From: Moorena bouillonii PNG
GTDB taxonomy: Bacteria > Cyanobacteriota > Cyanobacteriia > Cyanobacteriales > Coleofasciculaceae
Length of the DNA: 40,537 bases
Reading direction: 5' to 3'
Assembly (NCBI RefSeq): GCF_001942495.1
Contig: NZ_MKZS01000001.1
Span: 2,063,480-2,104,016 of the forward strand
The first letter of the stretch is position 1, and each line of letters begins with the position of its first letter. The notes beneath the pieces are model-generated. The model was not told where the DNA came from, did not search any database, and saw only the letters and a list, made by a program, of their open reading frames with translations. The position numbers and the translations under genes are program-made. Shown here piece after piece: positions 1-40,537 of the stretch.

Positions 1-56
1 TCCCGATTCCCGATTCCCGATTCCCGATTCCCGACTCCCGATTCCCGACTCCCGAC
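1..56. repeat. Heptamer tandem array (TCCCGAT/C)
   Basis: Eight consecutive 7-bp units, TCCCGAT or TCCCGAC, open the window; the array may continue to the left. This is a short tandemly repeated repetitive (STRR) sequence of the type known in filamentous cyanobacteria. It ends about 50 bp before mnmE. A related heptamer tract is translated inside the response regulator gene near 18,425. Confidence 0.9.
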
Positions 57-108
57 TCCTCCACCACCAAAAGGGATATGATAATTAGTCAAGCGAATTT
101 GATCTGAG

Positions 109-1488
109 ATGTTCGAGAGTCAAACCATTGCTGCGATCGCAACAGCAGTTGTCCCCCAACAAGGGAGTATCGGTATAGTGCGACTGTCAGGAAGGGATGC
201 GATCGCAATTGCCCGTACTTTATTCCAGGCACCGGGGCGTCAGGCTTGGGAGAGTCACCGGATTCTCTACGGCTATGTGCGCCATCCCAAAACCCAACAG
301 CTAGTGGATGAGGCATTGCTGCTGATTATGCAAGCTCCCCGTTCCTACACTCGTGAAGATGTGGTAGAATTCCATTGCCACGGTGGGATCATGCCCGTCC
401 AAAAAGTGTTGCAATTGTGCCTCGAACAAGGAGCGAGATTAGCACAGCCAGGAGAATTTACCCTACGGGCATTTTTGAATGGGCGCTTGGATTTGACTCA
501 GGCAGAAAGTGTTGCGGACTTAGTGGGGTCTCGCTCCCCAGCAGCCGTTCAAGCCGCCCTAGCTGGGTTGCAGGGCAAGCTCGCCACACCCATTCGGGAA
601 GCCAGAGCTACTTGCCTGGATATTTTGGCAGAAATTGAGGCTCGAATTGATTTTGAGGAGGATTTACCGCCCCTTGATCAAGGCGCAATTGTAGCTCAAC
701 TTAACAATATCTTAACAGAAGTATCCCAACTATTAGCCACAGCGGATCAGGGTGAGCTATTGCGCACCGGTTTAAAAGTGGTGATCCTTGGGCGACCCAA
801 TGTCGGAAAATCGAGTTTATTGAATGCCTGGAGTCGATGCGATCGCGCTATTGTCACTGACCTTCCTGGTACCACTCGGGATGTGGTGGAATCTCAGTTA
901 GTGGTAGGGGGAATCCCGGTACAGGTACTCGATACAGCAGGAATTCGCGAAACCGCTGACCAAGTCGAGAAGATTGGAGTAGAGCGATCGCGTAGTGCAG
1001 CCATGGCGGCTGACTTAGTATTACTGGTGATTGAAGCAACCACTGGCTGGAGTGCAGGAGACCAGGAAATTTACCAACAGGTGCAAGAACGTCCGGTAAT
1101 TCTAGTGATTAACAAAACTGACCTGGCCAGTGATAAGAGTGAATCTACCCTATGCTATCCTAATACTATAGAGCAGGTAGTTAAGACAGCCGCTGCCTAC
1201 AATCAAGGGATTGATTCTCTGGAGAAGGCAATTCTTGACGCAGTAAATCGTGGCAACCTGCAAGCCGCTGATTTAGATTTAGCGATTAACCAACGACAAG
1301 CTGCTGCGTTGACGCGGGCGAAAATGTCTCTTGAGCAAGTGCAAGAAACTATTGCGAAAGAGTTACCCTTAGATTTTTGGACCATAGATTTGCGTGGAGC
1401 AATTCAAGCCTTGGGAGAAATTACAGGAGAGGAAGTAACCGAATCAGTGCTTGACCGCATTTTCAGCCGTTTCTGTATTGGGAAGTAA
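109..1488 (+). CDS. mnmE: tRNA uridine-5-carboxymethylaminomethyl(34) synthesis GTPase MnmE
   Basis: MnmE works with MnmG to add a carboxymethylaminomethyl group to the wobble uridine of certain tRNAs, using a folate C1 unit; it acts in the cytoplasm. The 459 residues match the family length. An N-terminal folate-binding region (about 1-115) is followed by a helical domain that is split by a G domain. Visible GTPase motifs are G1 GRPNVGKS at 228-235, G3 DTAG at 275-278 and G4 NKTD at 335-338. The protein ends in FCIGK, the catalytic Cys motif (CxGK) of the family. The ATG at 109 places the conserved TIAAIATA segment at the N-terminus as expected. It is a stand-alone gene, apparently unrelated to its neighbours. 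There is no clear Shine-Dalgarno sequence. Confidence 0.97.
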
Positions 1489-2443
1489 TATTAAGTTAGG
1501 TTGAATACCCATAATTATAGGAAGTGTGGGGAGATGGGAACCCACCCCTAACCCCGACCAGGAGGGGAATATGGGGAGATGGGGGAGGTTTTTATTAAGG
1601 GTAATTATCCTGACATGATATAAGATCCGTTTGTTTGATTACTTATCTTATTTCTGGGCTAGGAAAGGATACAGGTGAATAATGGGTAATCAGCAAAAGG
1701 CAATTATCCATTATTCACTATTTTTTACCTCTTCCCTCTTACCAGCTCGGAAGCTCCCAGCTCGGAAGCTCCCTAAAAACCTCACCCAAATAAGAATTGC
1801 TCTACAACTTAGAGACTGTTTATAAAGTAAATCTTAAGAAATATCGAGTACTGAATATGCGTGGTTTAAGGCGGACAGCTCTCGCTACAGGTGAGCTTTT
1901 AAAGTACTCGCCGCCTATCTCACCCTACACAATAATTTAAGCTTTATTTAACTTTAACCAACTTTAACCTTTATTTAACAAAAAGTATCTTAGAGACTGA
2001 ATTTACAAACTTTTGTTAAATGCTAAAAGCTTAACTGTGACTATAGCCCCCCTTAATAATCTGTTACACACTTAACTGGCTAGCTGGCGTAGATAGTAGA
2101 TGGGGACAGGGTTTTAAGGTTTTTTTCTAATTTTAAAATAGGCAATTTAAGCGATGCAGCAAGGGAACAGGCGGTTTCCCTAATGAGCGACGGCATCAAT
2201 AAAATGCACAGCAGCTTAAGAGGGAAACTTGGAACAGATGAAAGTCCCCCGTGACATAAATGGCAAAACCTCTGGTTGAGAAACACCCTTATATATCACG
2301 AATCCATTGTAATTACTTATTAAGTATTTTTTTGAAAATTTTATTATGTGTATTTTTTTAAAAAAATGTAAACAAGTAACCAGTATTGAATTTATTTCGC
2401 CTATAGTGAATTTTTTTCAGCCTTATAAAAAAAAGGAGTTTGG
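1489..2443. other. 955-bp gene-free region with dispersed repeats
   Basis: No convincing gene. It contains a CT-rich/AG-rich palindrome-like patch (about 1535-1590), a direct repeat of AGCTCGGAAGCTCCC (about 1744-1773), and a dispersed repeat whose first 24 bp, 2148-2171, recur exactly at 20,409-20,432. The last 150 bp before the dioxygenase gene are very AT-rich and probably hold its promoter, but I cannot place -35/-10 boxes reliably. A 68-codon minus-strand frame at 2080-2286 has no recognisable product. Confidence 0.6.
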
Positions 2444-3190
2444 ATGTTAACTTATCAGGCAAGTAACTTGCCCAAATTTGATAAATCAATTACTGATTAT
2501 CAGAACTTTCTGGAGCAAAACCACTTTATTTATGTGGAAACTGAAGATCCCAATTTTGACTGGATCGAATTTTCAAAATTGGTCACAGGTGGTGAGTTAA
2601 TCCTGCAATATGGGAAACCAATATTCTATGTCAGATATGAACCAGAATTGATCAAATTTTCCGATGCCAGAGGTGAAAGGCGTTTGCTTCCTCATACGGA
2701 AGCCAGCGATTATCAAACCCCACCGAACTATCTAGTGCTTTGGTGCAAAAAGCCTTCTGATTGTGGTGGTGGGATGACCACGTTGGCTTATGTGGAAGGA
2801 TTCCTGAAGACTCTTACGGAAGAAGAAAAGAAAAAACTCATGGAGACTCGACACCATTTTGGTGCCACGAGGGGAGTCCACGCCAACCGCACCAAGGGAG
2901 CAATTCATCCGATCCTGTCATTTGAGGGTAAGAAGCCTGTTTTCCGCTTTTCTTGTAACTATATTAAATACGGTGACTACAGCCCCGATCCAGAAAACCT
3001 AAAGCCCTTTACTCCCGAGCCGTTTTTGGGAGAAATTGCCGACCGATTTCTAGCGTATTACGAGGAAAATCACATGGCTATTCGGATGAAGCAATACTCA
3101 TTGTTGCTTTGGGACAACAAATGTATAGCACATGCAAGAACCACCTATAGCGATCCCACTCGAGAACTACAACGCATCTTCTTACGGTAA
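2444..3190 (+). CDS. TauD/TfdA-like Fe(II)/2-oxoglutarate-dependent dioxygenase
   Basis: Likely a cytoplasmic non-heme iron hydroxylase that couples 2-oxoglutarate decarboxylation to oxidation of a small substrate, probably an amino acid. The 248 residues carry an iron triad of His84-x-Glu86 and distal His230, with Arg244 placed to bind 2-oxoglutarate. HxE instead of HxD is seen in amino-acid hydroxylases of the clavaminate synthase/VioC kind. Because the carboxylate ligand is present, this is not a halogenase, which would have Ala or Gly there. The start follows a GGAG ribosome site (2435-2438) five bases before the ATG. It lies 352 bp upstream of the EctB-like aminotransferase in the same direction, suggesting that it hydroxylates diaminobutyrate or a derivative; that role is inference and the substrate is unknown. 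Confidence 0.85.
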   Translation: MLTYQASNLPKFDKSITDYQNFLEQNHFIYVETEDPNFDWIEFSKLVTGGELILQYGKPIFYVRYEPELIKFSDARGERRLLPHTEASDYQTPPNYLVLWCKKPSDCGGGMTTLAYVEGFLKTLTEEEKKKLMETRHHFGATRGVHANRTKGAIHPILSFEGKKPVFRFSCNYIKYGDYSPDPENLKPFTPEPFLGEIADRFLAYYEENHMAIRMKQYSLLLWDNKCIAHARTTYSDPTRELQRIFLR

Positions 3191-3542
3191 CTGTCAACTT
3201 AAGAGTTAAGTGTTAGCTGACTCATGTAGCTGACTCATGTAGCTGGCTAATGACATCCTGGTGATTCCTACACGCTTGATTTGGTGAGTTGTTGAAAGGA
3301 TAAATGGGTGAGGGGGTAAGTAGGAATCGCCACAAGTTAAAAGGTATAGCGCTACGGGCAAGGCCAGAGGAATCCCCCCTAACCCCCCTTAAGAAGGGGG
3401 GCGGGCAATAGGCAAAAGTTGACGTGCATTAGCTTTTCAGCTTTTATCAATGTCAAACACCTTAATGGGTAGTACTATAAGTAGCCAAACTTTCAGGTAG
3501 CTTGCGGAAAACATCACGTATAACACTAATGAGGATAATCTC
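3191..3542. other. 352-bp spacer with repeats before the ectB-like gene
   Basis: Contains a direct repeat of the phrase GCTGACTCATGTA (about 3218-3250) and a GC-rich palindromic element near 3375-3405, where CCCCCCTAACCCCCCTTA is followed by AAGGGGGG. This belongs to the same family as the copies at 24,252, 24,964 and 30,820. A GAGG sequence near 3531 is the likely ribosome site of the next gene. The element could act as a transcription terminator or an attenuating hairpin between the two genes. Confidence 0.6.
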
Positions 3543-4835
3543 ATGAGAATCTTCAATCAATTGGAATCCAATGTGCGAAGCTACTGCCGTTTATTTCCCA
3601 CGGTGTTTAAGAAAGCACAAGGAGCTGTTCTAGAAGATAAAGAAGGTATTAAGTACATTGACTTTCTCAGTGGAGTGGGTACGCTCAATTACGGACATAA
3701 CAACCCACAACTAAAAGAACGACTGCTGGGTTATCTGGAGTCCGACGGTATTGTCCATAGTCTCGATTTAGCAACGGTAGCTAAAGAGGAGTTTCTCGAA
3801 GCTTTTGAAGCCATTATCCTCAAACCCAGGCAATTAAATTACAAAGTTCAGTTTCCTGGACCAACAGGAACCAATGCTGTGGAGGCAGCTCTAAAACTGA
3901 CCCGCAACATAACGGGACGGGAAACGGTCATTGCCTTTTCCAATGGCTACCATGGGGTAACCCTAGGTTCCTTAGCAACAACTGCCAACATTTCCCAGCG
4001 AGACGCTGCAGGAATCACCACCGCAGGGGTAACTTTTATACCCTATGATGGGTACTTGGGTTCGGATATTGATACTACAGAGTACCTAGACAAAGTCCTT
4101 TCCGACAGAGGTAGTGGAGTAGCGCTTCCAGCAGCAGTGATTGTAGAAACAATTCAGGGAGCAGGTGGGGTCAATGTGGCCAGCTTTGAGTGGTTGCGAT
4201 CGCTTGAAACAGTCTGTCGTAAACATGATGTGCTTTTAGTTGTAGACGACATCCAAGTGGGATGCGGACGGACTGGTTCCTTTTTCAGCTTTGAAGAAGT
4301 AGGTATTTCCCCTGACATTGTTACTATCTCTAAATCCTTGAGTGGTTTCGGTCTTCCTTTCTCATTGGTGCTGATCAAACCAGAATTAGACCAGTGGAAA
4401 CCAGGTCAACATAGCGGCACCTTCAGAGGACCTAACCTAGCCTTTGTTACCGCCAAAGCAGCTTTGGAAATTTATTGGCAAGACGACAGTTTATCAGCCT
4501 CCGTTAGACAAAAAGGAAGCATAATGCAGCTCCGATTGGAGCAGATCGCAAAAAATAACTTGGAGGCTGGTTTTTCCGTTAGAGGCAGGGGCATGATTCA
4601 GGGCTTAGACTGCAAAGATGGCAACCTAGCTAATAAAATCATCCGGACAGCCTTTGCTAATGGGCTAATCATGGAAACAGCTGGCGCACAGGGGCAGGTG
4701 ATTCGATGTCTCCCACCTTTAACAATTTCCGAAGAAGTATTAGAGAAAGGGCTAGACCTGCTCGAAAATAGCGTCAACGAAGTCATCCAGGAGACAGTTT
4801 CTAAAAAGTTAGTTGATTTAGGAGCATCTGTTTAA
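3543..4835 (+). CDS. ectB: EctB-like L-2,4-diaminobutyrate:2-oxoglutarate aminotransferase
   Basis: Class III PLP-dependent aminotransferase. EctB enzymes convert L-aspartate-4-semialdehyde and glutamate to L-2,4-diaminobutyrate and 2-oxoglutarate. At 430 residues it matches the family. The N-terminus (IFNQLES, SYCRLFPTVF), the NYGHNN segment and GPTGTNA are EctB signatures. Asp235 in DDIQ should contact the pyridine nitrogen, and Lys264 in SKSLSG is the Schiff-base lysine. No ectA or ectC is in the window, so ectoine is not the obvious product; diaminobutyrate may be the end product or feed another pathway. The gene stops 6 bp before the DUF4392 gene, so the two are probably co-transcribed. 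A closer match to canonical EctB lies nearby as a pseudogene on the other strand. The exact substrate is not provable from sequence. Confidence 0.85.
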   Translation: MRIFNQLESNVRSYCRLFPTVFKKAQGAVLEDKEGIKYIDFLSGVGTLNYGHNNPQLKERLLGYLESDGIVHSLDLATVAKEEFLEAFEAIILKPRQLNYKVQFPGPTGTNAVEAALKLTRNITGRETVIAFSNGYHGVTLGSLATTANISQRDAAGITTAGVTFIPYDGYLGSDIDTTEYLDKVLSDRGSGVALPAAVIVETIQGAGGVNVASFEWLRSLETVCRKHDVLLVVDDIQVGCGRTGSFFSFEEVGISPDIVTISKSLSGFGLPFSLVLIKPELDQWKPGQHSGTFRGPNLAFVTAKAALEIYWQDDSLSASVRQKGSIMQLRLEQIAKNNLEAGFSVRGRGMIQGLDCKDGNLANKIIRTAFANGLIMETAGAQGQVIRCLPPLTISEEVLEKGLDLLENSVNEVIQETVSKKLVDLGASV

Positions 4836-4841
4836 TTACTT

Positions 4842-5765
4842 ATGACTGCTGCATTTGGAAATTCTCCAGAAGTCTTAACCAGGATAGAAAAAATTGAAAA
4901 CATCTGTGGAAGGGACATAGGTAATGGTATAGAGCCCCTTGTGGAGGCTGCCAAGGGGGGGCTGCTTGGTGCAGCTCGCTCCATCGCGGAACATCCATCC
5001 CCCCATGTGGCTATTATGACAGGTTTTTTTGTTCCCCATGGCACTCCTCCAGCGGCAGAAACTGATGGCCCCATCGGTTGCGCTCACCTAGCAGCGGGAT
5101 TACTTAGAGTTGGAATCCCTGTCCGTCTGGTTACCGATCCTTTATGCCTTAATGCTGTCAAGGTTGCTGCTCGGGCAGCAGGAATACCTGCTCAAGTTCC
5201 TTTTGATGTCGTTCCTGTCGATGCAGCCACTGCAGAAGATCCCTCCGTTTCTTCTATTGTGAATTCATGGCAAAGTGCTGAACCACCAGTTTCCCATGTT
5301 ATCTCCATTGAAAGAGCAGGCCCGAGTTACGATGGTACTGTCCGAAATATGATCGGGAATGATATCACTGCTCATACCGCTCCTTTGCATCTCCTATTTA
5401 CCCTCAGTGACATAATTTCAATTGGAATTGGTGATGCTGGCAATGAACTAGGTATGGGAACACTTCCTAAAGAACTCATTGCCAAAAGCATTAGCACAGG
5501 AGAACAAATTGCCTGCAATATTCCTTGTAATCATCTCATCGTTTGCGGTGTATCAAATTGGGCAGCAATGGGGTTACTCACTGCTGTTGCTTTACTCCGA
5601 CCTGACTTGAAATCTAAGTTAACTGAGGGATTAACCTTAGAGACCGATAAACATATTTTGACCACAGTGGTCAAAGAAGGACCAGCGGTAGATGGAGATA
5701 CAGCAGTCCAGGAGCTTGCAGTTGATACTTTACCCTGGGAATATCATAGCAAAGTGTTGGCATAA
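4842..5765 (+). CDS. DUF4392 / D-glutamate cyclase-like protein
   Basis: Resembles the DUF4392 family, whose animal mitochondrial member DGLUCY converts D-glutamate to 5-oxoproline. The recognisable core is a GFFVP segment followed by PPAAETDGPIG near residues 60-80; conserved GD-type motifs include VDGDTAV near the C-terminus. The 307 residues have no signal peptide or membrane segment. It begins 6 bp after the aminotransferase stop and lacks its own strong ribosome site, which points to translational coupling. Context suggests it acts on an amino acid made by the upstream enzymes, perhaps cyclising it to a lactam; this is inference. The family assignment is fairly secure, the reaction here is not. 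Confidence 0.75.
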   Translation: MTAAFGNSPEVLTRIEKIENICGRDIGNGIEPLVEAAKGGLLGAARSIAEHPSPHVAIMTGFFVPHGTPPAAETDGPIGCAHLAAGLLRVGIPVRLVTDPLCLNAVKVAARAAGIPAQVPFDVVPVDAATAEDPSVSSIVNSWQSAEPPVSHVISIERAGPSYDGTVRNMIGNDITAHTAPLHLLFTLSDIISIGIGDAGNELGMGTLPKELIAKSISTGEQIACNIPCNHLIVCGVSNWAAMGLLTAVALLRPDLKSKLTEGLTLETDKHILTTVVKEGPAVDGDTAVQELAVDTLPWEYHSKVLA

Positions 5766-6028
5766 ATTTTAGAAGTCGCCGGTTTGACAAACTCAGTTTG
5801 AGAGCGCAGCATTGATACTTTTATCCAAAATATCTAGCCCTTGGGTCAAAGTGTCGGGATCAATCGTTAATGTAGACTGAAGATTAATCACTTCTTTGTT
5901 CACTCCCATGGGTTCAAAGATTAAACCCCGCTTGAAAGCTTCATTACTAACTTTTTTAGCTGGGGGGGCGACGAAACAGGCTGAAATGCTTGCTATGTAA
6001 AGTTAGTAGCATTTTGTGGTAAAAAAAG

Positions 6029-6057
6029 GTAGGTCTCTAATTTGCAACAAGACCTAC
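6029..6057 (+). promoter_or_regulatory. Hairpin just upstream of the transposase start
   Basis: GTAGGTC (6029-6035) and GACCTAC (6051-6057) can pair over a 15-base loop, ending 9 bases before ATG 6067. In several IS4-family elements a similar structure in read-through transcripts hides the start site and keeps host-promoter transcription from raising transposase levels. The pairing is seen; the role is inference. Confidence 0.5.
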
Positions 6058-6066
6058 TTATTAACA

Positions 6067-7209
6067 ATGTTACCAGCATTCTACCAAAACCACCTAAAAA
6101 GTCAACTTAGTCTAACTGAATATATTTTTTTAAAAATTCTGATCAATCTCTTACAGTCAATTAAAAAAGTTAACTTAGAAAAATTAGCCAATACTCTCCC
6201 TTTACCAATTAAATTTGAAAGTAGAAGAAAAAGACTACAAAGATTTTTATCCTTACCAAACCTAACAATTGAAAAAATTTGGTTTCCAATATTTGAAGAA
6301 TTATTGAAAACATACTTTACTTCAGAAACCCTAATTTATCTAGCAATTGATAGAACAAATTGGGGTCGCATTAATTTATTCATGGTTAGCCTTATTTGGG
6401 ATAAAAGAGCGTTTCCAATATATTTTACTTTGTTGCCCAAGTTAGGGAGTAGTAATTTAACAGAACAACAAAGTATTTTATCAAAGATTGTCCCGATTAT
6501 TAAAAACTATAAAGTGTGTGTATTAGGAGATAGAGAATTTTGCTCTGTTAAACTAGCTAAGTATCTTCAGAGCTTGGGTGTATACTTTTGTTTACGTTTA
6601 AAAAAGAATGAGTTTGTTGAATATAAAAAAGATAATTGGGTGGCACTCAATGATTTAGGTTTAATACCTGGAGTGTCTTTATTTATACAAGGAGTAAAAG
6701 TGACTAAGACTCGGGGATTTACAAGTTTTAATGTAGCTTGTAAGTGGCAACGTAAACTCAAAGGTATAGCTCCTAAGGAAGGATGGTTTATTCTGACAAA
6801 CTTTGATAGCTTAGAGCTGGCAATTTCAGCTTACAAAAAAAGATTTAATATAGAGGAAATGTTTAGAGACTTCAAGACTGGTGGTTATCATTTAGAGAAT
6901 ACTAAAGTTGAAGGTGAACGGTTTATTTCTTTAGTTTTATTGATAGCTATAGCTTACACTTCTGCAACTATTAAAGGTCAGCATATTAAACGTCAAGGAA
7001 TACAAACCTATGTGGCTCGTGTCAAAGAACCTGATAGAATAGAGCGCAGAAATAGCAGTTTTTACGTTGGTTTATATGGTCAAACCTGGGTTAATTTCAA
7101 AGATATTTGTATAGAATTAGTAACCGAATTAATGAGACTAAATCCTAATAAACGAAAGTATTATCAACGAGGTCTAAGGGCTATATCGCTTATAGAGTCT
7201 GGGTTTTAG
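6067..7209 (+). CDS. IS4-family DDE transposase
   Basis: Catalyses cut-and-paste movement of the surrounding element. The RNase H-like core is intact: Asp95 in IDRTNW, Asp155 in GDREF and Glu263, the last within a perfect IS4 signature Y-(2)-R-(3)-E-(6)-K (YKKRFNIEEMFRDFK). I place the start at ATG 6067 (MLPAFYQ), giving 380 residues. The same frame is open back to a GTG at 6016, but that would put the start ahead of a hairpin (6029-6057). No strong ribosome site precedes either. The stop codon lies 21 bp before the right end of the element. Confidence 0.93.
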   Translation: MLPAFYQNHLKSQLSLTEYIFLKILINLLQSIKKVNLEKLANTLPLPIKFESRRKRLQRFLSLPNLTIEKIWFPIFEELLKTYFTSETLIYLAIDRTNWGRINLFMVSLIWDKRAFPIYFTLLPKLGSSNLTEQQSILSKIVPIIKNYKVCVLGDREFCSVKLAKYLQSLGVYFCLRLKKNEFVEYKKDNWVALNDLGLIPGVSLFIQGVKVTKTRGFTSFNVACKWQRKLKGIAPKEGWFILTNFDSLELAISAYKKRFNIEEMFRDFKTGGYHLENTKVEGERFISLVLLIAIAYTSATIKGQHIKRQGIQTYVARVKEPDRIERRNSSFYVGLYGQTWVNFKDICIELVTELMRLNPNKRKYYQRGLRAISLIESGF

Positions 7210-8326
7210 CTTATTTCGTCGCCCCCCCAGCTTTTTTAGCCAGCCCCTTTTGTTCACAGGCGATTCCTTGAATCAAACCAAGTCCTCGATGTTCGCCGCC
7301 GACTTCTGGATAACGAGCGATCATGTCTTTGAGTCGCTTCTTCATTACCTCACCTTTGTCCGCGATTTCCTTTTCAAAAGCATCCGTATCCCAGTACTCG
7401 TCGAGAGCAGCTGTGGCAGTCACAAAGCCTAGATTGTTCCCTCGGAAAGTACCACTGTGTTCCCCTGGTTTCCAACAGTCTAAATCAGGTCGAATCAGCA
7501 CTACAGCCATCGGGTTTCCATAGGCGCTTAAAGATTTAGCCAGACAAACTAAATCAGGTTTTAACCCTGCCCGCTCAAAGCTAAAGAAAGGACCAGTTCG
7601 ACCACATCCCACTTTAATATCATCAACAATTAGCAAAATTTATCGCTCTTGAGTGATCTGGGCAAGGCGTTGAAGCCAAGGAACACTAGCAACATTAATC
7701 CCGCCTTCAGATTGAACGGTTTCTAGGATAACTGCTGCGGGTTTTTCCTGATTTAGGCTCAGGTCATCAACCAGTTTTTCTAAGTAATCAAGACTGTCGT
7801 CTTTGGTGCCATTTTTATCCTCGAACGGAACCGTTAAGACATGACCGAGGGGAATGCCCGCAGCCTTTTGATAGGTAGGATTAGGTGTAACAGCTAGGGC
7901 ACCTAAAGTATGACCGTGGTAGCCTTTGGTAAAACAGATCACTGTTTTTCGACCAGTCACTTTACGGGCTAGCTTCAAAGCAGCCTCCGCAGAATTGGTT
8001 CCCGTAGGACCGGTAAACATAACTTTATAGTTTAGTCCTCGCGGTATTAAGATTACTTCCTCGAAACGTTCTAGAAACTGCTGCTTAGCAGAGGTGAACA
8101 TATCGAGGCTGTGGGTGATAGCATCTGACTCAATGTATTCCAGGAGACGCTTTTTGAGCTTGGGATTATTATGTCCGTAGTTGAGGGCACCAGCACCTGC
8201 CAAGAAATCTATATAAGTACGCCCACTCTCATCTATCAAGGTATCTCCCACTGCCTTGGTAAAGACTGTTGGAAACAATCGACAGTAGCTTCGGACTTCT
8301 GACTCAAGCTTGGTAAAAATGTTCAT

Positions 8327-8642
8327 ATGCTAAACCTGCCTATTGTTAGGATTTTCAAGTAGGTGAGACAATTCTGTGTGGTGTACAAAACGCGAAGCGA
8401 TTCCATTTGCTTAACTTTACTTTAGGAACACCGTAACCTAGAAAAATATATACTATTTAGGGTGACTATAGCAATAGTAAAGTTATTAATAAAAATTTTT
8501 ATTTTTATTAATAACTTGCTTAAGCCAGAACTGGTATATCCTGATTAAAGAGCAAGTTTAACAATTCAAATAGGATAGCTATAGTCTAAATTTTGATCAG
8601 TCTCATAAACCAACAACAGCCTGGAATTAACTGGAATTAACT
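8327..8642. promoter_or_regulatory. Divergent intergenic region with a perfect 16-bp AT-rich dyad
   Basis: This 316-bp region separates the divergently oriented ectB pseudogene and methyltransferase, so it should contain promoters in both directions. It holds a perfect inverted repeat: AAGTTATTAATAAAAA at 8480-8495 and its complement at 8502-8517, with a 6-base spacer. The dyad could be an operator, or a strong AT-rich hairpin. Just before the methyltransferase the phrase CTGGAATTAA occurs twice in tandem, and no good ribosome site is visible. Confidence 0.5.
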
Positions 8643-9461
8643 ATGCAAAAAATTCAATTTACTGAAGCTCAGACCGAGGCATTGTTTGATGATCGCGAAC
8701 GAGACAAACGTTTTCGCAGTTTCTGGGATCCAGAAGGCAGTCTTCACTGGGGTTACTTCGAAAACTTAGCCGAGGCTCGGCCTGAGGACTTTGTGCCAGC
8801 CTGCAAGCGCTGGGATGAATATATGCTGGAACAGAGCGGTATTACTGCCGACTCCCGGGTACTAGAAGTTGCTTGTGGAAATGGCAACGCTGCCGTTTGG
8901 CTGGCTCAGCAAACGGGATGTGAGGTAGTAGGAATCGATATCAGTAGCAGTTATATCGAGAATGCTCGAGCTAAGGCTAGTAATTTCCCCTCTTTGCGGG
9001 TGAGCTTCCAAAAGGAATCAGCCACTAACCTACCTTTCCCAGATGGCTCCTTTACCCATGCCTGGAGTCAAGGCGCTCTTTACCACATCCACGAGCTTGA
9101 TAAAGCTCTGGCGGAGGTTCACCGTGTCCTAGGGGTAGGAGGCATCTTCCTGTTTGATGACTTGGTAACACCAATTGAGGAAGTTAGTGAGGCAGCCCGC
9201 AAGTACGTTTACAACCGACTGCTGTTTGAGCCGACATTTAGCCCCGAAGTCTATGCAGAAAAACTCACTCAGATCGGATTTAACGTTTTGCAGATAAAGG
9301 ACTTGAGCCAACACCTGAAAAAGAGTTACGAATTGGTGTCCGAGCTGGCTCGGGAGGGCTATCCAGATTTGAGCGCTGCCTTTAAGAAAACCCAGGAGGC
9401 AATTGCCGCTAGTGAGTTAGGCTGGTGCTTTTGCCTCTGTGAAAAGGTTAGTGATGACTAA
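8643..9461 (+). CDS. Class I SAM-dependent methyltransferase
   Basis: A 272-residue Rossmann-fold methyltransferase. Motif I, VLEVACGNGNA, lies at residues 73-83; the acidic residue that holds the SAM ribose follows in VVGIDIS. Motif post-I to IV (FPDGSFTHAWSQGALYHI) is characteristic of ubiquinone/glycine-sarcosine type small-molecule methyltransferases. It is soluble, with no signal peptide. The WSQ plus His-rich segment recalls sarcosine/dimethylglycine N-methyltransferases, but the acceptor cannot be fixed from sequence. Its divergent placement beside the diaminobutyrate-aminotransferase genes makes N-methylation of an amino acid possible; that is inference. Confidence 0.85.
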   Translation: MQKIQFTEAQTEALFDDRERDKRFRSFWDPEGSLHWGYFENLAEARPEDFVPACKRWDEYMLEQSGITADSRVLEVACGNGNAAVWLAQQTGCEVVGIDISSSYIENARAKASNFPSLRVSFQKESATNLPFPDGSFTHAWSQGALYHIHELDKALAEVHRVLGVGGIFLFDDLVTPIEEVSEAARKYVYNRLLFEPTFSPEVYAEKLTQIGFNVLQIKDLSQHLKKSYELVSELAREGYPDLSAAFKKTQEAIAASELGWCFCLCEKVSDD

Positions 9462-9538
9462 TCCGTGACAACTTAAGACAGCTACGCCATAGCTTGAGTG
9501 TAGATTAATAAGTGTAGCTTGAGTGTATGGGATTGACC

Positions 9539-9554
9539 TTGGCCTAAAGGCCAA
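9539..9554. repeat. Short hairpin TTGGCC-TAAA-GGCCAA
   Basis: A 6-bp stem with a TAAA loop, 77 bp after the methyltransferase stop and just before a HIP1 octamer (9557). It has no following T run. It could be a weak terminator, or a dispersed palindrome such as those common between cyanobacterial genes. Confidence 0.4.
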
Positions 9555-9702
9555 ACGCGATCGCTCCAGGGGCTGGGCTATATATCCCATCACTGCTCAG
9601 CAGTTTTGCCTAAAAACACCATATCTTACCCCTAACCAGGCCAAGGGGCTACAATAAAAATTGTTGAGATTTGTGTATCCCTGACCGGCATAGGGAAAGT
9701 TT

Positions 9703-10722
9703 ATGGCTGCCGCTGTATTAATCCAGAACCTCCAAAAACGCTATGGAGATGTCCACGCCGTCAAAGACATCTCCTTACAAGTCGAACCGGGTCAAATTTT
9801 TGGCTTACTCGGTCCTAATGGTGCCGGTAAAACCACCACCATTCGTTGCCTATGCACGCTCACGGCACCGGACGCTGGAAAAATTGAGGTATCTGGCATT
9901 TCAGTACTACACAATCCTAGGGCAGCACGCCGCCGCCTAGGCTATGTAGCCCAAGAAGTTGCCCTAGATAAGGTACTCACTGGTAAAGAACTACTCCAAT
10001 TGCAAGCTGACCTCTATCACCTCCCCAAAGCAGTTGCCAAAGAACGCATCAATAAACTCCTTGACATTTTGCAGCTCAAGGAGTACGCCAATAAAAAAAC
10101 TGGCGTTTACTCCGGTGGTCTGCGTCGGAGGCTGGACTTAGCCGCTGGCTTACTCCACCAACCCGATGTTTTAGTACTAGACGAACCCACCGTAGGTCTT
10201 GACATTGAGAGCAGATTCGTGGTATGGGAACTGTTGCAAAAGTTGCGAGACTCAGGAACCACATTACTAATCACCAGCCACTACCTCGAAGAAATAGATG
10301 CATTAGCTGACCAAGTGGCAATTATTGACAAAGGGTTGATCATAGCTGAGGGGACACCATCTCAGTTAAAGGATAGTGTTGGAGGCGATCGCATTACCCT
10401 GCGCATCCGGGAATTCTCCCCCATTGAAGAAGCCAAGCAAGCCAAACATATGCTTCAGTCCCTGCCTTTTGTGAAAGAGGTCATTATTAACAGCAATCAG
10501 GGCAATTCCCTTAACCTTGTGGTTAAACCCCAAAGCGATGCCTTAATGATCATTCAGCAAGCGTTAAAAGACCTTAGTTTACCGACCTTTGGGATTGCTC
10601 AGTCGCGACCTAGCCTAGATGATGTCTACCTAGCTGCCACAGGTAAAACCCTGATGGATGCTGAACTGGCTCAGGCTGGGAAACGGGATCTCAAGGCAGA
10701 GCGGAAACAAAATATGGCCTAA
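9703..10722 (+). CDS. ABC transporter ATP-binding protein (DrrA-like, ABC-2 exporter)
   Basis: Supplies ATP-driven power for the permease encoded 63 bp downstream. Walker A is GPNGAGKT at residues 37-44, the signature is YSGGLRRR around 137-139 rather than LSGGQ, and Walker B runs to Asp160-Glu161 (VLVLDEP), followed by the switch histidine in ITSHYLEE. The YSGG-(M/L)-RRR signature and the C-terminal extension of about 100 residues fit the daunorubicin-resistance (DrrA) class of drug, lipid or polysaccharide exporters. At 339 residues it is typical. The substrate is unknown. Confidence 0.93.
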   Translation: MAAAVLIQNLQKRYGDVHAVKDISLQVEPGQIFGLLGPNGAGKTTTIRCLCTLTAPDAGKIEVSGISVLHNPRAARRRLGYVAQEVALDKVLTGKELLQLQADLYHLPKAVAKERINKLLDILQLKEYANKKTGVYSGGLRRRLDLAAGLLHQPDVLVLDEPTVGLDIESRFVVWELLQKLRDSGTTLLITSHYLEEIDALADQVAIIDKGLIIAEGTPSQLKDSVGGDRITLRIREFSPIEEAKQAKHMLQSLPFVKEVIINSNQGNSLNLVVKPQSDALMIIQQALKDLSLPTFGIAQSRPSLDDVYLAATGKTLMDAELAQAGKRDLKAERKQNMA

Positions 10723-10785
10723 AGCAGAGATAGGAAAGAGGTTAGTGGACAGTAAATACAGATTGCTCCAACTATTTTAGAATCT

Positions 10786-11691
10786 ATGGCACGAATGAAT
10801 ATGAGTAAAACCCTTACCCCTCCTAAATCTGACCTTAACTGGCAACCAGACCTTACTGCACCAATCCCAGTCAATGATACTCCTGGTGTAAGTGAATTTA
10901 TCCAAGAAACCCTTGCCCTAACCAAACGCCTGTTTATTCAGCTGCAACGGCGACCTTCTACCTTAATGGCTGGTATTATCCAGCCGCTAATGTGGCTAAT
11001 CCTATTTGGGGCATTATTCCAAAACGCTCCTCAAGGGATTTTTGGTGAGAGTTTGAGCTATGGCAAATTCCTCGGTGCAGGTGTGATTGTGTTTACCGCC
11101 TTTGCCGGAGCACTCAACGCTGGCTTACCTGTCATGTTTGACCGGGAATTTGGTTTCCTCAACCGTTTACTAGTAGCTCCGTTAGTCTCTCGCTTCTCTA
11201 TTGTTGCAGCCTCAGCCATATATATAATCGCTCTGAGTTTGTTGCAAACTGTGGCAATTGTCACCGCCAGTGCCTTTTTAGGAGCCGGTTTACCGAACCT
11301 AGCCGGTCTGGCGATGATTGGCTTGATAGTATTCTTGCTGGTAGTGGGAGTCACAGCCCTCAGTCTAGGACTAGCATTTGCTCTACCCGGTCACATTGAA
11401 CTAATTGCAGTAATTTTTGTTACCAACTTACCCCTACTGTTTGCTAGCACAGCCCTTGCTCCTCTCTCATTCATGCCAAAATGGTTACAGGTAGTAGCCA
11501 GTCTTAACCCCCTCAGCTATGCCATTGAACCAATTCGCTATCTCTATCTTCACAAGGACTGGTCTGTTGGTAGCCTTGTGATGCAGGCTCCTTGGGCATC
11601 TATTACCTTTGGCCAATCCCTTTTGGTATTGCTTGGTTTTAGCACAGTCGTATTACTGGCAATTTCTCCACTACTGAGCCGCCGCTTGTAA
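10786..11691 (+). CDS. ABC-2 type transporter permease (DrrB-like)
   Basis: Membrane partner of the preceding ATPase. The 301 residues begin with a cytoplasmic tail of about 45 residues, then about six hydrophobic helices with the typical ABC-2 layout: a first helix at the GIIQPLMWLILFG segment, a tight pair near LGAGVIVFTAFAG, and the conserved LNPLSYAIEPIRYLY stretch near the end. Three Met codons (10,786, 10,795 and 10,801 region) compete as starts and none has a strong ribosome site; the first is used here. ATPase and permease clearly form one transcription unit. The pair may export a product of the upstream island, but this is only proximity. Confidence 0.9.
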   Translation: MARMNMSKTLTPPKSDLNWQPDLTAPIPVNDTPGVSEFIQETLALTKRLFIQLQRRPSTLMAGIIQPLMWLILFGALFQNAPQGIFGESLSYGKFLGAGVIVFTAFAGALNAGLPVMFDREFGFLNRLLVAPLVSRFSIVAASAIYIIALSLLQTVAIVTASAFLGAGLPNLAGLAMIGLIVFLLVVGVTALSLGLAFALPGHIELIAVIFVTNLPLLFASTALAPLSFMPKWLQVVASLNPLSYAIEPIRYLYLHKDWSVGSLVMQAPWASITFGQSLLVLLGFSTVVLLAISPLLSRRL

Positions 11692-11698
11692 TTATTCT

Positions 11699-11720
11699 TC
11701 CTAGGGCTAAAGCCTTAGGA
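11699..11720 (+). terminator. Possible terminator hairpin after the ABC exporter operon
   Basis: TCCTAGGGCT (11,699-11,708) pairs with AGCCTTAGGA (11,711-11,720) with one G-U pair, starting 7 bases after the permease stop. There is no clear T tract, so factor-independent termination is uncertain. Confidence 0.45.
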
Positions 11721-11906
11721 TCCCGTGAAATAATTAATATTAACTCATTGCTTTTTCTGGATGGTTGACTATTGACAGAGTCGCGTCAACCGTCCAAAAT
11801 GAATTTGTAACAATTGTGCAGGTTAATGTGCAAGTTAACTCAGGTTAACTATATATAACTCTATAGCAGAATACCAGCGAGATTTATCCATTGAAGGGGG
11901 ATTCCT

Positions 11907-12293
11907 ATGACGATCAGCAACCAATCTGTTTTTACTGTAGCTGTATTGAGTGTAGCCCTTGGCATTACTACAGCGTTACTGCACGGGTCCGCTACTGCCC
12001 AAAGTATAGGTACTATTCGAGCGGATGAAAATTTTAATAATCCTAACGAGCAAGACACGTTTGGGGGGTTTGGAGACACTGGTTTCAACGCTTTTGATTT
12101 AATCCATAATGCCCAATTGGGTACAGTTGATATCGATCAGTTCAATGAGGGACAGTCTCAGAGACTAGATGATGCTGCTTCTGAGTTTAGGCGTTTACAG
12201 TTGGAACGGTTGCGCAATCCCCAACTAGCATATCCAGAAAACCAATATCCAGAAAACCAGCCTACTACATCTGGAGTTAGCGAAAGTTACTGA
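11907..12293 (+). CDS. Small exported protein of unknown function
   Basis: A 128-residue protein with a clear N-terminal signal peptide: a hydrophobic stretch at about residues 8-26 and an ATA cleavage site at 29-31. The mature part is acidic and polar, with a predicted helix rich in Arg and Glu (SQRLDDAASEFRRLQLERLR) and a short tandem YPENQ near the C-terminus. A strong GAAGGGGG ribosome site sits 6 bases before the ATG. No family is recognised. It is probably periplasmic. It stands alone between two hairpins. Confidence 0.7.
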   Translation: MTISNQSVFTVAVLSVALGITTALLHGSATAQSIGTIRADENFNNPNEQDTFGGFGDTGFNAFDLIHNAQLGTVDIDQFNEGQSQRLDDAASEFRRLQLERLRNPQLAYPENQYPENQPTTSGVSESY

Positions 12294-12381
12294 TAATCTT
12301 AGACATTTTGCATCAGGTTTGGATCACGATTGATATCAAGTTCAGTTAATCATTTGATTTACAGGTCATACCATAGATGTT

Positions 12382-12416
12382 ATAGCAGTTCTCAATACCC
12401 AATTGAGAACTGCTAT
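12382..12416. terminator. Bidirectional terminator-like hairpin
   Basis: ATAGCAGTTCTCAA (12,382-12,395) and its exact complement (12,403-12,416) form a 14-bp stem with a 7-base loop, followed by TTTTA. It lies between two convergent genes, as expected of a shared terminator. The right arm plus upstream bases (19 bp, CCCAATTGAGAACTGCTAT) recur exactly at 14,176-14,194, so it may instead be part of a dispersed repeat. Confidence 0.65.
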
Positions 12417-12445
12417 TTTATGATATAAACTGTCGGATATCAAGC

Positions 12446-12802
12446 TCAGAAATTAGAGGAGATAGACCTTGAGGTAAACGTTTGGGGCATCGGGTAATTA
12501 TCCCAGCTGTAGTTTCCCATTAGATGAAATAAATTATAGATTCCTGTGTGAATCCAGTTTTCTAAATACAGCTTCTGCTCTGAGGATAACTGGTGTAATT
12601 CTTGGCTTTTTGATGATGCTTCACTATTGTCTATAACTTCGTAATGATTCGGAATTCGGCTAAGGACATAAGCAATTAAATCCTCGCGTATCTTAGACTG
12701 GGAAAACAGGTCTTGATAGGGAAACTCCGGATACGTTGCTAAGACGTTTTCAATTTCTTGAATCACTATCGATGTAGTTACGTGAACAAGGGTTTTACCC
12801 AT
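12446..12802 (-). CDS. ComFB-like protein, possible c-di-GMP receptor
   Basis: The 118 residues match the late-competence protein ComFB pattern: an N-terminal helix with a series of small and acidic residues (VIQEIENVL), a middle helix, and the signature YVLSRIPNHYEV, close to the usual YxLNRLPPxYV. Cyanobacterial and Bacillus ComFB-type proteins have been described as c-di-GMP receptors that influence motility and competence. The cysteines found in some members are absent here. An AAGGAG ribosome site precedes the ATG by 8 bases. It is the last of three minus-strand genes whose middle member is a receiver protein, so a role in signalling fits. Confidence is moderate in the family, low in the ligand. 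Confidence 0.65.
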   Translation of the reverse strand: MGKTLVHVTTSIVIQEIENVLATYPEFPYQDLFSQSKIREDLIAYVLSRIPNHYEVIDNSEASSKSQELHQLSSEQKLYLENWIHTGIYNLFHLMGNYSWDNYPMPQTFTSRSISSNF

Positions 12803-12878
12803 CGTTTACACTCCTTTTGCCAAACGGTTATTGTCCACCGGTTTATTAATCAATATATAGCGTATTTTAAGCCCTGTT

Positions 12879-13259
12879 TTAAGTCAATGGAAGTATTCTT
12901 AACTGCTGATTAATTGCTGCTAATATTTCCTGACTCTCTACAGGTTTGGTTAGATAATCATTGGCTCCCAGTTCCTTAGCTCGAGCATAGCCATCCTCCT
13001 TGGAATCACTGGTTAGAAATATAAACGGTGTTTTCGCTGTATTTAACCTATCTCGTAATATCTGTAGAAGCTCATACCCATCAAGGGATGGTATATTAGT
13101 TTCAGAAATAATTAAATCAGGTCGGATAACTTTAGCTAAATTTAACCCGAGCCAACCATCTTCTGCAGTAAGGACATTAAAGCCTTCTAATTCCAGTAAA
13201 TCTGAAAAATTTGAGCGCAACAGTTTATCATTTTCAATTAATAAAATTGTTTTGTTCAT
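12879..13259 (-). CDS. Stand-alone receiver-domain protein with Glu at the phosphoacceptor position
   Basis: A 126-residue CheY-like fold. The start is taken at ATG 13,259 (MNKTILLI), which has a GGAG ribosome site 4 bases upstream; an earlier in-frame ATG at 13,301 would overlap the upstream gene. The acidic pocket (Glu9, Asp11), the Ser/Thr (FLTS near 81-84) and Lys105 (TKP) are present. The expected phosphoacceptor Asp is Glu53 (IISETNIP, codon GAA). Glu often mimics phospho-Asp, so the protein may be permanently active or no longer controlled by phosphorylation. It has no output domain. It sits between a ComFB-like gene and an unrecognised gene. Confidence 0.88.
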   Translation of the reverse strand: MNKTILLIENDKLLRSNFSDLLELEGFNVLTAEDGWLGLNLAKVIRPDLIISETNIPSLDGYELLQILRDRLNTAKTPFIFLTSDSKEDGYARAKELGANDYLTKPVESQEILAAINQQLRILPLT

Positions 13260-13290
13260 CGCTCCAGCCTCTATAAATTCATGATCAAGA

Positions 13291-13914
13291 TTAATCCCCA
13301 ACTTGCAGAATCTGTTCTAGCAAGAGGCGATCGCTAGTTGAGCTACCGAAGCATAACTTATCTTTTGCCAGAGTACTGAGATATAACTGACCATTTGGTT
13401 CAACGCTAAAATCTTGACCCAACACTAACCCTTGCTCCTGAAGCTTCTTGATTGCGACAGTCATCGCTACTGCCACTAAGTCAAGTTCGGGCATCAAATA
13501 ATCGGGATGACGCAATAGCCACTGACAAGCATCAAGGTTAATCTCTGGTAGTCGATAAACCGCTGCCAGTAAGACTTGCTCAATATAAGTGGGACTGGGT
13601 AAAACAGTCAGAAAGTCTTTAAGAGATTTGATAAATGTTGAGTCTTGACTCTGAAATACATCCACAGCTAATCCGATGTATGACTCATAGTCCTGGGCTT
13701 GGCTGGTACCCATATCTCGTTCCTTGGTCAAGGGCAAACTCTTGATACCCAGGACAACTGGTGTGAAGGTTTGTCTCCTCTGGTGCTCTGGGTGGTGAGG
13801 ATAAGCTAAATCGATCCTAGGACTGATCGTGGGACTCAGGGATAATTGCTCCAAAGGAGTGGCGTTGGAACAATTACTGGAACTGCTACCTTTGTTTGAA
13901 AAAATCATACCCAT
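13291..13914 (-). CDS. Unrecognised protein upstream of the receiver gene
   Basis: Not recognised. The long form from ATG 13,914 has 207 residues, but its first 67 are Ser/Pro-rich and low in complexity. An internal ATG at 13,713 (MGTSQAQDYE) has an AAGGA site 7 bases upstream and would give a compact 140-residue protein; I think this start is more likely. The core looks helical (LAVDVFQSQ, FLTVLPSPTYIEQVLLAAVYRLPEI) and shows no membrane segment. It ends 31 bp before the receiver start, so the two are probably co-transcribed. Confidence 0.6.
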   Translation of the reverse strand: MGMIFSNKGSSSSNCSNATPLEQLSLSPTISPRIDLAYPHHPEHQRRQTFTPVVLGIKSLPLTKERDMGTSQAQDYESYIGLAVDVFQSQDSTFIKSLKDFLTVLPSPTYIEQVLLAAVYRLPEINLDACQWLLRHPDYLMPELDLVAVAMTVAIKKLQEQGLVLGQDFSVEPNGQLYLSTLAKDKLCFGSSTSDRLLLEQILQVGD

Positions 13915-14274
13915 ACCCCGAAGTTCAACCCAAGATCTATTTACCTTACCTAAAAATAGAAATTAGGGCGCAAATGTGAAGAGATTGTGATTAGACTTCG
14001 CGGCAGTTGTCAGGGAATAGGGAATAGGGAATAGGGAATAGGTGTCAAAATTGACTTAGAAGCTATCCAAAATGATTGCTTAGTTATTTTTGCAAGAGGT
14101 CTATTGGGTAGGGTGCTAACTTATGGCTAATCGGTAAGATATCAAAGGTGAGTGCTATGGAATCTTTTTCCCTCACCCAATTGAGAACTGCTATAGCAGC
14201 AATTAATCCTAATCCAGTTCCTGATGATTTGCTGCCGGTTTGGGAGTTTCAATAAAACCTAGCACTGCGATAGC
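13915..14274. other. 360-bp spacer with heptamer array
   Basis: No gene is visible. It contains an AGGGAAT heptamer array at 14,012-14,042 (about 4.4 units) and at 14,176-14,194 an exact 19-bp copy of the right half of the hairpin at 12,382-12,416. The promoter of the minus-strand trio ending at 12,446 should lie in the left part, but no boxes are clear. Confidence 0.6.
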
Positions 14275-14655
14275 TCAATCGAGCCAATTAAGAATCCCTT
14301 GGATTTCTTCGACCAATTCCATAGGTTTAAACGGCTTGGTAATAACTCCAGTTACCCCCAAATCTAGAAACTGCTTTTGCTCGCTGCTCCTAGCTTTAGC
14401 GGTTAGCAAAATTGTTGGGATATCCGCTGTCACTGCATTAGCTTGTAACTGTCGAAATGTAGCCGGTCCATCTAGCTCGGGCATCATTACATCTAGCAGA
14501 ATAGCATCAGGCTGATCTGCCTCAGCCTTAGCTAATCCCTCTTTACCAGAAGCAGCTGTCAACACTTCCCACCCTGCTGCTGCTTCTAGAGAAAATTGGA
14601 TGATTTCTCGAACCCCATCATCATCATCAATCACTAAAATGCGCTTAGTTGTCAT
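14275..14655 (-). CDS. Single-domain response regulator (CheY-like)
   Basis: A 126-residue receiver with all catalytic positions intact: an acidic cluster at Asp10-Asp13, phosphoacceptor Asp55 (ILLDVMMPE), Thr in LLTAKA and Lys in TKPF. The ATG at 14,655 is chosen because homology begins at TTKRILVIDDD; it overlaps the histidine-kinase stop (14,645-14,647) by 11 bp, so the two are translationally coupled. It has no output domain and probably receives phosphate from the kinase encoded just upstream, acting as output by protein contact or as a sink. Confidence 0.93.
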   Translation of the reverse strand: MTTKRILVIDDDDGVREIIQFSLEAAAGWEVLTAASGKEGLAKAEADQPDAILLDVMMPELDGPATFRQLQANAVTADIPTILLTAKARSSEQKQFLDLGVTGVITKPFKPMELVEEIQGILNWLD

Positions 14656-17524
14656 CTTTCCCACCTTCTGCTGCTGCTGTTTGTTCTGGTAAGGTAAAAT
14701 AAAAACTGCTGCCTTCACCAACAGTACTCTCAACCCAGATTTTGCCTCCGTGCTGCTCCACTATATTACGGCAAATCGCTAACCCTAAACCCGTCCCTCC
14801 CTTTTTACGGGCATCGGAGGCATCAACCTGTTGAAAACGCCCGAATATACTTTCAAGTTTGTCAGCCGGAATTCCCCTGCCTTGGTCTTTAACGGTAAAT
14901 AAGATCATGGCACTATTTGGGTCAGGGGGTGAGGTGGTTTCTGGTTCCTTTGGCTGTTGCACTTCCACTGTTAACCATAGGCTAGAACCTCTGTCTGAAA
15001 ATTTAATCCCATTGCTGAGTAAATTGGTTATGACTTGAATAATGCGATCGCTATCAGCCTCGAATTCAATTTCAGATTCAATGGCTTGGGGCGAGACTTC
15101 CAATTTAATCCCAGCTCGATTAGCCATCACCTGCACCTGATCAACAGCTTTAACCATCAACTCAGCTGCATTCACTGGCTGCTTCGACAAACGGATCTTA
15201 CCAGATTCCAGACGTTCCAGCTCCAAAATATCGTTAACTAGTCGCACTAAACGCTCAGCACTATCAGCGGCAATGCCAATCACACGCTGTCCTCGTTCAG
15301 ACTGAGGTTGAATTAGACCAGTTGATAACAGGTTCAAGGCACCATGAATTGACGTTAGGGGGGTACGGAGTTCGTGGCTGACCACGGAGGTGAATTCATC
15401 TTTCATCCGTTCAATAGCGTAGCGCTCAGTAATATCTTCCCCAATACTCATGGTGCCAATTGCCTCTCCCTGGAGATTTTGGAGTAGGGTATTATTCCAA
15501 GCAATGATTTTTTCTTGCTTTGACTTGGTGAGAATCGAGTGCTGATAGTGAGGTTGAAAGTCTGGCTCTAGGATGTCCTGGAAGTATTGCTGTACTGACT
15601 GTTGCTGGTAATTGGGCAGGAAGTTTTCAAACCAGTCCTTGCCTAAAACTTCTGCTTCTGTGTACTTAGTCAATTCTAGGAAAAAGGGATTGACATACTC
15701 GACTTTCCCCTCTCGGTCTAGTCCCACCACCACCAGTCGCACATTTTCGAGAAGGCTGCGCCACCGTCGCTCTGATTCCTGTAAGCTAGCAATTAACTGG
15801 GTACGTTCTTCTTCAAATCGTTTGCGTGAACTAATATCTCGCTGCAACACTAAGATATAGCTAATGTTTCCTTGGGTATCATGAACCACTGAGTAGGAGG
15901 AGTCTGTGGTAAGAACAGTCCCATTTTTGCAGACAAACTCAATTTCTTGACGATGGGTTCCCTGCTCCAGTAAAACTGGAAACTGTTGCTGGCAAATATT
16001 TTGGTATGTGGGGGTAAAGAACTCTTCTAAGCGATTACCGATCAATTCTGATTCAGCATAACCCGACTGCTGGATGACAGCCGGGTTCACTTGCTCAATC
16101 ATGCCCTGAGTATCTAATATATGGATAAAATCTGGGGCAGATTCAAACAACGAGCGGAATCGTTGTTCGCTTTCGAGTAAAGCAGCTGTGCGCTGTTGAA
16201 CCCTAATTTCTAATTCTCGATTGAGTTGTTGTAATTCTCGATTGAGTTGTTGCAGTTGAGCTTCTTGCTGTTTACGCTCCGTGATATCCGTAGTGATGCC
16301 GTGAAGATGTACAGAGGTGCCATTATCACGCCTAACCACACGAGCGCGATCGTTCAGCCAGCGAATTTCTCCATTACTGAGCTGAATTCTATATTCTAAA
16401 TCCCACGATTGACGACGGTTTTCTTGAACAGCTCGCCATGCCTTATCAACAGGATCAAAATCTTCTGGCACAACAAACTGTCGCCATAAGTTGTCTTGAT
16501 CGCTAAATAGCTCGAAAGTTGGGCGACCGTAAACTTGCTCGAAGGCTATATTAACATAGCGCAGTATCCCAGAAGGCAGTGATACTGACCACACCACGTC
16601 TTGAAGAGAACTCATAATTGCTCGGAGCCGCTCTTCGTTGGACTTCAGCGCCTTTTCATTTTCTTGAAATGCTTCTTCTGTCTGCTTGCGATCGCTAATA
16701 TCGGTAATTGAGCCAACCACCCGCACTGCATCACCTGCTTCATCCCAAAGTGCTTGTCCCTGGTCAAGAATCCATTTGTAGCTGCCGTCGTTGCACCGTA
16801 AGCGATACTCTTGAACGTAATAGGAGGTTTTCTGGGCTAAGTGATCCTCCATGGCTTTGATCACCTGGTCTACATCATCGGGATGGATGTGTGTCCACCA
16901 TTGATGGTTATAGTTTCCGATGTCGTAGTTTTCATCATACCCCAGCATTTCTTTACATCGGCTGGAGAAAAACGTTTCATTGGTTTTGGGCTTCCAGTCC
17001 CAAATTCCTTGATTAGCTCCCTGTAGTGCCAATTGCCAGCGTTGCTCACGTTTCCGTAAGGATTGCTCTGCCAAAATACGCTCTTCAATTTGAGATTTTA
17101 GCTCCTGGTTGAGCTGCTCAAGTCCAGCCAGACTAGGTGAATTTTGGATTCGAGGTAGAATAGAGTATAATTTTATGGCAGTGTAGACAGAAACTATAGC
17201 TGTAATTGCTTTAATAGAGCCTGATAGCCAGTAAACTGGATCCCAAAGAGTCCATAGTTCGATCAGGTGAGTGGTGCCACCGCAAATAATAAACCCCCCA
17301 AACAAAATCAAGAGTCCCTTAAAAGGTAGATCCTGCCGCTGCCTAATCAAGTACACTAGCAGTATGGGAATCACATAGTAGGCTAGGGTAATTAGGGAAT
17401 CACTGATCAGGTGTAGCCAGATTACGTTAGGCTGCCCAAGGTAGCAGTTACCTTGGGGAATTAGGGTTTCGGCCAATAAGATATAGTCAAAGAAATTGAT
17501 CATAATTAGGTTGACAATTGACAT
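14645..17524 (-). CDS. ETR1-like membrane sensor histidine kinase with four PAS domains
   Basis: A 959-residue hybrid-type sensor. Residues 30-125 form three membrane helices resembling the ethylene-binding domain of plant ETR1 and cyanobacterial relatives: Asp42, Ala48, Tyr49, Ile52, Pro53 and His86 align with ETR1 Asp25, Ala31, Tyr32, Ile35, Pro36 and His69 at a constant offset of 17. The copper-ligand Cys65 position is Gly82, while a Cys sits one place earlier (Cys81). Then follow PAS-type domains at about 160-285, 296-415, 455-575 and 590-700, a HisKA domain with His717 (SHELRTP), and an ATPase domain with N, G1 (DQGRGIP) and G2 (GTGLGLA) boxes. It is the middle gene of an operon between two response regulators. 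Its signal may be ethylene-like, light or redox; the sequence does not decide. Confidence 0.93.
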   Translation of the reverse strand: MSIVNLIMINFFDYILLAETLIPQGNCYLGQPNVIWLHLISDSLITLAYYVIPILLVYLIRQRQDLPFKGLLILFGGFIICGGTTHLIELWTLWDPVYWLSGSIKAITAIVSVYTAIKLYSILPRIQNSPSLAGLEQLNQELKSQIEERILAEQSLRKREQRWQLALQGANQGIWDWKPKTNETFFSSRCKEMLGYDENYDIGNYNHQWWTHIHPDDVDQVIKAMEDHLAQKTSYYVQEYRLRCNDGSYKWILDQGQALWDEAGDAVRVVGSITDISDRKQTEEAFQENEKALKSNEERLRAIMSSLQDVVWSVSLPSGILRYVNIAFEQVYGRPTFELFSDQDNLWRQFVVPEDFDPVDKAWRAVQENRRQSWDLEYRIQLSNGEIRWLNDRARVVRRDNGTSVHLHGITTDITERKQQEAQLQQLNRELQQLNRELEIRVQQRTAALLESEQRFRSLFESAPDFIHILDTQGMIEQVNPAVIQQSGYAESELIGNRLEEFFTPTYQNICQQQFPVLLEQGTHRQEIEFVCKNGTVLTTDSSYSVVHDTQGNISYILVLQRDISSRKRFEEERTQLIASLQESERRWRSLLENVRLVVVGLDREGKVEYVNPFFLELTKYTEAEVLGKDWFENFLPNYQQQSVQQYFQDILEPDFQPHYQHSILTKSKQEKIIAWNNTLLQNLQGEAIGTMSIGEDITERYAIERMKDEFTSVVSHELRTPLTSIHGALNLLSTGLIQPQSERGQRVIGIAADSAERLVRLVNDILELERLESGKIRLSKQPVNAAELMVKAVDQVQVMANRAGIKLEVSPQAIESEIEFEADSDRIIQVITNLLSNGIKFSDRGSSLWLTVEVQQPKEPETTSPPDPNSAMILFTVKDQGRGIPADKLESIFGRFQQVDASDARKKGGTGLGLAICRNIVEQHGGKIWVESTVGEGSSFYFTLPEQTAAAEGGKDDN

Positions 17525-17627
17525 GATTGCTGACAGTCAACCGTTAACCATCAACTGTGAATAAAATGTGATCAACTCTACTATGTCCGATCTGCCAATT
17601 CTACGTCCACTAACTGACCAGGGTTAT

Positions 17628-19610
17628 TTATTTATCTGACAACATTTGATTCTTCTGTGCTATCATAATAAGTCTTAGTTGGCTGCGCTCAATGCGATTC
17701 AACACCCGAGCCAAAAGTTCTGGTTCCCTGATTGGTTTTTGTACGTAATCATCTGCCCCGGCCATAAACACTTGCTGCACAGTTTCAGCATCTTGAACAG
17801 CTGAGAGAAACAGCACGGGTAACTCACCCCAGCGAGGGTCATTGCGTACCACCTGGCATAGGTCAATACCGCTAAACTCCGGCATTTCCACATCCAAAAT
17901 CAGTAAATCGGGACTAGACTGCTCTATGGTCTCCCAGAACTGTTGTGGATCGTTTAGCAAAGTCAATTGGAATCCCCAAGGTTCTAGCACAGTGCGTAGC
18001 TGATCCAGGATTTGAGGGTCATCGTCAACAATCAATAGCTTTGCCTGTGGTGGACCGGATTGTTGCAACGCTTTAGCGATCGCATCCATCACCTTTTGAG
18101 GTGCTACAGGCTTCTGAAGAAAACCCCGTCCCCCCAAACGAGCCACTCTGACTCGTTCAGCAAAACTCTCTTGAGCCGTAAATACTACCACAGGTACAGG
18201 GGGCTCAGTTGTTTTCAGTTCTTCTAACAGCTCGAAACCATTTCCCGCTGATTCAGGAAAACACAAGTCTAGTAGTACCACATCGGGGCGGTTACCAGCA
18301 ATTGCTTTTCTCCCTTGAGATATATCACCCGCCACCTCAACCTGAATTTTCCAGGCTGCTAGCTCTGAGCCCAACCCTTGCGCTAGTGTTACATCATCAT
18401 CCACAATCAGTAGTCGTGGGGAGTGGGGAATTGGGAATGGGGATTGGGGAATCGGGAGTTGTTGAGTGTGAGTAGGTTTTGGAAGGTTATCCTCGGTCTC
18501 TAGTTCTTGTCGTAGTTCTACCACTAGTTGAGACAGATGTGCTATAGTCTCTTTGCTAGCTTTTTTCCCAGATTGCAATATCTCCTCAATTTCACGGGAT
18601 TTGAGAGAGCCTTGATCAAAACCAAAGCTACCGAGGGAACCGGCTAGGGTGTGTGCCTCCCCTAAAGCCTCCTGTCGCAACTTTCCGGTAAGATTACCAT
18701 CTCGCCAATCCGTCACCGCCCGCTCCAATACATTGAGCCGCTTGATATACTTTGACTTCTGCTGCTCCCAAATGGCACTTAGTCCTGATTGCTTTGGTTC
18801 TTCGGATTGAGCCTTAGGGACTGGGGAAACGGAACTATCACTCTTGCTCTTTGATTGTTTCAGGTTAGATGGTGTCTTTTTAGCTACTTTTTTGCCTTTG
18901 TTTTTCTCAGTCTTTGTTTGACCTGAACCTTCCTCAGGCGGTTGTCTGAGCCGATACCCCAAGCCGTAGACGGTTTCAATTAAATCATTTTTGACTCCAG
19001 CTTCCTTGAGTTTCCGCCGTAAACTTTTGATATGAGCTCTAACGGCATTTTCTGTAGGGGGTTCTTCAAAAGACCAGAGATTATCTAGCAGGAAACTTTG
19101 GCTAAAGATGCGGTGGGGATTCCGTAAAAACAGCTCTAATAGACCATACTCCTTAGGTGTCAGATGTAATAGTTCCTGATCGTAGCTGACCTGGCAGTTA
19201 CTGGGGTCAAGTTGGAGCAATCCCCACTCAAGCACAGGGAGTAGGGGGGTGCTGCTGCGGCGCAGCACTGCTCGAATTCGGGCTAATAATTCAGGTATGT
19301 CTAAGGGCTTGACTAAATAATCATCTGCTCCTGCGTCTAAAGCTTCGACTTTGTTAGTGCTGGTGTCTTGGGCAGTGAGGAGTATAATCGGAGTGCGATC
19401 GCGTGCGTTTCGCAGCTGCTTGCACAAATCAATCCCCTTGAGCTTGGGCAGCATCCAATCTAGCAAAATCAAGTCATACTTAAATATCTCTGCTAGTTCT
19501 ATGCCCTCATCCCCATCTGTAGCTAGATCAACCTTATAATGTTGACTAGCTAGCGCTGCCGTTACTACTTTGGCAATACCTTCATCGTCTTCTACTAGCA
19601 GGATTCTCAC
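17628..19610 (-). CDS. Multidomain response regulator REC-wHTH-Hpt-REC-REC
   Basis: A 660-residue regulator. REC1 has Asp51 (LLDWMLPK); an OmpR-type winged helix at about 125-223 binds DNA; an Hpt-like segment has His320 (EAHTLAGSLGSFG); REC2 has Asp448 (LLDLCFPE) and REC3 Asp573 (LILDVEMPE). Such a protein can receive, pass and read phosphoryl groups within one chain. The start is GTG 19,610, directly before RILLVEDD. The linker before REC2 (residues about 384-399, PIP-S-P units) is encoded by degenerate heptamer repeats. It is the first gene of an operon with the kinase 103 bp downstream and a single REC after that. The tandem promoter-like boxes upstream are a possible control region. Confidence 0.93.
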   Translation of the reverse strand: MRILLVEDDEGIAKVVTAALASQHYKVDLATDGDEGIELAEIFKYDLILLDWMLPKLKGIDLCKQLRNARDRTPIILLTAQDTSTNKVEALDAGADDYLVKPLDIPELLARIRAVLRRSSTPLLPVLEWGLLQLDPSNCQVSYDQELLHLTPKEYGLLELFLRNPHRIFSQSFLLDNLWSFEEPPTENAVRAHIKSLRRKLKEAGVKNDLIETVYGLGYRLRQPPEEGSGQTKTEKNKGKKVAKKTPSNLKQSKSKSDSSVSPVPKAQSEEPKQSGLSAIWEQQKSKYIKRLNVLERAVTDWRDGNLTGKLRQEALGEAHTLAGSLGSFGFDQGSLKSREIEEILQSGKKASKETIAHLSQLVVELRQELETEDNLPKPTHTQQLPIPQSPFPIPHSPRLLIVDDDVTLAQGLGSELAAWKIQVEVAGDISQGRKAIAGNRPDVVLLDLCFPESAGNGFELLEELKTTEPPVPVVVFTAQESFAERVRVARLGGRGFLQKPVAPQKVMDAIAKALQQSGPPQAKLLIVDDDPQILDQLRTVLEPWGFQLTLLNDPQQFWETIEQSSPDLLILDVEMPEFSGIDLCQVVRNDPRWGELPVLFLSAVQDAETVQQVFMAGADDYVQKPIREPELLARVLNRIERSQLRLIMIAQKNQMLSDK

Positions 19611-19654
19611 GAGGACCTAACAGCTCCAGCACCAAGGGGATGGGTTAGTTTCTT

Positions 19655-19684
19655 GATTATATAAATAGAGATTATATAAATAGT
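19655..19684 (-). promoter_or_regulatory. Tandem TATAAT-containing repeat upstream of the regulator operon
   Basis: The 15-bp phrase GATTATATAAATAGA occurs twice in succession, about 45-75 bp upstream of the GTG of the regulator. Read on the minus strand each copy contains TATAAT, a possible -10 box. No convincing -35 boxes are seen. Function is inferred from position only. Confidence 0.35.
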
Positions 19685-19741
19685 CATGACTTCGCCCAAA
19701 TTAACAAAAATTTAGACGAAGTTTGAGGCTTTTGACTTAGC

Positions 19742-20176
19742 TTAGCCCATGGCTGTCAAGATATCTTGAGCGTGGGTAGCAGTTTTTACCGTCTCATCAA
19801 CGTGAGTAATTTTGCCCTCGCCGTTGATAATGTAGGTTACCCGCTTGGAGTAACCCCCACCATCAACATCATAAGCCTTGGTGATTGCACCATCGGTATC
19901 TGCTAGCAGGGTGAAAGGCAGACCATACTTTTCCTTAAATTGTTTGTGGGATGCCTCATCATCCATACTGACACCGAGTACCACCATGTCTTTACCTTGA
20001 TACTCAGTGTAGTTATCCCGAAAGCTTTGGGCTTCCTTGGTGCACCCTGGAGTATCGTCTTTGGGGTAAAAATAAAGCACTACAGTTTTACCCGCAAAGT
20101 CGGACAGTGAAACGGTATTGCCTTCGTCGTCTTTGACAGTAAATGCTGGTGCATCTATGCCAACTTGAAGAGCCAT
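19742..20176 (-). CDS. bcp: Peroxiredoxin of the BCP/PrxQ family, one-cysteine form
   Basis: Reduces hydrogen peroxide and organic peroxides. The 144 residues have the catalytic motif DDTPGCT with peroxidatic Cys45. Many PrxQ proteins have a resolving Cys five residues later; here this position is Gln50, and there is no other cysteine in the protein. It must therefore be resolved by an outside thiol such as thioredoxin or glutathione. There is no transit or signal peptide, so it is cytoplasmic. It is in the same direction as the two-component operon but separated by 131 bp and probably independent. Confidence 0.95.
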   Translation of the reverse strand: MALQVGIDAPAFTVKDDEGNTVSLSDFAGKTVVLYFYPKDDTPGCTKEAQSFRDNYTEYQGKDMVVLGVSMDDEASHKQFKEKYGLPFTLLADTDGAITKAYDVDGGGYSKRVTYIINGEGKITHVDETVKTATHAQDILTAMG

Positions 20177-20799
20177 AACTTTTGTTTCCTATAGAAATAT
20201 ACTGAACTTATGTATAAAGTTTACACTAATAGGACTTACGTCTTAAAGCACTATTATACAGAAGTGCCTTTGTTGCCCAGTTTGGCGTGGGTCTTGAATA
20301 AATTCAAAAATTTGTAAGCATTCAGCATTCAGCATTCAGCATTCAGCATTCAGCATTCAGTTATCAGCGATTAGCGCTACAGATGGTGCTACTTGAGTTG
20401 CTTTTGAATAAGCGATGCAGCAAGGGAACAGGGGGAAACCCCCACTCGCGCTTTGCATCAAGACAACAGGTAAGCATTGGAATAATGCTGAGTTACCTTA
20501 GCTGACGGCTGACGGCTGACGGCTGACGGCTGACGGCTGACGGCTGAATGCTTACTACCCATCTCCCTATCTACAGAGGAATAGCGTTAATTTATCAATT
20601 TTGGATTTCACAAACAAGTCACAAAATTTGGCTAGTCCAAATCGATTAGTTCAAATGAGCTAGTTGAATTTGACTAGCTAGAAAACGTGACTTGTAGAGG
20701 ATGTTTAAAAGAATTAATAATAAATAAGTTTTCAAACACGCCCTAGCCTGTGAGAGTCTGGTGCGTGGCTGCTCAGTAAATCCAACCAGGTCAGTCAGG
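20177..20799. other. 623-bp divergent region between prxQ and the CIS locus
   Basis: Contains an AGGACTTACG terminal sequence (near 20,230) like the ends of the element at 24,226-24,335, the inverted-repeat-bounded heptamer element at 20,314-20,555, and a 24-bp exact copy (20,409-20,432) of the repeat at 2148. The promoter of the CIS operon should lie in the AT-rich stretch from 20,560 to 20,790, but I cannot assign boxes. A GTG at 20,761 is in frame with the first CIS gene but is not the likely start. Confidence 0.6.
20314..20555. repeat. 242-bp element with 13-bp terminal inverted repeats and two heptamer arrays
   Basis: GTAAGCATTCAGC (20,314-20,326) is exactly complemented at 20,543-20,555. 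Inside the left end lies GCATTCA repeated about six times (20,318-20,360); inside the right end lies GCTGACG repeated about 6.5 times (20,501-20,546). The terminal repeat itself contains one heptamer unit, so each array seems to have grown from an end of the element. It carries no reading frame, as in a MITE. Confidence 0.75.
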
Positions 20800-21672
20800 A
20801 TGATTAGCGATCTGAGTCAAGTGTTGAGAAGAATTTTGGAACAGACCAGCCTATCGTCGAGGTTTCCAGAATTAGCGGAGGCTCAAATTTCCTTTGAGCG
20901 TCCCTCAGAAACGTTTAGTCCTGGACAGACGACGGTGAATTTATTTCTGTACGATATTCGGGAACACCTGGAACTACGTAATAATGAACCAACGATCGAG
21001 AGGCGCAATGGAGAGGCAATTATTCATAATCCTCCAAAGCGCATAGCCTGTTCTTATTTAGTAACAGCTTGGCCCATTGGTGGCGAAGAATTACCCCTGC
21101 AAGAACACCGATTACTCAGCCAAGTGCTGCAAGTATTCTTAGCCTATCCAACTATTCCAGAAATACCTTTTTTAGAAAATACCCGACTTGCTGGGCAAGA
21201 ACCAGCCTTACCAATGGTAACTGCTCAACTAGATGGAGTACAAAGCACTGCTGAGTTTTGGACTGCATTGGGGAATCAATTACGTCCTTCCATCACAGTC
21301 ACAGTAACCATTGCGATCAAGGAACTATTTGAGCCAGAGCCAACCCCCATTGTCATTACTCAAAATTGGCAATTAGGTGAGCGGATTTCACCATCCTCAC
21401 CACCACTGGTGCCAGGCACCGAACAACAATTTTTCCGGATTGGTGGGCGAGTTACGGATGCTGACAATAACCCTGTTGTAGGCGCAACGGTTATTTTGGT
21501 TGAGCGTAATCTCAGGGCAGCCACTGATAGAGATGGAAACTATAGCATCGGGTCAATTCCTGCTGGTGCTTATACCTTACGGGTGCAGTTAGACGATGGT
21601 GTACAGGAGGTTACTATCACTATCCCAGTAGAATCCCCAGCAAGTAATTACAACTTAGAGTTACAGCAGTAA
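20800..21672 (+). CDS. CIS cap/terminator protein, Pvc16/DUF4255 type, with C-terminal beta-sandwich
   Basis: Afp16/Pvc16-like proteins cap the sheath-tube end and end tail growth. The ATG at 20,800 (MISDLSQVL) matches the usual start of the family; a GTG at 20,761 would add 13 residues. The DUF4255 part covers about residues 1-200 (FERPSETF, TVNLFLYDIREH, YLVTAWP). From about residue 210 there is an added carboxypeptidase-regulatory-like domain (GRVTDADNNPVVGATV, TDRDGNYSIGSIPAGAYTLRV). It opens the CIS gene cluster and is followed after 28 bp by the sheath gene. Confidence 0.88.
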   Translation: MISDLSQVLRRILEQTSLSSRFPELAEAQISFERPSETFSPGQTTVNLFLYDIREHLELRNNEPTIERRNGEAIIHNPPKRIACSYLVTAWPIGGEELPLQEHRLLSQVLQVFLAYPTIPEIPFLENTRLAGQEPALPMVTAQLDGVQSTAEFWTALGNQLRPSITVTVTIAIKELFEPEPTPIVITQNWQLGERISPSSPPLVPGTEQQFFRIGGRVTDADNNPVVGATVILVERNLRAATDRDGNYSIGSIPAGAYTLRVQLDDGVQEVTITIPVESPASNYNLELQQ

Positions 21673-21700
21673 TTTTTGTGATGATCAAGGAGTAAGAATT

Positions 21701-22909
21701 ATGCCACAGTATCTTTCGCCAGGCGTATATGTTGAATACGTGCCACCCGCTTCCCTACCTGTTGCTGGAGTTGCAACCAGTGTCGCTGGGTTTATTGGTG
21801 TGGTAGCTGATAATGTTACTATGCCACAGCAACCAGGACAGTTTCAAAATGATAGTGATGGTAACCCTGTTTTAGATGATCAGGGTAATCCTGTTCCTGC
21901 CCCGTATGAGCTGACGACCGCAGGTGAACCAACATTAATTACCAGTTGGGAAGAGTTCAAAACTAGGTTTGGTGATTTCCAAGAGGGCAATAAAATCTTA
22001 GCCCATGGGGTGTATGGCTTCTTCTTCAACGGAGGTTCCCGTTGTTATGTACTGCGGGTTGCCGCTGCAACAGACATTGATAACCCGGCTGAAGAGTTAG
22101 AGAAGTTTGAAACAGTTGATGAAATCACCATTGTTGCCGTCCCTGGAGCAATCAGTGATATTCAACACACTGCTATCATTGCTCACTGCGCCAAGATGGG
22201 AGATAGAGTGGCCATCTTAGATGGTGATGCAGATCAAGAACCTAGCAATGTAAGCGGTATCCGTCCTGTTGGTCGTAGTCAGCAAGCCAGCTATGCTGCT
22301 ATCTACTATCCTTGGATTAAAGTCTTTGATCCCGTTAGCAATGCCCCAGATACTATACCTCCTAGTGGTCATCTTGCTGGAATCTATGCTCGTAATGATG
22401 CCACCCGGGGAGTGTTTAAAGCACCTGCTAACGAAGTTATTGTTAATGCCCTCGATGTCAGTCGTCCCATTAGTAAAGCCCAGCAGGATGGTTTAAATCC
22501 GGAAGGGATTAACGTTATCCGTTCTTTCAAAGGCACCATTAAAGTCTGGGGAGCCCGGACTATGGCAGATGATGCTAATGCTGATTTTCGCTACGTCAGT
22601 ACCCGTCGCTATTTCAACTACCTACAAGAATCTATTGATGATGGTACTCAATTTGCTGTCTTTGAACCGAATAATCTAGCCCTGTGGCAACGGATTAAAC
22701 GGACAGTAGGTGACTTCTTGTTAAATGAATGGCGCGATGGAGCTTTGTTTGGGGAAACACCAGAGCAAGCTTTCTTTGTTAAATGTGACGCGGAAACCAA
22801 TCCCAAAGAAGTAAGAGAGTTAGGCCAAGTCGTTGCCCTGATTGGGGTAGCCATTGTCAAGCCTGCGGAATTTGTTATCTTCCGCATCCAGCAAACCGCT
22901 GGTGAGTAA
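21701..22909 (+). CDS. Contractile sheath protein
   Basis: Forms the outer helical sheath whose contraction drives the inner tube. The 402 residues show the tail-sheath start YLSPGVYVEYVPP and the conserved C-terminal part (RRYFNYLQESIDDGTQFAVFEPNN followed by WQRIKRTVGDFL). Only one sheath gene is present, unlike the three of Afp/PVC. An AAGGAG site precedes the ATG. It sits between the cap and tube genes, which is typical for eCIS loci. Confidence 0.96.
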   Translation: MPQYLSPGVYVEYVPPASLPVAGVATSVAGFIGVVADNVTMPQQPGQFQNDSDGNPVLDDQGNPVPAPYELTTAGEPTLITSWEEFKTRFGDFQEGNKILAHGVYGFFFNGGSRCYVLRVAAATDIDNPAEELEKFETVDEITIVAVPGAISDIQHTAIIAHCAKMGDRVAILDGDADQEPSNVSGIRPVGRSQQASYAAIYYPWIKVFDPVSNAPDTIPPSGHLAGIYARNDATRGVFKAPANEVIVNALDVSRPISKAQQDGLNPEGINVIRSFKGTIKVWGARTMADDANADFRYVSTRRYFNYLQESIDDGTQFAVFEPNNLALWQRIKRTVGDFLLNEWRDGALFGETPEQAFFVKCDAETNPKEVRELGQVVALIGVAIVKPAEFVIFRIQQTAGE

Positions 22910-22950
22910 TAAGCGCATTTATATCTGGGTTGTAAACACGCGAATTGCCG

Positions 22951-23000
22951 AAAAAGGCAAAAGGCAAAAGGCTTGCATACAAAAGGCAAAAGGCAAGAGG
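22951..23000. repeat. AAAGGCA heptamer tract between sheath and tube genes
   Basis: Two short runs of AAAGGCA-type heptamers separated by a few bases. The reverse complement (TTGCCTT/C) occurs as an array at 28,611-28,638. It lies within the 199-bp gap before the tube gene, which itself has a strong AAAGGAG ribosome site at 23,094-23,100. Confidence 0.65.
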
Positions 23001-23108
23001 GGAAAGAGATCCGGAGTTTTATTTTAAAATAAAAAAATATCTCCTAGGTTTACATCTCCTCAACGAAACCCTATAAACTTTTGAACTAACTGGAAAGGAG
23101 ATTTAGTC

Positions 23109-23534
23109 ATGGCAAGAGTTGATCCCTATAAGAACTTTCGTTTCCTGATGGAAATTGATGGTATTGTTCAGGCAGGATTTTCTGAATGTAGTGGTTTTGG
23201 TTCTGAAGTAGAAGTCGTTGAATATCGTGAAGGTGGAGACGATGCTACAGTACGTAAGCTGCGAGGGAAAGCCAGTTACCCTGATATTTCCCTGAAATGG
23301 GGAATAACCGATTCCCGTGAACTCTATGACTGGCACTTAGCCGCAGTCAATGGAGAGGTTGAACGCAAAAATGGTTCCATCATTCTGCTTGATGATACCG
23401 GACAGGAGAAAGTACGCTGGAACTTCTTTAACGCCTGGGCTAGTAAGTATGAAGCACCTAGTTTGGATGCCAAAGGAAGTGATGTTGCCATTGATACCCT
23501 TACCGTGAGTTGTGAACGTCTGGAGCGGGTATAA
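23109..23534 (+). CDS. Inner tube protein (T4 gp19-like)
   Basis: Builds the inner tube of hexameric rings expelled on contraction. The 141-residue length and pattern (DPYKNFRFLMEIDG, GFSECSGFGSEVEVVEYREGG, LKWGITDSRELYDW) are those of the phage gp19-like tube family used in eCIS. The ribosome site AAAGGAG is one of the strongest in the window, consistent with a structural protein needed in many copies. The tail-assembly gene follows after 3 bp. Confidence 0.96.
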   Translation: MARVDPYKNFRFLMEIDGIVQAGFSECSGFGSEVEVVEYREGGDDATVRKLRGKASYPDISLKWGITDSRELYDWHLAAVNGEVERKNGSIILLDDTGQEKVRWNFFNAWASKYEAPSLDAKGSDVAIDTLTVSCERLERV

Positions 23535-23537
23535 ATT

Positions 23538-23939
23538 ATGACTAATCTCACCATGATGCCTGAGCAAGCAACAATGCTGCAAACTGAGTATGAGTTTACA
23601 TTACCAGCAGGTTATGTGGACAAACAGGGGAATTTACATCGGGAAGGGACAATGCGATTGGCAACGGCTGCTGATGAAATTGTGCCCCTGAAAGACCCTC
23701 GCGTACAATCTAATCCAGCCTATTTAATTGTCATTCTGCTATCTCGGGTGGTCACCCGCATCGGTTCTGTTGAAATGATTAACCCAAAAGTGATTGAAGG
23801 GTTATTTGCCTCAGACTTGGCTTATTTGCAGGATCTTTACAATCGGATCAATGGCAATGGCATGCGATCGCTTCAGATTATCTGTCCCCACTGTGAAAAA
23901 GATTTTGCCGTGGAACTAGATATGTCGGGGGAATATTAG
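23538..23939 (+). CDS. CIS tail-assembly protein with C-terminal CxxC
   Basis: A 133-residue protein found between tube and DUF6760 genes in eCIS loci, resembling phage tail-assembly proteins. The start is ATG 23,538, three bases after the tube stop. The core (FTLPAGYVD, MRLATAADEIVPLKDPRV, YLIVILLSRVV) is typical, and the end has a single CPHC pair, half of a zinc-ribbon motif. Its last 43 bases overlap the DUF6760-like frame, which lies at -1 relative to it and has no start codon. A G5 run (23,927-23,931) three codons before the stop may allow slippage, making a C-terminally extended form, as with phage lambda G and G-T proteins. This extension is a hypothesis. Confidence 0.85.
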   Translation: MTNLTMMPEQATMLQTEYEFTLPAGYVDKQGNLHREGTMRLATAADEIVPLKDPRVQSNPAYLIVILLSRVVTRIGSVEMINPKVIEGLFASDLAYLQDLYNRINGNGMRSLQIICPHCEKDFAVELDMSGEY

Positions 23940-24124
23940 GCTACCCCCTGGATCAACTCCATCAGGAGGTAGCCTATCTGGCCTACCACTTTCATTGGCA
24001 CTATGAATCCATCATGGCCATGGAACACAGTCAGCGACGACGGTGGGTGGAGGAAATTGCCCAGATTAATCGACGTTTGAATGCCCAAACCGGTCAGATA
24101 GATTTTATAGCAAGGGAAGTATAG
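23930..24124 (+). CDS. DUF6760-like small CIS protein, no normal start codon (-1 frame of previous gene)
   Basis: About 60 residues with the pattern GYPLDQLHQEVAYLAYHFHW, then ERRRW-like EHSQRRRWVEEIAQINRRLN. I recognise this as the DUF6760 family that sits next to the tube genes in eCIS loci. The frame is open from 23,897 (after a TGA) to the TAG at 24,122-24,124, but contains no ATG, GTG or TTG before GYPLD; ATA at 23,933 or a -1 slip at the G5 run are the only obvious ways in. An internal ATG at about 24,000 would remove the conserved first half. The protein is probably made as an extension of the upstream tail-assembly protein, or the gene is damaged, or the G run was misread in sequencing. 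Confidence 0.75.
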   Translation, partial: GILGYPLDQLHQEVAYLAYHFHWHYESIMAMEHSQRRRWVEEIAQINRRLNAQTGQIDFIAREV

Positions 24125-24225
24125 TTTAGGACATAGTATTTTGGTGTGAAGGGAACAGGGAACAGGGAACAGGGAACAGAAATATGTCTTAACCTTTACT
24201 TCGACTGCTATATCTAAAGGCTCAT

Positions 24226-24335
24226 AGGACTTACGAAGTTGAGTTGGTTTTGCCCCCCTAACCCCCCAATTTTGGGGGGGAATGATGTCAAAGTCCCCCA
24301 GAATTGGGGGATTTAGGGGGCTTTGCGTAAGTCCT
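24226..24335. mobile_element. MITE-like element, 110 bp, ends AGGACTTACG
   Basis: Terminal inverted repeats AGGACTTACG (24,226-24,235) and CGTAAGTCCT (24,326-24,335) enclose a core with two GC-rich hairpins (CCCCCCAATTTTGGGGGG and CCCCCAGAATTGGGGG). No coding capacity. The core, 24,252-24,322, is nearly repeated inside the coding sequence at 24,964-25,036. Confidence 0.75.
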
Positions 24336-24337
24336 GG

Positions 24338-24369
24338 CTCAGAGAAATAGCGATCGCTATTTCTCTGAG
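24338..24369. repeat. 32-bp perfect palindrome centred on a HIP1 site
   Basis: CTCAGAGAAATAGCGA is followed immediately by its exact reverse complement, with HIP1 (GCGATCGC) at the centre, 24,350-24,357. It may form a hairpin in RNA (loop-limited) or a cruciform. Confidence 0.85.
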
Positions 24370-24546
24370 ATCTTGCACCAGTACAAACAAACTTAATAAC
24401 GACAGTGATAACAATTAATTTCAGTACTGAAATAGTCAAATTTTATCACTGTTCCCTGTTCCCTGTTCCCTGTTCCCTACCTTGACAGGTAAATTTTCAA
24501 CTTGGTGCAAGACCCCAGTTCAAAAGTTGACTATTGCAACAAAACA

Positions 24547-27500
24547 ATGGAAGATTCTCCTTACAGTTCAACCTTAGGGCAACGTCTACAGCGGCGACTG
24601 GTTAAACCTGCTGGGGTCATTAATACCCAGCAGTTACATTCTCATTACCAAGCTACTCAAAGCACAGCGGGAAGACTTGTACAAAAGTCCATGTTACCGG
24701 AACAAGTAAAATTCCGTTATGGTTCTGGAATTTTGCAGCCTACAGCTATCATGTCACGTCTTCAGCGACAGCGCACAGAATCAGCCGACGGTTTTGATGG
24801 GCAATGGCGAGTCAATCCTGACGGCTATTCAGGAACGGGAAAAACAGCTCAAACCTTTGTGCAGACTCAACCAAGAGCATTTCATAATAGTAGGGACAAT
24901 AGTAGGAAAATTGTAGGGAAAAGTCCGACAGCAATAGGCGTTGCTGATTCTGGGTATGATTCCGCCCCCCTAGCCCCCCAATTCTGGGGGGAACAAAACT
25001 CTGAAAGTCCCCCAAAGTTGGGGGATTTAGGGGGCTTGACCAAAACCAGACGATCGCCCATTCATACTTCAATTCAGCAACGCCCAGCAATATCCCAGAA
25101 AGTAACAGTAATGACCAAGCCATTGGTCAAAGAAACTAACCACAACCAGACTACAAGCCCAGTTTCATTGGTAGAAAAAAAGCCTAAGTCTGCTTCCTCT
25201 AGTCCCCTTGGGAAGACAATTAACAAAACTGGGGAGAAGGGAAGTAGGGGAGGAACACAACCACAGCTTAAGATTAATCGCAAAGCAACGTTGGCAGAAG
25301 TTAATACCTTATCACGTCATGAGTCTCATACTGTACAAGCGCAAAGAGATACTAAATCTAGTACTAAATCTAGTACTAAATCGAGTACTAATCCTACAGT
25401 AACTCAAACTCAACCTGAAACCAGTAGCTCTTCGTCACCTCCCTACCCTGAAAAATCGGGAACGTTGCGGATTAGTCGAAAAGCAACCATGACAGCAGCT
25501 AATGCTAGTCATGTTGCTAGAGTTCAAAGTAAATCTATTCCAGATCTACCTCTTGCTCAAACCAATAGTCCATCATCTTCAAGTACAGTTTCCAGAAAAG
25601 AGGATAACGAGGAGACTGTAATTCAAACCAAAATTTCGCCCTTACAGCCCAAATCAGGTCAGATTACCTCTCCAGGTGATTCTTTTCAAAACTCAGCTCA
25701 AGATTTACCTCTAGCTAAAACTACAAGTGCATCATCCCCAACTACAGTGTCTAGAAAAGAGGATAACGATGATACTGTAATTCAAGCTAAACTCTCGCCA
25801 AGTTCTGGTAAACTAATCTCTGAAAGTCCCACCATAAGTAAAGCTAGTCATTCCCAAACTATAAGTCACAGTAACTCTAGTCCAGATTTACCTCTAGCTA
25901 AAACGGCAAGTACCTCATCCCCAAGTCAAGTATCTAGAAAAGAGGATAGCTCAGATACAGTAATTCAAGCTAAACTCTCGCCAACTTCCGGTAAACTAAT
26001 CTCTCAAAGTCCCACCATAAGTAAAGCTAGTCATTCCCAAACTATAAGTCACAGTAACTCTAGTCCAGATTTACCTCTAGCTAAAACAAATAGTCCATCA
26101 TCCCCAACTACAGTATCTAGAAAAGAGGATAGCTCAGATACAGTAATTCAAGCTAAACTCTCGCCAACTTCCGGTAAACTAATCTCTCAAAGTCCCACCA
26201 TAAGTAAAGCTAGTCATTCCCAAACTATAAGTCACAGTAACTCTAGTCCAGATTTACCTCTAGCTAAAACTACAAGTGCATCATCCCCAAGTCAAGTATC
26301 TAGAAAAGAGGATAACGATGAGACTGTAATTCAAGCTAAACTCTCGCCAACTTCTGGTAAACTAATCTCTCAAACTCCCACCCTAAGTAAAGCTAGTAAT
26401 TCCCAAACTATAAGTCACAGTAACTCTACTCCAGATTTACCTCTGGCTAAAACTACAAGTGCATCATCCCCAAGTCAAGTATCTAGAAAAGAGGATAACG
26501 ATGAGACTGTAATTCAAGCTAAACTCTCGCCAACTTCTGGTAAACTAATCTCTCAAACTCCCACCCTAAGTAAAGCTAGTAATTCCCAAACTATAAGTCA
26601 CAGTAACTCTACTCCAGATTTACCTCTGGCTAAAACTACAAGTGCATCATCCCCAAGTCAAGTATCTAGAAAAGAGGATAACGATGAGACTGTAATTCAA
26701 GCTAAACTCTCGCCAAATTCCGGTAAAATAATCTCTCAAAGTCCCACCATCACTCAAGCTAGTCATTCCCAAACTATAAGTCACAGTAACTCTAGTTCAG
26801 ATTTACCTCTGGCAAAAACGAATAATCCATTATCCCCAAGTCAAGTATCTAGAAAAGAGGATAGCGAGGATACAGTAATTCAAGCTAAACTCTCTCCAAA
26901 TTCTGGTAAACTAATCTCTCAAAGTCCCACCCTAAGTAAAGCTAGTAATTCCCAAACTATAAGTCACAGTAACTCTAGTCTAGATTTACCTCTGGCAAAA
27001 ACTACAAGTGCCTCATCCCCAACTACAGTATCTAGAAAAGAGGATAACGATGAGACAGTAATTCAAGCCAAAATTATCCCGAATCAGCCCAAATCAGGTC
27101 AGATTACCTCTCAAGGTTATACCATAAGTAAAGCTAGTCATTCCCAAACTATAACTCACAGTAAATCTAGTCCAGATTTACCTCTCGCTAAAACAAATAG
27201 TCCATCATACCAAAGCACGATTCAAGCTAAAAATCAACCTTTAAGTAAAGGAATTATCCAAACCAAACTAGCAGAAAAAAACTATCAACCAACTGATATA
27301 ATACAAAAACAGCAGGGAAATTTACCTGTACAACTATCCCAAAAAAACTCAATTGCTAGTAACCCTAGTGTAGTTTCCACAACCCCTACCCAGTTATATT
27401 CCTCATCTGAGTTAAACAGGGTTTGGCTGAAAACTACTAATACCATAGAGGCTAGTAAAGGGTTATCAACCACAAGCTCCAATCATCAGAAACTGCCTCT

Positions 27501-27735
27501 ACCTCTAGCAATCACGCAAATAAAAACAAATGGAGCGATCGCACGTCAAACCAATGCAGTGGAAAACTCTACGGTTCAAGCAAAGTCGGGAAATGCCACA
27601 ACCCCGATGTCTACCCCAGAAACAGCATCAGCATCAGGGATAGATTTAACCAAAGTGGCTGAACAAGTCAGTCGTATTCTGGCTCGTAAACTAATGGTAG
27701 AAAGGGAACGTCGAGGAATCGGAAAATGGCATTAG
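24547..27735 (+). CDS. Giant Ser/Thr-rich repeat protein of the CIS locus
   Basis: A 1,062-residue protein predicted to be mostly disordered. ATG 24,547 is chosen over upstream TTG/GTG codons (24,502/24,505) that lie in an inverted repeat. Residues 1-130 are basic and not recognised. Residues 139-165 are encoded by a GC-rich palindromic element. Repeats of 61 residues (183 bp) fill about 350-880: each begins with RKED, carries VIQAKLSP and ends near DLPLAKT. The last 35 residues (DLTKVAEQVSRILARKLMVERERRG) form a likely helix, which resembles a short C-terminal helix I recall in proteins at this position of other eCIS loci. The gene ends 10 bp inside the next gene. It may be a length-setting, scaffold or cargo-related protein; no enzyme domain is seen. 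Confidence 0.8.
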   Translation: MEDSPYSSTLGQRLQRRLVKPAGVINTQQLHSHYQATQSTAGRLVQKSMLPEQVKFRYGSGILQPTAIMSRLQRQRTESADGFDGQWRVNPDGYSGTGKTAQTFVQTQPRAFHNSRDNSRKIVGKSPTAIGVADSGYDSAPLAPQFWGEQNSESPPKLGDLGGLTKTRRSPIHTSIQQRPAISQKVTVMTKPLVKETNHNQTTSPVSLVEKKPKSASSSPLGKTINKTGEKGSRGGTQPQLKINRKATLAEVNTLSRHESHTVQAQRDTKSSTKSSTKSSTNPTVTQTQPETSSSSSPPYPEKSGTLRISRKATMTAANASHVARVQSKSIPDLPLAQTNSPSSSSTVSRKEDNEETVIQTKISPLQPKSGQITSPGDSFQNSAQDLPLAKTTSASSPTTVSRKEDNDDTVIQAKLSPSSGKLISESPTISKASHSQTISHSNSSPDLPLAKTASTSSPSQVSRKEDSSDTVIQAKLSPTSGKLISQSPTISKASHSQTISHSNSSPDLPLAKTNSPSSPTTVSRKEDSSDTVIQAKLSPTSGKLISQSPTISKASHSQTISHSNSSPDLPLAKTTSASSPSQVSRKEDNDETVIQAKLSPTSGKLISQTPTLSKASNSQTISHSNSTPDLPLAKTTSASSPSQVSRKEDNDETVIQAKLSPTSGKLISQTPTLSKASNSQTISHSNSTPDLPLAKTTSASSPSQVSRKEDNDETVIQAKLSPNSGKIISQSPTITQASHSQTISHSNSSSDLPLAKTNNPLSPSQVSRKEDSEDTVIQAKLSPNSGKLISQSPTLSKASNSQTISHSNSSLDLPLAKTTSASSPTTVSRKEDNDETVIQAKIIPNQPKSGQITSQGYTISKASHSQTITHSKSSPDLPLAKTNSPSYQSTIQAKNQPLSKGIIQTKLAEKNYQPTDIIQKQQGNLPVQLSQKNSIASNPSVVSTTPTQLYSSSELNRVWLKTTNTIEASKGLSTTSSNHQKLPLPLAITQIKTNGAIARQTNAVENSTVQAKSGNATTPMSTPETASASGIDLTKVAEQVSRILARKLMVERERRGIGKWH
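24964..25036 (+). repeat. GC-rich palindromic element inside the repeat-protein gene
   Basis: Seventy-three bases that match the core of the MITE-like element at 24,252-24,322 at most positions, including both paired C/G runs. In the reading frame it encodes a Pro/Gly-rich stretch (PLAPQFWGEQNSESPPKLG) unlike the flanking protein. The frame stays open through it. Confidence 0.85.
25594..27190 (+). repeat. 183-bp coding tandem repeat
   Basis: The codons for RKED start at 25,594, 25,753, 25,936, 26,119, 26,302, 26,485, 26,668, 26,851 and 27,034. All steps but the first (159 bp) are exactly 183 bp, so unit length is 61 codons. Adjacent units are highly alike in DNA, for example the units at 26,302 and 26,485 are almost identical. 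This shows recent expansion or gene conversion; copy number is likely to vary between strains. Confidence 0.95.
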
Positions 27736-28409
27736 TAAAACAAATATTAAGCAAGCTGACGATTACACCTTTAGAAAAAAAGGGGGCTGCAATTTCAGTA
27801 CAATTCAATCCAGAATCTTATTCTATCAGTAAAACAGTCAACTGGGGACCAGTGGACAACTCCACTGGAGAAGAATGCAAAACCCAAAGAAAGGTTAATG
27901 CCCCCACTGTGGACTTTAAAGGAGGAGGTAGTCGTCAGCTAACGTTGGAACTGTTTTTCGATGTCACTGAAAGCCTTATTTTTCAGGATGTGCGACAAGA
28001 AACCAACAAAATTGTGGCTCTAACTCGCATTGAGCGAGATGAACAGCATCCGCCAGTTTGTGAAATTTCTTGGGGTGGCGCTCCTGTTGGTTCCGATTTC
28101 CCTTTTATTGGTGTCATTACCAGTTTGACCCAAAACTTCACCCTCTTTAAAGGCAATGGTCAACCCCTCAGAGCCAATTTAAACCTTACTGTCCTAGAAT
28201 TTCTCGGTCCATTAGCAGACAAACGTCAAACTGATCCTGAACTCACCACTCGTATTATCAAGGGTGGCGATACCTTAAGCGATATATCAGCCCAATTTTA
28301 CCGGAATCCTAAACTTTGGCGCATTATTGCCGAAGCTAATCAACTTGATGATCCACGTAACTTAGAAAAGTACATTGGTCAAACCTTAACTATCCCAAAA
28401 TTAGGTTGA
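27726..28409 (+). CDS. LysM-containing baseplate protein (Afp7/gp53-like)
   Basis: A 227-residue protein whose first 170 residues form the CIS-specific N-terminal domain (VQFNPESYSISKTVNW, TLELFFDVT) and whose end is a LysM-like fold at about 178-226 (IIKGGDTLSDISAQFYRNPKLWRIIAEAN, TLTIP). In eCIS this protein joins tube and baseplate; the LysM fold there is thought to be structural rather than for peptidoglycan binding. The ATG at 27,726 overlaps the end of the repeat-protein gene by 10 bp, so translation is coupled. Confidence 0.93.
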   Translation: MALVKQILSKLTITPLEKKGAAISVQFNPESYSISKTVNWGPVDNSTGEECKTQRKVNAPTVDFKGGGSRQLTLELFFDVTESLIFQDVRQETNKIVALTRIERDEQHPPVCEISWGGAPVGSDFPFIGVITSLTQNFTLFKGNGQPLRANLNLTVLEFLGPLADKRQTDPELTTRIIKGGDTLSDISAQFYRNPKLWRIIAEANQLDDPRNLEKYIGQTLTIPKLG

Positions 28410-28435
28410 GAGGAATGATATATAGCATTTCTGTA

Positions 28436-28468
28436 AGCTATCAGCTATCAGCTATCAGCTATCAGCTA
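28436..28468. repeat. AGCTATC heptamer array
   Basis: About 4.7 units of a 7-bp repeat, 26 bp after the LysM gene. The 270-bp gap to the hub gene also has TGCTCCC units (28,564-28,583) and TTGCCTT/C units (28,611-28,638). Confidence 0.85.
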
Positions 28469-28610
28469 ATGCGCTACGCGCACGCTACTTGAGGTGCTAA
28501 TAGGTCATGAACAATCTTGCTGATTTTTCATAACACCAAAAAATCCTCCAAGCTCTTTCAGAATGCTCCCTGCTCCCTGCTCCAAAAATCCCTATATACT
28601 TGATTAACTC

Positions 28611-28638
28611 TTGCCTTTTGCCTCTTGCCTCTTGCCTT
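28611..28638. repeat. TTGCCTT/C heptamer array
   Basis: Four 7-bp units 42 bp before the hub gene, complementary to the AAAGGCA tract at 22,951-23,000. Confidence 0.75.
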
Positions 28639-28679
28639 TCCCTAAGGGATTCTGTTCACAACTCAAATAGAAATGATCT

Positions 28680-29753
28680 ATGCCAGTTGCTAACCGCGAA
28701 AGCCCTCTTGTTCCTAATTTTGAGATTATCATCAACGGCTCACCGTTGCCTGTGGAAGCGGAATTGCACGTCATTAGTCTTACCGTTGACCATGATGTGA
28801 AATTACCAGGCATGTTTACACTGGAACTTACAGATTCAGATACTAAGCAAGAAGAAACGACTTGGATTGATGACGAAAAACTCTTTGCCATTGGCAATGT
28901 TGTAGAAGTTAAACTCGGCTATGATGATGATTTAGAAACCCTAATTATTGGCGAAATTACTGGCATAGACCCAGAATTTGCCTTTGATAGACTGCCCAGA
29001 TTAACAGTGCGGGGTTATGACCGTCGCCATCGTCTCCAGCTAGGTAAAAAAACCCAAACGTTCCTCCAGCAGAAAGATAGTGATATTGCTGCCAAAATTG
29101 CCAGGGATGCAGGACTCACGGCTAAAGTTGAAGATAGCCAGGTAGTGCATGAATATATTTTACAAGCCGAGCAAACGGACATTGAGTTTTTGCAACAGAG
29201 AGCCAAACGGATTAACTACGAAGTAGTTGTTGAAGATAAAACCCTATTTTTCCGACCTGTAGGTAATGCCGAAAGTGAGATTCTAACCCTGAGCTTTGAG
29301 GATGACTTGATGGAATTTTATCCCCATTTGTCTTCTATGGGCCAAATAAGTGAGTTAACAGTGCGGGGTTGGAATCCTAAAGAAAAGCAAGAGATTGTTG
29401 GACAAGCAAAGGTTGGGGATGAAGTTTCAAAAATGGGGGGACAAAAAAGTGGTGCTGCCCTGGTTAAAGACGCTTTTAGTACAGCAGTTGTCCAAGTAAG
29501 CGATCGCCCAGTATTAACTCAAGCAGAAGCAGATCAATTTGCCAAAGCCCGCTTCAATAATGTCGCACTGACCTTAGTTACTGGTGAAGGGGTTTGTTGG
29601 GGGCGTACAGATTTACGAGCAGGCAAAGTCATCAAGATTGAGGGCTTAGCAAAACGCTTCAACGGTCAGTATTATGTCACTGCCACTGTTAATCATTATC
29701 ACGCCCAGTCGGGATATCGTACCCATTTTACAGCTCGGAGGAATAGCACATGA
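28680..29753 (+). CDS. CIS hub protein (phage late control gene D / gp27-like)
   Basis: Forms the trimeric hub at the centre of the baseplate, changing sixfold tube symmetry to threefold. The 357 residues have the late-control D layout: two barrel-like halves (NFEIIINGSPL, VEVKLGYDDDLETLIIGEITGI, VRGYDRRHRL) and the FLQQRAKRINYEVVVEDKTLFFRP segment. No ribosome site is evident before ATG 28,680 after a repeat-rich gap. Its stop overlaps the start of the spike gene by 4 bp (ATGA). In PVC/Afp hub and spike are fused in one protein; here they are separate. Confidence 0.93.
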   Translation: MPVANRESPLVPNFEIIINGSPLPVEAELHVISLTVDHDVKLPGMFTLELTDSDTKQEETTWIDDEKLFAIGNVVEVKLGYDDDLETLIIGEITGIDPEFAFDRLPRLTVRGYDRRHRLQLGKKTQTFLQQKDSDIAAKIARDAGLTAKVEDSQVVHEYILQAEQTDIEFLQQRAKRINYEVVVEDKTLFFRPVGNAESEILTLSFEDDLMEFYPHLSSMGQISELTVRGWNPKEKQEIVGQAKVGDEVSKMGGQKSGAALVKDAFSTAVVQVSDRPVLTQAEADQFAKARFNNVALTLVTGEGVCWGRTDLRAGKVIKIEGLAKRFNGQYYVTATVNHYHAQSGYRTHFTARRNST

Positions 29754-30397
29754 AGTTATTTGACCTATTAACTGATACGGGGCAAAGGGAAGCTCATGCT
29801 TCTCGTATTTATGGTGTCGTAGTTGGTGTAGTTACCAACAATGAAGACCCAGAAGGACTAGGTCGGGTTAAAGTGAAATACCCCTGGCTAAGTGATGAAG
29901 ACGAAAGTGACTGGGCGCGAATAGCTACACTAATGGCAGGAAATGAAAGAGGGATTTATTTTTTGCCAGAAGTAGATGACGAAGTATTAGTAGCTTTTGA
30001 ACATGGTGATGTACGCTTGCCCTATATTATCGGGTCTTTGTGGAATGGTAAAGAATTACCACCAGCAACTAATGAAGATGGTGCTAATAATATCCGGGTA
30101 ATCAAATCCCGTAGCGGTCATGTAATCCGTCTTAATGATGAAGAGGGGGCAGAAACTATTGAAATTGTGGATAAAACCGAGAAAAATAGTATTATTTTTG
30201 ATACAGCTAACAACACCATTGCTATTACCACCGATGGCGACATTACTTTATCAGCATCTCAAGGTAATATTAAACTAGAGGCACAAAATATTGAAATCAA
30301 ATCTTCAGCAGATACCAAAGTTGAATCCGGTGCAGCAATGGATATTAAAGCCAGCAGCACCATGAATCTTAAAGGTCAAACTATTAATCTCAACTAG
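29750..30397 (+). CDS. Baseplate spike protein (gpV/gp5-like OB-fold with beta-helix)
   Basis: A 215-residue spike. Residues 20-100 form an OB-fold (YGVVVGVVTNNEDPEGLGRVKVKYPWL, GNERGIYFLPEVDDEVLVAFEHGD), followed by a short linker and a C-terminal beta-helix of repeating short strands (IAITTDGDITLSASQGNIKLEAQN) ending in INLN. There is no lysozyme domain, unlike T4 gp5. It is coupled by the 4-bp overlap to the hub gene and would carry the tip protein that follows. Confidence 0.95.
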   Translation: MKLFDLLTDTGQREAHASRIYGVVVGVVTNNEDPEGLGRVKVKYPWLSDEDESDWARIATLMAGNERGIYFLPEVDDEVLVAFEHGDVRLPYIIGSLWNGKELPPATNEDGANNIRVIKSRSGHVIRLNDEEGAETIEIVDKTEKNSIIFDTANNTIAITTDGDITLSASQGNIKLEAQNIEIKSSADTKVESGAAMDIKASSTMNLKGQTINLN

Positions 30398-30409
30398 TCT
30401 AATTTAATT

Positions 30410-30805
30410 ATGGGACAACCAGCAGCCAAACAAGGGGATCAAATTACCGCTATTGATACTCATATTGTGATCGTGCCGGGAGCACCTCCGACACCAACTC
30501 CCCTACCTCATCCTTTTACGGGCATTATCAATGGCAACCTCAGCAGTGATGTCAACATTATGGGAATGCCAGCAGCAACTGTAGATAGCACTGCGGATAA
30601 TACCCCACCTCATATTCCCACACCTCCTGGCACTTCCTTTCAAAGTCCTCCTGCTAATAAAGGAACCATTAAAATTGGTAGCCCAACGGTAAAAATTAAC
30701 GGTAAACAAGCAGCCAGAAATGGAGATATTGCTGAGACTTGTAATGATCCGGCAGATGCACCAGTGGGGCAAGTAATCGCAGTAGGTACGGTGTTTATAG
30801 GCTGA
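30410..30805 (+). CDS. PAAR-like spike tip protein
   Basis: A 131-residue Pro/Gly-rich protein that would cap the spike. It starts MGQPAAKQGDQITAIDTHIV and contains repeated short beta-turn units (IKIGSPTVKINGKQAARNGD, NIMGMPAATV) typical of PAAR-like tip proteins, in which His and Cys residues hold a metal. The start is ATG 30,410, 12 bp after the spike stop. Confidence 0.88.
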   Translation: MGQPAAKQGDQITAIDTHIVIVPGAPPTPTPLPHPFTGIINGNLSSDVNIMGMPAATVDSTADNTPPHIPTPPGTSFQSPPANKGTIKIGSPTVKINGKQAARNGDIAETCNDPADAPVGQVIAVGTVFIG

Positions 30806-30818
30806 AAAGGAGAAGATG

Positions 30819-30925
30819 GTATCCCCCCTAACCCCCCTTAATAAGGGAGATGAGATCCCCCCTAACCCCCCTTAATAAGGGGGGGATATGATTCCCTGTT
30901 CCCTGTTCCCTGTTCCCTGTTCCCT
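30819..30925. repeat. Two GC-rich palindromes and a TTCCCTG array before the gp25 gene
   Basis: CCCCCCTAACCCCCCTTA followed by AATAAGGG occurs twice (about 30,820 and 30,855), directly followed by about 4.9 TTCCCTG units at 30,892-30,925. A reading frame that begins at ATG 30,888 runs through the heptamers into the gp25 gene but is not the likely start. Confidence 0.8.
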
Positions 30926-30947
30926 AAAACCTATTGAAAAACGCTAT

Positions 30948-31340
30948 ATGTCTAAACCATTTTTAGGTGTTGGAGTAGGATTTCCCATCAGTTTAGATAC
31001 TAAGGGAGATTTCCAACTTGCGGAATATGAAGAGAGTGTGCGCCAGTCAATCGTAATTATCCTTGGTACTGCCAAAGGCGAGCGAGCCATGCGTCCCGAC
31101 TTTGGTTGCAGCATTTATGACTTAGTTTTTGAGCCCAATTCACCTGCCACTGCTGGTAAAGTATCCCAAGCTATACAGGAAGCCCTACTGTTCTTTGAAC
31201 CCCGCATTGATGTTATAGATGTGCGCGTTCAATCCCCTATTCCAGAACAAATGCTGGTCAATATCGACTATCAAGTGCGAGCAACCAATAATGTTTTTAA
31301 CCTAGTTTATCCATTTTATCTAGAAGGGAGTGCAGGTTGA
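30948..31340 (+). CDS. Baseplate wedge protein (gp25-like)
   Basis: About 130 residues in the gp25/Afp9 family, which joins the sheath to the baseplate. Typical motifs are LGVGVGFPI, VRQSIVIILGTAKGERAMRPDFGC and the middle IYDLVFEP. The ATG at 30,948 (MSKPFLG) is chosen because upstream codons encode a heptamer array. The stop overlaps the next ATG (TGATG). No catalytic function is expected. Confidence 0.94.
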   Translation: MSKPFLGVGVGFPISLDTKGDFQLAEYEESVRQSIVIILGTAKGERAMRPDFGCSIYDLVFEPNSPATAGKVSQAIQEALLFFEPRIDVIDVRVQSPIPEQMLVNIDYQVRATNNVFNLVYPFYLEGSAG

Positions 31341-34300
31341 TGGTTAAACTAGCGCCCAAAATTGATCAACGGACAGCAAAGGATATTGCCGATCAAGTTC
31401 TCTATGGACAAAATTCCTGTAAAGTAGTGATTTTTGCCTTCTCGCTCCTTATACAGAGCAGGTTATATCGACTCGCATTACTACTTCAGGAATTTAGAAA
31501 ACATACAGATACAGGAGAAACTAAACCTCTTCAGGAACTTATCAAACACTATACAGGAAAAACTCAACCTGTTCAAGGAAGGAGTGCTGCTATAGTTAAT
31601 ATCTTTGCCCGTTTTGCCGAGATAATTATCGAGCGACTCAATCAAGTTCCCGATAAAAACTTCTTAGCCTTTTTAGATTTATTAGGAGCGTCTCGCTTAC
31701 CACCCCAACCAGCACGAGTACCCTTGACATTTTCCTTAGCTGCCGGAACTACCGTTGATGCAGTAGTCCCAAAAGGGACACAAGTTGCTGCACCTCCAGC
31801 GGAAGGAGAACAAGACCCTGTTATTTTTGAAACTGAACGGGAATTGGTAGTAACAGCCGCAAAATTAGACTCTGTTTTTGTGCGGGATCCAGAACAGGAT
31901 TTGTATAGCGATCGCAGTTCAATTATTACTACCCCAGCATCACCAGGTGTTGATATTTTTCGGGGCAACCAACCAATTGAACATATTTTATATATCGGAC
32001 ATAGCAAACTTTTAGGGTTTGCTGAAATTGATACCTTTAAAGTAACGATTAATTTCTCAAAAGCTCTTGGTGAAGGGGGAAAGATAAAATGGCAAATTTG
32101 GCAGGAAACGGAAGATGGAGCTAATTGGCAAGATATTACACCGAGGAATGATGAAACTCAAGGCTTGAGGAGCCGTGGCGATCGCGACATTCAATTTAGT
32201 AATATTACGGCTTTACCGTTAACTACTGTTAATTCAGTAACTAGTCGTTGGCTTCGCTGCCGGTTAGTAACTCCCATTACCCTTGCCGATGAATCTTCAA
32301 CGGACATGGTATCTGCTAATGAGCTACCAGAAATTGATGAGATAAAAATTGAAGCGAGTATTAGTTCTAGCAACCTATTAATTGAAACAGGCTTTACCAA
32401 TCAATCTCCATTAGATTTGACTAAAGATTTTTTTCCTTTTGGCGAAAAACCTAAGTTTGGAACTACATTATATTTGGCAAATAGCCAGGCTTTTTCTCAG
32501 GATAAGGCTGAGGTTACTCTTAATATTCGTTTTACGAGTCCAGCTTCCGGAATTCCACCAACATTGACTGATGGTGAGCCAAAACTGAAATGGGAATTTT
32601 GGAACGGCAAAAAGTGGATGGCAATTGGAACTTCCACCCTTGAAGGGGGATTGCCAGCTAATTCTAACCAAACCTTTGAGGACACCACCAAGGCTTTCAC
32701 TATCACAGGATACTTCGATCAGGTTTTATTATTTAGCGAGGAACAGTACATCGATCTGACAGAAGAAGCAATATCCTCGGATACAACAGGATTTGAACTG
32801 AACAAGAATACTGGTGATATTCTTTATGTGGGAGCAACTGAGACTTTTAAAGATATTAATTTTAGTCTAGCTACTAAAGGCACAAACTATACGTTAACCT
32901 TTGAATACTTTAAGGGCTCGGAATGGACTCAGCTTACAAAAGACAATAATAACCTCAAGGATAATACCTCAAATTGGACGGCTGATAGCCGTGTTGAATT
33001 TGCGATTCCCACGGATTGGCAACAGACAAATATCAATGACGCCAATCTATATTGGATTCGGATAAAAACAAGTACATCACCGACAAATATTACCCAAGCG
33101 CTCCAACTTAACCAAGGTTATGTGCGTTTCACTTTTCCTGAACCGCCTGTTCCCACAATGGTTAACGGAGTAGAAGATTTTTGGATTCGGGTGCGAATTA
33201 GTTCCGGTAATTATGGTAGAGAAGCTCGCTACGAGCGCATTGTCCCAACACCAGAGCCACCAGCACCAGAATATCGATTCATTGAGGCAACTTTTGCTCC
33301 GCCATCAATTAGCTCAATTGGAGTTAGCTATACATTAACAATATCAGAAGAACCAGAAGCTCTTTTGACCTACAATGATTCAGTTTACTCAAGTAACCTA
33401 GTTAAACGTATTGACAGCAAAAATAAAATAATTCCTTTTCAAAGAACCGAACTTGATGAAAAAGCTTTCTATCTGGGCTTTAGTTTACCATTAGCTAGAA
33501 CAGAATTTACAAATCGTAAGATCAGCCTGTTTAACTGGGTGAATGAGGTTAAATATGGAGAAAAATTAGTACCATTTTTACCAAATAAAAGCAAAAAAAA
33601 TGGAGAACCTGGCTCACTAGTTATCCATAATTTTTGCCTGACTAATAATATATCATTAGCCGGATTTGAGGTTAAGATTTTCGGCACAAATTGGGAACAT
33701 AATGTGCCGGACTTATTAGATAGAGAAGCTAATTCAGAACAGGAATTAGAAATCCGTTTAGAAATTCCTGCTGATGCAAAATTAGAAGATAAAGATCGCG
33801 GGTTTTTACAAATTAGTCAAGACAATAATTCATCAATTGTTTACAATGCAGTCTTCGAGACAATTGTAGGTACACAATTGCCTCAAACTGAACAAGTTCA
33901 ACTATTATGGGAATATTGGGATGGCCAAGCATGGCAACAACTAACCATAAGAGATGAAACGGAAAACTTTACCCGTTCCGGTTTAATTGAATTTCTGCCA
34001 CCAGGGGATTTTTCACCAAAGGAAGACTTTAATTTACCTCCCCGTTATTGGCTGCGGGTTAAATGGTTCAAGGGTGACTACGACGTTGAACCTAGGCTGA
34101 AACAAGTACTGCTGAATACTACCATGGCAGCACAAACAGCTACGATCCAAAAGGAAATTGTTGGCTCCAGTGACGGGACTGAAAATCAAACGTTTCAGAC
34201 AACTAGTCAGCCAATATTAGCAGGTCAAGAGCTGGAAGTGCGGGAACCGGAAATACCTTCTGCCCTAGAAAAGGACAAAATTCTCCTTGAAGAAGGGGAA

Positions 34301-35269
34301 AAGGCTATTACGGTTACTACTAATGACACCGGAAGACCGCAAGAGATTTGGGTCCGTTGGCATCAAGTTCCGGATTTCTATCAATCAGAACCACGGGATC
34401 GCCATTATGTCTTTGATAATCTTACCGGAAAAATCACCTTTGGGGATGGACGCAATGGACTGATTCCTCCTCCTGGTCAAGGCAATATCCGCATGAGTCG
34501 CTATCAAACTGGTGGTGGAACTGCTGGAAACAAACCGGCTGGAGCCATTGTCCAACTCAAAACCACAGTCCCCTATGTGGACAAAGTGATTAACCATCAA
34601 GCAGCAGCAGGGGGGGCCCAAGCGGAAAGCCTTGAATCCCTAATCGAGCGGGCACCTAAGGAAATTCGCCATCGTCAGCGTGCTGTGACTAGGGAAGACT
34701 ACGAAGATTTAGCCAAGCTGGCTTCACCAGAGGTAAGCAGAGCCAAGTGTGTACCCTTAGCCAATTTGAAAACCAATCCCCTGGCTGGACTGGAGACCAA
34801 GCCGGATTCATCGGGAACAGTGAGTGTAATTATTGTACCCCGCTCCACGGAAGCTAAACCCCTACCCAGTTTGGAGCTAATCAAGCGCGTCCAAAACTAC
34901 CTACAAGCCTACACCGAACCCACAGTGGCAATCTCTGTAGTGGGCGCTCTCTATGTCCGTGTCAATATTACCACTGAAATTGCGGTTACTTCCCTAGAAG
35001 GATCTCGTGAGGTAGCACAAACAGTGGAACAAACCTTAGCTAGTTTTCTGCATCCCCTCACGGGGGGTTTTGACGGAATGGGTTGGAATTTTGGTCGTCA
35101 ACCCTATAAATCGGACTTATACCGACTACTGGAGAGAGTGCCGGGAGTAGACCATGTTTCTAGCTTGGAGGTGAATGACATCGAAGAACTAGAAGGTGCT
35201 AGCCAGACTAATCGCTTTTTAGTCTATTCCGGCAACCACACCATCACTTTAACCTTTGTGGAATCCTGA
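31340..35269 (+). CDS. Large baseplate assembly protein (Afp11/gp6, baseplate J type)
   Basis: A 1,309-residue wedge protein. Start ATG 31,340 overlaps the gp25 stop by one base and follows a GGGAG site; an earlier TTG at 31,337 is also open. The first part (residues about 100-160, FLDLLGASRLPPQPARVPLTF) and repeated beta-rich blocks with W-E-W/Y motifs (KWEFWNGKKW, LWEYWDGQAW) are typical of putative baseplate proteins. The C-terminal 250 residues carry the J-like core (RHRQRAVTREDYEDLAK, FGRQPYKSDLYRLLE), which is paralogous to the following protein. It is 8 bp from the next gene. Confidence 0.93.
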   Translation: MVKLAPKIDQRTAKDIADQVLYGQNSCKVVIFAFSLLIQSRLYRLALLLQEFRKHTDTGETKPLQELIKHYTGKTQPVQGRSAAIVNIFARFAEIIIERLNQVPDKNFLAFLDLLGASRLPPQPARVPLTFSLAAGTTVDAVVPKGTQVAAPPAEGEQDPVIFETERELVVTAAKLDSVFVRDPEQDLYSDRSSIITTPASPGVDIFRGNQPIEHILYIGHSKLLGFAEIDTFKVTINFSKALGEGGKIKWQIWQETEDGANWQDITPRNDETQGLRSRGDRDIQFSNITALPLTTVNSVTSRWLRCRLVTPITLADESSTDMVSANELPEIDEIKIEASISSSNLLIETGFTNQSPLDLTKDFFPFGEKPKFGTTLYLANSQAFSQDKAEVTLNIRFTSPASGIPPTLTDGEPKLKWEFWNGKKWMAIGTSTLEGGLPANSNQTFEDTTKAFTITGYFDQVLLFSEEQYIDLTEEAISSDTTGFELNKNTGDILYVGATETFKDINFSLATKGTNYTLTFEYFKGSEWTQLTKDNNNLKDNTSNWTADSRVEFAIPTDWQQTNINDANLYWIRIKTSTSPTNITQALQLNQGYVRFTFPEPPVPTMVNGVEDFWIRVRISSGNYGREARYERIVPTPEPPAPEYRFIEATFAPPSISSIGVSYTLTISEEPEALLTYNDSVYSSNLVKRIDSKNKIIPFQRTELDEKAFYLGFSLPLARTEFTNRKISLFNWVNEVKYGEKLVPFLPNKSKKNGEPGSLVIHNFCLTNNISLAGFEVKIFGTNWEHNVPDLLDREANSEQELEIRLEIPADAKLEDKDRGFLQISQDNNSSIVYNAVFETIVGTQLPQTEQVQLLWEYWDGQAWQQLTIRDETENFTRSGLIEFLPPGDFSPKEDFNLPPRYWLRVKWFKGDYDVEPRLKQVLLNTTMAAQTATIQKEIVGSSDGTENQTFQTTSQPILAGQELEVREPEIPSALEKDKILLEEGEKAITVTTNDTGRPQEIWVRWHQVPDFYQSEPRDRHYVFDNLTGKITFGDGRNGLIPPPGQGNIRMSRYQTGGGTAGNKPAGAIVQLKTTVPYVDKVINHQAAAGGAQAESLESLIERAPKEIRHRQRAVTREDYEDLAKLASPEVSRAKCVPLANLKTNPLAGLETKPDSSGTVSVIIVPRSTEAKPLPSLELIKRVQNYLQAYTEPTVAISVVGALYVRVNITTEIAVTSLEGSREVAQTVEQTLASFLHPLTGGFDGMGWNFGRQPYKSDLYRLLERVPGVDHVSSLEVNDIEELEGASQTNRFLVYSGNHTITLTFVES

Positions 35270-35281
35270 GGAGGGTAGCTC

Positions 35282-36295
35282 ATGCCAATAGAATTGCCTA
35301 ATCTTGATGACCGCACCTATGACGACTTGGTGCAAGAAGCCCTGGGTATGATTCCCAGCTATGCCCCGAAATGGACTAATCACAATCCTTCTGATCCTGG
35401 TATTACCGTCATTGAGCTGTTTGCCTACCTTACCGAAATGCTGCTCTATCGGCAAAATCGGGTGACAGAGGCCAATATGCGGATGTTTTTACAACTGCTG
35501 AATGGACCAGATTGGCAGCAAACCAAGGATTTACAGACAGAGATTAAAGAGGCAATTACCCAAGTACGCGATCGCTACCGAGCCATCACCTGTGCCGACT
35601 TTGTGGAATTAGCCCGAGAAATGAAACCAAATGATGCAGATGATACCGTTGCCAGGGCACACTGTATACCTCGACGTAACCTTGATTCGGAAAATGCCTT
35701 AGTCGAAAATACCTTAGTCGAACCTGTGGATCAACCAGGTCATGTGAGTATTGTGATTATCCCCGACAGCAATAATCGTGAAAATAGCCCCCCTCAACCA
35801 AGCTCAAGGCTGATTAACGAGGTAAAAAACCACTTAGAAGAACGGCGATTGATTGGCACGGCAATCCATGTAGTTATGCCACGGTACATCACCCTTAGCA
35901 TCAGATTAACCATACACCTCAACCGAGAAGCAGACGTAGCAACCACTAGGACCAACATAAATAACGCACTGGAAAACTTTTTCGATCCCCTACCAAATCC
36001 TGACAATCCTCAAGGTTGGCCATTTGGTCGAAATGTTTATGTTTCGGAAGTTTATCAACTACTTGATGAACTAGAAGGTGTGGATTATGTAGAAAAAACC
36101 AACCAGGAAGATAAAGAGCAAGACGAAGTATTTTTTCCTCGTCCTGATGCCATAAACAATCAACAACGCCTAGTTAAAACCAACGGACAGCTAAGTGCCA
36201 TCGAGGTCAAACCAGAAGAACTAGTGTATTTAGATCTTACCGCCAGCGATATAGACATCATATCCCCCTTAGAAACCCTTGATTTCAACGGTTAA
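35282..36295 (+). CDS. Second baseplate J-type protein (Afp12-like)
   Basis: A 337-residue partner of the preceding protein. The N-terminus (LPNLDDRTYDDLVQEALGMIP, HNPSDPGITVIELFAYLTEMLLYR) is the baseplate motif; the rest matches the C-terminal core of Afp11 in order (RYRAITCADFVELAR, VSIVIIPD, FGRNVYVSEVYQLLDEL). In known baseplates two gp6-type proteins form the iris ring as a pair. A GGAGGG site precedes the ATG. The gpI-type gene begins 6 bp later. Confidence 0.92.
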   Translation: MPIELPNLDDRTYDDLVQEALGMIPSYAPKWTNHNPSDPGITVIELFAYLTEMLLYRQNRVTEANMRMFLQLLNGPDWQQTKDLQTEIKEAITQVRDRYRAITCADFVELAREMKPNDADDTVARAHCIPRRNLDSENALVENTLVEPVDQPGHVSIVIIPDSNNRENSPPQPSSRLINEVKNHLEERRLIGTAIHVVMPRYITLSIRLTIHLNREADVATTRTNINNALENFFDPLPNPDNPQGWPFGRNVYVSEVYQLLDELEGVDYVEKTNQEDKEQDEVFFPRPDAINNQQRLVKTNGQLSAIEVKPEELVYLDLTASDIDIISPLETLDFNG

Positions 36296-36301
36296 AAACC
36301 A

Positions 36302-37096
36302 ATGAAAAACTCAGCCCGTTACCCCAGTAAACTTTTAGACTATCTGCCAGAGATTTATCAAAGCGATCCTTTCGTTGGTCAATTTTTACTACCCTTTGAA
36401 AATATTCTTTTGGGTCGTGCACATGGGATCAACTTTTGTGAGCAGGGTTTAGAAGAAAATATTGCCCGTATTTCTAATTACTTCCATCCCAAAAAAACAC
36501 CCCCAGACTTTCTGCCCTGGTTATCTAGCTGGGTAGCGTTGAGTCTCAGAGCAGATTTAGATGTCCAAAAACAACGGAATTTTCTGGCCAATACCGTCAG
36601 ACTGTATCGTTTTCGAGGGACTAAAGACAATTTACAAGAACTGCTAGAATTATTTCTAGAGGACGAGGAAAAAGTCACCATTATCGACGCTTCCAATGCC
36701 GAATTTCAAATTGGTGACACCCAACTCCTGGAGCCCGAAAACCCAATTGACCCCGAAGAAATTCCAATTTACCCGGAAGGACTTCCCTCGCGATCGCTCC
36801 TGGGTAGAGGCACTTACCTTGGTGGTGGTATCCCCCACTTTTTTATAGTAAGAATTACTCCAGCTCAAGGATTAAACCCAGAGCAACTCAAACGACAAAT
36901 AGAAATCGCTAATGCCATCATCGAACAGGAAAAACCAGCCCATAGCAAGTACAGACTAGAAATTATTTACACCACGCAGATTGGTGGTACTTTTGATTCT
37001 GATTCTGATTCTGAAGAAGTTACGGGTTCCCAGATTGGAATTAATACTATTTTGGGCAATATTACCGAAAATGACGAATCTATCTTAGGAGAGTAA
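36302..37096 (+). CDS. Phage tail protein I-like baseplate protein
   Basis: A 264-residue protein of the P2 gpI/Afp13-region type (YLPEIYQSD, FLPFENILLG, FLPWLSSWVAL, YRFRGTKDNLQELLELFL). It connects the baseplate wedges to fibres in related machines. The C-terminus has an acidic Asp/Ser run (about residues 240-246). The stop TAA shares one base with the ATG of the fibre gene, so the two are coupled. Confidence 0.9.
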   Translation: MKNSARYPSKLLDYLPEIYQSDPFVGQFLLPFENILLGRAHGINFCEQGLEENIARISNYFHPKKTPPDFLPWLSSWVALSLRADLDVQKQRNFLANTVRLYRFRGTKDNLQELLELFLEDEEKVTIIDASNAEFQIGDTQLLEPENPIDPEEIPIYPEGLPSRSLLGRGTYLGGGIPHFFIVRITPAQGLNPEQLKRQIEIANAIIEQEKPAHSKYRLEIIYTTQIGGTFDSDSDSEEVTGSQIGINTILGNITENDESILGE

Positions 37097-40000
37097 TGAT
37101 TATGAAATATATTCAACGTCCCAATTACTTTACTTCCCAGTTTCTATTAGAAAAAGACTTTAACGATGAGCAAACCTACCATCGTGACATGCGCCTGCGT
37201 CACAATAGCTTACTCCATGAATGGGGTGTGGTGGAAGGATTAAAAGTAACCAGAGCCGAGCCGAAAAAAATTGCGGTTAGTGAGGGCATGGCCATTGATA
37301 AATATGGTCGAGAAATTATTCTTTTACCCGATTGTACAGTACCGGACACGATTAACACGATTAACTTAGATGTAGATGTATTAGAACCCAATACAACTAT
37401 TGAAATTACCGTCATCTATGATGAAATTAAGGATGATGGTGACGAAGTAGCGGTAGGTAATGATAAAAAATACACTCGCACCTCTGAACGTCCCAAGTTT
37501 GTCATTTACGGGAGTAAAACAAGTAAAGACAATCTCCAAGACGGTAATGTAGATGTAAAAACTGGTTTTGCCCCTACCGATGATAATGTGATTCTGTTGG
37601 CACAGGTGACCCTAGACAACAACGGTGAGGTTACTGAAAATGCAGTGGATAATTCTGTACGCAAGCTTGCTGGTGCTAAGTTATCTAACCTCGATAAGTT
37701 AGAGGTAGATGGTATCATTTCCGCCAAAAACTTAAATCTGACAGAAAATTCAACCATCGATGGTGACCTGACAGTGAATGGAAACCTGGAAGTAATAGGG
37801 AATGTGATTGCCCGTGATACCGAGCATATTGTTGGGGATGTGTCCTTGGGGGATGCGGATAATCATGAAGTGAAAGTTACAGGGGTAATTCGCTCAGGGC
37901 ATTCATCTGGAGCCTTGAGGGTGGATGATGGGTTACATACCACTGGTGCTCTGACAGTGGATGGTAATGTTGGTATTGGCAAAAATAATCCTACGGAAAA
38001 ATTAGAGGTAGCTGGAACTGTTAAAGCCACTAGGTTTGAAGGGGATGGTTCTGGTTTAACTGGTATTGGTGCTGGAAAGTGGTCTGATGGTGGTAGTAAC
38101 GGTATTTACTATAACAATGGCAATGTAGGTATTGGTACAAATAGCACCTATGCTGAACTCACGGTTAACGGCTCAATCGGATTTGCCAACGGGACAGCCC
38201 CCATGATGTACATCCATCAAAGTGGTACAAACAATGCATCTCGACCAATCATTGCTCATTCCCCACGTTATCGAAACTGGGGAGTTGAATACCGAGATCA
38301 GGAAGATATAATGGTTTTTCAAGGAAGCGGACAACCAGTTTTATCAGTTGGTCTTCGTTCTAAAAAAGTTGGTATTGGCATTACAAATCCTACGGAAAAA
38401 TTAGAGGTAGATGGAACTGTTAAAGCCACTAGGTTTGAAGGGGATGGTTCTGGTTTAACTGGTATTAGCGCTGGTGGCACAAAGTGGTCTGATGGTAGTA
38501 ATAACAGTATTTACTATAACCATGGCAATGTAGGTATTGGGACAAATAGCACCTATGCTGAACTCACGGTTAACGGCTCAATCGGATTTGCCAACGGGAC
38601 AGCCCCCATGATGTACATCCATCAAAGTGGTAAAAACAATGCACCTCGACCAATCATTGCTCATTCCCCATCTCATCCAAACTGGGGAGTTGAATACCGA
38701 GATCACGGAGATCTAATGGTTTTTCAAGGAAGCGGAGAACCCGTTTTATCAGTTGGTCTTGGTTCAAAAAAAGTTGGTATTGGCACCAATAATCCTAGGC
38801 AGAAATTAGAGGTAGCTGGAACTGTTAAAGCCACTAGGTTTGAAGGGGATGGTTCTGGTTTAACTGGTATTAGGGCTGGCGCTGAAACCAAGTGGTATGA
38901 TGGTAGTAATAACAGTATTTACTATAACCATGGCAATGTAGGTATTGGTACAAATAGTACCTATGCTGAACTCACGGTTAACGGCTCAATCGGATTTGCC
39001 AACGGGACAGCCCCCATGATGTACATCCATCAAAGTGGTACAAACAATGCATCTCGACCAATCATTGCTCATTCCCCACGTTATCGAAACTGGGGAGTTG
39101 AATACCGAGAGCACGGAGATCTAATGGTTTTTCAAGGAAGCGGAGAACCCGTTTTATCAGTTGGTCTTGGTTATAAAAAAGTTGGTATTGGCATTACAAA
39201 TCCTACGGAAAAATTAGAGGTAGCTGGAACTGTTAAAGCCACTAGGTTTGTAGGGGATGGTTCTGGTTTAACTGGCATTAGGGCTGGCAGTGAAACCAAG
39301 TGGTCTGATGGTAGTAATAACAGTATTTACTATAACCATGGCAATGTAGGTATTGGGACAAATAGCACCTATGCTGAACTCACGGTTAACGGCTCAATCG
39401 GATTTGCCAACGGGACAGCCCCGATGATGTACATCCATCAAAGTGCTAGAAACAATGCATCTCGACCAATCATTGCTCATTCCCCATCTCATCGAAACTG
39501 GGGAGTTGAATACCGAGAGCACGGAGATCTAATAGTTTTTCAAGGAAGCGGAGAACCCGTTTTATCAGTTGGTCTTGGTTCTAAAAAAGTTGGTATTGGC
39601 ACCAATAATCCTAGGCAGAAATTAGAGGTAGCTGGAACTGTTAAAGCCACTAGGTTTGAAGGGGATGGTTCTGGTTTAACTGGTATTAGTGCTGGTGGCA
39701 CAAAGTGGTCTGATGGTGGTAGTAACAGGATTTACTATAATGCTGGCAATGTCGGCATTGGCACAAATAATCCTACTCAAAAATTAGAAGTGGCTGGAAG
39801 CGTCAAGGCCATTGCTACTAATACGGGCAATAGAACGGCCTATGGAGTTCAAAGCGTTGTAGGAGGCAATCGCAATGGCACTAAATTTGGTTTGTATGCA
39901 CAAGCAACAGGTGGTACCAGTGGTAGCCGATTTGGTGTCTACGGCAGAGCCGATGCTCATAATAATACCAGTGCAATTGTATACGGTGTCTACGGTCGTG

Positions 40001-40389
40001 CCAGAGGTGGCAAAACTAGTTATGCTGGCTACTTCGATGGTAATGCAAATGTAACAGGTCATTTAACATATCGCACTATTGGGCAAGTATCCTCACGAGA
40101 GTTGAAAGAGAATATTAATACCCTGGCCATAGAAGATGCTATAGAAACCCTGGAAGGACTCAATCCGGTCCAATTCAGCTACAAAAAAGATCACCAAAAA
40201 GAAACCCACATTGGATTTATTGCGGAAGATGTGCCGGATTTAGTGGCCAGTCATGATCGGAAAACCCTCAGTCCGATGGATATCGTGGCGGTTTTAACTA
40301 AAGTGGTGAAGGAGCAAAACAATACGATTTCCTTGCTAATGGAGAAGGTACAAACTTTGGAACAGAAAAGTCAATCTAGCGCTTTTTAG
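37096..40389 (+). CDS. Large tail-fibre-like protein with S74 intramolecular chaperone
   Basis: A 1,097-residue protein, probably trimeric. ATG 37,102 (MKYIQRPNYF) may be the real start. The N-terminal ~110 residues (PNYFTSQFLLEKDFNDEQ, GVVEGLKV) are a baseplate-attachment type domain. A beta-helical shaft follows with GNVGIGT and KLEVAGTVKATRF units. Four near-identical repeats of about 135 residues lie at roughly 340-880. The C-terminal 100 residues are an S74 (endosialidase-type) chaperone: the likely nucleophile is Ser999 with Lys1004 (SSRELKENI), followed by GFIAEDVP and a coiled coil. S74 domains assist trimer folding and cut themselves off. It may bind a surface or another cellular partner. 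Confidence 0.92.
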   Translation: MIMKYIQRPNYFTSQFLLEKDFNDEQTYHRDMRLRHNSLLHEWGVVEGLKVTRAEPKKIAVSEGMAIDKYGREIILLPDCTVPDTINTINLDVDVLEPNTTIEITVIYDEIKDDGDEVAVGNDKKYTRTSERPKFVIYGSKTSKDNLQDGNVDVKTGFAPTDDNVILLAQVTLDNNGEVTENAVDNSVRKLAGAKLSNLDKLEVDGIISAKNLNLTENSTIDGDLTVNGNLEVIGNVIARDTEHIVGDVSLGDADNHEVKVTGVIRSGHSSGALRVDDGLHTTGALTVDGNVGIGKNNPTEKLEVAGTVKATRFEGDGSGLTGIGAGKWSDGGSNGIYYNNGNVGIGTNSTYAELTVNGSIGFANGTAPMMYIHQSGTNNASRPIIAHSPRYRNWGVEYRDQEDIMVFQGSGQPVLSVGLRSKKVGIGITNPTEKLEVDGTVKATRFEGDGSGLTGISAGGTKWSDGSNNSIYYNHGNVGIGTNSTYAELTVNGSIGFANGTAPMMYIHQSGKNNAPRPIIAHSPSHPNWGVEYRDHGDLMVFQGSGEPVLSVGLGSKKVGIGTNNPRQKLEVAGTVKATRFEGDGSGLTGIRAGAETKWYDGSNNSIYYNHGNVGIGTNSTYAELTVNGSIGFANGTAPMMYIHQSGTNNASRPIIAHSPRYRNWGVEYREHGDLMVFQGSGEPVLSVGLGYKKVGIGITNPTEKLEVAGTVKATRFVGDGSGLTGIRAGSETKWSDGSNNSIYYNHGNVGIGTNSTYAELTVNGSIGFANGTAPMMYIHQSARNNASRPIIAHSPSHRNWGVEYREHGDLIVFQGSGEPVLSVGLGSKKVGIGTNNPRQKLEVAGTVKATRFEGDGSGLTGISAGGTKWSDGGSNRIYYNAGNVGIGTNNPTQKLEVAGSVKAIATNTGNRTAYGVQSVVGGNRNGTKFGLYAQATGGTSGSRFGVYGRADAHNNTSAIVYGVYGRARGGKTSYAGYFDGNANVTGHLTYRTIGQVSSRELKENINTLAIEDAIETLEGLNPVQFSYKKDHQKETHIGFIAEDVPDLVASHDRKTLSPMDIVAVLTKVVKEQNNTISLLMEKVQTLEQKSQSSAF
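38119..39744 (+). repeat. Four near-identical 405-408-bp coding repeats in the fibre gene
   Basis: The landmark GGCAATGTAGGTATTGG starts at 38,119, 38,524, 38,932 and 39,340, and a variant at 39,745 closes the array, giving steps of 405, 408, 408 and 405 bp. Within a unit nearly all bases agree; differences cluster in the codons around YIHQS-x-NN and AHSP-x-HxNW. Confidence 0.95.
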
Positions 40390-40420
40390 CCTAATCAGCT
40401 AAACAGAATTTTTTACTTCT

Positions 40421-40537
40421 TCCCTGCTCCCTGCTCCCTGCTCCCTGCTCCCTGCTCCCTGCTCCCTGCTCCCTGCTCCCTGCTCCCTGCTCCCTGCTCC
40501 CTGCTCCCTGCTCCCTGCTCCCTGCTCCCTGCTCCCT
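40421..40537. repeat. Long TCCCTGC heptamer array at the window end
   Basis: About 16.7 perfect units of TCCCTGC over 117 bp, 32 bp after the fibre stop; the array may go on beyond the window. A two-to-three-unit copy of the same heptamer lies at 28,564-28,583. Confidence 0.97.

Follow-up and report, generated by a model that had tools for sequence, protein, structure and literature searches.

A probable programmed −1 ribosomal frameshift linking a tail assembly chaperone to DUF6760 in contractile injection systems

Phage lambda produces gpG and gpGT by a −1 frameshift in its tail assembly genes, and such a frameshift in the chaperone gene is widely conserved in long-tailed phages, T4 excepted (PMC5009743). 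For archaea, −1 frameshifting is described for viruses and a few genes (PMC8211752). Recoding within a contractile injection machine is also known from tssM of the Citrobacter rodentium T6SS; this case (PMC4256274) resembles the one presented below in the kind of machine, but differs in that the frameshifting is transcriptional, concerns another gene and rescues an interrupted gene. Here we describe a locus of Moorena bouillonii PNG at which a gpG-like chaperone gene and a frame encoding a DUF6760 domain overlap in a lambda-like manner.

Layout of the junction and its relation to phage tails

The window, by which we mean the whole stretch of 40,537 nucleotides that was analysed, harbours a cluster of tail genes, and all features given here lie on its forward strand. 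A tail sheath gene (21701..22909; PF04984, PF17482) is followed by a gene for a gp19-like tail tube protein (23109..23534; PF06841, E = 1.8e-42), which is located directly upstream of the chaperone gene (23538..23939). Further downstream in the same cluster a CIS tube/LysM protein is encoded (27726..28409; PF19266, E = 1.7e-27, and PF01476), and the remaining genes include those of a Pvc16_N protein, hub, spike, gp25, baseplate J, a P2 I-like protein and an S74 fibre-like protein. The chaperone and DUF6760 are thus surrounded by the genes of a contractile injection system (CIS). The gpG-like chaperone ORF comprises 133 codons whose 3′ end reads ATG TCG GGG GAA TAT TAG, with the stop codon at 23937-23939, and its product terminates in a CPHC zinc-ribbon-like end. 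A second open frame (23897-24124) overlaps the end of this ORF and, as the first-pass annotation had claimed and the coordinates of both frames confirm, is positioned exactly at −1 relative to it. The extension provided by this frame, 63 codons running from ATA 23933 to 24121 with the stop codon TAG at 24122-24124 (23933..24124), constitutes the DUF6760 domain (Pfam PF20546; E = 7.1e-15, 55.3 bits at a gathering cut-off of 27). The same annotation had correctly noted that ATG, GTG and TTG are absent from this frame ahead of the conserved GYPLDQL motif, that a run of five Gs (23927-23931) lies just ahead of the upstream stop and that an ATA is present at 23933-23935. Evident from the sequence, these Gs belong to a slippery heptamer G_GGG_GAA (23927..23933) at which GGG GAA could slip to GGG GGA. 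A candidate stimulatory stem-loop (23937..23976) follows after a spacing of 3 nt, its conserved core, formed by GCTACC (23940-23945) and GGTAGC (23968-23973), beginning 6 nt behind the heptamer. On the other side, 11 nt ahead of the heptamer, a Shine-Dalgarno (SD)-like GTGGAA (23910..23915) is found, which in relatives often reads GTGGAG. At this site Glu is encoded by GAG in 93 of 117 loci, compared to a share of 783 of 1396 for Glu in the body of the chaperone (p = 4.5e-7), and Val by GTG in 75 of 106, compared to 967 of 2038 (p = 3.3e-6), both p values including lineage bias. We tentatively regard the SD-like GTGGAG, more frequent than the codon usage of the chaperone itself would predict, as a possible second frameshift stimulator.

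As judged from its structural model (m999a77d74f34), which resembles the tail assembly chaperones of HK97 and Mu with middling scores, the protein of the zero frame is a tail assembly chaperone. The parallel to lambda gpG/gpGT which had been drawn from the sequence is hereby backed at the level of the predicted fold. The genes of Mu FS-gp41 and HK97 gp13 both undergo frameshifting; the sequence identity of the window chaperone to these virus proteins amounts to 18% and 7%, respectively. Among the viral fold matches of the model, Mu FS-gp41 comes after T4-like baseplate hub assembly proteins, and these matches may point to one chaperone superfamily. A comparison of the chaperone profile with PDB sequences yielded four matches (best E 0.48), none of them a tail protein by name, and a search of NCBIfam with four proteins gave no match. 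With phage P2 gpE/gpE+E′ the CIS locus has in common the contractile tail and a short −1 extension whose profile is remotely similar to that of DUF6760. For the single chosen pair of DUF6760 and P2 gpE′ (PF06528), hhalign in local mode reports a probability of 93.7% (E = 1.9e-7) over 34 columns, compared to 48.1% in global mode. We take PF06528 (Phage_P2_GpE) to represent the E′ part made by −1 frameshifting in P2. This family is not among the Pfam matches of the window DUF6760 protein, the profile match of the CIS chaperone half to P2 gpE is not significant (0.3%), and tblastn of DUF6760 against 50,697 phage records gave no match. The P2 GpE loci L275-L279 (five parsed of six fetched) show a −1 relation together with a run of six Ts where the CIS loci have five Gs. 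As in lambda (PMC5009743), a −1 slip close to the stop codon would lengthen a tail assembly chaperone. In contrast to lambda, however, the locus belongs to a cellular contractile injection system, known here from sequence, rather than to a virus, its main heptamer is G_GGG_GAR, it is followed by a strong hairpin, and the extension is short (63 codons in the window).

We propose that a programmed −1 ribosomal frameshift yields a gpG/gpGT-type pair of proteins in contractile injection systems, a reading to which, given the sequence comparisons presented below, we assign a probability of roughly 0.93. Ribosomes translating the chaperone gene would meet G_GGG_GAA with tRNA-Gly on GGG and an A site that is either occupied by tRNA-Glu on GAA or empty, the slip codon GGG being situated three codons ahead of the stop codon TAG, and would be stalled there by the stem-loop at 23937-23976. 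A minority of them would shift back by one base, pair anew with GGG GGA, bypass the stop and read on through DUF6760. Since re-pairing in the A site is imperfect, a change from GAA or GAG to GGA requiring a G-U pair at the middle position, the slip may mainly be one of the P-site tRNA. The predicted gpGT-like fusion (23538..24124, deduced from the coordinates) would comprise about 195 amino acids, namely 131 of the zero frame, one junction residue (Glu or Gly) and 63 of the −1 frame. The outcome would be much short chaperone and little chaperone-DUF6760 fusion, as in lambda with gpG and gpGT; it is the slippage itself and its efficiency that we infer. Neither gpG nor gpGT is part of the mature lambda virion. 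By analogy with lambda (PMC5009743) the fusion may bridge a chaperone-bound ruler or cargo to the tube subunit and start the assembly of the CIS tube.

Conservation of the junction among relatives

PF20546 is present in 90 of 291 genomes of the window's class, where 94 of 96 listed places were fetched, the window's own being L001 and G288:C863 being omitted. It occurs in 83 of 150 genomes of the family of L125 (Wenjunlia), which we take to be Streptomycetaceae and whose loci are referred to as the Streptomycetaceae set (70 of 92 places fetched), in 16 of 294 genomes of the phylum to which the ANME-1 archaeon L132 belongs (16 of 16 places), and in 7 of 398 genomes of the phylum of L133 (Nitrosomonas), in three of them above the Pfam cut-off (7 of 7 places). 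Further loci were taken from plasmids (16 of 35 matches), from IMG/VR (all 12 loci) and from the best 80 of 573 GTDB relatives. Out of a total of 303 loci, 290 contain DUF6760 with at least 45 bits, and keeping one per distinct sequence left 271, which span many bacterial phyla as well as archaea. Omitted from the counts are 19 duplicates and the 13 loci below 45 bits, which include L096, L124, L296, L300-L303 and the P2 GpE loci L275-L280. A wider set with later relatives comprises 278 distinct loci; it was assessed with a looser G5 pattern, which L091 passes by chance.

The −1 relation of the upstream ORF is kept in 268 of the 271 distinct loci. The exceptions are L091, at a contig edge, and L201, both without a nearby-ending ORF of 85 codons, and L074, whose ORF has another offset. 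Likewise, a slippery heptamer in the chaperone frame is present at 268 of 271 junctions. The patterns counted here recur in 9 of 1080 upstream zero-frame windows and, at the junction itself, in 20 of 271 loci in the third frame and 1 of 271 in the DUF6760 frame; the list of patterns was broadened while the loci were read, and these controls were run with the broadened list. The frequency at the junction as against the upstream windows argues that the heptamer is not there by chance. Its sequence is G_GGG_GAR in 224 loci, G_GGG_GGN in 30, G_GGA_AAY in eight, G_GGA_AAG/A in three, G_GAA_AAG in two and G_GGG_AAA/G in one. No recognised heptamer was found in L091, L119 and L258. In L119, from an IMG/VR contig, DUF6760 is at −1 and a GTG lies upstream, while L258, of the Streptomycetaceae set, has four Gs at the junction rather than five, either by a draft error or by a real change. 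Among 130 non-redundant loci selected for carrying the heptamer in its customary position, the five Gs are 99-100% invariant, even though a different base at wobble positions would be tolerated in either frame; without such a selection the figure to go by is the 268 of 271 given above. TCG GGG GAA, followed by one codon and TAG, is retained in two genomes of the same genus, whose matched DNA shows 97% and 96% identity, as well as in a third with 79%. The genome of the window carries another CIS locus (L002; G000:C1:5650864-5651055, minus strand), whose DUF6760 is 48% identical to that of the window and which reads TTG GGG GAG TAA in the same −1 layout.

We consider the exchange of heptamers to be the most telling point in favour of a frameshift, as far as sequence comparison can speak to it. 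G_GGA_AAG, which is phage lambda's own slippery heptamer, takes the place of the usual one in three loci, namely the cyanobacterial L066, the IMG/VR locus L122 and L297. G_GAA_AAG is found in the cyanobacterial L062 and L071, and G_GGG_AAA in the archaeal L295. The Haloferax locus L103 and seven similar archaeal loci (L281-L287) contain G_GGA_AAT/C some codons ahead of the stop; L287 combines the −1 relation with G_GGA_AAC, and in L283, L284 and L286 no start codon occurs within 14 codons ahead of the domain. Such a swap of slippery sequences in one and the same frame would not be expected of a binding site, a protein motif or an artefact of the G run.

The downstream hairpin and competing explanations

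In the window, nucleotides 23934-23990 fold with −22.6 kcal/mol (z = −3.10), which 2 of 200 shuffles equal. Across 122 non-redundant loci with the five Gs in their usual position, the 48 nt 3′ of the heptamer have a mean minimum free energy of −19.7, compared to −10.9 after synonymous recoding of the DUF6760 frame, which served as null model. The mean z is −2.87, with z below −2 in 96 loci and above 0 in four, whereas a control window 60 nt further on gives a mean z of −0.10 and values below −2 in 8 of 122 loci. The hairpin is under selection and much stronger than synonymous coding predicts. Stem pairs were counted by a script and compared with 500 shuffles. When the Streptomycetaceae set is left aside, 102 of the other 104 representatives possess all six core pairs; several of these pairs are invariant and consequently give no covariation signal. 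Pair 12-47 is formed in 81 of these 104 (shuffled maximum 70), 23-36 in 72 (60) and 9-50 in 70 (69), so that some stem pairs covary, while pairs 10-49, 11-48, 21-38, 22-37 and 24-35 stay within the range of the 500 shuffles. Among 18 members of the Streptomycetaceae set, ten form a complete stem in another register (GTACGCG/CGCGTAC), two in the general one and six in neither; in Treponema the stem is GCCGCC/GGCGGC. Of the loci with alternative heptamers, L062, L071, L283, L284, L286 and L295 reach z values of −2.6 or lower, and weaker stems are found in L066 (−1.5) and in L103, L122, L281, L285 and L297 (−1.0 to 0.8). The frameshift reading gains from both observations, a selected hairpin just 3′ of the site and other slippery heptamers where the five Gs are absent, and the comparison thus supports what the first-pass annotation had suggested from one sequence.

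The alternatives which that annotation had listed, a non-standard start at ATA, transcript slippage and a one-base error in the G run, are rejected on the same comparison. DUF6760 might be a separate small protein made by termination-reinitiation at a non-standard codon, such as ATA 23933 or, in Streptomyces, a GTG overlapping the stop, with GGGGGA as ribosome binding site. We consider this very improbable. Public annotation does call such starts, and GGGGGA could pair weakly with the anti-SD sequence, but in the window it abuts ATA 23933 with zero spacing, and a ribosome binding site leaves the substitutes GGGAAAG, GGAAAAG and GGGAAAY in the same frame unexplained. Nor does an independent start explain the selected hairpin, which would hinder initiation. 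Moreover, there is no start codon common to the family. The annotated starts in eight relatives are TTG, GTG (three), ATG, ATA, CTG and ATT. The comparison with relatives that the first-pass annotation had called for came out in its favour for the heptamer, the −1 relation and the lack of a start: 120 of the 271 loci have no ATG, GTG or TTG in the open frame before the domain, yet 96 possess one within about 10 codons. The latter is mainly the GTG of the Streptomycetaceae set, which in most members overlaps the chaperone stop as GTGA, so that coupled initiation could contribute there.

Slippage of RNA polymerase in the G run, leading to mRNAs with one base more or less from which the fusion is read without any ribosomal slip, appears even less probable. 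At most loci five or six Gs in a row make up the site, but five are short for transcript slippage, several loci with G_GGA_AAG, G_GGA_AAY or G_GAA_AAG have no long homopolymer at all, and the conserved downstream hairpin is of the type which stimulates translational slippage. A one-base assembly error or a decayed pseudogene, as might be thought of for frames differing by a single base, is of negligible probability, since the same-genus genomes keep the same bases, the second locus of the genome and 268 of 271 loci share the layout, and the DUF6760 protein is conserved.

Breadth, significance and the downstream region

Programmed −1 frameshifting in the chaperone gene may be general and ancient in a large cellular branch of contractile injection systems, comprising bacteria and, with ANME-1, Methanoperedens and Haloferax-like loci, archaea. 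We moderately favour the view that it was inherited from a phage-tail ancestor shared with P2-type tails, was kept through the exchange of heptamers and hairpins and determines in which ratio the two chaperone forms that start and time tube assembly are made. If true, archaea, for which few host-encoded −1 frameshifts are known, would gain a further one. A frameshift signature in the injection machines of many phyla implies a second, unannotated assembly protein there, and these machines probably retain a phage-style start of tube assembly; should the ratio of the two chaperone forms matter, it would represent a control point for CIS assembly. Our literature search, which left subscription papers mostly outside its coverage, returned no report of a chaperone frameshift in contractile injection systems, and one elsewhere is possible. 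Within it DUF6760 was not mentioned, 'contractile injection system' and 'programmed frameshift' never appeared together, and the word 'frameshift' is absent from the main texts of PMC13277306, PMC12237407, PMC10066040, PMC12998442, PMC11566945 and PMC8894136.

In the annotated relatives examined, DUF6760 either appears as a protein of its own, the start of which varies, or is missing. For L097, L105, L107 and L112 the start codon in public annotation is a TTG lying within the domain or else ATA, CTG or ATT, and the incomplete gene table of PLSDB lists no gene for it in L106. Right downstream of DUF6760 the window contains a repetitive ORF of 1077 aa (24502-27735) with repeats of the form SPDLPLAKTxSxSSPxxVSRKED...TVIQAKLSP. 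A Pfam search with this ORF gave no match, for which reason it cannot be named a tape measure; in the CIS it may serve as a ruler, a cargo or a filler protein. The gap 3′ of DUF6760 contains short tandem GGGAACA units and their reverse complement (24150-24179 and 24449-24478), which border a repeat of G and C runs and resemble an intergenic repeat element.
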